A DNA stretch of 46,795 nt. Origin: an uncultured Acholeplasmataceae bacterium (lineage in GTDB: Bacteria; Bacillota_I; Bacilli_A; Acholeplasmatales; Acholeplasmataceae). A model generated the notes under the pieces. That model was not told the origin of the DNA. It saw only the letters and a list, made by a program, of their open reading frames with translations, and did not search any database. The stretch is taken from assembly GCA_927441705.1 (NCBI GenBank), contig CAKMKH010000009.1, positions 1-46,795 of the forward strand, read 5' to 3'. Each line of letters begins with the position of its first letter. Position 1 is the first letter of the stretch. Below are positions 1 through 46,795 of the stretch, piece by piece. Both the position numbers and the translations under genes were made by a program.

Positions 1-1929
1 CCATGTGAACACTCTACCTGTTGAACTGAGGGCTGAGGAATGAGCATATCCTAAATTGATGCTGATGATGGTTTCTCCTGCACCTAAATTAAAACTGCTC
101 GTGATCTCTGTTGGGGTCGGTGTATCTATTGGTGTTCCATCACCAAGCTGACCACGATCATTGCTTCCCCATATGAACACTCTGCCTGATGAACTGAGGG
201 CTGAAGAATGATCTTTTCCTAATTCGATGCTGATGATTGATTCTCCTGGATAAAGTGGAATAGCAGTTAAAGGATCATAATTGTTATAGATATAATAATT
301 GATTTCATATGAATTGATACTCCATTTGGCGTAGAGTGTCATATCTTCTGTTGTTCCCAATGTGATTTCAGCCATGCTTTCACCACTATATTCAGCGTTG
401 TCATACCATCCTAGGAATGTGTAGCCTTCTTTGGTTGCTTCTTCTAATATGATGGTTGATGTCTCAATAGTATATGTATTTGGATTATCTATATTATTAA
501 TTCCACCATCTAATTCATATGTTATTTCATACGTGATAATATTCCATTTCGCATAAAGTGTAAGATCTGCTGATGGCATTGTTGTAAATGTATATACATT
601 GGTCAATTCTACCTCAGTATACCAACCTGCAAATATGTATCCAGTTCTTATAGGTGCTGCTGGCTCAGTGACCGCAGTATCATAATCTTGAGTGATTGAA
701 TCAACCATAGAACCTTCATTTTCTTCAAATGTCATAGTGTATTGATTTATCACCCATTTTGCATAAAGTGTGATGTTTTCATCTGGCATGGTTGTAAATG
801 AATATGTATTGATTAATTCTTCTTCTGTATACCAACCTTGGAATGTATATCCTTCTCTAGTAACAACCGGTTGAGTCAATTGTGTACCATAGTCTTCAAT
901 GATTGAATATATACCACTGCCACCATTAAGCTCTAATGTAATCGTATAGGCATTAATAAGCCATCTGGCATATAATGTGATATTATCTGCAGGCATAGCG
1001 TCAAATACATACTGTGTCGTAAATTGATTATTCGTAAACCACCCTGCAAATGTATATCCAGCTCTTATAGGTGCTGCTGGCTCAGTGACCGCAGTATCGT
1101 AATTTTGAGTGATTGGATCAACTAAAGAACCCTCGTTTGCTTCAAAGGTTATTGTGTATGGATTTATAACCCATTTTGCATAAAGTGTTAAATTACCAAA
1201 GGATCCAGTTTCAATACTACTTATTGGATCACCCGCAAAACTTATATTATTATACCAACCTAAAAATGAATATCCTTCTTTTGTCGGATTGGTAATTGAA
1301 AAAGTATCACTTTCAAAATTGTAATCTAAAGGATTATCCAATGCATTGTTTCCACCGTTCAGGTTATAAGTAATTGTGTATGTGTTCAATATCCACTTTG
1401 CATATAAAGTTATTTCATTGTGTACAACCGATGTCGTAAAAGACCATTTTTCATCTAATGTCACACCACCATTAAGGCTTGTATACCAACCTTCAAGTGT
1501 ATATCCATCTTTTGTGACGACAGGGATTGATACTGTACTATTCTTTTGAACATATACTGGATCAAGTAACGAACCTCCAGTAGAATCAAAAGTAACCTTA
1601 ATAGATCCTATTGGACTGGCTGTATCATCTTCATTCCATTTCGCATAGACTGTCATATCACTTGATAAAGGAGCATCTAACAATGAATTGGCTGTAAATG
1701 GTGATTCAAATATCTCATTATCCCAATACCATCCATCAAAGGTATAACCTTCTTTAGTCGGATCCTCTGGAATGGAAACTACTGAAGCCCCATCTGATGT
1801 AACTGATGTAACTTCACTTCCCCCATTTGAATCAAAATTAACAGTAAATTCTACTCCACTTGTACAAGAAACCAAAAAGACTCCTAATCCAAGAAGCATA
1901 ATAATAGTAAATAATTTATGTTTATACAT
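1..1929 (-). CDS. InlB-repeat / RCC1-repeat surface lipoprotein (C-terminus outside window)
   Basis: The frame is open from the start at 1929 to the window edge (643 codons), so the gene continues beyond base 1. Residues 1-22 form a lipoprotein signal peptide ending in the lipobox LVSC with Cys22. About residues 23-545 carry seven repeats of the InlB B-repeat type, each with a Y(T/S)FxGWY core and ending (L/I)TLYAKW. From about residue 557 the sequence changes to RCC1-like repeats (HSSALSSxGRVFxWG, then GQLGDGT), which usually build a beta-propeller. A strong SD (GGAGGG) precedes the ATG. The product is expected to be lipid-anchored on the outer face of the membrane, probably in adhesion or ligand binding; the ligand cannot be inferred. 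Confidence 0.85.
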   Translation of the reverse strand, partial: MYKHKLFTIIMLLGLGVFLVSCTSGVEFTVNFDSNGGSEVTSVTSDGASVVSIPEDPTKEGYTFDGWYWDNEIFESPFTANSLLDAPLSSDMTVYAKWNEDDTASPIGSIKVTFDSTGGSLLDPVYVQKNSTVSIPVVTKDGYTLEGWYTSLNGGVTLDEKWSFTTSVVHNEITLYAKWILNTYTITYNLNGGNNALDNPLDYNFESDTFSITNPTKEGYSFLGWYNNISFAGDPISSIETGSFGNLTLYAKWVINPYTITFEANEGSLVDPITQNYDTAVTEPAAPIRAGYTFAGWFTNNQFTTQYVFDAMPADNITLYARWLINAYTITLELNGGSGIYSIIEDYGTQLTQPVVTREGYTFQGWYTEEELINTYSFTTMPDENITLYAKWVINQYTMTFEENEGSMVDSITQDYDTAVTEPAAPIRTGYIFAGWYTEVELTNVYTFTTMPSADLTLYAKWNIITYEITYELDGGINNIDNPNTYTIETSTIILEEATKEGYTFLGWYDNAEYSGESMAEITLGTTEDMTLYAKWSINSYEINYYIYNNYDPLTAIPLYPGESIISIELGKDHSSALSSSGRVFIWGSNDRGQLGDGTPIDTPTPTEITSSFNLGAGETIISINLGYAHSSALSSTGRVFTW

Positions 1930-1996
1930 ATGCAATCCCTCCAATATAATACTAAATAATGTTATTAGGATAATTTTATCATAAATATTGCAACAA

Positions 1997-2038
1997 AAAC
2001 ACTTCATTTATCAATCTTAATGATTTAATGAAGTGTTT
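1997..2038 (-). terminator. Intrinsic terminator of the 2098-4057 operon
   Basis: A 12-bp perfect inverted repeat (AAACACTTCATT / AATGAAGTGTTT, 18-nt loop) is followed on the minus strand by TTTTTG. It lies about 60 bp past the stop of the gene at 2098. Confidence 0.75.
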
Positions 2039-2097
2039 AAGTAAAAAAACTATTTTTATGTCTTCAGATAATTATGGATAGTATTTAAATCTTGCTA

Positions 2098-2844
2098 TCA
2101 TATCATGCTTCCTCCGTGCTTAACAGTTTGTTTTTTAGATAATTGATTTGTGAATAATTTTTCTCTAAATATACTCGATTCAATCAATGGTACACTATAA
2201 AATGGATTAATAACTCTGGTTAACCAATTAACATGATATATAATATCTAAAAGTTGTAGCTTAATTATTTTTCTCATTTTTTCGTCTATAATATCTTCAC
2301 AATCTTCTCTTTCAATTTCACTAAGAACTTCCCAATAATCAGATATAGATTTAAGTTTAGATTCAATTTCATAGAAATCCTTAAAATTGAAAATAGCAAC
2401 ATCATCAAATATATCAGAAACAAAAATCAGTATTTGATCAATTAAGCTTTTTAGATTTCTCAACTTTATTCTTTTTAATTTCATTTCATAAATGACTAGC
2501 TCATATCTATGCTTATAACTTTCCGTAAATTCAGAATAAACATTGATTATTCTTTCATTCACTTCCCTATGCTCATCTAAAGGTGCTAGCTCCCTAACAT
2601 CAAAAATTTTAAATATAACATTATTATATATGTCCTGCATAATAGAATACATTCCTTTTTTAACATCAACAAACTGTAATAAATGATATTTATCAAGAAA
2701 ATATTGCATAAAGTCATTAACATAAAACCCTTTTTTTTCATTAAGTAGATATCTAATCTTTTCTATATCTACAAGTTGTTCACTATCTTCTCTAAAACTG
2801 CTTTCTTTTAGTACTTTTAGTATATAGTTTTCATTTTGCATCAT
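2098..2844 (-). CDS. Hypothetical protein of the mobile-element module
   Basis: This 248-residue, mostly helical, charged protein has no motif I recognise. The start at 2844 (MMQNEN) is preferred over the upstream ATG at 2871 because AAAGGAG lies 9 nt before it and because it then no longer overlaps the upstream gene ending at 2861. It is the last gene of a minus-strand operon after the replisome organizer and the small KGG-type protein, so a role in the element's replication or maintenance is possible. That is context only. There is no signal peptide or membrane segment. Confidence 0.65.
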   Translation of the reverse strand: MMQNENYILKVLKESSFREDSEQLVDIEKIRYLLNEKKGFYVNDFMQYFLDKYHLLQFVDVKKGMYSIMQDIYNNVIFKIFDVRELAPLDEHREVNERIINVYSEFTESYKHRYELVIYEMKLKRIKLRNLKSLIDQILIFVSDIFDDVAIFNFKDFYEIESKLKSISDYWEVLSEIEREDCEDIIDEKMRKIIKLQLLDIIYHVNWLTRVINPFYSVPLIESSIFREKLFTNQLSKKQTVKHGGSMI

Positions 2845-2860
2845 AATTCTGATCTCCTTT

Positions 2861-3238
2861 TTAGTATGCATCTTCAGATGTTACTTTTCTAAGTAATTCT
2901 TCTACTGAGAGCTGACCTTTAATCTCTTGCTTATCTGTAGGTTTCTGACCTGCAGTATCTCGAATGAATATTGCAGCTTGTGTATCACCATTAATGGCTT
3001 TAATTATTTGTGAATATATTATAGCTTCATCAATATCCATATCTTTAAATAATTCCTTCTTTACTTCATCTGTAATAGTTTCTATTGGAACCTTACAACT
3101 AAAGATCAACAACAGCAATTCTTTTAATTCTTTTTTTTGTCTTCTTACCTGTACTGATTTTAGTCCACCTTTTCTCCCATTAATAACAGCTTGCTTTCTA
3201 GTCATTGGTTTTAAGTTTATATTTTTAATGTTATTCAT
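2861..3238 (-). CDS. Small phage-type protein, KGG-motif / terminase-small-like
   Basis: The 125-residue product starts basic, with a NGRKGG motif around residues 20-25 and a K/R-rich stretch. It ends with a segment (NGDTQAAIFIRDTAGQKPTD) that I associate with small phage and integrative-element proteins often found beside terminase genes. DNA binding is likely but unproven; no terminase large subunit is present here. The ATG at 3238 has no good SD next to it. The nearest strong SD (AAAGGAG) lies about 50 nt upstream, just after the replisome-organizer gene, so the true start may be a non-ATG codon further upstream. Confidence 0.6.
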   Translation of the reverse strand: MNNIKNINLKPMTRKQAVINGRKGGLKSVQVRRQKKELKELLLLIFSCKVPIETITDEVKKELFKDMDIDEAIIYSQIIKAINGDTQAAIFIRDTAGQKPTDKQEIKGQLSVEELLRKVTSEDAY

Positions 3239-3301
3239 TTTCTTTATAGGTATCCAATATAAATCAATAGATTGAATACTCTCCTTTCATTGTTTGTTAA
3301 C

Positions 3302-4057
3302 TTATTTATTTTGTATCAATGTTAATATTTCGTTATAGTGAGATTCAAATACTTCACCTGTATTAGCAATGTGATAACTTAGTTGATTAATAACTTTATC
3401 AGCATCAGGTGTTATTTCTTTTAAGGTTTGATAGTTCTTGTCAGTTAATAACACGTTATCATTTTTGCCATATGTTTCCTTTTTCTCTTTCTCCTCTTCC
3501 TTCTCTATGTTTTTCCTCCTCTCAGACTCTTCTTCTTTTTCTTTCTCTTCTTCTTTCTCTAACACTTTTTCTTTCTTTTTTTCTTTTTCTTTCTTTAAAT
3601 CTTTTTTTAAATCTATCTCTTTCTCTGTGTTGCATTTTGTTGCATCCTGTTTCTGCATTATAGAATTTGTATCGTCTTCTTGTTCCAATAACTTTTTCTT
3701 AGCTCTACTTTTCTGAGATCTTATTGTTCCATCAGGTGTTACATTTATTAATTCCTTTGTTTTGATCAATGATATGTCTTGCCCTTCTAATTCACATAAT
3801 CCGTTGACACTCATAAAAGAAACAGTGTCTCTAATACTATCAATCGTTTCATCAATTTCTATTGATAATTGTTCATAAATATCTTCTTCTGTCTCTTCAA
3901 AATATATTTCACCATTTTGTTTTAAACTCAGCAATTGCAGCTTAAGATATATGACTATATATAATTCACCTCCTTTAACTTGCCTCATTTTTTTTATCTC
4001 TCTTTGTTTAAAGAAATTTTCATGAAATTTTAACCAGAAAAATTTTTTGTCATTCAT
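3302..4057 (-). CDS. Phage replisome organizer, N-terminal domain protein
   Basis: This 251-residue protein opens with the replisome-organizer N-domain signature (KKFFWLKFHENFF, then REIKKMRQ, GGELYIVIYLKLQLLS). This winged-helix origin-binding domain is typical of phages and prophage-like elements of Firmicutes. Residues about 1-115 form that domain. About 140-200 is an extreme Lys/Glu-rich linker, and the last 50 residues form a small C-terminal domain. The start at 4057 is chosen over the in-frame ATG at 4096 because AAGGAG sits 7 nt upstream. It is first in the minus-strand operon, behind a consensus promoter at 4112-4140. The expected role is initiation of element replication by loading host helicase. 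Confidence 0.85.
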   Translation of the reverse strand: MNDKKFFWLKFHENFFKQREIKKMRQVKGGELYIVIYLKLQLLSLKQNGEIYFEETEEDIYEQLSIEIDETIDSIRDTVSFMSVNGLCELEGQDISLIKTKELINVTPDGTIRSQKSRAKKKLLEQEDDTNSIMQKQDATKCNTEKEIDLKKDLKKEKEKKKEKVLEKEEEKEKEEESERRKNIEKEEEKEKKETYGKNDNVLLTDKNYQTLKEITPDADKVINQLSYHIANTGEVFESHYNEILTLIQNK

Positions 4058-4111
4058 TTTATAGCTCCTTCCCTTTAGAACTTTTTTGTAATGCAAGTTC
4101 TTATTATGTCA

Positions 4112-4140
4112 ATTATATATGCGAACGCACAATTTGTCAA
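4112..4140 (-). promoter_or_regulatory. Consensus sigma-A promoter with embedded palindrome
   Basis: On the minus strand TTGACA (4140-4135), a 17-nt spacer and TATAAT (4117-4112) match the consensus exactly. The spacer holds the palindrome TGCGAACGCA (4120-4129), well placed for a repressor. It drives the replisome-organizer operon and faces away from the Xre repressor gene. Confidence 0.8.
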
Positions 4141-4148
4141 TGTATATA

Positions 4149-4236
4149 TGTAATTTTGCATAATTTACTTTGTGTAATTAAATATAATATGATCGATATA
4201 TATTTCAAAATTTTACTTTTTATGTGATTTTGCATA
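4149..4236. promoter_or_regulatory. Direct-repeat operator candidates in the divergent control region
   Basis: Two near-identical 14-mers, TGTAATTTTGCATA (4149-4162) and TGTGATTTTGCATA (4223-4236), lie 74 bp apart in the same orientation between the divergent replication operon and the Xre repressor. Their position suggests binding sites for the repressor encoded at 4305. The protein-site link is inference. Confidence 0.4.
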
Positions 4237-4304
4237 TTTTTCTATGTTTTATTCCTGATTTTTTGATATACTATAGGTATAAAAAATAAAGGATGTGAGC
4301 TTAT

Positions 4305-4643
4305 ATGACAATTTATGATCGAATAACTCAAGAATTAAAACGTCAAAATAAAACAAGAAAAGATTTAAGTCATGGAACAAATATTTCATATAATACTTTA
4401 ACAAGTCTATTTCAACGACAAAGCATGAATATGAAAATGGATACTGCTAAACTAATTGCAAATTATCTTAATGTCACTATGGATTGGTTACTTCTTGGTG
4501 ATGAAGGTATACAACAAACTTCTGATTCAATGGAATCTGCTCTTATAAAAATCTTTAAGAAACTCGCGTTAAAAGGGAAGACAAAACTTATGGTTTATGC
4601 ATACGATTTAGAACAAGCAGAATTAGCTGAAAAAAATGAATAG
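4305..4643 (+). CDS. Xre/Cro-CI family helix-turn-helix repressor
   Basis: The 112-residue protein has a Cro/CI-type HTH over residues 1-65 (RKDLSHGTNISYNTLTSLFQ as recognition part, then NYLNVTMDWLLLGD, a common ending of this domain). The remaining 45 residues are helical, probably for dimerisation; there is no peptidase domain for RecA-stimulated cleavage. AAAGGATG precedes the ATG. Its last codons overlap the serine recombinase start by 8 nt, so the two are translationally coupled. It is divergent from the replication operon, which it presumably represses together with itself. Confidence 0.85.
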   Translation: MTIYDRITQELKRQNKTRKDLSHGTNISYNTLTSLFQRQSMNMKMDTAKLIANYLNVTMDWLLLGDEGIQQTSDSMESALIKIFKKLALKGKTKLMVYAYDLEQAELAEKNE

Positions 4644-6096
4644 AGCAGTCGTATACGCTCGATATTCATCCTCATCCCAAAATGAGCAGTCTATAGACAC
4701 TCAAATAGATTTATGTACTGAATATGCTAAAAAAAACGATCTGGTAGTCGTTAACAGTTATATAGATAGAGGAATGACAGGAACTAATACTAAAAGACCT
4801 GGATTCCAAAAGATGATTGCAGATAGCTTTAACGATGAGTTTGAGTATGTGATTGTATATAAATTAGATAGATTTGCTCGTGATGAATATGATGATATGT
4901 ATTATGAACGAGTTTTACTAGATAATGGTGTAAAAAGACTTTCAGCCACTGAACCTATACCAGAAGACCACTTCTCAGCATCCTTGGTAAAAGCAATAAC
5001 ACGTATATCTAATGAACAGTATTCTCGATTGCTCTCACAGCGTGTGACTCATGGATTAAATAAAAATGTAGAGCTAGGTATGATGGTCGGTGGTTCAGTT
5101 ACTTTTGGATACGATATGATAAACAAAAAATATCAAATCAATGAAACACGTGCTACATATATACGCATGATGTTTGACATGTATGTGAATGGTTCTACTA
5201 TTAAAGAGATATGCACCGAGCTTACATCCAAAGGGATATACAATATAAACAATAAGCCATTTCAATTTCAGCACATTTCAAAGATACTCCATAACAAAAG
5301 ATACATCGGCATCTTCAAATATAAAGGTGTAGAGTATCCTGATTTCATTCCTAAGATTATTGATGAGCAAACTTTTAAGACTGTTCAAGGTAAGCTAGGT
5401 AAGAATGCTACTAAGAAAAGCAGAGTCAGATATAACGTGAAGTATAATTTAACAGGTAAACTGTTCTGTGGCTATTGCGGTCATCCTATGACAGGTTTAT
5501 CTGGAACAGGAAGACATGGTGGTAAGCATTACTATTACAAGTGTTATAACTCTTCGTGTGATAAAAAGAACGAAATAAAAGACTACCTTGAAAACTTGGT
5601 AGTCAAATATGCTGTAGAACAAATTGTTAAAAGTGATAAATTAGATATGTGGATTCATAGCTCTATTGAGGTTTATAATAATCAGTTTCAAAAGAATGAT
5701 GTGATCATCAAGAATATTCAGAATCAAATAGCCAAGACCAATAATGAGATGGACAACATCATGAATGCAATCAAAGCTGGATTCTATTCAAATAGGACTA
5801 AAATCGAGTTCGATACCCTTGAGGAGCGTTTGAATGGATTAGAGCTAGAACTTATCAAGATGAGAGCTGAAAAGCCTGAAACGCTTGATTACGATATGCT
5901 CAAATTTTGGTTTAATAAATTTCTTACAAAAGACCCTGATGAGGATGACAAAGCTGATATCATAGGTGTTCTTGTTAACAAAGTCATTAAGTATGATGAC
6001 CGCCTTGTTATAGCATTTAATATATCAGATGATAATACATATAAGTATGAGACAGGGGTTTGTATAGATTCGCCTGATGCCCACCAACACAAATAA
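4636..6096 (+). CDS. Large serine recombinase (site-specific integrase)
   Basis: This 486-residue protein has the large serine integrase layout. The resolvase-type catalytic domain spans residues 1-145, with YARYS (nucleophile most likely Ser11), a conserved Q after it and KLDRFAR. The recombinase DNA-binding domain spans about 150-260. A zinc ribbon has Cys278, Cys281, Cys303 and Cys308, followed by a coiled coil at about 340-405. Such enzymes integrate and excise phages and integrative elements between attB and attP. It overlaps the repressor gene by 8 nt and ends in a terminator at 6095. All key residues are present and there is no frameshift, so it should be active. Attachment sites were not identified. 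Confidence 0.92.
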   Translation: MNRAVVYARYSSSSQNEQSIDTQIDLCTEYAKKNDLVVVNSYIDRGMTGTNTKRPGFQKMIADSFNDEFEYVIVYKLDRFARDEYDDMYYERVLLDNGVKRLSATEPIPEDHFSASLVKAITRISNEQYSRLLSQRVTHGLNKNVELGMMVGGSVTFGYDMINKKYQINETRATYIRMMFDMYVNGSTIKEICTELTSKGIYNINNKPFQFQHISKILHNKRYIGIFKYKGVEYPDFIPKIIDEQTFKTVQGKLGKNATKKSRVRYNVKYNLTGKLFCGYCGHPMTGLSGTGRHGGKHYYYKCYNSSCDKKNEIKDYLENLVVKYAVEQIVKSDKLDMWIHSSIEVYNNQFQKNDVIIKNIQNQIAKTNNEMDNIMNAIKAGFYSNRTKIEFDTLEERLNGLELELIKMRAEKPETLDYDMLKFWFNKFLTKDPDEDDKADIIGVLVNKVIKYDDRLVIAFNISDDNTYKYETGVCIDSPDAHQHK

Positions 6097-6120
6097 TGGC
6101 TTAATAAAGTCATTTTTTTT
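6095..6120 (+). terminator. Terminator of the repressor-recombinase operon
   Basis: An 8-bp stem (AATGGCTT / AAGTCATT, one G-T pair, 4-nt loop) is followed by eight Ts. It begins within the recombinase stop codon. Confidence 0.7.
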
Positions 6121-6290
6121 GTTTTATTAGTGTTTTATATAATGAATCGTAGTATATGTTACATGATATTTTCAATGATGTAATTGTAACTTGATAAATT
6201 TATCGAATTTAGAAAACTACTGCAAAAACACTCAAAAAAATATGAATAAAAACAAAAATTTAGTATTAATCACACGTTTTTTAGATAAAT

Positions 6291-6320
6291 TTGACTAAGT
6301 TAGTATCTTTAAATTATAAT
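6291..6320 (+). promoter_or_regulatory. Promoter of the 6354-7478 operon
   Basis: TTGACT (6291-6296), an 18-nt spacer and TATAAT (6315-6320) lie 33 bp before the GTG start at 6354. An SD (GGAGGGG) lies in between at 6341. Confidence 0.65.
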
Positions 6321-6353
6321 ATATATAAGTTAATAAATTAGGAGGGGATTTTT

Positions 6354-6710
6354 GTGAGCATGGAAACAAAAAATAAAGATAACTTAATATCTTTGTTTTA
6401 TTTTGGAATTGATAGTATGGATAAGCTAGAGTTTAACAAATTCTATAAAGAACTTAAAAATGTATATAAGAAATATAAAAAAATGAATGACTCTAATTTC
6501 GAAAACTTTAGAGATGATTTTCTTATGTTGTTTAAAGGTTCAGATATAAGTAAGTCTAAAGCCATGATTGCGGATTTGTTTGATGATCATGGTAAAGTAA
6601 CTTATGATCGCCAGCAATACGAATCTTTTGTAAGCATTTATCATTTGATGGAGTTATATAGAGATACTGATTGGTTAGATAGAGCCATAACATTATTAGG
6701 ATTAACATAA
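6354..6710 (+). CDS. Hypothetical protein (first gene of a three-gene operon)
   Basis: This 118-residue, soluble, helical protein is not recognised. Its start is GTG, supported by GGAGGGG 8 nt upstream; an internal ATG two codons later is less well placed. It is followed after one base by a membrane protein gene and then an HNH-like gene, forming one transcription unit from the promoter at 6291. It lies directly downstream of the serine recombinase module and may be cargo of that element or of an older insertion. Confidence 0.6.
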   Translation: MSMETKNKDNLISLFYFGIDSMDKLEFNKFYKELKNVYKKYKKMNDSNFENFRDDFLMLFKGSDISKSKAMIADLFDDHGKVTYDRQQYESFVSIYHLMELYRDTDWLDRAITLLGLT

Positions 6711-6711
6711 C

Positions 6712-7191
6712 ATGAAATATAATAAAAAAACATATTTTATAATTTACCCTTCCATAGTTTCAATCTCATTTATTGTTGTTTTGTTATTTTTTCTTATCTT
6801 CACATTCATTACTGAAGATATGTTGATAAATTTATATGAGAATCTTTCAGAGAGATGGCTTTTATCAGTTTTATTTAGATTTTCATTTTATGGACTACCA
6901 ATAATTTTAATTTATATTTATTCTTCCTTATCTATACAATGTAATGAAAACTGGTCACTAATTAGTTTGGCCTATTCTACCAGATATGTCTTTGGTTTGA
7001 TTTCTTTATTCTTGTTTACTTGGAATTTTTTATCATTTGACGTACTATTCCCTGATTTTTCTATTTTTAGCTGGGGTGATACAATCTCAGGTTTTGGTGG
7101 GTACATTTTATCAGAATTTTTTATCCTAAATAATAAAAAGAAACATCCATTAGAAGATGAAACTAACAATATAAATGAGGTGATTATTTGA
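6712..7191 (+). CDS. Hypothetical four-helix membrane protein
   Basis: The 159-residue protein has four hydrophobic stretches, at about residues 8-30, 48-68, 84-104 and 115-135, and a charged tail. No family is recognised. It starts one base after the preceding stop and its own stop overlaps the next start by 4 nt (TTGA). This arrangement implies coordinated expression. It may be a membrane partner of the soluble first gene; the function is unknown. Confidence 0.6.
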   Translation: MKYNKKTYFIIYPSIVSISFIVVLLFFLIFTFITEDMLINLYENLSERWLLSVLFRFSFYGLPIILIYIYSSLSIQCNENWSLISLAYSTRYVFGLISLFLFTWNFLSFDVLFPDFSIFSWGDTISGFGGYILSEFFILNNKKKHPLEDETNNINEVII

Positions 7192-7478
7192 AAAAAATTC
7201 TTTTTGATTTATATTCGATTGACGAAAATGCCGAATTAATAAATGTGAAAACCAATTATAAAATGAACCCTAGTTATAATGAGATTAATTCTAGATATAA
7301 AGTGAATTTATCTGTCAATGGAAAAAAAACATCCTTTTATCTACATAAATTAATAGCTCAAAGTTTTATAGAAATTTATAATGAAGAGACTGATGAAATT
7401 CACTTTATAGATGGCAATCCTAAAAACTGTGTATTGAAGAATATTAGCATCTATAGAATGTGTAAAATTTTTCCATAA
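7188..7478 (+). CDS. HNH/NUMOD-like small protein, probably truncated
   Basis: The 96-residue product starts at TTG (7188), supported by GAGGTG upstream and by the 4-nt overlap with the previous gene. Its second half matches the pattern of HNH endonucleases with a NUMOD4-like lead-in (HKLIAQSFI, then FIDGNPKNCVLKNIS). The usual first His of the DHIDGN motif is replaced, giving FIDGN, and the protein stops before the EWVT-like end of the family. It therefore looks truncated or catalytically dead, or is a small DNA-binding derivative. Confidence 0.5.
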   Translation: MKKILFDLYSIDENAELINVKTNYKMNPSYNEINSRYKVNLSVNGKKTSFYLHKLIAQSFIEIYNEETDEIHFIDGNPKNCVLKNISIYRMCKIFP

Positions 7479-7568
7479 AATTAAATTCACATTTATACAA
7501 AATATATTATTATAAATTATTTGGTTCATTAGTTCAAAAATCTTAACAACTCATCTATAGGTATAATA

Positions 7569-7670
7569 ATGCTTTTAGTAGTCATTATTACTAGTATACT
7601 ATCTATGTCAATTTATGTAACACTAAAATACTATTTTGAGCTAATAAGCTATACAAGAAAACAGATGTGA
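7569..7670 (+). CDS. Tiny hydrophobic ORF (33 residues), tentative
   Basis: The ATG at 7569 opens a 33-codon ORF. Its product is hydrophobic over residues 1-17 and ends basic (SYTRKQM), like a single-span membrane peptide. The SD is weak (AGG at about -9). It is followed after two bases by a second tiny hydrophobic ORF. It may be a real small peptide or the remnant of a decayed membrane gene. Confidence 0.25.
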   Translation: MLLVVIITSILSMSIYVTLKYYFELISYTRKQM

Positions 7671-7672
7671 TA

Positions 7673-7810
7673 ATGTATCAATTATCCACAAAAAAAACAT
7701 ATTTATTCAGCGTATTAATCGTTATGATAATCGATATCATTATTTTATCAGAAGCCAGGCTATCATTAAGTATAAGCCATATAGGAAGTTATTTTCATAG
7801 TAATTTCTAA
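7673..7810 (+). CDS. Tiny hydrophobic ORF (45 residues), tentative
   Basis: The ATG at 7673 lies two bases after the stop of the 33-codon ORF, and the frame stays open for 45 codons to TAA at 7808. Residues 10-26 are strongly hydrophobic and the ends are polar. It has no SD of its own, so translation would depend on coupling. Together with its neighbour it fills most of the 7479-7880 gap, which otherwise shows only the terminator at 7845. Confidence 0.22.
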   Translation: MYQLSTKKTYLFSVLIVMIIDIIILSEARLSLSISHIGSYFHSNF

Positions 7811-7844
7811 TTTGTGTTTGTATAAATTGAAATTTATCTTTATC

Positions 7845-7876
7845 AAAAAACTTCTAAATAATTTAGAAGTTTTTTT
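7845..7876. terminator. Bidirectional terminator between convergent units
   Basis: The stem AACTTCTAAA / TTTAGAAGTT has A- and T-runs on both sides, so it can work on both strands. It separates the plus-strand 6354-7810 unit from the minus-strand nuclease gene ending at 7881. Confidence 0.75.
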
Positions 7877-7880
7877 GTTA

Positions 7881-9407
7881 TTAATAATTAATAATAGAAG
7901 TTAAAAATCTACCCGACTGTTTGAAATATCCTAGTGGAAATGCTTCTTTTCCTCTTGCTTTATTCCATTTAATAGCCATTTCTTTAAGTTGTTGGGCAGT
8001 TATGAGGGTTATAATAGTATCAGATGTCAACTGGTATTGAGTTTGTTCTTGAATTGATGAATCAGTAAATGATGGACCGATAACCATAAACACTGCTACA
8101 GATTTTTCGCTAGTTTTGATATATCTATCGAACTGAATCATATGATCCTTTAGATTAACATCAGTTTCTTTTGATTTGTTATCCCACATGATTAATTTAT
8201 CATTGAAAGCTAAAACACCATCAGGATGCTCATTTCCTTTGATTTGTTGCACTGGTTGAACATTAAGCAATGTTTCAAAAATATAATGTGTAGCTTTTTC
8301 AAACATACGTTCACAATCTAAATCTTTTTGAATTAAGCCTTTAGATCTTAACTCCTCTAGTTTTCTTCCAGCTAACAACTCATAATATTCAAAATATAAA
8401 GCTCTTGGATCTTCATTGTCAATTTCGATTTCTTGAAATTCATCATAATATTGAATAATTTGGGCAATTAATTGATCTTTAGTCTTATTAGTTGTTAATC
8501 CTAAATCTTTGCTCCAATCAATTAAATCTCCTGTATTAAGTCCATCTCTTGAAGAATAGCCACCTAATACATTTGATGGCTTAATATTTTCTATAATAAA
8601 AACTTTTAAATCTTTAACTTGCATTTTGTTAGGATGGTTCAATCCACTCTTTTCAATGATTGCTTCAAGATACGCTTTTGATTTTAATCTCTTATCTTCA
8701 AGCATTTTGATATATCCAGATTTTTTCATTTCAATACCAAAAATAGATTTTAATGTTAAAACTATTTCAGAGGGAATTATGTCACAATCAATTCCATCAT
8801 CATTTCTCACTTGAAATAGTAGTCCCACTCTCTGCAACTCTTTTTTTACATCATTGATTTGATCATTAGAATGAAGCACATTTTTCTTTTGAGGATACAT
8901 GCCTAATTGAGCTTGAATAATTCTATACTCTTCTTCAGTAATACCTAATTTATGTTGTATTTTAAACAAAAGTTTCTTTTCATCTCTAGAAATCTGATCA
9001 TCATTTTCCCATGCTGCTTCTAGAACAAATCTCATCATTTCAAGTTCTTCTTTGTTGTGTTGATTTTTTGTAATAGTAAACTCTGCAGCTCTATTGCTGA
9101 TCGATTGCTGATACTTGTTAATTTCTTCATTTAATGATTTACATTCTATCATGTAATCATCGTGATTCAATAATACCTCTTTGATAATGACAGGTGCTAT
9201 TACTCTATAATCTCTATTGTCATTAAATATCATCTGATCATAAGCTTTTATAACATTATCTATATCAAAGTATTGTTTCTTTGTTTTGATTAATGCTCCA
9301 ACTAATTCTTCTTTATTTAAAGATCTATAGTCAAACACATACGCATTTGCTACTCTTTTGATGTCATTCAAAGTTGATATGTTTTGAACTACTACTTCGA
9401 AATCCAT
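7881..9407 (-). CDS. Lone nuclease-like protein: TerB-like and SAP-like regions plus FokI-like PD-(D/E)xK domain
   Basis: This 508-residue soluble protein starts at 9407 (MDFEVV), because GGAGGG lies just upstream; an in-frame ATG at 9422 lies before that SD. Residues about 122-172 (ENDDQISRDEKKLLFKIQHK) look TerB-like. Residues about 245-325 contain two SAP-like helical segments (VKDLKVFIIENIK; TKDQLIAQIIQYYDE). The C-terminal third carries a PD-(D/E)xK nuclease pattern: Glu370/Glu378 in a helix, Pro395-Asp396-Gly, and Asp409-Asn-Lys411. The order PDGVLAF...IMWDNKSKE...QFDRYI resembles the FokI cleavage domain. It probably binds and cuts DNA. No methyltransferase is adjacent, so it is not an ordinary restriction pair. 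A defence or element-control role is inference. Confidence 0.6.
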   Translation of the reverse strand: MDFEVVVQNISTLNDIKRVANAYVFDYRSLNKEELVGALIKTKKQYFDIDNVIKAYDQMIFNDNRDYRVIAPVIIKEVLLNHDDYMIECKSLNEEINKYQQSISNRAAEFTITKNQHNKEELEMMRFVLEAAWENDDQISRDEKKLLFKIQHKLGITEEEYRIIQAQLGMYPQKKNVLHSNDQINDVKKELQRVGLLFQVRNDDGIDCDIIPSEIVLTLKSIFGIEMKKSGYIKMLEDKRLKSKAYLEAIIEKSGLNHPNKMQVKDLKVFIIENIKPSNVLGGYSSRDGLNTGDLIDWSKDLGLTTNKTKDQLIAQIIQYYDEFQEIEIDNEDPRALYFEYYELLAGRKLEELRSKGLIQKDLDCERMFEKATHYIFETLLNVQPVQQIKGNEHPDGVLAFNDKLIMWDNKSKETDVNLKDHMIQFDRYIKTSEKSVAVFMVIGPSFTDSSIQEQTQYQLTSDTIITLITAQQLKEMAIKWNKARGKEAFPLGYFKQSGRFLTSIINY

Positions 9408-9434
9408 GTTTCCCTCCACCATAACTTTTCTTTA

Positions 9435-9462
9435 ATTATACAGCAAAGATTTACAAATTCAA
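9435..9462 (-). promoter_or_regulatory. Promoter of the lone nuclease gene
   Basis: On the minus strand TTGAAT (9462-9457), 16 nt and TATAAT (9440-9435) lie just upstream of the SD and start at 9407. The rest of the gap, 9463-9886, is AT-rich and shows no gene, repeat or RNA that I can support. Confidence 0.5.
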
Positions 9463-9886
9463 AATTGCATATTTATTATTATTCATATAATACAAATATA
9501 TAACTTCTATGCTGTTAAGCAAGAGGATTTTTTACGTGTTTCTGACTGAAATGGAATAAAAAATAGTATTGTTTTTCAACATGTTTTGGATAGTATGTAA
9601 GATAGTCTTTTTAATAATTTATTAATCGATTCCAAAATTCAACATTATCATTTTTATCTGAATGTCCTAGCAGTTTTTAGAGTTTCTGCCACTAGACAAT
9701 ACATTTTACCATTTAATTTCAAATTTTTTTTTGCTCTATGTATGTGTTTTGCTTCACTTTTAAAGACCGCGAAATACTTTATACATAAAATCATAATCAT
9801 AAAAATAATCAGAATATATATATTTAATGTTATGATAAAAGCATACAGGTGATACGTTTTTCATATGTACTGTTTGGGAGGATATA

Positions 9887-10564
9887 ATGAAAAAAAGTGA
9901 TTTTTTATGGATATTCATTCTTGTTTGTCTTTCTTTGATTGTAATTATTCCACAATCAAGACTTACTTTTGAACAAGCCACTGCTTCTCATCCATATTTA
10001 ATAGGCTTTATAAAAGTCGCAATTCTAGCAAGTCTTGGTGAGAGACTAGTATATAGAATAAAAACAGGTTTTTATTTTGGAGATCACGGCATATTGCTTA
10101 AACTCATAGTTTGGGGATTCTTAGGTGTGGTATTCGTCATCATTTTTAAATTATTTTCAAGTGGTGTAGTTGCTGCTCAAGAGTCAAACTATCTGCCAAG
10201 TATTGAAAATGCATCATTTTTGTCTTCTCTACTTACAGCATTTATGATCAGTTTTTTTATGAATATCTTTTTTGCTCCAACATTTATGCTATTTCACCGA
10301 TTTACAGATCGCTATATTGAACTTGGAGATGGTCGATTAGATCAAATTATTCGAATTCCATTCAAAGAAGTTACAGAAAAAGTTGATTTTCCACAATTTA
10401 TAAATTTTGTTGTTTTGAAAACTATACCATTCTTTTGGATACCTGCCCATACAATTACGTTTTTATTACCAGAAAATTATCGAGTGTTAATGGCTGCTTA
10501 TCTTTCAGTGGTTTTGGGTTTCTTATTATCAATAACAAAAAATAAGGTTAAAAAAAATAATTAG
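9887..10564 (+). CDS. Membrane protein, possibly Mpv17/PMP22-like
   Basis: The 225-residue protein has about five membrane segments (residues 7-27, 40-55, 68-90, 110-135, 170-210). The C-terminal part (FVVLKTIPFFWIPAHTITFL, then ENYRVLMAAYLSVVLGFLLS) resembles the signature of Mpv17/PMP22 proteins, a family known in some bacteria. The SD TGGGAGG precedes the ATG. It is a single gene with no clear terminator before rsmH. The family call is tentative and no substrate can be named. Confidence 0.5.
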   Translation: MKKSDFLWIFILVCLSLIVIIPQSRLTFEQATASHPYLIGFIKVAILASLGERLVYRIKTGFYFGDHGILLKLIVWGFLGVVFVIIFKLFSSGVVAAQESNYLPSIENASFLSSLLTAFMISFFMNIFFAPTFMLFHRFTDRYIELGDGRLDQIIRIPFKEVTEKVDFPQFINFVVLKTIPFFWIPAHTITFLLPENYRVLMAAYLSVVLGFLLSITKNKVKKNN

Positions 10565-10662
10565 AAAAATTTCTTATTATATTTTAATCTAGTAGATTCG
10601 CATTTAATATCATATATTTAATATATATTTTTTAAAACTCTTGGAAAGGTGATTAAACTACT

Positions 10663-11712
10663 ATGGACAATACAGAAAAAAAACATCAAAGACGTATTCG
10701 CTATAAAGGGACTCATCCCAAATCATTTGATGCTAGATATAAAGAACACCAACCAGACAAATATGGTGAAACCATAAAAAAAGTGATTCAAAAAGGAAAT
10801 ACACCTGCTGGTATGCACCGACCTATTTGTGTCAATGAAATTCTAGATTTTTTACAAATCAAACCTAGCCAAATCGGATTAGATGCTACACTAGGTTATG
10901 GTGGACATACAGTTGAGATTCTAAATAAAATAGACTCAAAAGGCCATCTTTACGCTATAGATAGAGATCCTATCGAATCTAAACGTACAAAACAAAGATT
11001 ATTAGACCTTGGCTATAGCGAAAATGTCTTATCAATAAAAAACATAAATTTCTCTGATGTCGATATACTAGCTTTAGATTCAGGATTATTTGATTTTGTT
11101 TTAGCTGATTTAGGTGTTTCTTCGATGCAAATCGATAATCCAGAAAGAGGCTTCTCTTTTAAAAATGAAGGTCCTCTAGATTTAAGGATGAATCCTAATA
11201 TAGGAATACCCGCATCTGATCGCTTAAGAGAACTTTCAAAAAACGAGATTATAGGTATGCTTATAGAGAATTCAGATGAACCATATGCTGAAAAAATAGC
11301 TGAAGCTATCATTTTAGAATATACACAAGGGAACATGATCAATTCTACAACTGATTTATATGAGACCATCCAAAAAGCATTATCTTTTTTACCTAAGGAT
11401 ATAAAAGATGATGTAATCAAGAAGTCTTCCCAAAGAACTTTTCAAGCACTTAGAATAGATGTAAATCATGAATTTGAAGCCTTATACGAATTCTTAGAAA
11501 AACTTCCTCAAGTCCTTAACTCTGGTGGGAGAGTTGCAATATTATCTTTTCATTCTGGTGAAGATAGATTAGTCAAGAAATCTTTTCAATTCTATTTTAG
11601 ACAAGGCATCTATAAAGAAATATCTGATGGGCCTATTAGACCATCTATGGAAGAACAAAGTTCTAATAGTCGTTCTAGATCGGCTAAACTCAGATGGGCA
11701 ATTAAAGCTTAA
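10663..11712 (+). CDS. rsmH: RsmH-type 16S rRNA (cytosine-N4)-methyltransferase, extended form
   Basis: RsmH methylates N4 of C1402 in 16S rRNA using S-adenosylmethionine. The body shows the family order: HRPICVNEIL, GLDATLGYGGHT (SAM loop), AIDRDP, LADLGVSSMQIDNPERGFSF, PLDLRMN, and the end motif AILSFHSGEDRLVK. At 349 residues it is about 35 longer than usual. The extra length is a basic N-terminal segment (RRIRYKGTHPKSF) seen in a second, extended RsmH subfamily of some Firmicutes. It stands alone, not beside mraZ/ftsL/ftsI, so it may be a paralogue of a dcw-cluster copy elsewhere. The substrate of the extended form could differ. Confidence 0.85.
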   Translation: MDNTEKKHQRRIRYKGTHPKSFDARYKEHQPDKYGETIKKVIQKGNTPAGMHRPICVNEILDFLQIKPSQIGLDATLGYGGHTVEILNKIDSKGHLYAIDRDPIESKRTKQRLLDLGYSENVLSIKNINFSDVDILALDSGLFDFVLADLGVSSMQIDNPERGFSFKNEGPLDLRMNPNIGIPASDRLRELSKNEIIGMLIENSDEPYAEKIAEAIILEYTQGNMINSTTDLYETIQKALSFLPKDIKDDVIKKSSQRTFQALRIDVNHEFEALYEFLEKLPQVLNSGGRVAILSFHSGEDRLVKKSFQFYFRQGIYKEISDGPIRPSMEEQSSNSRSRSAKLRWAIKA

Positions 11713-11738
11713 AATTAAACATAAATAACAATCATGAG

Positions 11739-11767
11739 CGATATGTTAAAAAAACATGTCGTTTTTT
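11739..11767 (+). terminator. Terminator after the rsmH-type gene
   Basis: The 9-bp stem CGATATGTT / AACATGTCG (one mismatch) is followed by TTTTTT. Confidence 0.7.
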
Positions 11768-11838
11768 AATACTAGAAACAACTTTTTTGTGGAATTCTGT
11801 TATAGTATTTAATAATTTAGTTTTCATATGATTTAGGG

Positions 11839-11844
11839 TATAAT
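11839..11844 (+). promoter_or_regulatory. Extended -10 element of the leader/pseudouridine-synthase unit
   Basis: TATAAT at 11839-11844 lies about 32 bp before the leader ORF start; the -35 region is poorly conserved. Confidence 0.5.
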
Positions 11845-11875
11845 AGGCTTATAATTCAAACTAGAAAGGGATCAT

Positions 11876-11938
11876 ATGACAAGCACTATGAAATTTTTAA
11901 GAATAAAAAATTTCATTAGACATCATTGGTCAATATAA
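11876..11938 (+). CDS. 20-codon leader ORF coupled to the pseudouridine synthase
   Basis: An ATG with a good SD (AGAAAGGG, 5 nt spacing) opens a 20-codon, basic ORF (MTSTMKFLRIKNFIRHHWSI) whose stop TAA lies 2 nt before the ATG of the next gene. The next gene has no SD of its own, so ribosomes ending on this leader would restart there. This supports translation of the leader. Its peptide resembles nothing I know. Confidence 0.5.
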   Translation: MTSTMKFLRIKNFIRHHWSI

Positions 11939-11940
11939 AA

Positions 11941-12636
11941 ATGGGAACGAGAATTAATAAATATTTAAGCGAAGTCGGTTATTGTTCAAGGCGTGGTGCC
12001 GATCGACTTATCGAGCAATCTAAGGTCAAGATCAATGGAAAAATAGCTTCTCTAGGTGACCAGGTCGAGGAAAACGATCAAGTAACCGTTGATGGAAAAA
12101 ACATTAAACCACATCATGATTTTGTTTACATGGCATTAAATAAACCAGTTGGCATCACATCAACAACCGATCAAAGTATTAAAGGTAATATCGTAGATTT
12201 CATGAACTATCCTAGACGTATCTTTCATATCGGAAGATTAGATAAAGATTCAGAGGGTTTAATCTTAATGACAAATGATGGCGACATAGTTAATGAAATA
12301 CTTAGATCCGAAAACGCTCATGAAAAAGAATACATTGTTGAGGTTAATGATACACTTTCGGATGATTTTATATCTAAAATGGCTGCTGGTGTTCCAATTC
12401 TAAATACCGTAACAAAACCTTGTATTGTAGAAAAGTTAAGTTCAAATCAATTTAAAATAATCTTGACTGAAGGTATGAATCGACAAATAAGACGAATGTG
12501 TGAATATTTTGATTATCATGTTACTAATTTAAAAAGAGTACGGATCATGAATATAAAATTAGATGTCCCACTTGGAAAATATAGACATCTAACACCCCAA
12601 GAACTTGATACACTTATGAATCTAATAAAAAAATAA
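11941..12636 (+). CDS. RsuA/RluB/RluF-family pseudouridine synthase
   Basis: The 231-residue protein has an N-terminal S4 RNA-binding domain (TRINKYLSEVGYCSRRGADR, residues 3-60). The pseudouridine synthase domain follows, with the catalytic Asp in HIGRLDKDSEGLILMTNDGD and the downstream motif GMNRQIRRMCEYFDYHVTNLKRVRI. The latter is closest to RluF (23S rRNA U2604). The start at 11941 is preferred over an in-frame TTG at 11926. Neither has its own SD, but the leader ORF stops 2 nt upstream, which explains initiation here. A terminator follows at 12635. Confidence 0.85.
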   Translation: MGTRINKYLSEVGYCSRRGADRLIEQSKVKINGKIASLGDQVEENDQVTVDGKNIKPHHDFVYMALNKPVGITSTTDQSIKGNIVDFMNYPRRIFHIGRLDKDSEGLILMTNDGDIVNEILRSENAHEKEYIVEVNDTLSDDFISKMAAGVPILNTVTKPCIVEKLSSNQFKIILTEGMNRQIRRMCEYFDYHVTNLKRVRIMNIKLDVPLGKYRHLTPQELDTLMNLIKK

Positions 12637-12668
12637 AATTCAGTATATAATCTGAGTTTTATTTTTTT
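12635..12668 (+). terminator. Terminator after the pseudouridine synthase
   Basis: The stem AAAATTCAG / CTGAGTTTT (one G-U) has an 8-nt loop and a T-rich tail. Confidence 0.65.
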
Positions 12669-12675
12669 TATATTA

Positions 12676-12732
12676 TTGACAACGCTTTCATTAGATGATA
12701 GAATTGCTATATATATGATAGACTATCTATCA
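12676..12732 (+). promoter_or_regulatory. Promoter and TetR-type operator of the 12749-16171 operon
   Basis: TTGACA (12676-12681), 17 nt and TAGAAT (12699-12704) form a strong promoter. A perfect inverted repeat TGATAGA-CTA-TCTATCA covers 12716-12732, just after the expected transcription start. A third TGATAGA copy overlaps the -10 box (12696-12702). This is a classic arrangement for repression by the TetR protein encoded first in the operon. Confidence 0.75.
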
Positions 12733-12748
12733 ATTAAGGTGGTACGTT

Positions 12749-13372
12749 ATGAATTCGCTTCAACAAATAAAATTTGAATCAGTATTAAATAGCATAAAAG
12801 ACATCATGTTAATAAAAGGTCTCGATACATTAACTATATCGGATATTGCAAAAGAAATTCAAATAGGTGAAGCAACCATATATCGATATTTTGGAAGTCG
12901 TTTAAACCTCGTCATCCATGTTGGTATCTCTTTATGGAGTGACATTTATAAAGAGTTAAGTAAAAGAGAGAAAAAAAGTACCGGTTATCAATCAGTTGCT
13001 TATTTTTTTAACTATTTTATTGAAGGATTTGAATCACAAAAACAAGCTTTTGCTTTTTTAGATCAGTTTGACTCTCTAATGATCAAAGAAAAAGCAAATA
13101 AAGAAGACTTAGTTATTTATGACCAAAAATTATATGACATAAAAATGATCTTTGATGATTTGTTCTTACAAGGCATTAACGATCAAACAATTAAAGATGA
13201 TATCGATCGTGACACATATTACTATACTACTACTCATATGATCTTAGGCATCTGCAAGAAATTATCATTAAGTGGACATATACTTCCATCTGATGACATT
13301 GTTTCGGATATTTCACAAATCAAGTTAGCACTTGAAATGTGTCTACATTACATAAAAAGAGAGAGAGATTAA
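12749..13372 (+). CDS. TetR/AcrR-family transcriptional regulator
   Basis: The 207-residue protein has the TetR N-terminal HTH at residues 15-60 (IKGLDTLTISDIAKE, GEATIYRYFGSRLNLVIHV) and a helical ligand-binding C-terminal domain. The SD AAGGTGG precedes the ATG. It is first in an operon with a sugar-type MFS transporter 3 nt downstream and a glycosyltransferase-like gene abutting that. The operator at 12716-12732 suggests autoregulation, relieved by a ligand probably linked to the transported or processed compound. Confidence 0.88.
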   Translation: MNSLQQIKFESVLNSIKDIMLIKGLDTLTISDIAKEIQIGEATIYRYFGSRLNLVIHVGISLWSDIYKELSKREKKSTGYQSVAYFFNYFIEGFESQKQAFAFLDQFDSLMIKEKANKEDLVIYDQKLYDIKMIFDDLFLQGINDQTIKDDIDRDTYYYTTTHMILGICKKLSLSGHILPSDDIVSDISQIKLALEMCLHYIKRERD

Positions 13373-13375
13373 CAA

Positions 13376-14734
13376 ATGAAAACAGTAACAAAAAGAATCA
13401 TGTGGATTTTTGCAATAGGACAACTAGGGTGGTCCATTTTAAGCGGTATTATCGTAAACTGGTTAGTTTATTTTTATCAACCTGCAGATGAGATTTTAGC
13501 TCAAGGACATACGGTTTATGTCTCACAAGGAAAAGTTATTTTAGGTGTTTTAACTATTGTTGGAGCAATCGTTGCATTAGGTCGAATATTTGATGCTTTT
13601 ACTGATCCATGGATCGCGTCAAAATCTGATCGATCAAATCATAAAAAAGGTCGAAGAATTCCATTCATGAGATATTCTGCATTGCCATTTGCGATTTTTA
13701 CAGTTCTTATTTTCGTTATGCCAAATAATGAAATATCTGTTTTAAATAACCTTTGGTTAGTTGTATCAGTTTTATTATTTTATCTATTCATGACTATCTA
13801 TTGTACACCATATAATGCACTTATTCCTGAATTAGGTAAAACTCAAAACGATAAAATCAATATTTCAACCTTTATTTCTATAACCTTTATTTTAGGTCAA
13901 GCACTTGCTTTTTCATCACCATTTATTTGGAATGTATTCATCAATGGTGGCATGGAAAGAATTCCAGCGATAAGATTAACATTTGCAATCCTTTCTGGAC
14001 TTGCGTTAGTTTTTATGCTCATTCCTGCATTTCTTATTAGAGAAAAAGACTACTCTAATACCAAACCAACTGAATCTAAAACATTTGAATCATTGGTCAA
14101 AACTTTTAAGAATAAAAACTTCAGAATATTTATTTCTTCTGACATCTCTTATTGGCTAGCTCTTACTATATTTCAAACAGGATTATCATTTTTCGTTGTA
14201 GATTTATTAAAACTTGAAGAAGGTATGATTTCAACATTATTCTTAGCAATGACTTTTGTATCCTTCTTGTTCTATGTTCCTGTTAATATCATGGCTAAAA
14301 AATTAGGCAAGAAAAAGTTAGTTGTGCTTGCATTTATGTTGTTTGCTTTAGTTTTTGTCTTTACAAGTTTTTCAGGTTTAATGACTTTCTCACCAACAAT
14401 TCAAGGATATATGATTGCAGTTGGTGCAGCCATACCTATGGCAGTTTTAGGAATTTTACCACAAGCAATTGTAGCTGATATTGCTCAAGCTGAGAGCAAA
14501 ACTACTGGTGAAAATCGTGAAGGTATGTTTTTTGCAGCAAGAACTTTCTCATTTAAATTGGGTCAATCGATCGCTATTTTAATTTTTACATCATTAGCTA
14601 CTATTGGAGATGGTAACGGATTAGGATATAGACTTGCTTTATTTGTTGCAGTTGCATTTACTATTTTAGGTGCAGTAATACTTTCTACTTATAACGAAAA
14701 GAAAGTGCTTGAAGTATTGGAAGTGAAAGCTTAA
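13376..14734 (+). CDS. MFS transporter, glycoside-pentoside-hexuronide (MelB-like) family
   Basis: The 452-residue membrane protein has about 12 hydrophobic segments and the GPH signature after helix 2-3 (GRIFDAFTDPWIASKSDR, then KKGRRIPFMR), matching MelB-type cation-coupled sugar symporters. The substrate cannot be read from sequence. Relatives next to lipid or glycan genes can move other molecules. The GAGAGAGAG stretch upstream could serve as SD. The gene lies between TetR and the GT-B-like gene, with a 3-nt gap before it and none after, so the three are one functional unit. Confidence 0.85.
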   Translation: MKTVTKRIMWIFAIGQLGWSILSGIIVNWLVYFYQPADEILAQGHTVYVSQGKVILGVLTIVGAIVALGRIFDAFTDPWIASKSDRSNHKKGRRIPFMRYSALPFAIFTVLIFVMPNNEISVLNNLWLVVSVLLFYLFMTIYCTPYNALIPELGKTQNDKINISTFISITFILGQALAFSSPFIWNVFINGGMERIPAIRLTFAILSGLALVFMLIPAFLIREKDYSNTKPTESKTFESLVKTFKNKNFRIFISSDISYWLALTIFQTGLSFFVVDLLKLEEGMISTLFLAMTFVSFLFYVPVNIMAKKLGKKKLVVLAFMLFALVFVFTSFSGLMTFSPTIQGYMIAVGAAIPMAVLGILPQAIVADIAQAESKTTGENREGMFFAARTFSFKLGQSIAILIFTSLATIGDGNGLGYRLALFVAVAFTILGAVILSTYNEKKVLEVLEVKA

Positions 14735-16171
14735 ATGGATAGAACACATAAAATATTTGAAAATACAATAAGTGATAAAATCATAAAAAAAGCAAACAAA
14801 TCAAAAGCTAAGTTTTATAAGAAGTTTGGCGATGATTCGAAAGCTGTTTATCACATGGCTTTAGAAGATATAAAGGTTCTTAATCATTTAAATGTATCAA
14901 ATCTTGTTCCTAGTGATCAACCTTTAGAACAACCCGATAAATCAGTTGTTATTGGTAATATAAGAATGGGATTTGGACATTATAGAATTGCTATAGCACT
15001 TGCATCATGTGCAAATGCATTAGGTTATAAGCCATTATGGTTTGACTTAAGTGGTTTTCCTGAATCTACTGGTTCAAAAATTATCGAGTATCAAAATAAT
15101 CTATATTCTATGGGATCTCGGTGGTCACAAAAATATAAATTGTTTAATAAATTCTACTGGGAACCATTAAATAGTGAAGGATTTAGAAAAATAGATTATA
15201 ACGCTGTTGATCAAAAAAATTCTGAGATCCATGTGCCATTATTTAACGATTTTAAAAAAGATGTTCCTTTTATTGGAACTCATGTCTGGCCTTCTCAAGG
15301 AGCTTTACATAGCGGACTAACTAAAGTAGTTAATGCTATTCCTGATAATTGGCCAATGGGACTACATCTTGCTGAAGGTAGTATCCACACTGTACAAACT
15401 CCTTTTGCATACCTTGGTTATAAAACATTAAATGGTATGGCAAAAACTAAGCTTAAAGAGATGCCTATTGGCAGTCTATATGAAACTGGCTATTATATAG
15501 ATCATGAATTAGTAAGCAATATTAAAATAGATACTCAAGCAAGATTATTAAGGCTTAAAGAAGACAAAGCCTTAAGAATTCTAATACCCGTTGGTGGTGC
15601 TGGTGCAGGTAAGGAAATCTTTAAATCTATGATTGAATATTTATTGCCTTTCATCAAAGAGAAAAAAGTTCAACTTTTTCTAAATTTTGGTGATCACTTA
15701 AAAGTTTGGGATTATTTAAAAGCTAATATTAAAAATTTAGATAGCCTAACTAAGCAATACTTTGATAATTATGAAGATTTCCAAAAGATTGTTGAAGGTA
15801 TTGATCAACTTGATCAAGGCATTTATGCAATCTATCATAAAAATATATTTGAAGCAGTTTATTCTACTAATTTATTAATGAGATCAATGGATCTAATTGC
15901 AACCAAGCCAAGTGAATTAGCCTATTATCCAATTCCTAAATTCTTTATAAAAAGAGTTGGTGGACATGAAGCTTATGGAGCTATTCATTCTAGTGAGGTT
16001 GGTGATGGAACATTTGAATGTGATACCATAGAAAAAATTAATCATATGTTAAGTTCGCTTATGTCACAAAAAGATATCTTAGTTTCAATGAATCAAAATA
16101 TCCTTAAATTAAATGAGTTAAAAAGATATCATGGTGGATATAAAGTTATAGAATTAGCAACCAAAGCATAA
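14735..16171 (+). CDS. GT-B-like protein (MGDG synthase/MurG-type fold), function uncertain
   Basis: The 478-residue protein is not clearly assigned. Around residues 74-90 it has a GNIRMGFGHYRIAIALA stretch, like the N-terminal GxGHxxxAxA loop of GT-B glycosyltransferases such as MGDG synthase and MurG. Near residues 285-295 it has a second Rossmann-like start (ILIPVGGAGAGKE). A later segment (MDLIATKPSELAYYPIP, then VGGHEA) falls where GT-B enzymes bind the sugar nucleotide. There is no signal peptide or membrane helix. It starts directly at the end of the MFS gene, with only a weak GGAAGTGA upstream, suggesting coupling. A glycosyltransferase role is inference. Confidence 0.5.
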   Translation: MDRTHKIFENTISDKIIKKANKSKAKFYKKFGDDSKAVYHMALEDIKVLNHLNVSNLVPSDQPLEQPDKSVVIGNIRMGFGHYRIAIALASCANALGYKPLWFDLSGFPESTGSKIIEYQNNLYSMGSRWSQKYKLFNKFYWEPLNSEGFRKIDYNAVDQKNSEIHVPLFNDFKKDVPFIGTHVWPSQGALHSGLTKVVNAIPDNWPMGLHLAEGSIHTVQTPFAYLGYKTLNGMAKTKLKEMPIGSLYETGYYIDHELVSNIKIDTQARLLRLKEDKALRILIPVGGAGAGKEIFKSMIEYLLPFIKEKKVQLFLNFGDHLKVWDYLKANIKNLDSLTKQYFDNYEDFQKIVEGIDQLDQGIYAIYHKNIFEAVYSTNLLMRSMDLIATKPSELAYYPIPKFFIKRVGGHEAYGAIHSSEVGDGTFECDTIEKINHMLSSLMSQKDILVSMNQNILKLNELKRYHGGYKVIELATKA

Positions 16172-16176
16172 TAAAG

Positions 16177-16217
16177 AACCAAGACTTCTATAAGAGTTTA
16201 TAGATGTCTTGGTTTTT
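16177..16217. terminator. Terminator between the TetR operon and the convergent phosphatase-family gene
   Basis: The long stem AACCAAGACTTCTATA / TATAGATGTCTTGGTT (one bulge or mismatch) is followed by TTTT on the plus strand. Confidence 0.75.
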
Positions 16218-16245
16218 ACTTTATACGTTTATTTACTTTAAATAC

Positions 16246-17340
16246 TTAATCAATCAATTTGAATTTCATCACAACAGGATTATGATCACTATATAAGAAT
16301 TCATGATTAATAGTCATAACATGATATGGTGAATCTAATTGTACTGGTGTTAATTCAATATTATCAGAAACAATGAATCCATCAATTAAGTAATACTGTG
16401 TGTTTAAAGAATCTTTGTCATATGGTTGATTTAAGAGTCTACAAGTTGGCTGGCTTAAATCAACTTCAAAACGATAGCCATTTGGCAAAAAATCATCTTC
16501 AATTGTGTAAGCTTCATAATAATTCGAATTCACTGGATACAAATCTGATGCTTCAGGAAATGTTTGATTAAAATCGCCTCCAACAACTACATAATTTCCT
16601 AGTTCATTTTGTTCTTTTAAAAATGCTTTCAAATATGCCATCTCTTGTTCTCTTAAAGAGCCATCACTATCATATGCCGACATATGCAAATTCACTATAA
16701 TAAGTTCTTTATCGCTATTGTTAATTTCAAATGAAGAAACCATCATTGCACGTTTCAAATTAGCTACTCTTAAAGGCCAACTAAATGAGCCGGGAAATTG
16801 ATGACGTTCACTCATTGTAGTTTCAAATTTAGTAAGTGTTTGTATACCACTCTCAACAGGTCCAATATAATCTGTTAATGACACAGGAAAAGGAACGAAA
16901 ATTGATTTAAAATTAAGTGCATATTGACTTGAAAATGTTTGACCTAATGTCTCACTTATACCATCAACTTGATTTAAGTTATAACTTCTTCTTGCTTTAT
17001 AATCAACTTCTTGAAGTAAAAAAAAATCTGATGGATAATCAGTTAATATTTCTTTAATGCCATCAAAGTAACCTTCTACTACACTTAGGGAATCAGCTCT
17101 GCCTTTTTGACCACCATCCATAACAAAATCTTCATCTTTTCCTAATCCTGCATAACCAATATTAAATGTCATGATTTGGTATACTTGATTCATGTCTATT
17201 TTCTCTTCTTGATTATTTGAAATCTCAATATTTTCTAAATCATCTGGTCTATATTCAAATACTGTTAATGTTCCAACAAATAGGATTGCTATCACTAATA
17301 CGATAAGAATAATTTTTGATAATATTTTTAAAATTTTCAT
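16246..17340 (-). CDS. Membrane-anchored endonuclease/exonuclease/phosphatase-family protein
   Basis: The 364-residue protein has one N-terminal membrane helix (residues 8-28) with the rest probably outside the cell. The EEP fold motifs appear in order: TFNIGY with Asn60, LLQEVD with Glu111, VNLHMSA, VVGGDFNQ, and the C-terminal SDHNPVV. These are the metal- and phosphate-binding residues of DNase I/sphingomyelinase-type enzymes. Substrates in the family range from nucleic acids to phospholipids and inositol phosphates and cannot be chosen here. The SD GGAGG precedes the ATG. It is monocistronic; the 284-bp gap upstream holds a likely TATAAT on the minus strand and the next terminator. Confidence 0.82.
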   Translation of the reverse strand: MKILKILSKIILIVLVIAILFVGTLTVFEYRPDDLENIEISNNQEEKIDMNQVYQIMTFNIGYAGLGKDEDFVMDGGQKGRADSLSVVEGYFDGIKEILTDYPSDFFLLQEVDYKARRSYNLNQVDGISETLGQTFSSQYALNFKSIFVPFPVSLTDYIGPVESGIQTLTKFETTMSERHQFPGSFSWPLRVANLKRAMMVSSFEINNSDKELIIVNLHMSAYDSDGSLREQEMAYLKAFLKEQNELGNYVVVGGDFNQTFPEASDLYPVNSNYYEAYTIEDDFLPNGYRFEVDLSQPTCRLLNQPYDKDSLNTQYYLIDGFIVSDNIELTPVQLDSPYHVMTINHEFLYSDHNPVVMKFKLID

Positions 17341-17560
17341 ATATCCTCCATTGGCTCTCTTATTTTTGAATGAGATTATATATATTATATCAAGAACTTT
17401 GCTAATTTGGTAGTTTGTTCGTGCAATCTATTAACGCTCTATAATCAATTTATTTAAGTATTTACTTATGATATTTTTTTATTAAACTAATTATTTACTA
17501 TTATTTAATAATATAACAAGATAAAAATGATTATTTGATTGACATATTAGATAATACCAA

Positions 17561-17612
17561 ATAAATAAAAAAGGACTCAAATAAACCTTATATGGTTATC
17601 ATTGTGTCCTTT
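17561..17612 (-). terminator. Terminator of the ArsR-ABC operon
   Basis: The stem AAAGGACTCAA / TTGTGTCCTTT (one mismatch) contains an inner AACC/GGTT pair, with a T-rich tail on the minus strand. Confidence 0.65.
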
Positions 17613-17624
17613 AAGTTGAATATA

Positions 17625-18383
17625 CTAGATTTCTTGACGTTTGAAAATATACTGTGCTCCCATAAATAAAGCAATAAGAGCAACAACTGATGACATAATT
17701 GGTTTCCATAAATCAGAATTTTCAAATGTTCCTTTGATAATCTCATTGACTATTACTGATGCCCCAGCTGGATTAAAAACGGCTAAACTGATTGATATAT
17801 TTAAAATCTGCAAGATAGCATATATAGCAAATCCCAATAATGCAGAAGTTGTTGGAGTTTTTCCAATAACGCTAACTAAAACAGCTACAGCAGTAAAGAA
17901 TAGGCCCATTAACCAAAATAGTAATAAAGATGCCCATAATCCATCATACATAAATGCTCCAAATAAAACATTTGTGTACCATGCAGAAACTACCATAGAT
18001 CCAACAAATAAAACGGTATATACTAATGATCCTACTAAAAATTTACTTACTATAAACTCAAAGCGTGAAACTCTTTTTGTTAAAACCAATAATATTGAAC
18101 CCTTATTTTTTTCTTGAGAAACAGAGCCTGTCATGACAATCAAATAAACAATGATACAAATAGAACTCATGTTTTTATAGACTTGAAGCCATGCATCCCT
18201 TAAGGTAGACTCTGGAAAATCAAAGATAATTTCTGGAGCAACTGATGCGATTATCTCATTCATATATCTACCAAGTATCGGTGAAGATAATGCGAAGAAC
18301 AAAAATAATGCAGCTAATATTAAACCTTTAGGTGTTTTAATATATTCATTAATCTCTTTTTTTATAAGTTCTTTTTTAAACAT
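17625..18383 (-). CDS. ABC-2 type transporter permease
   Basis: The 252-residue protein has six hydrophobic segments and an ABC-2/NatB-like pattern, including the SQEKNKGSILLVLTKRVSRFEF motif region after helix 2 typical of gliding/NatB-type permeases. It overlaps the end of the ATPase gene by 8 nt and has the SD AAGGTGG, so the two proteins form one exporter. The cargo is unknown. It is the last gene of the operon started by the ArsR-like regulator at 20058. Confidence 0.85.
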   Translation of the reverse strand: MFKKELIKKEINEYIKTPKGLILAALFLFFALSSPILGRYMNEIIASVAPEIIFDFPESTLRDAWLQVYKNMSSICIIVYLIVMTGSVSQEKNKGSILLVLTKRVSRFEFIVSKFLVGSLVYTVLFVGSMVVSAWYTNVLFGAFMYDGLWASLLLFWLMGLFFTAVAVLVSVIGKTPTTSALLGFAIYAILQILNISISLAVFNPAGASVIVNEIIKGTFENSDLWKPIMSSVVALIALFMGAQYIFKRQEI

Positions 18384-19305
18384 GATGATTTACCACCTTA
18401 ATGAATATATCTTCTAATGATACTTCTTGAACGACCATTTTTTTAAGCAAAATACTTTGTTCATATACAAGTTTGTTGACTAATGTTCTCAATAGATTAA
18501 TGTCCATACCTGATATAACAACTTTTTGTTTATCACTGGTTACATCAACAACGTCTTTATTTGACTTTAATTGAAGAAACTGTTCAACATCTTTTTCATC
18601 TTCTAATTCAAGTTCTAGTGCTCTAATATCTGGTAATTGCTTAATATTTTCCATAGAATCTTCTAGTAATTTTTTTCCTTCATGAATAATTATCACGCGG
18701 TCACAGATACGCTCAACATCTTGTAAGATATGTGTTGAAAAAAATACTGTTACTTTTCCAGCTAATGACGCAATCACATCCATTACTTCTTTTCTACCAA
18801 TTGGATCTAATGCTGAAACAGGTTCGTCTAACAAGACAACTTTTGGATTGTTGATTAGTGCTTGAGCAATACCTAAACGTTGTTTCATCCCTCTAGAATA
18901 TGTACCTATCTTTTTATTTCTAACTTTATAAAGGTTAACAAGCTTTAATAATTCTTCGGCTCTTTTTTTTACTTCATCTTTTGGTAGATCATATAAGCCA
19001 CCAGCAAATAACAAAAACTCTTTGGATGTCATCCAATCATAGAATCCTGGAACGTCTGGTAAATACCCTATTACATCCCTATGTTCATTTTGACCAAAAG
19101 TGACTTTTTTGCCCATAATCTCAATTTCACCTTGAGTTGGTTCAGTCATCCCAATGATCATTTTCAATGTAGTGGTCTTACCTGCACCGTTTGGACCTAG
19201 AAAACCATAGATTGATCCTTCTGGAACCATAAGATCTAAGTGGTCAACCGCTAATACGCCATTATAGTTTTTTACTAAACCACTAATCTTCACTGCTATC
19301 TGCAT
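18376..19305 (-). CDS. ABC transporter ATP-binding protein
   Basis: The 309-residue ATPase shows Walker A (GPNGAGKTT), the signature region (YSRGMKQRLGIAQAL), Walker B (VVLLDEP) and the H-loop (STH). The C-terminal 90 residues form the extra domain common in NatA/CcmA-type exporters. The start at 19305 (MQIAVK) has GAGGAG just upstream and lies inside the end of the PLDc_N gene; an upstream in-frame ATG at 19335 has no such support. It pairs with the permease at 17625-18383. Confidence 0.92.
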   Translation of the reverse strand: MQIAVKISGLVKNYNGVLAVDHLDLMVPEGSIYGFLGPNGAGKTTTLKMIIGMTEPTQGEIEIMGKKVTFGQNEHRDVIGYLPDVPGFYDWMTSKEFLLFAGGLYDLPKDEVKKRAEELLKLVNLYKVRNKKIGTYSRGMKQRLGIAQALINNPKVVLLDEPVSALDPIGRKEVMDVIASLAGKVTVFFSTHILQDVERICDRVIIIHEGKKLLEDSMENIKQLPDIRALELELEDEKDVEQFLQLKSNKDVVDVTSDKQKVVISGMDINLLRTLVNKLVYEQSILLKKMVVQEVSLEDIFIKVVNHHV

Positions 19306-19495
19306 CTTCTTCTCCTCTAAAATAAAAATAAGCAATTGAACCGATAATACCGCCTAAAACAATAATGATGACCCAAATCCATTTATTTTCAAATCTAACT
19401 TTCTTTCTCTTGGAAAGACTAATTAACGCGATGACTTGCATAGATGTTTGTATGACCACTAATGGCCATAAATTTTTTAAAACATCAACTAACAT
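19283..19495 (-). CDS. Small PLDc_N (phospholipase-D N-terminal-like) membrane protein
   Basis: The 70-residue protein has two membrane helices (residues 8-25 and 40-60) and the PLDc_N pattern (KWIWVIIIVLGGIIGSIAYF, then YFRG). Such short proteins often sit beside ABC exporters of antimicrobial or immunity type; their role is not established. The SD AAGGAG lies 6 nt before the ATG. Its 3' end overlaps the ATPase start by 23 nt, showing tight coupling. Confidence 0.8.
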   Translation of the reverse strand: MLVDVLKNLWPLVVIQTSMQVIALISLSKRKKVRFENKWIWVIIIVLGGIIGSIAYFYFRGEEDADSSED

Positions 19496-19518
19496 AACTT
19501 TCTCCTTATATATTTACT

Positions 19519-20058
19519 TTATTTATGATCTGTTGTTGTAAGTATAGTTGAGAGTTTTCTCATTCTTCTCTCATTTGATGGCAAATTGTTTAGTCTCTTG
19601 ATGAAGACTGCTGATAGTTCACTTTGCATTTCTACCATTTCTTTATCAGAAAGCAGGAAAACACTGGTGGAAAATCCTATACTATTTATAGCATTTTCTA
19701 AAGCATTATCTTCATCAAAATAATTGGAAAAATCTGTTAAAAGAGCTAAGATGAATTGAGTAAAAAGATTCATATAATCTGATTTTGTCATCTCATCAGG
19801 GTTTTTTATGATCTTACTACCTAAGTCTTCTGATATACCATATACTTTTTCAGTAATCCCATTGATGAGATGACTAGAAACAACTTTTATGACTTCATGT
19901 TCAACTAATGCTTTTATATGTCTATAGAGCGTTGCTTGGGCACAGTCTCCACAAGATAGTTGTAGTTCTTTTGTGGTTGCTGTTTTTTTTATTGATAGTT
20001 CTTGTATTATTTTAATTCGAATTGGATGCATTAAGACTTTAAGAATATCTTTTTCCAT
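19519..20058 (-). CDS. ArsR-like (HTH_20) winged-helix regulator
   Basis: The 179-residue protein starts with a winged helix (residues 5-80: LMHPIRIKIIQELSIKK, then ATLYRHIKALVEHEVIKV) of the ArsR/HTH_20 type. Its longer helical C-terminal domain resembles regulators placed in front of ABC-2 exporters. SCGDC (residues 35-39) contains two cysteines that could sense metal or redox, but this is not shown. The SD AAAGGAAG precedes the ATG. It is first in the operon with PLDc_N and ABC genes, and inverted repeats upstream suggest autoregulation. Confidence 0.8.
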   Translation of the reverse strand: MEKDILKVLMHPIRIKIIQELSIKKTATTKELQLSCGDCAQATLYRHIKALVEHEVIKVVSSHLINGITEKVYGISEDLGSKIIKNPDEMTKSDYMNLFTQFILALLTDFSNYFDEDNALENAINSIGFSTSVFLLSDKEMVEMQSELSAVFIKRLNNLPSNERRMRKLSTILTTTDHK

Positions 20059-20086
20059 TAAGGCACTTCCTTTTATATTTTAATAT

Positions 20087-20124
20087 CGTTATCATACATG
20101 AAAACATTATCACTAATGATAACG
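20087..20124 (-). promoter_or_regulatory. Operator of the ArsR-ABC operon
   Basis: CGTTATCAT (20087-20095) and ATGATAACG (20116-20124) form a perfect 9-bp inverted repeat. A second, nested palindrome TTATCA-CTAA-TGATAA covers 20107-20122. Both lie 30-65 bp upstream of the regulator start, where a repressor would act. Confidence 0.6.
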
Positions 20125-20200
20125 TTTTTCAATAGTTTTTTTAAAAGATTATTAAAAAAATTCTATTTGCTCAATATTGGAGTAATTTTATATAAATAAA

Positions 20201-20234
20201 AAACAGTTTAGTATCAATATCTACTAAACTGTTT
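20201..20234 (-). terminator. Terminator of the baeRF3-type gene
   Basis: The 13-bp perfect stem AAACAGTTTAGTA / TACTAAACTGTTT has an 8-nt loop, 37 bp past the stop at 20271, and a minus-strand T-rich tail. Confidence 0.75.
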
Positions 20235-20270
20235 ATTTATAATTTAACTTATTTCAATTCATTATTTATT

Positions 20271-21419
20271 TTAATATCTATAAATAGCTGCAACACCAGA
20301 CTCGGTAGGCATTTCTTCTTTATCTAGTACATAAACTTGTCCACCTTTTTCAAGTGCAAGTTGTGCTAAATCATCTAATATGTCATCATATTCTGGATTA
20401 CTGAATGGTTCAGTCATTATTTTCTTAGTTACCCTATCAATTTTACCTGATATGATTTTATCTGTCTCAATAAACAGCACTTCAATCCGACCATCTATTG
20501 CTGCAGATATAATTTCGAATAATTGGTCCGAACTTTTCTCACTTGCTCTAAGTTCGTGATATTGATCCATAAGTTTTTCCTTTAATTTATTGAAGGTGAT
20601 AGTAGCAAACTCTTCTAGATGTTTTTCTAACTCTTCTTTATCAAAAGTTTCAAATGACCCTGAGATTGATTCTTCCTCTAAAAATAAATTATCCGATACT
20701 TCTTGAAATAAAGAATGATACTCAGAAGGCGAAAGTAAGATTAAAGGTAATTTGGAAGATTTCGATATTTTTTCATTAACGATTTTATCAATTCTTCTAA
20801 AAAATCTTTCCAAGTCTATTTCTTCTTCAGCTTTTTTTCCACCATGTCCATGGAATGTTGCTTTTCCTGATGCTCCACCGTAAGTACCATGAGTTTGATA
20901 GGAATCTGTAAGCTCAGTTCCTAATATTTGATCTTTTGTTGTTGGTATATCATCATTTAGAACCAATTTTTCTATGTGATATGGATTACCTTCGAAAATT
21001 TGAAATGATTGTGCATCTAGATCTAATATTTGATATGTCTGCATAATTTGAAAATATTGAATAAGCGGTTTAATATGGAAACTGTCTGCAACCACTGTAA
21101 AAGTTCTTGTTGGACTCTTTAGAGTGTAGATGATACAGTCATCTAAAGATGCAAATAATGCAATACTGTCATATGCATGACTCCAAAATGTACTTTCATT
21201 TTCAATGGCATCAAACATTTCCATCAAAGGTTTAATTTCTTTATCTGAATATTTTTTAGTCAGTGAGCTCTCAACCTCTTTAACTAAATTCTTAAAAACT
21301 AAAGCATCACGTTTGTTGTCTGTCAAATGTCTCGATGTTTCTTGATAAATCGAGATTAATGGTGCTTGTTTATCAGTGAAAAATTCATTCGGGAAATTAT
21401 TAACGATTTTATACTTCAT
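20271..21419 (-). CDS. baeRF3-like protein (bacterial archaeo-eukaryotic release factor family)
   Basis: The 382-residue soluble protein resembles bacterial proteins of the eRF1-related baeRF family 3: APLISIYQETSRH near the start, SIALFAS, and the central HGHGGKKAEEEIDLERFFRR region. The end holds GGQVYVLDKEEMP. These proteins are proposed to act in ribosome rescue or release, without firm proof. The start at 21419 (MKYKIV) is chosen because AAAGG lies upstream; an in-frame ATG at 21533 would add 38 residues rich in Leu/Ser/Phe that look non-coding. It has its own terminator and is probably monocistronic. Confidence 0.7.
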   Translation of the reverse strand: MKYKIVNNFPNEFFTDKQAPLISIYQETSRHLTDNKRDALVFKNLVKEVESSLTKKYSDKEIKPLMEMFDAIENESTFWSHAYDSIALFASLDDCIIYTLKSPTRTFTVVADSFHIKPLIQYFQIMQTYQILDLDAQSFQIFEGNPYHIEKLVLNDDIPTTKDQILGTELTDSYQTHGTYGGASGKATFHGHGGKKAEEEIDLERFFRRIDKIVNEKISKSSKLPLILLSPSEYHSLFQEVSDNLFLEEESISGSFETFDKEELEKHLEEFATITFNKLKEKLMDQYHELRASEKSSDQLFEIISAAIDGRIEVLFIETDKIISGKIDRVTKKIMTEPFSNPEYDDILDDLAQLALEKGGQVYVLDKEEMPTESGVAAIYRY

Positions 21420-21655
21420 AAATATCAACCTTTCGTTTTCATTTGGCCTAATTTGATAATAAAAAACCGACCATTTTATGGTCGCACAAAAGATAAAAGT
21501 ATTTAAAAGAGAGAGTGAAGAAAGGGAAAGCATTTGTTATCTATGACAACCATATGATATTTATATATTACCATAAATTTCATATATAGTCAAAAATGGT
21601 CAATAACACATTCCATATATTATAAAATATTTATTCCCTTTATTAAGCACACAAT

Positions 21656-21710
21656 AAGCCTTAAAAACTATACAATCTAGTTTTATCATCTGTGTTAATT
21701 ATTAAGGCTT
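21656..21710. repeat. Nested inverted-repeat element in a 350-bp gap
   Basis: An outer 9-bp inverted repeat (AAGCCTTAA at 21656 / TTAAGGCTT ending 21710) encloses an inner hairpin AAAACTA / TAGTTTT (21664-21684). It lies in the 21420-21769 gap between two minus-strand genes. No ORF or T tail is evident, so it may be a structured leader or terminator-like element. A weak GACTT/AAGTC hairpin near 21758 is the only other structure in the gap. Confidence 0.4.
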
Positions 21711-21769
21711 TCTAGCATTAACATTTGTAAATAAATCCACTTGATTTAAAACAGGACTTAAAGTCTTTT

Positions 21770-22309
21770 TTATGTAACAACTAGTTTCCCTCTAAAGCCT
21801 CTTGATCCATAATATGAATCAGCTCCATTATGATAAACAAAAACTGTATCATACCGATAATCGCAAAATAATGCACCATTAAGATTACGTATCTTTTTTG
21901 GAGTTATAATCCAACTCGAAGTAGTTGTATCAAATGGTCCGAATTTTTGGAGCATTCTATATTCGTCTTCATTTAGCATGTCTATACCCATGATACTAGC
22001 CATATGCATTGCACTATCTTGTGGTGGGAATTTTTTTCTTTGTTCTAATGCTAATTGATCATAGCAGAGACTTCTTCTACCTTTTGGACTTTCCTTAGAG
22101 CAATCCATAAAAGTATACTCACTACTAATTTCATCATATTCTATAACATCAGGCTCTCCATTTGTTTCTTCCATTAGAATTAGTGAATCTATTTTTCTTG
22201 GTTGTTTGATTAATTTAGATTCTATATCGTTCCATAACAGATTAGGATGTCTGTATTTATTTTTTTCGAATCTTTGTTTTAAGATTTCAAGTATTTCTTG
22301 ATTAGTCAT
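21770..22309 (-). CDS. DUF4256 family protein
   Basis: The 179-residue soluble protein matches my memory of DUF4256 over its whole length: a basic helical start (NQEILEILKQRF), YTFMDCSKESPKGRRSLCYD in the middle, and ALFCDYRYDTVFVYHNGADSYY near the end. The conserved Cys/His/Asp residues hint at an enzyme, but the function of the family is unknown. A good SD (GGAGG) precedes the ATG at 22309. It stands alone, divergent from the GNAT gene. Confidence 0.8.
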   Translation of the reverse strand: MTNQEILEILKQRFEKNKYRHPNLLWNDIESKLIKQPRKIDSLILMEETNGEPDVIEYDEISSEYTFMDCSKESPKGRRSLCYDQLALEQRKKFPPQDSAMHMASIMGIDMLNEDEYRMLQKFGPFDTTTSSWIITPKKIRNLNGALFCDYRYDTVFVYHNGADSYYGSRGFRGKLVVT

Positions 22310-22493
22310 TATCTATGAACCTCCAGTATTCACTTAATTCTATCAAGTTCCACTAATTCATACAATATATTCGCTTCGAAATACATTTATATATATACTA
22401 TAATAAATTATTTATAAATAAGTTTACTTATTCTGTTTTTATTCATATAATTAAAGTATGTTCACACAAATTTTCAGAATCAGGGAGAATATC

Positions 22494-22958
22494 ATGTCTA
22501 AACTAACTTTAAAAAAAATAACTACCAAAAATTTTAATGAAGTTGTAAAATTAACTAATACTTTAACAGATCATCAAAAAAAATGTGTTGCGCCAAATAT
22601 TGCTTCACTTGCTCAAGCATATGTAAATAAGAAACGAGCATGGCCTAGAGCTATCTATCTAGGGAATAAGCCTATAGGTTTTATAATGCTTGCATTATGG
22701 GACGATGATATTCCTAAAGAAGACTGGCCAGCTTATTATCTATGGCGTTTTATGATTGCAAAAGATTACCAGCAAAAAGGTTATGGTTCAAAAGTATTAG
22801 ACATAATTAAAGAAAAATGTCTAAAAGATGGAATAAAAACATTTTATACATCATGTGACATGCAAGGTGATCAGCCTTATAAGTTCTATATTAATTATGG
22901 TTTTATTGACACTGGTATCAAAGATGATGATGAACAAATCTTAAAGATGTATTTATAA
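22494..22958 (+). CDS. GNAT-family N-acetyltransferase (diamine/spermidine-type)
   Basis: The 154-residue enzyme has the GNAT fold: strand motif PIGFIMLALWDDD, then LWRFMIAKDYQQKGYGSKVLDII, which supplies the acetyl-CoA pyrophosphate loop (Q/RxxGxG/A), and YKFYINYGFIDTG near the end. The spacing resembles BltD/PaiA-type polyamine acetyltransferases, but the substrate is inferred. The start at 22494 is preferred because AGGGAG lies 6 nt upstream; the ATG at 22458 has no SD. Confidence 0.82.
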   Translation: MSKLTLKKITTKNFNEVVKLTNTLTDHQKKCVAPNIASLAQAYVNKKRAWPRAIYLGNKPIGFIMLALWDDDIPKEDWPAYYLWRFMIAKDYQQKGYGSKVLDIIKEKCLKDGIKTFYTSCDMQGDQPYKFYINYGFIDTGIKDDDEQILKMYL

Positions 22959-23019
22959 TAGGTTTTGATAATCAAAATGGACTTATAAAGCTCTAAAACA
23001 ATAATTTCAATATCATATA

Positions 23020-23057
23020 TTTCGAATTCAAAGCATTTGTTTTGAATTCTTTTTTTA
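23020..23057 (+). terminator. Terminator after the GNAT gene; possible MhqR-like site
   Basis: The stem GAATTCAAA / TTTGAATTC has an 8-nt loop and eight Ts. The left flank (TATTTCGAATTC) also resembles the TATCTCGAATTCGAGATA-type box known for MhqR. The element lies 45-80 bp before the mhqO-like gene, so it could double as an operator. Confidence 0.6.
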
Positions 23058-23101
23058 TATATGATAGATTTAAGATATAACGATTTTATAAGGAGATTTT
23101 T

Positions 23102-24091
23102 ATGAACAAATTACTAGGTATCCATCACGTAACAGCAATTACGAGCAGTGCAGAAAATATTTATAATTTTTTTACATATATTTTAGGTTTAAGACTAGTT
23201 AAAAAGACTATTAACCAAGATGACATTAATACATATCATTTATTTTTTGCAGATGACTTAGGCAATCCTGGCACTGACATGACATTCTTTGATTTTAAAG
23301 GTGTAGACAAAGGACAAAAAGGGTCAAATGAAATCACTAGAACCTCATTTAGAGTTCCAAATGATGAGGCTCTAAACTACTGGATAAAACGTTTCGACAC
23401 ATACAAGGTGAAACATGAACAAATCAAAACTTTATTTGGTATAAAAGTTCTATTCTTTCAAGATTTTGATGAGCAATTATATGCATTATTTTCTGACGAA
23501 AACAACAAAGGCATCGCTTCTGGGATTCCTTGGCAAAAAGGACCAGTTCCAAATGAATTTGGTATAACAGGATTAGGACCAATTTTTTTGAACTCTTCTC
23601 AACTAGATTCAATAGACAATGTTTTAACTAAGATGTTGTTTATGCATAAAGTGAATCAAGAGGATAACCTTCATTTATATGAAATGGGTGAAGGTGGAAA
23701 TGGTGCATCAGTTATCGTAGATATAAAAGAAAATGCTTTAAATGGAAGACAAGGTTATGGTAGCATCCATCACATTGCATTTAGAATTAAAGACCAAGAT
23801 GCTCTATATGAGTGGATTGATCATCTCAATCAAATTGGAGCACGCCACTCAGGTTATGTAGATCGCTTCTACTTTAAATCATTATACACAAGATTGCATC
23901 CAGGTATGCTGTTTGAATTTGCGACTGAAGGTCCTGGTTTTGTTGATGATGAAGAAGATTATGAAACTCTTGGTGAAACACTCGCCCTACCTCCAAAATT
24001 TAGAAATCAAAGAACATATGTTGAAAGTGTCGTAAGACAATTTGATACAACTAGAAGCACAAAAACTTTCAAAAAAGAATATTTAGATTGA
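23102..24091 (+). CDS. mhqO: Ring-cleaving dioxygenase, MhqO-like (tandem VOC domains)
   Basis: The 329-residue protein has two vicinal-oxygen-chelate halves: GIHHVTAITSSAENIYNFF at residues 6-24 and GSIHHIAFRIKDQDALYEWI at about 220-239. The metal ligands are expected in the two His-His motifs and in Glu of GMLFEFATEG. It resembles MhqA/MhqO hydroquinone dioxygenases, which open quinol rings during quinone stress. A MarR regulator (8 nt downstream) and an MhqD-like hydrolase follow, the same partners as in the Bacillus mhq regulon. A strong SD AAGGAG precedes the ATG. Confidence 0.82.
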   Translation: MNKLLGIHHVTAITSSAENIYNFFTYILGLRLVKKTINQDDINTYHLFFADDLGNPGTDMTFFDFKGVDKGQKGSNEITRTSFRVPNDEALNYWIKRFDTYKVKHEQIKTLFGIKVLFFQDFDEQLYALFSDENNKGIASGIPWQKGPVPNEFGITGLGPIFLNSSQLDSIDNVLTKMLFMHKVNQEDNLHLYEMGEGGNGASVIVDIKENALNGRQGYGSIHHIAFRIKDQDALYEWIDHLNQIGARHSGYVDRFYFKSLYTRLHPGMLFEFATEGPGFVDDEEDYETLGETLALPPKFRNQRTYVESVVRQFDTTRSTKTFKKEYLD

Positions 24092-24099
24092 GGTAATAT

Positions 24100-24537
24100 A
24101 TGAACGAACAATTAAAAGCAGTTGCAATTATGTTAAGAGCAACCCATGCACTTGAAGAAGTTTTAAAAAAAGACATAGAGGGATATGGGATTAATACAAC
24201 AGAATTTGGTGTTTTAGAGTATTTGTATCATAAGGGGAGTCAACCTATGCAAAGCATTGGAGATAAGCTTCTAATGGCAAATAGCTCTATGACATACGTT
24301 ATTGACAAACTTTATCAAAAGAAATATGTGAAGCGAGCAGTTGATAAACATGATAGACGTAAAATAAATATCAAATTGACTGAAAATGGCCTTAATTTTT
24401 TTGAATCTATTTTTCCTAATCATCAAAATAAAGTAAGCCAAGTATTTTCAGTATTAACTGAAATTGAACTTGGTCATATGATGGAATTGCTTAAAAAGGT
24501 TGGATATTATAGTAAATTTTTAGCTAATGAAGGGTGA
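24100..24537 (+). CDS. mhqR: MarR-family regulator, MhqR-like
   Basis: The 145-residue winged-helix protein has the MarR layout: GINTTEFGVLEYLYHKG, then MQSIGDKLLMANSSMTYVIDKL as recognition helix, and the wing DKHDRRKINIKLTENG. It lies between the mhqO-like and mhqD-like genes, with a GAGGT SD, and likely represses them. MhqR homologues respond to quinones and methyl-hydroquinone; there is no cysteine in the helix-turn-helix. Its coding end is overlapped by the SD of the hydrolase gene. Confidence 0.82.
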   Translation: MNEQLKAVAIMLRATHALEEVLKKDIEGYGINTTEFGVLEYLYHKGSQPMQSIGDKLLMANSSMTYVIDKLYQKKYVKRAVDKHDRRKINIKLTENGLNFFESIFPNHQNKVSQVFSVLTEIELGHMMELLKKVGYYSKFLANEG

Positions 24538-24541
24538 CCAT

Positions 24542-25153
24542 ATGGAGCATATATATAAAAAAGGTGAATCAAAAAATACTTTACTACTTCTACATGGTAC
24601 AGGTGGTAATGAACACGATTTAATACCTTTACGTGAAATGATTGATCCTAAAGCTAATATATTGAGTGTTAGAGGTCAAATTTTAGAAAATGGTATGCCT
24701 AGATTTTTTAAGAGGTTACAAGAAGGTGTTTTTGATGAAAAGGATTTAATCTTTCGAACACATGAACTTAAAAATTTTATTGACGAAGCTAGTCACACAT
24801 ATGGATTCGATAAAGATCATATCATCGCATTTGGGTATTCTAATGGAGCAAACATAGCATCTAGTCTATTATTTCATTATAATCATGTATTTAAAGCTGC
24901 ATTCTTATCGCATCCGATGATTCCACTAAGAGGTATAGTGCTACCAAATCTTAAAAATGTAAATATTTTTATAGGTGCATGCTCAAATGATCCGCTAACT
25001 ACAATCGAGCAAACCTATGAGTTAAAACAAATGTATGAAAAAGCCAATGCAGATGTAGATCTCTATATTGGTTCTCATGGTCATCGTTTATCACAAGATG
25101 AACTTGACAGTGCAATCAAATGGTATAATCAAATCATATCTTACGAGCATTAA
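24542..25153 (+). CDS. mhqD: MhqD-like carboxylesterase/phospholipase (alpha/beta hydrolase)
   Basis: The 203-residue alpha/beta hydrolase has the oxyanion-region motif LLLHGTGGNEHDLIPL (residues 15-30), the nucleophile Ser in GYSNGA, the Asp in ACSNDPL and the His in GSHGHRLS. It matches the short carboxylesterase family that includes MhqD, thought to process ring-opened quinone products. The start at 24542 (ATGGAG) follows AAGGGTG; the in-frame ATG at 24527 lies before that SD. It is last in the cassette, with a strong terminator after it. Confidence 0.82.
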   Translation: MEHIYKKGESKNTLLLLHGTGGNEHDLIPLREMIDPKANILSVRGQILENGMPRFFKRLQEGVFDEKDLIFRTHELKNFIDEASHTYGFDKDHIIAFGYSNGANIASSLLFHYNHVFKAAFLSHPMIPLRGIVLPNLKNVNIFIGACSNDPLTTIEQTYELKQMYEKANADVDLYIGSHGHRLSQDELDSAIKWYNQIISYEH

Positions 25154-25181
25154 ATCAAAATTTGGTTTAATGCTTTTTTTT
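25146..25181 (+). terminator. Terminator of the mhq-like cassette
   Basis: The stem AGCATTAAA / TTTAATGCT is followed by eight Ts, beginning inside the last codons of the hydrolase. Confidence 0.75.
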
Positions 25182-25277
25182 AAAATTTTGAAAATATATT
25201 TTAAAAACCGACAATTCATTATTTTTTTAATATCATTTGATATAATTTGAGTATAGTTTTATGGGAGGTATAAAAAG

Positions 25278-26246
25278 ATGGCAATCAAAGAAATGCAACT
25301 TTCTGATGTGGGTAAATCTTTATATTTGTTTAATAAGCTCATTTTAGATCAAGAGTTGCTCTATAAGTCTTTAACTAAAGATGAGTTTATCTTAAAATTC
25401 ATTAACTCAAACGAAGATTTTCAAATTAAATCATTTGTTGATTTAGAAAATGACATTATTAAAGGATTCATAGGTGGTGTCATCATCCAAGATAAACAAA
25501 AAGCCTATCTTTCTAATATCGTGGTTGATAGCAGTTTTAGAAGAAAAAAAATTGCTACACATCTTCTAAAAGCTTTTGAGGATTATGTCAAAAATAATTA
25601 TCCTTTGGTTGAGACCATAGATATCATATTTTTTAATCCAGTTCAATTTGAATGGATTATTCCTAATACCAATTGGCACGATCATCCAAATGCACCTGGT
25701 CTTGATTTACAATCAAATGGATATCTTTTCTTTAAATCAATGGGCTACAAAGAATTTGCTAAACAAAACTCTTATTATAAAAATATTGAAAACTACTCAT
25801 ATAATGAAGACATACAATTAGCATTAAGTCATCTTAATCAAAACAATATCACCATTACATTTTATGACAAAAATATACATTATGGTTTTGATGACTTATT
25901 CGTAAGCTTAAATAATCCTTATTGGAAAAATGAAATCAATAAGGCTATAAATAATAATTCTCCGATTTTAATCGCAGAAAAAAAGGGATTAATCATTGGT
26001 TTTACTGGTCCACTTAGAGTTCAAAAAAGTTTAAGAGGCTATTTTGCAGGGATTGGTGTTCATTCAGATTATAGAGGTTTAGGTATAGGAAAAGTCTTAT
26101 TTTCATCGTTGTGTCTTGAACTTAAAAATCTAGGGGCACATTATATGACATTGTTTACTGGAGAAAATAATTCTGCTAGACGAATCTATGAAAAAGAAGG
26201 TTTTGAAATTGTTAGATCTTGGTCTAACATGAGAAAGGAATTTTGA
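25278..26246 (+). CDS. Tandem GNAT-domain acetyltransferase
   Basis: The 322-residue protein contains two GNAT units. The first (residues 1-150) has IVVDSSFRRKKIATHLLKAF as its acetyl-CoA loop. The second (about 185-322) has IGVHSDYRGLGIGKVLFSSL and ends with GENNSARRIYEKEGFE, the usual C-terminal GNAT motif. Double-GNAT proteins often act on sugars, peptides or thiol-linked compounds. Together with the PIG-L deacetylase 3 nt downstream it could form an acetylation/deacetylation pair; this is inference. The SD GGGAGG precedes the ATG, with a TATAAT at 25241. Confidence 0.82.
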   Translation: MAIKEMQLSDVGKSLYLFNKLILDQELLYKSLTKDEFILKFINSNEDFQIKSFVDLENDIIKGFIGGVIIQDKQKAYLSNIVVDSSFRRKKIATHLLKAFEDYVKNNYPLVETIDIIFFNPVQFEWIIPNTNWHDHPNAPGLDLQSNGYLFFKSMGYKEFAKQNSYYKNIENYSYNEDIQLALSHLNQNNITITFYDKNIHYGFDDLFVSLNNPYWKNEINKAINNNSPILIAEKKGLIIGFTGPLRVQKSLRGYFAGIGVHSDYRGLGIGKVLFSSLCLELKNLGAHYMTLFTGENNSARRIYEKEGFEIVRSWSNMRKEF

Positions 26247-26249
26247 ACT

Positions 26250-26942
26250 ATGAAAACAATTATGGCAATTGGTGCACATATCGGTGATATGGAGTTAACT
26301 GCAGGTGGCGTCTTATCTTCAATGGCTTTAGAAGGACATAAAATAATAACTGTCGCATTAACTAGTGGAGAAAAAGGCAATCCAAAAGAAATGTCTATTG
26401 AAGCATATCGAAAACAAAAGCAACAAGAAGCTAAAGCATTTACAGATATGCTAAATGGTTTAAGCATTGTTTTACCCTATGACGATGGTACATTGCAAAA
26501 TGAAGATACAATCAAATTTGAAGTTTCGGATTTAATTAGAAAATATAGACCTGATATATTAATTACACATTGGAAAAACTCAATGCACAAAGATCATGAA
26601 ACCACACACTATATTGTAAAAGATGCACAATTTTATGCAGCTCTACCAGGTTTTGTAAGAGAAAACAATCCTCATTTTGCAGCAGGACCTTATTATGCTG
26701 AAAACTGGGAAGACCCAACCGATTTTCAGCCTTATGTTTATGTGAATGTTACTGATGAAGGTTTTAGACTTTGGCAAAAAGCAATTTCCACACATTGGTT
26801 TGCAATAAATAGTCCTTCATTTAAATATAAAGATTATTATGAAGCTTTAATGACTGTTAGAGGCAAAGAAGCTAGACTCAATTATGCACAAGCATTTGAT
26901 GTCTCTCCAATTTCTAAAAAAGTTATAAAATCATCATTTTAA
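26250..26942 (+). CDS. PIG-L/LmbE-family deacetylase
   Basis: The 230-residue protein has the zinc-binding start AHIGDMELTAGG (residues 8-19), a variant of AHPDDE that keeps the His, Asp and Glu. The second metal motif follows in HWKNSMHKDHETTH. PIG-L enzymes remove N-acetyl groups from GlcNAc-linked compounds (for example in mycothiol and bacillithiol synthesis). The true substrate here is unknown, and bacillithiol partners are not in the window. It starts 3 nt after the tandem-GNAT gene, so the two are cotranscribed. Confidence 0.85.
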   Translation: MKTIMAIGAHIGDMELTAGGVLSSMALEGHKIITVALTSGEKGNPKEMSIEAYRKQKQQEAKAFTDMLNGLSIVLPYDDGTLQNEDTIKFEVSDLIRKYRPDILITHWKNSMHKDHETTHYIVKDAQFYAALPGFVRENNPHFAAGPYYAENWEDPTDFQPYVYVNVTDEGFRLWQKAISTHWFAINSPSFKYKDYYEALMTVRGKEARLNYAQAFDVSPISKKVIKSSF

Positions 26943-26946
26943 AGAA

Positions 26947-26980
26947 AAGAGATTAAATCCTTAGCCGGATTTAATCTCTT
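26947..26980. terminator. Convergent terminator, perfect 14-bp stem
   Basis: The stem AAGAGATTAAATCC / GGATTTAATCTCTT has a 6-nt loop. It lies between the PIG-L gene (plus) and the DUF4097 gene (minus) and can serve both. Confidence 0.75.
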
Positions 26981-26985
26981 ATTTA

Positions 26986-27942
26986 TTATAAATCAATATT
27001 TATATCACCTGAGACTGTTTTTTTACTTAAAATTTTAATTTCTTTTTTTGTCTTATTTTTAATATCCAAATCACCACTTACAGATTTAAATCTTACAGTA
27101 TTCGGATAAAACTCACTTGCTTCTACATCTCCACTTACTGAATCAAGATTAAACATTTCACAAGAAACTTCATTAATCTCTATGTCACCACTCACTGTTT
27201 GTGACTCAAATTCAAATTCTATTTTAGAATGATTGACTTCTAAATCTCCACTAACTTGTGATGTGTGCAATTTTTCTGAATAAATATTTAGAAATTCTAC
27301 ATCTCCACTCACGATATGCATTTGAATGCTTTCAGCTATAAGTTGATTAATTTTTATGTCTCCACTAATTGCATTTAAATTTAAATGCTGTGGGTTAACT
27401 TCTTTGATTTCTATATCACTACTTACTGTTTTAATCATTAAAGAAGAAACCTTGGTTTTTGAAGGTAGTTCTATATAAACATCTCGATTACTAAGGTCAT
27501 CCATGAATTTTTTTGTATTTAATAATTGTTTTGAAATATCCAGAGTATCATTTTCGAAACTTACATGGATAATATCTTTTTGATTGTCTCCATCGATAAG
27601 CACATGGATTAAGTCATCTTTTGAAGGCTTAATATAAATATCTTCTGAAGTAAGTTTGAGTTGAACCTTAACATCATCATTTTTAGTCTCAAAAACAAAT
27701 GTAGTTTCTTCGTTGTTGTCATTCGATTTAGATTCACGCTCATCTTTTGGCAAATCATCATCAATTTCATCCGCAATACTTTTTGGTGTTCCAAATCTAG
27801 AGATTAAATCACTTTCTGGTAATCCATCCTCTAGTGCTTCATTGATCAACTCTTCATGATCTTTTAAAATATCTTCTATTTCCTCGTCGCTGATGTTTTT
27901 ATTCATTAATTCTTTCTTTAAATCTTCTAAAAATTTCTTCAT
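26986..27942 (-). CDS. HAAS-DUF4097 beta-helix protein (PadR-linked)
   Basis: The 318-residue protein starts with a HAAS-type helical domain (residues 1-60: DEEIEDILKDHEELINEALEDG, then FGTPKSIADEI). From about residue 170 it has eight rungs of a 19-22-residue repeat, each opening V/ISGD (the first VSSD), forming a DUF4097 beta-helix. It has no membrane helix, unlike many relatives, so it may be cytoplasmic. It overlaps the PadR gene by 44 nt and has an AGGAGG SD; the pair is a common PadR-effector unit whose effector role is not established. Confidence 0.85.
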   Translation of the reverse strand: MKKFLEDLKKELMNKNISDEEIEDILKDHEELINEALEDGLPESDLISRFGTPKSIADEIDDDLPKDERESKSNDNNEETTFVFETKNDDVKVQLKLTSEDIYIKPSKDDLIHVLIDGDNQKDIIHVSFENDTLDISKQLLNTKKFMDDLSNRDVYIELPSKTKVSSLMIKTVSSDIEIKEVNPQHLNLNAISGDIKINQLIAESIQMHIVSGDVEFLNIYSEKLHTSQVSGDLEVNHSKIEFEFESQTVSGDIEINEVSCEMFNLDSVSGDVEASEFYPNTVRFKSVSGDLDIKNKTKKEIKILSKKTVSGDINIDL

Positions 27943-28261
27943 TTTGTTTTCCTCCTTTGTGGATTATTTGGTAAACTCCACCAATAAATTCATCCCATTC
28001 TTCTCTTAATCTCGAGTAATATATAAATCCCTTTTCAGTCATTTGATAATACTTTCTAGGTGCTCCCTCGCTTGATTCTTTTAAATATGTTAGAAAATAT
28101 GCTTCTTTTGTTAATCTTCTTAAGATCGGATATATCGCATTTTCACTAACATCAATAAAATTTGACAATTCATTAATGATGTCGTACCCATAACTATCTT
28201 TTTCTACAAGTATTGATAAGACACATAATTCTATTATTCCTCTTTTAAATTGTGAGTTCAT
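27899..28261 (-). CDS. PadR-family transcriptional regulator
   Basis: The 120-residue winged-helix protein has the PadR pattern: FKRGIIELCVLSILVEKDSYGYDIINEL, NAIYPILRRLTKEAYF, and the wing YYQMTEKG. It heads the pair with the HAAS-DUF4097 gene and is expected to repress its own promoter until an inducer binds. A promoter with an overlapping imperfect palindrome lies upstream (28283-28311), and an AGGAGG SD precedes the ATG. Confidence 0.88.
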   Translation of the reverse strand: MNSQFKRGIIELCVLSILVEKDSYGYDIINELSNFIDVSENAIYPILRRLTKEAYFLTYLKESSEGAPRKYYQMTEKGFIYYSRLREEWDEFIGGVYQIIHKGGKQNEEIFRRFKERINE

Positions 28262-28282
28262 TTTAATCCCTCCTACAGTCTA

Positions 28283-28311
28283 ATCATAGCACAGTACTAT
28301 TCGTTATGCAA
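28283..28311 (-). promoter_or_regulatory. PadR promoter with overlapping palindrome
   Basis: On the minus strand TTGCAT (28311-28306), 17 nt and TATGAT (28288-28283). The imperfect palindrome ATAGCAC-A-GTACTAT (28286-28300) overlaps the -10 box, as expected for an autoregulatory PadR operator. Confidence 0.6.
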
Positions 28312-28344
28312 TACTAAAATGATAAATTATTAAAATAAAAAAAG

Positions 28345-28369
28345 AATGTATATAAATTATATATACATT
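28345..28369 (-). terminator. Terminator of the QueG-LDH-GH13-VOC operon
   Basis: The perfect 10-bp stem AATGTATATA / TATATACATT has a 5-nt loop, then C and seven Ts on the minus strand. Confidence 0.7.
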
Positions 28370-28380
28370 GTTTTGGATAA

Positions 28381-28764
28381 TTATCTTGTTACTAACTCAA
28401 TGTAGCAATTTTCAAAAAGCACGACTGCCTCATAATAACCATCACCAGTTGTTCTAGGTTCGCTTACAACATTAATGCCATCGGTCTTGAGTTTTGAAGT
28501 TAACTCATTAACTTCTTCTTTTGATCTTAGATAAAATGCTAGATGATGATATCCTTCTTCTTCGACCAAAGGATTATGAACTTCTAAATTTGGCTTAGTC
28601 ATGATTTCAAGTCTAGCACCATCATCAAACACTAAAAAGTAAGTTTCTAATTTCGTTTTATTATTGGTATATTTATGATTAGGTTTAGCACTAAAATATT
28701 TGACAAAAAAGTTTTTTGCTTTTTCTAAATCTTTTACAAACATTCCTATGTGATCGATTTTCAT
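28381..28764 (-). CDS. VOC-family protein (glyoxalase-like)
   Basis: The 127-residue single-domain VOC protein has two beta-alpha-beta-beta-beta halves: IDHIGMFVKDLEKAKNFF (metal His at residue 4) with ARLEIMTKP in the first, and GYHHLAFYLRSKEEVNEL with CYIELVTR in the second. The His/Glu positions fit a metal-dependent glyoxalase or lyase, but the substrate is unknown; it could detoxify methylglyoxal-type by-products of sugar use. It follows the GH13 gene by 2 nt, its SD being GAGG within that gap. Confidence 0.75.
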   Translation of the reverse strand: MKIDHIGMFVKDLEKAKNFFVKYFSAKPNHKYTNNKTKLETYFLVFDDGARLEIMTKPNLEVHNPLVEEEGYHHLAFYLRSKEEVNELTSKLKTDGINVVSEPRTTGDGYYEAVVLFENCYIELVTR

Positions 28765-28766
28765 AT

Positions 28767-30275
28767 TTAAACCTCTATAACACGTTTATATGGGGTATAA
28801 CTCTTATCCGCTTTAGTTTTTGGTGTCAAAACTATAAATGACTTTTTAGTTATATGAATTCTTAAAAAACCCGCCAAAAAATTATAGCTTAGCGCTTTTC
28901 CTAATATAACATCAAATCCTGTGTAGTTCATGATATCAGAATTTGTTACTAAAATGCTTTCTTCAATATCTTGGTTTGTTTGATTAATAATTACCAATAC
29001 TGTATCTTCGACTTTGTCTGTATATCTCTCGAATGCAAATAATTTTTCACTTACAATTTCTCTAAAATCACCAATTTTTAATGCTCTATATTTTTGATGA
29101 AGAGAAATTAGTTTTTTAGTCCACTGATAAACTTTATTATCATCTTTTAATAAATCCCAACGCATTGGTGCTCTATTTTGCGGATCATCTTTTCCCTTCA
29201 TACCTAGTTCTGTTCCATAATATAAATTAGGTGATCCTGGAAGGGTAAATTGTAACAATTGTGCTATTTGTTGATCAACTCTTGAATCAAGTTGACTTAA
29301 TAATCTTCTAACATCATGATTATCTAATACATTCCATGATTTCAAAATACTCTCAATGTTTGAATCACTAATCATCATTGAAATCATTCTAATAGCAGTT
29401 TTCGATGATAGCTCATTATTTATACTTCGATATATGATTTCTCTAAGCGTAAAATTCATGACCCCATCGATTGATTTTAACCACTTACTTGGATAATTCC
29501 AAATTTCGCCTATAATCATTGATCCAGGTTTTGCTTTGTGAGCTTCTTCGGTTAATTCTTTTAAGATGTCATATCCTAAATCAAAAGCGACATCAAGTCT
29601 CCATCCATCTATACCTAGTTTTAAATAAGTTTTTAAAACAGAATCCTCATTTTTATAAATATAATTTTTTACTTCTTCATTCTCTAAGTTTAGTTCAGGT
29701 AAACTTTTAGCATCGGCCCAAAGTCTAACTCCTTCTGGATATTTATCATTAAAATCAAACCAATTGCGATATTTGCTATCTACATTTTGTGCATTTTTAA
29801 AGAGCTCATTTTGAACACCCACATGATTAAAGACACCATCAAGCATTATATTAATATCTAGTTTATGGAGTTCATCAGTTAAATTTTTTAAATCTTCAAA
29901 AGATCCATACTCTTTAGATATCTTTAAATAATCACTTGCATCATATTTATGATTACTAAGTGATTCGAAAATCGGATTTAAGTATAGTACATCTATATCT
30001 AAATTTTTTAAGTAACTTATTTTACTAAGTAGACTTTCTAAATCTCCACCCCAGTAATCTAGTTCATGAGCCCAATACTTTTCATTTTCTAAAAACTTTC
30101 CAGGCATTGGATTTTCATGCCATTTTTTTAAGACTCTAGGCATTTGATATAGCTCTTTTTTCTTTTCCATCTTTGTGGATGGAGCAAATCTGTCCACTAA
30201 AACTTGATAGACAATAGCTCCATTGCGCCAATCTAATTCTCTTATATCATATTTGCTTTTTTTATCTCGTTTCAT
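28767..30275 (-). CDS. GH13 alpha-amylase-family enzyme (neopullulanase-like, no N-terminal CBM)
   Basis: The 502-residue cytoplasmic enzyme shows the four GH13 regions: DGVFNHVG, DGWRLDVA (nucleophile Asp), GEIWNYPS (acid/base Glu) and NVLDNHD (transition-state stabiliser). It is shorter than cyclomaltodextrinases and neopullulanases because the usual 120-residue N-terminal carbohydrate domain is missing. No signal peptide is present, so it acts on imported maltodextrin or stored alpha-glucans. It lies between LDH and a VOC gene with an AGAGGT SD; the operon joins sugar breakdown with lactate formation. Confidence 0.88.
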   Translation of the reverse strand: MKRDKKSKYDIRELDWRNGAIVYQVLVDRFAPSTKMEKKKELYQMPRVLKKWHENPMPGKFLENEKYWAHELDYWGGDLESLLSKISYLKNLDIDVLYLNPIFESLSNHKYDASDYLKISKEYGSFEDLKNLTDELHKLDINIMLDGVFNHVGVQNELFKNAQNVDSKYRNWFDFNDKYPEGVRLWADAKSLPELNLENEEVKNYIYKNEDSVLKTYLKLGIDGWRLDVAFDLGYDILKELTEEAHKAKPGSMIIGEIWNYPSKWLKSIDGVMNFTLREIIYRSINNELSSKTAIRMISMMISDSNIESILKSWNVLDNHDVRRLLSQLDSRVDQQIAQLLQFTLPGSPNLYYGTELGMKGKDDPQNRAPMRWDLLKDDNKVYQWTKKLISLHQKYRALKIGDFREIVSEKLFAFERYTDKVEDTVLVIINQTNQDIEESILVTNSDIMNYTGFDVILGKALSYNFLAGFLRIHITKKSFIVLTPKTKADKSYTPYKRVIEV

Positions 30276-30293
30276 ATGTACCTCTAATCATTG

Positions 30294-31238
30294 TCAAATA
30301 TTCATTTGATCTAATATGTTTTTCAAAATGATTGCTGATTGTTTTAATTGTTCTTTTTCCTCATCATTTAACTTTAATTTCACGATATGATGAACACCTT
30401 GATGATTTAAAACTGCTGGCAATCCTATATATAAATCACTTTCAATATCATAGATTCCATCATTATAAACACTTATCGGAATAATTCTATTTTCATTATT
30501 AATAATCGCTGACGTTATATGTACCAAAGTCATTCCAATCCCATAATAAGTAGCTTTTTTGCGTTTTATAATCTCATATGCTGCTTCTTTTACAGTTAAA
30601 TATATTTCATTTAGATCGGCAAATTCTATTTCTTTCATAGACTCAATAACATCCACCATTGGCTTCACACCAATATATGCATTCGACCAGCAAACAAATT
30701 CGCTATCTCCATGTTCTCCTAATATATATGCATGAATGTTTGAGACAGATATATTAATTTTTTTAGATATTTCAAATCTTAGTCTAGCTGTATCTAGTGA
30801 TGTTCCACTTCCTATAACTTTATGAGAAGGTAGTCCTGATGCTTTTTTAGCAACATATGCTAATATATCTACTGGATTAGATGCTACCAAAATGATGCCA
30901 TCAAATCCACTTTCCATCACTTGATGAACAACACTTGTCATAATCTTAGCATTACGATTCAATAAATCTATTCTAGTTTCTCCATCTTTTTGGTTAACAC
31001 CAGCTGTGATAACAACCATATCAGCTTCTTTACAATCCTTATATGTTCCAGCATAAATTTTCATCTTTCTTGGCGCAAACGCCAATCCATGATTTAAATC
31101 CATTGCTTCTCCTTGAGCTCTTTGTTCATCAATGTCAATTAAAACTAGTTCTTCGATGGTTCCTTGATTGACTAGAGCATAAGCATAACTCATACCAACC
31201 ATACCAGTTCCAACTATAACGATTTTACTTTTAGGCAT
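30294..31238 (-). CDS. ldh: L-lactate dehydrogenase
   Basis: The 314-residue NAD-dependent enzyme reduces pyruvate to lactate. It has the NAD fold GTGMVGMSYA, the acidic end LIDID, the substrate loop NQKDGETR with the Gln that marks lactate over malate, VASNPVDIL, and the catalytic His in LGEHGDSEF. The start at 31238 (MPKSK) is preferred because AAGGATG lies upstream and the length matches the family. The in-frame ATG at 31271, which overlaps the queG stop as TAATG, would add 11 charged residues and remains possible. Confidence 0.9.
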   Translation of the reverse strand: MPKSKIVIVGTGMVGMSYAYALVNQGTIEELVLIDIDEQRAQGEAMDLNHGLAFAPRKMKIYAGTYKDCKEADMVVITAGVNQKDGETRIDLLNRNAKIMTSVVHQVMESGFDGIILVASNPVDILAYVAKKASGLPSHKVIGSGTSLDTARLRFEISKKINISVSNIHAYILGEHGDSEFVCWSNAYIGVKPMVDVIESMKEIEFADLNEIYLTVKEAAYEIIKRKKATYYGIGMTLVHITSAIINNENRIIPISVYNDGIYDIESDLYIGLPAVLNHQGVHHIVKLKLNDEEKEQLKQSAIILKNILDQMNI

Positions 31239-31270
31239 TTTTTTCACATCCTTTTCTTCATACAACTCCA

Positions 31271-32200
31271 TTATATCTTTTTTAATCTATTTAATACTTT
31301 TAAAGCTGTATCATTAAACCACTTAGGCTTATCTTCTGTTATAGTTTTTTCAATTTCATTCATATATTTTAAATTTTTTTGTCTTAACATGACTAAAAGT
31401 GCATTTCTTAATAAAATTGTTTTACCTTTCCAGAGGTAGGACATATTATCATATTTTGTTTTGAATTCTTTTTGAGATAACTCAAACATATCAATAATTG
31501 ATACCATTTCTTTGCCTGTCAACTCAAATTCAGGATGAATTTTTATACCTTTGTTAATATTTTTTGGACAAACCATTTGACAAATATCACAACCAAATAA
31601 TGAATAATTCGCATCTATTTCATCATCTGTTAAAGCTTTCTTTTCTTGATTGTAAAAACTGATGCAGCGTTTCATATCATATCCACCATCATATAGTGCT
31701 TCAGTTGGACATGCTGTTATACACTTTCTGCATGTCCCACAATCATCATCAATATCTAATATAAATGTTTCATCTAGTGCTAAATCTATAAAGACAATGC
31801 CTAAAAACATATAGGTGCCATAATCTTTATTGATGATCAATTGATTTTTGCCAAAATAACCCACTTTAGATAAAACTGCTGCTAATCTTTCGTTATGCGG
31901 ATGATTGTCCACTCCAGATATATATTTATAGTCTATATTCACCATTACATCATCGATACGCTTTTTTAAGACTTGATGATAATCTTCACCAAAAGTGTAA
32001 AAAGACGGTACTAAATGGGTATCAGTATGTTTAAATATACGCTTAGGATAACTTAACCCTAAGACAACCATAGTTTCATAATCTACATTTTCTATGCTTG
32101 GATTTATTTTTCTAGCTTCATCAAGGTATGTTTTAGTTTTTATGATGCCAACAACATCAAACTTACTTCTAAATGCTTCTCTTAACTCTTTTGATGTCAT
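31271..32200 (-). CDS. queG: Epoxyqueuosine reductase-like iron-sulfur protein (short QueG)
   Basis: The 309-residue protein has the QueG pattern: an N-terminal cobalamin-binding region with VVLGLSYPK and ERLAAVLSKVGYFGKNQLIIN, then two 4Fe-4S clusters (CGTCRKCITACP; CDICQMVCP) and the CISFYNQEKK motif. QueG makes the last step of queuosine for tRNA wobble position 34 using cobalamin. Usual length is about 380; here the C-terminal HEAT-like part is shorter. AGGAGGTG precedes the ATG. It is the first gene of an operon with ldh, GH13 and VOC, which is not a usual neighbourhood. Confidence 0.82.
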   Translation of the reverse strand: MTSKELREAFRSKFDVVGIIKTKTYLDEARKINPSIENVDYETMVVLGLSYPKRIFKHTDTHLVPSFYTFGEDYHQVLKKRIDDVMVNIDYKYISGVDNHPHNERLAAVLSKVGYFGKNQLIINKDYGTYMFLGIVFIDLALDETFILDIDDDCGTCRKCITACPTEALYDGGYDMKRCISFYNQEKKALTDDEIDANYSLFGCDICQMVCPKNINKGIKIHPEFELTGKEMVSIIDMFELSQKEFKTKYDNMSYLWKGKTILLRNALLVMLRQKNLKYMNEIEKTITEDKPKWFNDTALKVLNRLKKI

Positions 32201-32324
32201 TTTGCACCTCCTTGATACTCAATTTATCTTGTTTTAATAACTACATTTTATCACATTATGCATCATTATCTTTATACAACTAATTGTGAAACAAAAAAAT
32301 TAGAGATATATTATCGATTTGTAA

Positions 32325-32353
32325 TTGATATTCGCTCCAATAAAGTATATAAT
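32325..32353 (+). promoter_or_regulatory. Promoter of the leader/TPM-lipoprotein unit
   Basis: TTGATA (32325-32330), 17 nt and TATAAT (32348-32353). Transcripts would start near 32360, placing the leader SD at 32385 in a short 5' region. Confidence 0.7.
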
Positions 32354-32397
32354 GATAAAAACACATGAAGTTATACCTTTATGCGGAGGTTTATTTA

Positions 32398-32484
32398 ATG
32401 ATAAAGTACATGATTAATGAGCGTCTTTTCTTTTTAGGAATTGATTTTTACAATAATTTGTTAAAATCAATAAGTATATGTTAA
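32398..32484 (+). CDS. 28-codon leader ORF overlapping the lipoprotein start
   Basis: GGAGG at 32385-32389 lies 8 nt before this ATG, which opens a 28-codon ORF ending at TAA 32482-32484. The lipoprotein ATG (32478) lies inside its last codons in another frame and has no SD, so the leader probably delivers ribosomes to it. The peptide (MIKYMINERLFFLG at its start) has no recognised family. Confidence 0.5.
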   Translation: MIKYMINERLFFLGIDFYNNLLKSISIC

Positions 32485-33266
32485 GGACAATAACAACTAA
32501 ATCATTATTACTACTGACATTGGTTTTTTTATCTGTCATACTTTTTGGCTGTCAAGAAGACTCTATAGTACGTCCTACTAAGCATTTCTACATTAACGAC
32601 TATGCTGAAGTATTATCAGATGCAACTATTACCAATATAACACGTGAAGGTGAAAGGTTATTTAATGATACCGATACCTTTGTCCATGGTGGTACTATTC
32701 TTATTATTAATACAATTTTATTTGATAACGATACAAATCTAGATATCTATGATGAACACACTCTTTTAAATAGGTGGGCTATCGATAATGATAGTATGGG
32801 TTTAATTATTAATCTATATTTCACTAGAAATGGTAATCAACTTGAGTTATCTTACGAAAGATTTTCAATGAGTCAAAAATTAGAACAATTCATTCCTAAA
32901 GAACAACTTCGTTTTCTAATTGATAAAACATTGTATTTATCCAATTGGGATGAATCTAAAATAGATTTACCAGTGATGCATATGTACTATGAATTATTAG
33001 AAACTGTTTATATGCAAGTCTATGATTATGTTAGTTTTATCTATGATATGGAAATATATGAACTTTATCTTAATAGTTATCAAAGTGATGATGAAATTCA
33101 TACCAGTTCAATGTCTTATTTTGATTATATGCTATTCCAAATTGGTATTGAAAACAGAATCATCGTTCTATCATACTTCATTTTCACCATACTATTTATT
33201 AGTTTATCGTTGTTAATGATTAGGAAAGATCACAATTTAACTATATTAAAGAGAAAGAAAAAATAA
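32478..33266 (+). CDS. TPM-domain-like lipoprotein with C-terminal membrane helix
   Basis: The 262-residue protein has a lipoprotein signal peptide ending LFGC (Cys25). A domain with NDYAEVLSDATITNITREGE and LIINTI follows, resembling the start of TPM/YgcG-type domains. One membrane helix lies near the end (about 235-252) with a basic tail. TPM proteins are often involved in membrane or photosystem protein quality control, but the role here is unknown. It lacks its own SD; a leader ORF overlaps the start. The terminator at 33267 overlaps the last codons of the convergent rluA-type gene. Confidence 0.6.
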   Translation: MLRTITTKSLLLLTLVFLSVILFGCQEDSIVRPTKHFYINDYAEVLSDATITNITREGERLFNDTDTFVHGGTILIINTILFDNDTNLDIYDEHTLLNRWAIDNDSMGLIINLYFTRNGNQLELSYERFSMSQKLEQFIPKEQLRFLIDKTLYLSNWDESKIDLPVMHMYYELLETVYMQVYDYVSFIYDMEIYELYLNSYQSDDEIHTSSMSYFDYMLFQIGIENRIIVLSYFIFTILFISLSLLMIRKDHNLTILKRKKK

Positions 33267-33290
33267 AAGATCAAAATTGATCTTTTTTTT
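33267..33290 (+). terminator. Terminator of the TPM lipoprotein gene
   Basis: The stem AAGATCAA / TTGATCTT has a 2-nt loop and at least six Ts. It lies inside the last codons of the minus-strand pseudouridine synthase gene. Confidence 0.65.
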
Positions 33291-34107
33291 CTGTTTCTAT
33301 TTCAAAAGCTTGTCTAGTGCCCGGATGTATAAATCTAATTTTTTTAAAATGCAGTTTCAATCCATCATTAGATCTCTTTAAGTGTCCATATAACTTATCT
33401 CCAATTACAGGATGTCCGATGGATGCTAAATGTACTCTTATTTGATGTTTTCTACCACCAATGATATGTACTTTACAAAAAGTTTGATCACTATCTCTTC
33501 TAATGACTTCAAAAAGAGTTTTTGAAGGCTTACCATCTTTTGTTACTCTTTGCTTGTTATCGTGTCGATCTTTCCCAATTGGTTTATCAATAGTACCTTT
33601 ATTATTTTCTACAATACCTTCGACATACGCAAGATATGTTTTTTCAACAAGTCTATTTTCAAATTGATATGATAAAAAAGCGTGAGCTAGCGGATGCTTT
33701 GCAAAAACCAATAATCCTGATGTCTCATAATCAAGTCTATGAACTGGCAATATGGGATAAGGATAATCTTTAAACTGGGATGCAATACGATTAGTAAGTG
33801 TGTCTACTGTAACACCATCTGTGTGGACTAAAATATTGACTTGTTTATTTACAATTAAGACATCTTGATCTTCATAAATAATATTTATCTCTCCATCTAT
33901 TGGCTCTATTTCATTTGAATTGAGAGCACTAAAATCAATAGATAAAACGTCATCTAAAGCCAAATGATCATCCATTTTAGCTGGTTCTTTATTTAAAAAA
34001 ACATAATGAGTGAGTAAATACACTTTCGATTTTGCTATATAAAAAGACAGTAACATTTCTCTTATAGTCATTTGATTAAAATATTCGTTTATCTTTATAT
34101 CTATCAT
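33271..34107 (-). CDS. RluA-family pseudouridine synthase
   Basis: The 278-residue protein has the RluA core: IIYEDQDVLIVNKQVNILVH, the catalytic Asp in PVHRLDYETSGLLVFAK, TYLAYVEG, and the C-terminal GGRKHQIRVHLASIGHPVIGD. An S4-like N-terminal segment (residues 1-60) is degenerate or short. It modifies uridines in rRNA or tRNA; RluD-, RluC- and RluA-type targets cannot be told apart here. The start at 34107 (MIDIKI) follows GAGGTG, while the in-frame ATG at 34152 lies in the terminator of the upstream gene and is unlikely. Confidence 0.85.
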   Translation of the reverse strand: MIDIKINEYFNQMTIREMLLSFYIAKSKVYLLTHYVFLNKEPAKMDDHLALDDVLSIDFSALNSNEIEPIDGEINIIYEDQDVLIVNKQVNILVHTDGVTVDTLTNRIASQFKDYPYPILPVHRLDYETSGLLVFAKHPLAHAFLSYQFENRLVEKTYLAYVEGIVENNKGTIDKPIGKDRHDNKQRVTKDGKPSKTLFEVIRRDSDQTFCKVHIIGGRKHQIRVHLASIGHPVIGDKLYGHLKRSNDGLKLHFKKIRFIHPGTRQAFEIETEKKDQF

Positions 34108-34137
34108 TTGAACACCTCTATTAATAAAGTATATCAT

Positions 34138-34168
34138 AAAAAGCCATATCAAATTTGATATGACTTTT
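34138..34168 (-). terminator. Terminator of the GH18 gene
   Basis: The core stem CATATCAA / TTGATATG extends by AAGT/GCTT pairs and is followed by TTTT on the minus strand, directly after the GH18 stop at 34174. Confidence 0.65.
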
Positions 34169-34173
34169 ATTAT

Positions 34174-36369
34174 TTATTTTTGTAGTCCAGTTCTCATAGC
34201 TTGTAGTAAAACACCACTCGTATCTGTGCCATACTCCCAAAACATAAGACCGCCTAATTTTTCATCAATAATATATCTACTTTTTTCAAGTATCGACCTT
34301 GGATTATCATAAGAAATGAATACATTCTGATCATCATTGAGTAAATAAGGCACTCCAGCAGTCACATCATAGTATTCAGTATACTCTTCATGATTTAAAT
34401 AGACATTGTAAATTTCATGATAATAAACTGATCCTGCACTCGACCACGATGAGTATGTGTTTAAAGCAGCGTTATAAGTTCTTGTTTGCTTAATTCCATA
34501 AAATGCTAGTCCAACGATTATTTTGTCATATTCAATTTGATAATCATTATTGAGTAATTTAACACTTTCATCTATTGATGCAGTCGATAAACTACGTCCT
34601 ACAAGTGCACTTTGATTATGATAAGATAAAGATCTATATAATGGATTTTGGTACTGACCACCGCCACTAGTCATCCCGTATGTCATTAAATTGATATAAT
34701 CCAAATATTGATTGGAATATATTAAATCATATTTCGCTGGTTGCCACATCCCACCGGTGATTGCTGTTGTAACTAAATGATGTGCATTGTTTTCTTTTAT
34801 TTTCTCATAGACAACTTTCATTAACGCTGTATATCTTTTTGTTTCTGCTGTAGTTGGTGTTTCCCAATCTATATCAACACCGTCAAAGCCATATGTATTA
34901 ATATAATGAACAATTTGGTTTGCAAAGTTATCAATTAAACTTGGACTAGCTGCAATTTGCGACCATTCTGTTGAAGGTCCAACGGACATAATCACCCAAT
35001 TGCCATGTTTTTTTGCTTCAGGCATGATATGAGTTGATACTTGTTGTAGATAGTGTGTTCCATATAAATTACCTGCAGCATCTCCTAATATAAATGCTGT
35101 ATTGATGATATCAAGCGTCTCAAAGAAACTTTGATCTACTTGATCATAATCACGATAAATATAACTTGAAGCAATCGGTTTATCTAATGATTTATATCCA
35201 ATCACAACAACATCAAAGTTCTTTGTTTTTGTTTGTTCTGTTGATACCATTTCCACTGTTAAGCGTATAGTTTGGCCCGTGTAAGGTCTTATATACTTGC
35301 CTTCAGTCGTTATAATCTCTTCATCTGAAGTGCTCCAATTTAAAACAAATCCACTATATGCTGTCGGCAAGAATAGATCATCATAGACTTCATCAGGTAT
35401 GATACTATTTAAATAGCTTTCTAATTCATTCATTGTATAACCTTCCCATTTCGCTTCATATGTTATGGTGTTAACACCATCTTTGTTTTTATAACCAGGA
35501 TATCTAAATACTTCTTCATCACCATTAAACCATCCAATGAAACGATATTCTTCTCTAATTGGAATTGGTAAATCCTCTTCTGCTAAAAATGTTTTATGAA
35601 ATGATATGCCAACAATATCTTCAGTATAAAAATATGCATTTAGTTGACCTTGTTCATACTTAGATAGTTCTTGATCGAAAATGATTAAGCTTAAATTTTT
35701 AGCTTCAGTCGTATAAGATTTTATAGCATTTAAAGTAGCTTCATTTGAAAAATATTGTTCAAGTGCAATGATGTAATCATAATCGATAACATTTAGGTTT
35801 TCAACACTATTAGTCGCATCATCTACATAAACAACCTCATAAGCATCATATGTTTCTTGATATTTAATAAAAATTTTAAGAAAATATCTAAGCGTAAATC
35901 TATCATCATCAGTAAGTGTTAATGTATCTCCTGATCCGTCATTTTTTGAAGTAATCGTTAATGTTTGATCTGGACTAACAGATTCAAAGTCAGCCTTTGT
36001 TAACCTGCCACCATTTAAATTGAACGTCGCGTCAACTTCAACTAAAGCATCAGGATTAATAACATCAATATCAGAAAATCTATATGTGATTTTTGATGTT
36101 GTTATCTCATAATCAGTTGATTTTATGAGTAGTGTGTTGATATATAAATTAAAATCAGCAGAAAAATTAACCTTCTCGCTTAATACAATTGTCAATTCAT
36201 AATCTTCATTGAATACTAAATCTACAGCATATTGTTTAGAACTATCAATCACTTCTTTTGAGTCAACATCTATATTTAATTTGATTTCATTTAGAGTTTC
36301 TTCTGAATTGCAACTCACCATAAAATAAGCGAGCGCAATTAATATCAAAGTATAAGCTATTTTTTTCAT
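34174..36369 (-). CDS. GH18 glycosidase (chitinase-like) lipoprotein
   Basis: The 731-residue protein has a lipoprotein signal ending MVSC (Cys20) and a 250-residue N-terminal part rich in beta-strands. One InlB-type repeat (YRFIGWFNGDEEVF, then ITYEAKW) and a bacterial Ig-like segment (LNWSTSDEEIITTEGKYI) follow. From about residue 400 there is a GH18 barrel with the DxxDxDxE catalytic motif (DGVDIDWE, Glu near residue 502). GH18 enzymes cut beta-1,4-linked GlcNAc chains (chitin, N-glycans). As a surface-anchored enzyme it could release amino sugars from the environment. The GAGGGA SD precedes the ATG. Confidence 0.88.
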   Translation of the reverse strand: MKKIAYTLILIALAYFMVSCNSEETLNEIKLNIDVDSKEVIDSSKQYAVDLVFNEDYELTIVLSEKVNFSADFNLYINTLLIKSTDYEITTSKITYRFSDIDVINPDALVEVDATFNLNGGRLTKADFESVSPDQTLTITSKNDGSGDTLTLTDDDRFTLRYFLKIFIKYQETYDAYEVVYVDDATNSVENLNVIDYDYIIALEQYFSNEATLNAIKSYTTEAKNLSLIIFDQELSKYEQGQLNAYFYTEDIVGISFHKTFLAEEDLPIPIREEYRFIGWFNGDEEVFRYPGYKNKDGVNTITYEAKWEGYTMNELESYLNSIIPDEVYDDLFLPTAYSGFVLNWSTSDEEIITTEGKYIRPYTGQTIRLTVEMVSTEQTKTKNFDVVVIGYKSLDKPIASSYIYRDYDQVDQSFFETLDIINTAFILGDAAGNLYGTHYLQQVSTHIMPEAKKHGNWVIMSVGPSTEWSQIAASPSLIDNFANQIVHYINTYGFDGVDIDWETPTTAETKRYTALMKVVYEKIKENNAHHLVTTAITGGMWQPAKYDLIYSNQYLDYINLMTYGMTSGGGQYQNPLYRSLSYHNQSALVGRSLSTASIDESVKLLNNDYQIEYDKIIVGLAFYGIKQTRTYNAALNTYSSWSSAGSVYYHEIYNVYLNHEEYTEYYDVTAGVPYLLNDDQNVFISYDNPRSILEKSRYIIDEKLGGLMFWEYGTDTSGVLLQAMRTGLQK

Positions 36370-36486
36370 GTTAGTCCCTCTATTTCTTATGTCTTCATAT
36401 TAAGTATACTAGAATTTGGATGTCTATGATAATCAATAGACTTTATTTTTATGTTTTGATAATTTATTTCACACTTTTTTAAAAAG

Positions 36487-36513
36487 AAAAGGATACACAG
36501 CGTGCATCCTTTT
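36487..36513 (-). terminator. Terminator of the glutamate dehydrogenase gene
   Basis: The stem AAAAGGAT / ATCCTTTT has an inner CAC/GTG pair and a T-rich tail on the minus strand. Confidence 0.7.
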
Positions 36514-36530
36514 AGTCTATTTATTATTTG

Positions 36531-37820
36531 CTAAATCCATCCTCTTAATTTAACAGCATCAGCTACACGTTTAATTGCAATACCATAAGCTGCATCTCTC
36601 ATATATAATTCTTTTTTCATCGCTAATTTATGTACTGCATGAAAGGCATCTGTCATCTTAATGTCAAGTTTAGTTAAAACTTCGTCTAAGCCCCAATAAT
36701 AATTCATATTACATTGAACTTGTTCAAAATAACTACATGTAACCCCACCTGCATTACATAAGAAGTCAGGAATCATAAAGATACCTCTTTGTTTAATCAC
36801 TGCATCAGCTTCAGGAGTTGTAGGTCCGTTTGCGCCTTCAGCAATTATTTTTACTTGCTTAGAAATTTGTTTTACATTTTCTTTAGTAATTTGATTTTCT
36901 AATGCACATGGTAATAAGATATCAACATCTTGCTTAATCCAGTCATCCCCTGCTAAAATTTCACAGTCTAATTCATCAACAGCTTTTTGTTTATCAATAG
37001 TTCCATAACCATTTGAGATTTCAATAAGTGCTTCAATGCATATACCTTTTAAATTCCGAAATGTATATGCTTTTTTATCGTGAACATCCCAGCTGCTTAC
37101 TGCAACAATTTTACCACCTAATTGTTGATATAAACTTGCAGCATATTTACCTACTTTACCAAAACCTTGAAGTGAAGCTGTCGTATTTTTAATATCTATA
37201 CCTAAAACCTTTAATGCTTCTCTTACTGTATATACAACACCATAACCAGTTGCTTCATTACGACCAAGTGATCCACCCATACCAACAGGTTTACCAGTAA
37301 TCGCTCCTGGATAATGTCCACCATAAATGGTTTCAAGTTCATCAAGCATCCATAGCATATGTTGTGAGTTTGTCATTACATCTGGCGCAGCAACATCAAT
37401 CACTGGACCAACATTTTTTGATAATTCTCTTACATATCCACGACATAATCTTTCTTGTTCGCCTAAAGACATTTCACGTGGGTCACAAATAACGCCACCT
37501 TTACCGCCACCAAGTGGTATATCAACTACTGCACATTTCCAAGTCATCCACATAGATAAAGCTCTAACTGTATCTACAGTTTCTTCAGGATGGAATCTAA
37601 TCCCACCTTTTGCAGGTCCTCTAGCATCATTATGATGGATTCTAAACCCTTTAAAAACTTGAGTCGTTCCATTATCCATTTTTACTGGTATTGTGATATG
37701 GATTTCTTTACCAGGTTCTCTAAGCAGTGCTCTAGCAGCTGGTTCTAAATCAATGTTTTGAGCAACGTCGTCGAATTGTTTTTGTGCAATTGTAAAGGCA
37801 TTGTAATTATGTTCTTTCAC
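36531..37820 (-). CDS. gdhA: Glutamate dehydrogenase (Glu/Leu/Phe/Val dehydrogenase family)
   Basis: The 429-residue enzyme interconverts glutamate and 2-oxoglutarate with ammonia. The substrate half shows KGGIRFHPEET, KCAVVDIPLGGGKGG (catalytic Lys region) and VIDVAAPDVMTN with the catalytic Asp. The dinucleotide fold starts GFGKVGKYAA, and IAEGANGPTTPEAD closes the family pattern. GTG at 37820 is chosen as start because GGGAG lies 8 nt upstream; an in-frame ATG at 37868 lies before the SD. The residue after the GxGxxG strand suggests no strong NADP preference that I can call. It is monocistronic. Confidence 0.9.
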   Translation of the reverse strand: MKEHNYNAFTIAQKQFDDVAQNIDLEPAARALLREPGKEIHITIPVKMDNGTTQVFKGFRIHHNDARGPAKGGIRFHPEETVDTVRALSMWMTWKCAVVDIPLGGGKGGVICDPREMSLGEQERLCRGYVRELSKNVGPVIDVAAPDVMTNSQHMLWMLDELETIYGGHYPGAITGKPVGMGGSLGRNEATGYGVVYTVREALKVLGIDIKNTTASLQGFGKVGKYAASLYQQLGGKIVAVSSWDVHDKKAYTFRNLKGICIEALIEISNGYGTIDKQKAVDELDCEILAGDDWIKQDVDILLPCALENQITKENVKQISKQVKIIAEGANGPTTPEADAVIKQRGIFMIPDFLCNAGGVTCSYFEQVQCNMNYYWGLDEVLTKLDIKMTDAFHAVHKLAMKKELYMRDAAYGIAIKRVADAVKLRGWI

Positions 37821-38019
37821 AGCATTTTCTCCCTTATTATTTTTTGTATGAGATAATTGTAATCGCATTTATAATCAATGTTAAAAAATTAATTCGTGTT
37901 TAAAAAGAGACCATTAATCTCTTAATAATTTATTATCTTTTCAACCTTTTTCATATCCATTAACATTGTAACATAGGTTTATGAAAAATGAAAGCGCTTT
38001 TATGTCTTTTTTTAAAAAT

Positions 38020-38060
38020 AAAAAAACAGAACTTTTTGAATTTAAAATAGTCCTGTTTTT
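38020..38060 (-). terminator. Terminator of the GMP reductase gene
   Basis: An imperfect long stem (AAAACAG-A-ACTTTT / AAAATAGT-C-CTGTTTT) is followed on the minus strand by a T-rich run. It lies just past the stop at 38068. Confidence 0.6.
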
Positions 38061-38067
38061 GATAGTT

Positions 38068-39159
38068 TTATTTATCTCTTCCATCACCGAATATTTGATT
38101 GAACTGACGATGAACTCTAACAAAAGTTGTTGATCTTCCTAGCATTTTTAATGAAGATGCACCAACATATGTACATGTTGATCTAATACCACCTAAAATA
38201 TCTTTTACCGTATGATTTAAATCACCGCGATAAGGAATTCTAACGGTTTTTCCTTCACTTGATCTATACTCAGCTACTTCTCCATAATTCTTTTTCATAG
38301 CTGTTTCAGAACTCATACCATAAAATCTAACATATTTCTTTTCATCTATTAATGGTTTTCTTGACTCTAAATCGATTTTACCGTTTAATACATACTCAGT
38401 AATAACTTCTCCTCCACCTTGATCATGTCCAGCAAGCAAACCACCTAACATAACAAAGTCTGCACCAGCTCCAAACGCTTTTGCAACATCACCTGGGCAT
38501 GTACAACCACCATCACTGATAATATGTGCACCAAGTCCATGTGCCGCGTCAGCGCACTCAATGATAGCTGAAAGTTGTGGATATCCAACACCTGTTTGAA
38601 TACGTGTTGTACAAACACTTCCTGGACCAATACCTACTTTAACAATATCAGCGCCTCTCAAAATAAGCTCTTGAGTCATATCTGCAGTTACAACATTACC
38701 TGCAATAATTGTATGTTTAGGGTAATTTTTTCTAACTTTTTCGACAAAATCTCCAAAATGTTCAGAATATCCATTAGCAACATCTATGCATATAAACTCA
38801 ATATCAGGATGAGCTTTTATAATTTCATTTAAATTTTGAAAATCTTTTTGGTTTGTTCCTGTACTAATCGCAAAATATTTCGGATTTAATTTTGTTTTAA
38901 TTTGATCTAAGTCATTTTTTGTATATGTTTTTATTAAGCATGTGAATAATTGATGCTCTTGTAATGTTAGTGAAACATTAATCATTCCAACTCCATCCAT
39001 ATTTGAAGCCATAATTGGAATCCCAGTCCAAGTTCTTTTACTGTGTCTAAAAGCATATGTTCGATTTAAATTTACATCTTTACGGCTCTTAAGTGTCGAA
39101 CGTTTTGGTCTAATGAGTACATCACTAAAATCTAATTTTTGATCGTCTTCTATACGCAT
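38068..39159 (-). CDS. guaC: GMP reductase
   Basis: The 363-residue enzyme reduces GMP to IMP with NADPH, returning guanine nucleotides to the purine pool. It has the IMPDH/GMPR barrel: [15 protein letters not shown] at the start, the catalytic Cys in [38 protein letters not shown] for phosphate binding, and [14 protein letters not shown] domains are absent, and the pattern after the Cys is closest to GuaC-type reductases rather than IMP dehydrogenase. AAAGGGG precedes the ATG. No purine riboswitch is visible upstream. Confidence 0.9.
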
Positions 39160-39224
39160 ACTTATCTACCCCTTTATTTTTGTTTCCCCATATCATTATA
39201 CACAAAATCAACATAAACTAAAAG

Positions 39225-39668
39225 TCAATTATTCTTTTTTATTTTAATTAAACCTAAATGAAATATGATTCCAAATAGACCCCCAAGATTATCAATCATA
39301 AGATCAAAAACTTGAAAAGCTCTACCATCAGAAAACAGTTGAATACTTTCATCAAAAAGTGCAGTCATAAAAATTATGACAAATATCCATACTATGCTTA
39401 TCTTTTTTTCTCTTAAATAATATCCCCATAAAATCGCAAGTAAAAAGAATTCAGTAAAATGAGCGAAAGTTCGAATAAAATTTGATAAATAATCTAACGA
39501 TATATTGATTTTAAAAAATGTTAACAAAGTATTTACAATATTGGTTACAAACCCTGATTGATTAGAAGATATCTCTGCACTAAACATCGAATTCATCCAT
39601 ATAATAAGTGTCATAAAAATCGCTAAGATTAACCAGGTTTTACTTCTATTCTTCATCATCCTCATCAT
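39225..39668 (-). CDS. VanZ-like family membrane protein
   Basis: The protein of about 147 residues has four membrane segments and the VanZ pattern (RTFAHFTEFFLLAILWGY, then DESIQLFSDGRAFQVFDLMIDNLGG). VanZ-like proteins are common in Firmicutes; one confers low-level teicoplanin resistance, but most have unknown roles. The exact start is uncertain: several in-frame ATGs lie between 39668 and 39656, with GAGG close by, and all overlap the end of the upstream membrane-protein gene. This implies translational coupling. Confidence 0.8.
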   Translation of the reverse strand: MMRMMKNRSKTWLILAIFMTLIIWMNSMFSAEISSNQSGFVTNIVNTLLTFFKINISLDYLSNFIRTFAHFTEFFLLAILWGYYLREKKISIVWIFVIIFMTALFDESIQLFSDGRAFQVFDLMIDNLGGLFGIIFHLGLIKIKKNN

Positions 39669-40230
39669 TATGATGCTCAACTATAATGTTATCATTAAAA
39701 AACTTTTTAACATTTTCTTGCCAGTTGCCTGATGAATTTCTAAATGTTGAGATTTTATATGGGAAGAAAATTGTATTAATAATTGGAATCATCAATAATA
39801 CGATCCAAGTAGGATGCCATTGATCAAGATATAGACTGATACCAACAAAAATTGCTACAACAATGACAGTAACCAATTTTCGAGGTGTAATTCTTTTTTC
39901 AACAATCATATTAGCAACAGGAATCAATAAGAAAACAAGCCATCCTGGATGCCATAATTCAAAACCAAATCCTAACCATAAGAAAATAATGAGTGCAACT
40001 AATGGCGCTAAATCATTAATTCTCTTTAAGACATTTCTAGATAGAAAAATCCAACTCAAAGGAATCAGTAGAAAAAATGACCAACCTAATCTCCAGTTTT
40101 CTAGATAAAGACCAGAAACCAAAAATCCAACTAAAGCAATTAAAGGCATTGCTTGTATAACTCTTTTTTTCATAAACTTACTGAGATTTAAAAAAATCTC
40201 TCTCCCTTCAATCTTTGTTTTTACATTCAT
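39646..40230 (-). CDS. Triplicated W-rich membrane protein
   Basis: The 194-residue protein consists of three copies of a two-helix unit, each with a short loop of the type (E/D)xWxxxW followed by a helix with (F/L)LL(I/M)IP: LENWRLGWSFFLLIPL, FELWHPGWLVFLLIPV and LDQWHPTWIVLLMIPI. A hydrophilic, acidic tail follows. I do not know a function. The start is uncertain: ATG 40230 has no SD and a TATAAT-like run just before it, and ATG 40173 (MKKRVIQ) also begins directly at the first helix. It overlaps the VanZ gene. Confidence 0.65.
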   Translation of the reverse strand: MNVKTKIEGREIFLNLSKFMKKRVIQAMPLIALVGFLVSGLYLENWRLGWSFFLLIPLSWIFLSRNVLKRINDLAPLVALIIFLWLGFGFELWHPGWLVFLLIPVANMIVEKRITPRKLVTVIVVAIFVGISLYLDQWHPTWIVLLMIPIINTIFFPYKISTFRNSSGNWQENVKKFFNDNIIVEHHNDEDDEE

Positions 40231-40338
40231 ATTATAACATAAGTATTTATATTCATTTTCATATTATTGCAAACATTACTTGAACTAAAAATAATCATTT
40301 TTAATCTTAATAAAAACATATCATTGAATTAAATGCAA

Positions 40339-40358
40339 AATTGCTATATAATGCAATT
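40339..40358 (+). promoter_or_regulatory. Palindrome over the -10 region of the 40381 gene
   Basis: AATTGC-TATATAAT-GCAATT is a perfect 6-bp inverted repeat centred on a TATAAT-like -10 box, 23 bp before the start at 40381. It may be an operator. Confidence 0.45.
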
Positions 40359-40380
40359 ATAAAGGATTGGAGGTTTTATA

Positions 40381-41046
40381 ATGAGTACAGCCAAATATGG
40401 TTATGGTTGGGTTTTAAAATTTGTATTAGCAGCAATTTTACTAGGTGTTGGTATCTACATGGTATTTGCGGATGAAGTTGTCTATGCTATAACAGGTGTT
40501 ACAATTGTTATCTTTTCGTTATTTAGAGTTTATCCACTCATAAAATCTTTACATAAAGAAATACTTAGAACATTAAATTTAATAGAAATCATTTTTGATA
40601 CACTCATCGGTATATTGATGATCTATATTGCTTTCACATATAAGGACACATTAAGTGATCAAGCAGTCTGGAGTATGGTTTATCGCTACTCACTAGTTGT
40701 TTTCTTTTATGCTCGCGGATTAATTTATTTTAATTCAGTAGTATTTTTAGGAGAAAAAACAGAGGTTCCAAAGTTTTGGATTCATATATTTGTTATTTCG
40801 TTAGCAGCTATTATTGCTGTCTATCCAGATTTCAACTATGAATTTGTTGGTATATTCTTCTTAATTATTTCTCTAATCGGTTCAGCTTATTTAGGATACG
40901 ATGGATATGGTGGTTATAAGAAATATAGAACTTACTCGTCTGAGTTAAATCAAGGTGTTTCTAAATCAAAAAGAAAAGATAAAGAAGCTCCTCAACCAGT
41001 TATTGAAGACCCTAAAGAGGAAGAAAAAAGACCTTACGTAAATTAA
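40381..41046 (+). CDS. Hypothetical membrane protein (DUF308/HdeD-like topology)
   Basis: The 221-residue protein has six membrane segments grouped in pairs (about residues 10-30, 34-54, 68-88, 98-118, 128-145, 150-168) and a highly charged C-terminal tail. The layout is like HdeD/DUF308 proteins, but the match is not strong enough for a firm call. TTGGAGG precedes the ATG and a palindrome covers the -10 box. It is monocistronic, with a terminator at 41062. Confidence 0.6.
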   Translation: MSTAKYGYGWVLKFVLAAILLGVGIYMVFADEVVYAITGVTIVIFSLFRVYPLIKSLHKEILRTLNLIEIIFDTLIGILMIYIAFTYKDTLSDQAVWSMVYRYSLVVFFYARGLIYFNSVVFLGEKTEVPKFWIHIFVISLAAIIAVYPDFNYEFVGIFFLIISLIGSAYLGYDGYGGYKKYRTYSSELNQGVSKSKRKDKEAPQPVIEDPKEEEKRPYVN

Positions 41047-41061
41047 ATATCATGAAAAAAG

Positions 41062-41085
41062 CACTGTAAAATACAGTGTTTTTTT
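41062..41085 (+). terminator. Terminator of the 40381 gene
   Basis: The stem CACTGTA / TACAGTG has a 3-nt loop and seven Ts. Confidence 0.75.
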
Positions 41086-41103
41086 AAGTACATAGGAGAT
41101 TAC

Positions 41104-42012
41104 ATGACAAAGACAACACATATTGCAGGTATACTATTCGCATCAATTTTTGGTTTTTCATTTTTGTTTTCAAAAATAGCTCTAGATTATGTTACCCCTC
41201 TAGGATTAATAGCATATCGATTTTTGATTGCTTTTATAGTTTTTGAGATTTTAAGATTAACCAAAGTCGTAAAAATTCAAATACATAAACCACAACTGAA
41301 ATATTTAGCTTTAGTCGCAATATTTCAACCCATTTTATATTTTTTATTTGAAACTTTCGGATTGAATTTAGTTTCTAGTGGTGAAGCTGGAATGATGATT
41401 GCTTTAATTCCTATTTTTGTTGCTATCTTAAGTTCTATCCTGATAAAAGAAAGACCTAAACCATTACAAGTGTTATTTATCTTAGTCAGTGTGATTGGAG
41501 TCATTGTTATTCAATTAAGCAAAGTAAATGGTAACAATAATTCTCAATTCATAGGATTTGTTTTATTGCTTCTCGCAGTTATTTCTGCTGCTCTATTTAA
41601 CATTGCATCAAGAACAGCTTCTACAAAGGGTCTTAGACCTATGGAAGTCACTTATTTTATGATGTTATTTGGTGCTTTAATGTTTAATATTATTTATCTT
41701 TTTCAGTTATTCATTCAAAATCGAGTCCTTGATTATATAACAAATTTATATCATATAGAAATCTTATTACCCATTTTATATTTAGGAATTGTTGCTTCTA
41801 TAGGAGGATTTTTCTTAGTAAATTTGGTTTTAAGTAAAGTTCCAGCTCATGTTTCTTCAATCTATGCAAACCTTTCTACGATTGTGGCTATCATTGCAGG
41901 TATTCTATTATTAGATGAAACTATTACAACATATCATATCATTGGCAGTATATTGATTATTGTCGGTGTTTATGGAACTGTAAGATTGAATAGAAAAGCT
42001 AAAAAATACTAA
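41104..42012 (+). CDS. EamA-family (DMT) transporter
   Basis: The 302-residue membrane protein has ten hydrophobic segments in two EamA repeats (residues 5-135 and 150-295). The usual conserved pattern is present: FGFSFLFSKIAL in helix 1, GEAGMMIALIPIFVAILS near the end of repeat one, and SIYANLSTIVAIIAGILLLDE near the end of repeat two. Members export amino acids, nucleosides or other metabolites; the substrate is unknown. GGAGAT lies upstream and a bidirectional terminator lies after it. Confidence 0.88.
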   Translation: MTKTTHIAGILFASIFGFSFLFSKIALDYVTPLGLIAYRFLIAFIVFEILRLTKVVKIQIHKPQLKYLALVAIFQPILYFLFETFGLNLVSSGEAGMMIALIPIFVAILSSILIKERPKPLQVLFILVSVIGVIVIQLSKVNGNNNSQFIGFVLLLLAVISAALFNIASRTASTKGLRPMEVTYFMMLFGALMFNIIYLFQLFIQNRVLDYITNLYHIEILLPILYLGIVASIGGFFLVNLVLSKVPAHVSSIYANLSTIVAIIAGILLLDETITTYHIIGSILIIVGVYGTVRLNRKAKKY

Positions 42013-42039
42013 TTCAAATTGGTTAAAATTTTAAAAAAA

Positions 42040-42068
42040 ACAGAAAAATAAATTTTCTGTTTTTTTTT
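42040..42068. terminator. Convergent terminator between the EamA and HAAS genes
   Basis: The stem ACAGAAAA / TTTTCTGT is flanked by A- and T-runs on both sides. Confidence 0.75.
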
Positions 42069-42070
42069 AT

Positions 42071-43069
42071 TTAAGCTTTAACTGGCTTTGGTTTTAAAGT
42101 TTTTAACCAAATCGATGTTAAATCAATAATACTAATAACAATGACAAAGACTGTAACCCAAACCAAAATATTACTTAGTCTATCTCTTAAATACTCTACA
42201 GTAACATTCATCGTTTCAGACAAGTTAACGAAAAATTGTGTGCTGATCAAATTTGGTTGATTAATAAATAATAAGCCTATAGTTAATGATATGATTGTTT
42301 TAGCGGTATAACATGTAGCAACTTTGATATTCCACTCACCTGCATATAATTGTACAATATAAACGAAGAACCCTATAATAGCTGATGCTATGAAAAAGAT
42401 AACAAATTGATCTGTAACATTTTTATTAAAGAATGGTGCAAGATATATGTCATTGTTATACCAACCAGTCACTGATACATATTTAAGCAGGAATACAATA
42501 AAAATTACTGAAAATATGGTATGAAACATTAAACCTATCATTGCATTTGTTTTTGGTATTCGAGTCACCTTTAATGAAGGTAAATCTGGTAGATCTTTTA
42601 ACTTCCAATCTTCCAGCTTGTCCCCAATGTTTTTGTGATCAATAGCCCAAAATATAAGAGTCACAAAGAAAAATACTGAGATTAAACTTGAAACTAAATC
42701 TCCGACAATTCTACTAAAAATATAGCCGATGGATTCTAAAATCGTTGGTTCATTAACACCAATGATTGAATCAATAGCTCCAATAACAAGGGAAATGACT
42801 CCCACAATAATAGCAACTAATTTTAAAACTCGAATATAGTCATCATAATATAAAGGTGATATAACATAACGTTTATCTTCTTTATAATTGTTTGCTATTT
42901 TTCTTGGACTTCCAAGATCATGTAGGACTTTGTCAATGTCCGCTTCTGTAGGATTTTCAGGTAACATGTCATAAATGTTAGAGTTTAATTCCTTTTCTAC
43001 ATCTTCTTGAATCTCTTTTGGTAATCTTCTTGTGACATCATAGATGTATCTTTCTATATACTTTTTCAT
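42071..43069 (-). CDS. HAAS-domain integral membrane protein (PadR-linked)
   Basis: The 332-residue protein starts with a HAAS-like helical domain (residues 1-65: VTRRLPKEIQEDVEKELNSN, then DIDKVLHDLGSPRKIANNYK). Seven or so membrane segments follow from residue 80 on. Its start overlaps the stop of the PadR gene by 4 nt, a typical PadR effector arrangement. PadR/HAAS pairs are widespread; they are thought to sense envelope conditions or link to ABC exporters, but the function is not settled. This is the second such pair in the window. Confidence 0.8.
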   Translation of the reverse strand: MKKYIERYIYDVTRRLPKEIQEDVEKELNSNIYDMLPENPTEADIDKVLHDLGSPRKIANNYKEDKRYVISPLYYDDYIRVLKLVAIIVGVISLVIGAIDSIIGVNEPTILESIGYIFSRIVGDLVSSLISVFFFVTLIFWAIDHKNIGDKLEDWKLKDLPDLPSLKVTRIPKTNAMIGLMFHTIFSVIFIVFLLKYVSVTGWYNNDIYLAPFFNKNVTDQFVIFFIASAIIGFFVYIVQLYAGEWNIKVATCYTAKTIISLTIGLLFINQPNLISTQFFVNLSETMNVTVEYLRDRLSNILVWVTVFVIVISIIDLTSIWLKTLKPKPVKA

Positions 43070-43407
43070 ACTTCTTCCTCCGATATCGATGCATTTACAT
43101 CATTAATCATTTCCAACCATGCTTCTTTTAAAGCTTCTAAAATTTCAATGCCTTGTTCATTGAGTTTGTAATACTTTCTCGGTCTACTTTCAGTTGTATC
43201 CCAAATTGAATCTAGAAGTCCTTGTTGATCAAGTCTTCTTAGTAGAGGATATAACGTACCAGCTTCTATATTGACATTTTTATCATTAAGAACTTGTAAT
43301 AGACTATATCCATATTGCATTTCTTTAAGCGCATGAAGTACAATCATAATTTGTGTACCTCTTTTTAACTCGTTAATCATGTTGTCTAGCAAACTTTGAT
43401 TTTCCAT
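43066..43407 (-). CDS. PadR-family transcriptional regulator
   Basis: The 113-residue winged-helix protein has the PadR pattern: IMIVLHALKEMQYGYSLLQVL, EAGTLYPLLRRLDQQG, and the wing PRKYYKLNEQG. The start at 43407 follows GAGGTGAT; the in-frame start at 43443 lies before that and overlaps the promoter. It forms an operon with the HAAS membrane protein, and a palindrome sits inside its promoter spacer. Confidence 0.88.
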   Translation of the reverse strand: MENQSLLDNMINELKRGTQIMIVLHALKEMQYGYSLLQVLNDKNVNIEAGTLYPLLRRLDQQGLLDSIWDTTESRPRKYYKLNEQGIEILEALKEAWLEMINDVNASISEEEV

Positions 43408-43426
43408 GAGTATCACCTCTGATGTT

Positions 43427-43456
43427 ATTATACTGTATGACATACACTATTGTCAA
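43427..43456 (-). promoter_or_regulatory. PadR promoter with operator in the spacer
   Basis: On the minus strand TTGACA (43456-43451), 18 nt and TATAAT (43432-43427). The 13-bp palindrome TGTATGACATACA (43434-43446) lies between the boxes and fits the ATGT-ACAT style of PadR operators. Confidence 0.75.
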
Positions 43457-43544
43457 TACTATATTATTATTTTTTTTAAATTGTTAATTTTTTGATTACT
43501 TTATGCTTTTTTAAACATAATTTTTCTTATGTAAAGCCTTTTCA

Positions 43545-43573
43545 TTGTAATTTTTTGAGTAAGGCTCTATAAT
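43545..43573 (+). promoter_or_regulatory. Promoter of the nitroreductase gene
   Basis: TTGTAA (43545-43550), 17 nt and TATAAT (43568-43573), 51 bp before the start codon at 43624. Confidence 0.65.
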
Positions 43574-43623
43574 AAAGTTAAGAAAACATTTGAGTTTTTT
43601 TAAAATTTTTGTGGAGGTTATTT

Positions 43624-44445
43624 ATGTCTAATGTAATTAAAGAAAGAAAATCTGTAAGAACTTATCAAAAGAAAAGTTTAACTGAAAAAGACTTATTAGC
43701 AGTTCAAAAAGTAGTGAAAGCTTATAATGAAAATAAAGGTTTCTTTGGTCATGAAGTAAAATTACAATTTTTTGAAAAGCCTTTTGTCGATCAAGAAAGC
43801 AAAATAAAAATTGGAACTTATGGGTTTATTACTAATCCGCCAAGTTTTATTGCAGGTTGTGTGCATAATTCTTTTTATGGTATGGTTGATTATGGTTACA
43901 TCTTTGAGAATATGATTTTAGCATTAACCGAACATAAATTATCAACAGTTTGGATTGGTGGAACTTTTGATCGTAAAACTTTTGATTTTATGCAAAAAGA
44001 TCATGAAATAGTCCCAACAATCACACCAGTTGGTTATGAAGATCATGATAAATCTTCAAAAGAGTTAGATGTTAGAGAACACATTCATGCTGATCATAGA
44101 GAGCCATTTGAAACTTTATTCTTTGATGATTCTCTAGAAAAACCTTTGTCAGAAAGTCATCAACTAGCTAAAATTTTAGAATATGTTAGATTAGCTCCTT
44201 CTGCTGATAATAAACAACCATGGCGTGTACTTGTAAAACGAAATAATATTCATTTTTACTTGCATCGCACACTAGCTTACCAAGAAAGTTTAGATTTTGA
44301 CGTACAGGCAATTGATATGGGTATTTCATTATCGCATTTTATAAAAGGACTAGAAGAACAAAAAATGACTTATAAAGTTACTAATGATTATATTAATGTT
44401 GATCTTCCTGAATTAGAATATGCATTTACAGTAAAACTCTCTTAA
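43624..44445 (+). CDS. Nitroreductase-family flavoprotein
   Basis: The 273-residue protein has the nitroreductase N-terminal motif (KERKSVRTYQKKSLTE, residues 5-20) and later PSADNKQPWRVLVKR for FMN binding. The length and the second-half motif placement resemble the TM1586-type two-subdomain nitroreductases. Such enzymes reduce quinones or nitroaromatics with NAD(P)H. It could therefore complement the mhq-like cassette at 23 kb, though it is not linked to it. The start at 43624 follows GGAGG, while the in-frame ATG at 43609 lies before that SD. It is monocistronic. Confidence 0.82.
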   Translation: MSNVIKERKSVRTYQKKSLTEKDLLAVQKVVKAYNENKGFFGHEVKLQFFEKPFVDQESKIKIGTYGFITNPPSFIAGCVHNSFYGMVDYGYIFENMILALTEHKLSTVWIGGTFDRKTFDFMQKDHEIVPTITPVGYEDHDKSSKELDVREHIHADHREPFETLFFDDSLEKPLSESHQLAKILEYVRLAPSADNKQPWRVLVKRNNIHFYLHRTLAYQESLDFDVQAIDMGISLSHFIKGLEEQKMTYKVTNDYINVDLPELEYAFTVKLS

Positions 44446-44458
44446 TTGAGAGTTTTAC
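44431..44458 (+). terminator. Terminator overlapping the end of the nitroreductase gene
   Basis: The perfect stem GTAAAACTCTC / GAGAGTTTTAC spans the stop codon; its T tail is short (TTTAT). Confidence 0.65.
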
Positions 44459-44568
44459 TTTATCTTTTGGTCATTAAATGATAAAATGTGAGTTAGATAA
44501 AGACACAAATCATTATCTATTTTACAGTTACATGTGTGTCGTGTAGCTGTTTTTTAAAAGGTGAGTTT

Positions 44569-45261
44569 ATGTATCATTTACTAAGTAAATATTACGATCA
44601 ACTTTTTAAATTTAATCCTAAACTCAAAGACTTTCTTTTTCCGTTTGTCACAAAATCTGGTGAAGCACTAGATTTAGGATGTGGAACTGGACGCCTAACT
44701 AATGTAATTGATGAACTTGACATGCGCGTTAAAGGTATCGACTTGGATTCTGCTATGATAGATATAGCTCATGCAAAATATCCCCAACTTAATTTTAAAA
44801 CTGAAGATATGATTGAATATATGAAAAACCCAGCCCAAACATATGATTTAATCACATGTTTTGGAAATACAATTGTACATCTAGAACATCATGTATTGAG
44901 TCAATTATTCTTACAAGTAAAACTACTTCTAAATAAAAATAAATATTTTGTTATTCAACTTTTAAATTATCAAAACATTTTAAAAGAAAAGCCTGATAGT
45001 CTCCCAGATTTAATGCATGACAATCTTTTATTAAAAAGAAACTATACATATTTTAAAGATTATATTATGTTTCAAACTATATTATTTGATAATGATGATG
45101 TATATGAGCTAGGTGAAACAAAAATTTATCCATACACACATATGCATTTAATGGATTTAGCTCAACAAAATGGGTTTGAAGTTGAAATTTATGGTCATGT
45201 TGATTTTAGTCCTTATCAATATGATAATTCTCACGTTTATTTAGTTTTTAAAAAAATATAA
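44569..45261 (+). CDS. Class I SAM-dependent methyltransferase
   Basis: The 230-residue protein has the class I SAM-binding start ALDLGCGTGRLTNVI (residues 38-52), the acidic end of strand two (KGIDLDSAMIDIA) and the motif around DLITCFGNTIVHL. The substrate is unknown. The start at 44569 (MYHLLSKYYDQLF) follows AGGTGA; the in-frame ATG at 44536 lies before that SD. It is cotranscribed with the cyclophilin gene 12 nt downstream. Confidence 0.85.
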   Translation: MYHLLSKYYDQLFKFNPKLKDFLFPFVTKSGEALDLGCGTGRLTNVIDELDMRVKGIDLDSAMIDIAHAKYPQLNFKTEDMIEYMKNPAQTYDLITCFGNTIVHLEHHVLSQLFLQVKLLLNKNKYFVIQLLNYQNILKEKPDSLPDLMHDNLLLKRNYTYFKDYIMFQTILFDNDDVYELGETKIYPYTHMHLMDLAQQNGFEVEIYGHVDFSPYQYDNSHVYLVFKKI

Positions 45262-45273
45262 AAGGAGTATTTT

Positions 45274-45801
45274 ATGAATTATAGAAATTATTTAGGTCCA
45301 GACAATCCTGTCGTGACTATTGAAGTTAAAAAATTTGGAACCATCGTATTAGAGTTGTTCTATCAAATAGCACCCAACACGGTAAATAATTTTATATCAC
45401 TTATTGAAAAAGATTATTACAAAGATTTGATTTTCCATCGTATTATTCCTGGATTCATGATTCAAGGTGGTGCTGGCAGAGAAGTCAAATCGATTGTAGG
45501 TGAATTTTCTAGCAATGGCCATGAAAATCCACTTATGCATACAAGAGGTGTCATTTCAATGGCAAGAACAAATGATCCTAATTCAGCATCTTCTCAATTC
45601 TTCATCATGCATAAAGACTCATCGCATTTAGATGGTTCATATGCAGCATTTGGTGGTGTCATCTTAGGTATTGAAGTCATCGATAAAATTGCAGAACAGC
45701 CTAGAGATGTAAGAGATCGTCCATATGATGATATTGTTATTGAAAGTATTACTGTTGATACTAAAAAAAAGGTTTATCCTAGACCTGAATTACATTTATA
45801 A
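45274..45801 (+). CDS. Cyclophilin-type peptidyl-prolyl cis-trans isomerase
   Basis: The 175-residue protein has the cyclophilin core: FHRIIPGFMIQGG (catalytic Arg), GVISMARTNDPNSASSQFFI, and LDGSYAAFGGV. There is no signal peptide, so it acts in the cytoplasm as a folding helper. AAGGAG precedes the ATG. It follows the methyltransferase gene by 12 nt and ends in a perfect terminator. Confidence 0.92.
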   Translation: MNYRNYLGPDNPVVTIEVKKFGTIVLELFYQIAPNTVNNFISLIEKDYYKDLIFHRIIPGFMIQGGAGREVKSIVGEFSSNGHENPLMHTRGVISMARTNDPNSASSQFFIMHKDSSHLDGSYAAFGGVILGIEVIDKIAEQPRDVRDRPYDDIVIESITVDTKKKVYPRPELHL

Positions 45802-45829
45802 ACACAAGAGAAAATCTTGTGTTTTTTTT
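45801..45829 (+). terminator. Terminator of the methyltransferase-cyclophilin operon
   Basis: The perfect stem AACACAAGA / TCTTGTGTT is followed by eight Ts. Confidence 0.8.
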
Positions 45830-45972
45830 ATAATTTTAATCAAAAAAACAACTATTTATAATGTAAATAAATGTAAGATTTTTCTGATAACACTTTCATG
45901 TAAAATCATACCTGTCAAGTCTTTATTTTAAAAAAATAATTGATATAATGAATGCACAAGGTAGGTGAGAAC

Positions 45973-46795
45973 ATGGATGAATATAAATTACATCGTCATA
46001 TTTTATGTATAGATCTAAAAAGTTTTTATGCATCCGTGGAGTGCGCTGTCAGAAATCTTGATCCTTTTAAAACACCTTTAGTTGTTGCTGATGTCGGTCG
46101 AGGTGGAGGCTCTATTGTCTTAGCAGTTTCACCTTACTTAAAAACACTTGGAATTCCTAGTAGACTTAGATTCTATGAACTTCCAGAAGAGATTGATATG
46201 ATTGTAGCTAAGCCAAGAATGAGTCTTTATTTGGAATATTCTGCTAAGATTATCGAGATCTATTTAAAGTTCATTTCCGAAGAAGATTTATATGTTTATT
46301 CCGTTGATGAAGCGTTCTTGGACGTGACCGAATATCTCACTTATTACAATTTAACAGATCTTGAACTTGCAAAAAAAATATTGCAGACAATTTATCAAGA
46401 AACTAAATTGTTTGCAACTGTGGGTATTGGACCTAATATGTTAATTTCTAAATTAGCGCTTGATATTGAATCAAAAAAAGCACCAGATTTTATCGCGAAA
46501 TGGACCTACGATGATATCCCGAAAAAGCTTTGGCCAATTGAACCATTAAGTGAAATGTGGGGCATTGGTTACCATATGCAAAAAAACTTAAATCGACTTG
46601 GTTTAGTTAAAATAGGAGATATCGCCAATTATAGTTCTTTGGAATTAAAAAAACAATTTGGAATTTTAGGTGAGGAACTTTACTACCATACGCATGGAAT
46701 TGACATGAGCATGATTCAACATAAACAAAATGTAAGAGCTAAGAGTAAGAGCTATGGCATTGGTCAAACACTATTTTCAGACTATTATGTTCCTG
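45973..46795 (+). CDS. Y-family DNA polymerase (UvrX/DinB-like), 3' end outside window
   Basis: The frame is open from ATG 45973 to the window end (274 codons), so the little-finger domain is missing from view. The palm motifs are present: HILCIDLKSFYASVECAVRN near the start (first Asp) and YVYSVDEAFLDVTEY (second acidic pair). An HhH region (LSEMWGIGYHMQKNLNRLGL) follows. These error-prone polymerases copy past DNA damage. The form is nearer to the YqjW/UvrX group than to DinB, a tentative call. TAGGTGAG precedes the ATG and TATAAT is at 45944-45949. No clear LexA box is seen. Confidence 0.88.
   Translation, partial: MDEYKLHRHILCIDLKSFYASVECAVRNLDPFKTPLVVADVGRGGGSIVLAVSPYLKTLGIPSRLRFYELPEEIDMIVAKPRMSLYLEYSAKIIEIYLKFISEEDLYVYSVDEAFLDVTEYLTYYNLTDLELAKKILQTIYQETKLFATVGIGPNMLISKLALDIESKKAPDFIAKWTYDDIPKKLWPIEPLSEMWGIGYHMQKNLNRLGLVKIGDIANYSSLELKKQFGILGEELYYHTHGIDMSMIQHKQNVRAKSKSYGIGQTLFSDYYVP

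What the first reader, a model, noticed from the sequence alone, without database searches (positions are those of the whole stretch)
7881..9407. Lone TerB-like/SAP-like protein with a FokI-like nuclease end and no methyltransferase
The C-terminal third shows a helix Glu, PDG, then DNK in the spacing of PD-(D/E)xK nucleases. The order of later hydrophobic strands resembles the FokI cleavage domain. Upstream are a TerB-like segment and two SAP-like DNA-binding segments. No methyltransferase or second restriction subunit is nearby, so how the host is spared is unclear. It has its own promoter and terminator and lies in accessory DNA next to a recombinase module. This could be a stand-alone defence or abortive-infection nuclease. 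The motifs are seen; the fold and role are inferred.
Basis: partly seen in the sequence, partly recalled or inferred. Interest (0 to 1): 0.62.

Follow-up and report, generated by a model that had tools for sequence, protein, structure and literature searches.

The report
Lone FokI-like nuclease, probable phage defence
This gene makes a single-protein DNA-cutting enzyme whose blade resembles that of the restriction enzyme FokI but which has no partner methylase in any relative examined; it belongs to an unnamed, patchily spread bacterial and archaeal family that sometimes sits in anti-virus gene islands.

Summary
The 508-aa gene is real, on the minus strand (9407-7881). It belongs to a family that Pfam, NCBIfam, PADLOC and PHROGs do not name: 0.5% of sampled genomes in its own class, about 2% of one clostridial order, about 6% of haloarchaeal genomes; no hit in phages or viral contigs. 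The C-terminal third is a FokI-type PD-(D/E)xK nuclease: FokI_cleav_dom matches 10 of 18 relatives (sub-threshold), the predicted structure's top PDB hits are FokI and Nt.BspD6I, and E370, D396, D409, K411 are invariant in all 36 distinct rows, archaea included; one divergent copy lost all four together. One SAP segment is supported; a winged-helix-like reader at about 141-215 is inferred; TerB is not confirmed. No cognate methyltransferase recurs in any of about 35 loci. Defence context is strong in a minority: beside PARIS-Thoeris-Gabija and near a type II R-M in Izimaplasma ZiA1, and between helicase/methylase defence genes in a haloarchaeon. Most copies lie among housekeeping genes, and a haloarchaeal control showed no enrichment. 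Best reading: a stand-alone restriction-like nuclease, probably antiviral, sparing the host by target state or autoinhibition rather than methylation. It is not a FokI-type R-M system.

The parts
7881..9407 (-). Gene for the 508-aa stand-alone FokI-like nuclease
   Evidence: ORF with stop 7883-7881 and Shine-Dalgarno; 40 or so homologues
7884..8327 (-). C-terminal FokI-type PD-(D/E)xK nuclease domain (residues about 361-508)
   Evidence: Pfam FokI_cleav_dom in 10/18 members, best E 1.2e-4; PDB fold hits FokI/Nt.BspD6I; alpha-beta-beta core in model
8298..8300 (-). E370, helix glutamate of the active site
   Evidence: invariant in 36 distinct rows
8220..8222 (-). D396 of PDG
   Evidence: invariant; aligns with the PDG of a true FokI homologue
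8175..8183 (-). D409-N410-K411, the (D/E)xK motif
   Evidence: invariant, also in members found without a WDNK pattern
8433..8552 (-). SAP-like segment (residues about 286-325)
   Evidence: Pfam SAP / SAP_new25 in 7/18 members, one over the curated cut-off
8763..8897 (-). Most conserved N-terminal block (171-215), end of a winged-helix-like reader (helices 141-154, 158-167, 181-193; wing 198-210)
   Evidence: P172, H179, I184, Q192, P212 invariant bacteria to archaea; secondary structure; wHTH reading is inference
8898..9119 (-).
   Evidence: only marginal TerB-family matches; no support from relatives or fold
7840..7878 (-). Rho-independent terminator
   Evidence: 14-bp A+T-rich hairpin with T6 tail, z -5.1; missed by the consensus scan, which asks for 3 G-C pairs
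9435..9462 (-). Candidate sigma-70 promoter TTGAAT-16-TATAAT
   Evidence: 10/12 match, but matches in the region are at chance level
4305..6096 (+). Prophage repressor and large serine integrase, neighbouring accessory module
   Evidence: PHROGs 8 and 95
9775..11712 (+). Conserved chromosomal flank (membrane protein, RsmH-like gene); homology to same-genus genomes starts at 9775
   Evidence: blastn against the loci of G004 and G002, which lack the nuclease gene

Best explanation
A stand-alone restriction-like DNA endonuclease, most likely antiviral. The N-terminal helical, winged-helix-like and SAP parts bind DNA; the C-terminal FokI-type PD-(D/E)xK domain cuts it with Mg2+, by analogy with FokI after two nuclease domains meet. 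Because no relative carries a cognate methyltransferase, the host is probably spared by what is recognised (a modified, branched or otherwise virus-like DNA state) or by autoinhibition until DNA loading, rather than by protective methylation. Shown: FokI-type profile and fold match, active-site conservation, one SAP segment, lack of a linked methylase, patchy spread, defence-island placement in some hosts. Inferred: DNA as target, dimerisation, antiviral role, sparing mechanism. Estimates: active FokI-type nuclease 0.92; accessory defence role 0.6; target-state recognition rather than a fixed sequence protected in trans 0.4.
For: FokI_cleav_dom in 10/18 members and SAP in 7/18. AF2 model, pLDDT 88.4, helix(E370)-strand(D396)-strand(D409,K411) order. 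Foldseek PDB: the 11 best hits are all FokI or Nt.BspD6I, E down to 2.8e-6; the R.BspD6I small subunit fits with TM 0.55 (target-normalised), rmsd 3.9. The family profile finds a true FokI homologue (L108) at FE/PDG/DTK. Catalytic residues invariant in 36 distinct rows, including members found by whole-profile search without the WDNK pattern. Patchy occurrence. Broken copies: TAA in L006, TGA fragment in G698, split G729, fragment in Halalkalicoccus. Defence context: rlmH - family gene - PARIS - Thoeris - Gabija in ZiA1; type II MTase/REase 3 kb from the other ZiA1 copy; HKD-Snf2 helicase, UvrD-like helicase and IIG-like MTase around L021. No recurrent neighbour gene.
Against: Haloarchaeal neighbourhoods are mostly housekeeping and not enriched for PADLOC families over control regions. 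Clostridial copies sit in stable core contexts (mntP-trpB-like, mutS2-like, spoIVA-like neighbours, named by eye). PADLOC itself does not match the protein. No modified-base reader fold was recognised in the N-terminal part. The Pfam FokI scores are below the curated cut-off. No experiment exists.
Confidence: 0.6

Rival explanations
1. Sequence-specific type IIS-like restriction enzyme whose protective methyltransferase is encoded elsewhere in the genome (R-M with unlinked partners).
For: The nuclease domain is FokI-type; the host genome has a C5 MTase on another contig; a true FokI homologue with an adjacent D12-like methylase exists in a same-class genome.
Against: No methylase recurs near any of about 35 copies. 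FokI's own recognition part is not recovered when the N-terminal 335 residues are searched alone. The putative reader is conserved from Bacillota to haloarchaea, unlike typical diverging recognition domains.
Confidence: 0.15
2. Modification-dependent (type IV-like) restriction enzyme that cuts only phage DNA bearing modified bases or backbone (a special case of the best explanation).
For: Lone nuclease gene without methylase in all loci; invariant reader block 171-215.
Against: No SRA, EVE, YTH or sulphur-binding fold among Pfam or PDB matches.
Confidence: 0.25
3. Housekeeping DNA repair or recombination nuclease, not defence.
For: Stable core-gene contexts in Clostridia and haloarchaea; SAP segments occur in repair proteins (own knowledge).
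Against: Absent from 93-99.5% of genomes in the same groups, broken copies common, two copies in some genomes, placement in a PARIS-Thoeris-Gabija island.
Confidence: 0.2
4. Prophage moron or superinfection-exclusion gene carried by the neighbouring serine-integrase prophage.
For: Lies between the integrase module and the point where chromosomal homology begins, 9775.
Against: No relative in IMG/VR or the phage collection; the relatives' surroundings show no consistent prophage genes. The att site could not be mapped because the contig ends inside the prophage.
Confidence: 0.15

Closest known systems
FokI (type IIS restriction endonuclease)
   Same: C-terminal cleavage domain: profile, fold and E/PDG/DxK arrangement
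   Different: No FokI-type triple-winged-helix recognition part found (module described in PMC10853773), no adjacent methylase, SAP segment added
Nt.BspD6I / R.BspD6I heterodimer
   Same: Second best fold match; DNA-binding N-terminal part plus FokI-like catalytic domain (PMC8533099)
   Different: No small-subunit gene recurs beside the copies; different N-terminal part
Type IV modification-dependent enzymes (MspJI, McrA and McrBC types)
   Same: Lone nuclease without methylase (own knowledge)
   Different: No known modified-base reader domain detected
Defence systems PARIS, Thoeris, Gabija
   Same: Neighbours of one copy (L006) at an rlmH hotspot
   Different: Not homologous; the family gene is not a recurrent component of any of them

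Membership tests
FokI-type IIS restriction-modification system | FokI cleavage domain with D..DxK active site | tested here: met
   (Pfam scores below curated cut-off; fold and residues clear)
FokI-type IIS restriction-modification system | FokI-like multi-winged-helix recognition region | tested here: not met
   N-terminal 335 aa model (pLDDT 88.8) has no FokI or other confident PDB match, best E 0.19
FokI-type IIS restriction-modification system | Cognate DNA methyltransferase beside the nuclease | tested here: not met
   No recurrent neighbour; in contrast to L108, which has one adjacent
FokI-type IIS restriction-modification system | Cleavage at fixed distance from a specific site | not testable with these tools
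   needs biochemistry
Type IV modification-dependent restriction | Recognised modified-DNA reader domain | tested here: not met
   Pfam and PDB fold searches
Type IV modification-dependent restriction | Cuts modified, spares unmodified DNA | not testable with these tools
   needs biochemistry
TerB-domain protein | TerB / DUF533 domain | tested here: inconclusive
   E 0.018-0.32 in the window protein only; not in relatives or by fold
SAP-domain protein | SAP motif | tested here: met
   7/18 members, one above the curated cut-off, residues 286-325
Catalogued anti-phage systems (PADLOC) | Match to a PADLOC model | tested here: not met
   0 families at E<=10

The most novel reading that the evidence does not exclude
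An undescribed single-gene antiviral nuclease family shared by Bacillota/Mycoplasmatota and haloarchaea: a FokI-type blade driven by a conserved helical/winged-helix/SAP sensor that recognises a virus-specific DNA state instead of a sequence, so that no protective methylase is needed.
Probability: 0.35. Interest if true: 0.65.

Novelty: new variant of a known kind. Interest (0 to 1): 0.45.

Why it matters
FokI-type blades are widely used tools, and known natural ones depend on sequence readers plus protective methylases. A natural family that pairs the blade with a different reader and no methylase, and that crosses from Bacillota to haloarchaea, would be a new way of telling foreign from own DNA and a possible source of new targeting modules. 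It also names a family that current defence databases miss.

Tried and rejected
Plus-strand reading of the coordinates (stops throughout). A TerB identity (not supported beyond marginal hits; the attempt to fetch TerB relatives for a profile comparison found none in 61 genomes of the phylum). Viral relatives (none; BFVD fold search without significant hit). A conserved partner gene (none). General defence-gene enrichment in haloarchaeal neighbourhoods (not seen). Foreign base composition (GC 0.291 against 0.298 +/- 0.015 in the chromosomal part: no signal). L109 and L110, weak FokI hits, were not family members.

Full report
Observation. The given coordinates hold a 508-residue ORF on the minus strand, ATG at 9407 behind GGTGGAGGG, stop at 7883-7881. 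It ends in an A+T-rich hairpin with a T tail, a plausible terminator; the promoter-like box is no better than chance for this A+T-rich DNA. The window is one whole contig (C9) of a 105-contig genome. To the left lies part of a prophage with repressor and serine integrase. To the right, DNA homology to same-genus genomes starts at 9775, so the gene sits in accessory DNA between the integrase module and the conserved chromosome. Its base composition does not differ from the chromosome.

Family. Pfam, NCBIfam, PADLOC and PHROGs do not recognise the window protein. None of 149 close relatives has it. A scan of genome contigs gave 17 loci: ten from Izimaplasma/Izemoplasma and Clostridia and seven from haloarchaea. 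Profile searches, which do not depend on the WDNK scan pattern, gave 21 of 341 genomes in the haloarchaeal class, some of them fragments and at least four already known; 6 of 345 in a clostridial order, one of them the seed; and 2 of 395 in the own class. The tree separates bacterial and archaeal members cleanly. No phage or viral contig has a relative. Broken copies are common.

Nuclease. Ten of 18 members match Pfam FokI_cleav_dom (best E 1.2e-4, below the curated cut-off in the members listed) over about residues 357-434. The eleven best PDB matches are FokI and Nt.BspD6I. The family profile aligns with a true FokI homologue in a same-class genome (L108) at FE, PDG and DTK; that gene has a D12-like methylase (named by eye) next door, ours does not. 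E370, D396, D409 and K411 are among only 30 invariant columns in 36 distinct rows. One very divergent clostridial copy beside pilus-like genes (L077) keeps 17 of 30 invariant residues but lost all four catalytic ones (Fisher p 0.026), as expected if these four act together.

N-terminal part. A SAP segment at about 286-325 is supported in seven members. Residues 141-215 (helix, helix, helix, two-strand wing) look like a winged helix, with P172, H179, I184, Q192 and P212 invariant from Bacillota to haloarchaea. This is my inference: the N-terminal model alone (pLDDT 88.8) has no confident PDB match, only weak winged-helix ones. TerB is not confirmed.

Context. No neighbour recurs across loci. 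In ZiA1 one copy, with an internal stop, lies between rlmH and PARIS, Thoeris and Gabija genes, and the other lies 3 kb from a type II methylase/restriction pair. In the haloarchaeon QS_1_69_70 the gene lies between a UvrD-like helicase and an HKD-Snf2 helicase with a IIG-like methylase beyond. Most other copies lie among housekeeping genes, and in haloarchaea defence families were not enriched over control regions (MTase/MkoA-type signals against Mads/UvrD-type signals, each in one to three genes; small sample, only the top 25 of 64 model rows shown). Defence context is therefore real but not general.

Mechanism. The anatomy fits a stand-alone DNA endonuclease with its own DNA-binding part. 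FokI needs dimerisation for cleavage (Bitinaite et al. 1998, cited in PMC8533099); Nt.BspD6I does not (PMC8533099), so dimerisation here is open. Lack of any linked methylase and a reader conserved across domains of life favour recognition of a DNA state, or autoinhibition, over a fixed sequence protected by methylation. Antiviral use is the best reading of patchiness, decay and islands, at about 0.6.

Comparison and novelty. It shares FokI's blade but fails two defining features of a FokI-type R-M system (recognition modules, linked methylase); it works like a restriction nuclease without being a member of that system. It is a new variant of a known kind. The literature searches found no description of this combination, within an open-access library only.

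Noticed in passing
L006 2300-14471 (Candidatus Izimaplasma ZiA1): rlmH is followed by a defence island: family gene (broken), PARIS (AriA, AriB), Thoeris (two ThsB, ThsA), Gabija; rlmH looks like an island hotspot here, as for SCC elements in staphylococci (own knowledge).
   Followed up: partly
L077 4855-6417: A full-length family member beside type IV pilus-like genes has lost all four catalytic residues; possibly a repurposed, non-cutting homologue.
   Followed up: partly
window 10663-11712: A second RsmH-like methyltransferase with an N-terminal extension, 78-82% conserved in two same-genus genomes, in addition to a normal-length paralogue on contig C87 (36% identity); RsmH is usually single-copy.
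   Followed up: partly
window 7188-7478: 96-aa HNH/homing-endonuclease-like fragment (PADLOC HEase E 1.4e-10; PHROG 59) starting with TTG and overlapping the preceding ORF, between the integrase and the nuclease gene.
   Followed up: no
L007 9558-9941: GIY-YIG-like nuclease gene 55 bp upstream of and co-directional with the family gene (weak PADLOC PDC-S14 match), possibly an operon in Izemoplasma acidinucleici.
   Followed up: no
L010 12482-12934 and L013 11669-12034: DUF559-like (Vsr-type, named by eye) nuclease-fold gene near two clostridial copies.
   Followed up: no
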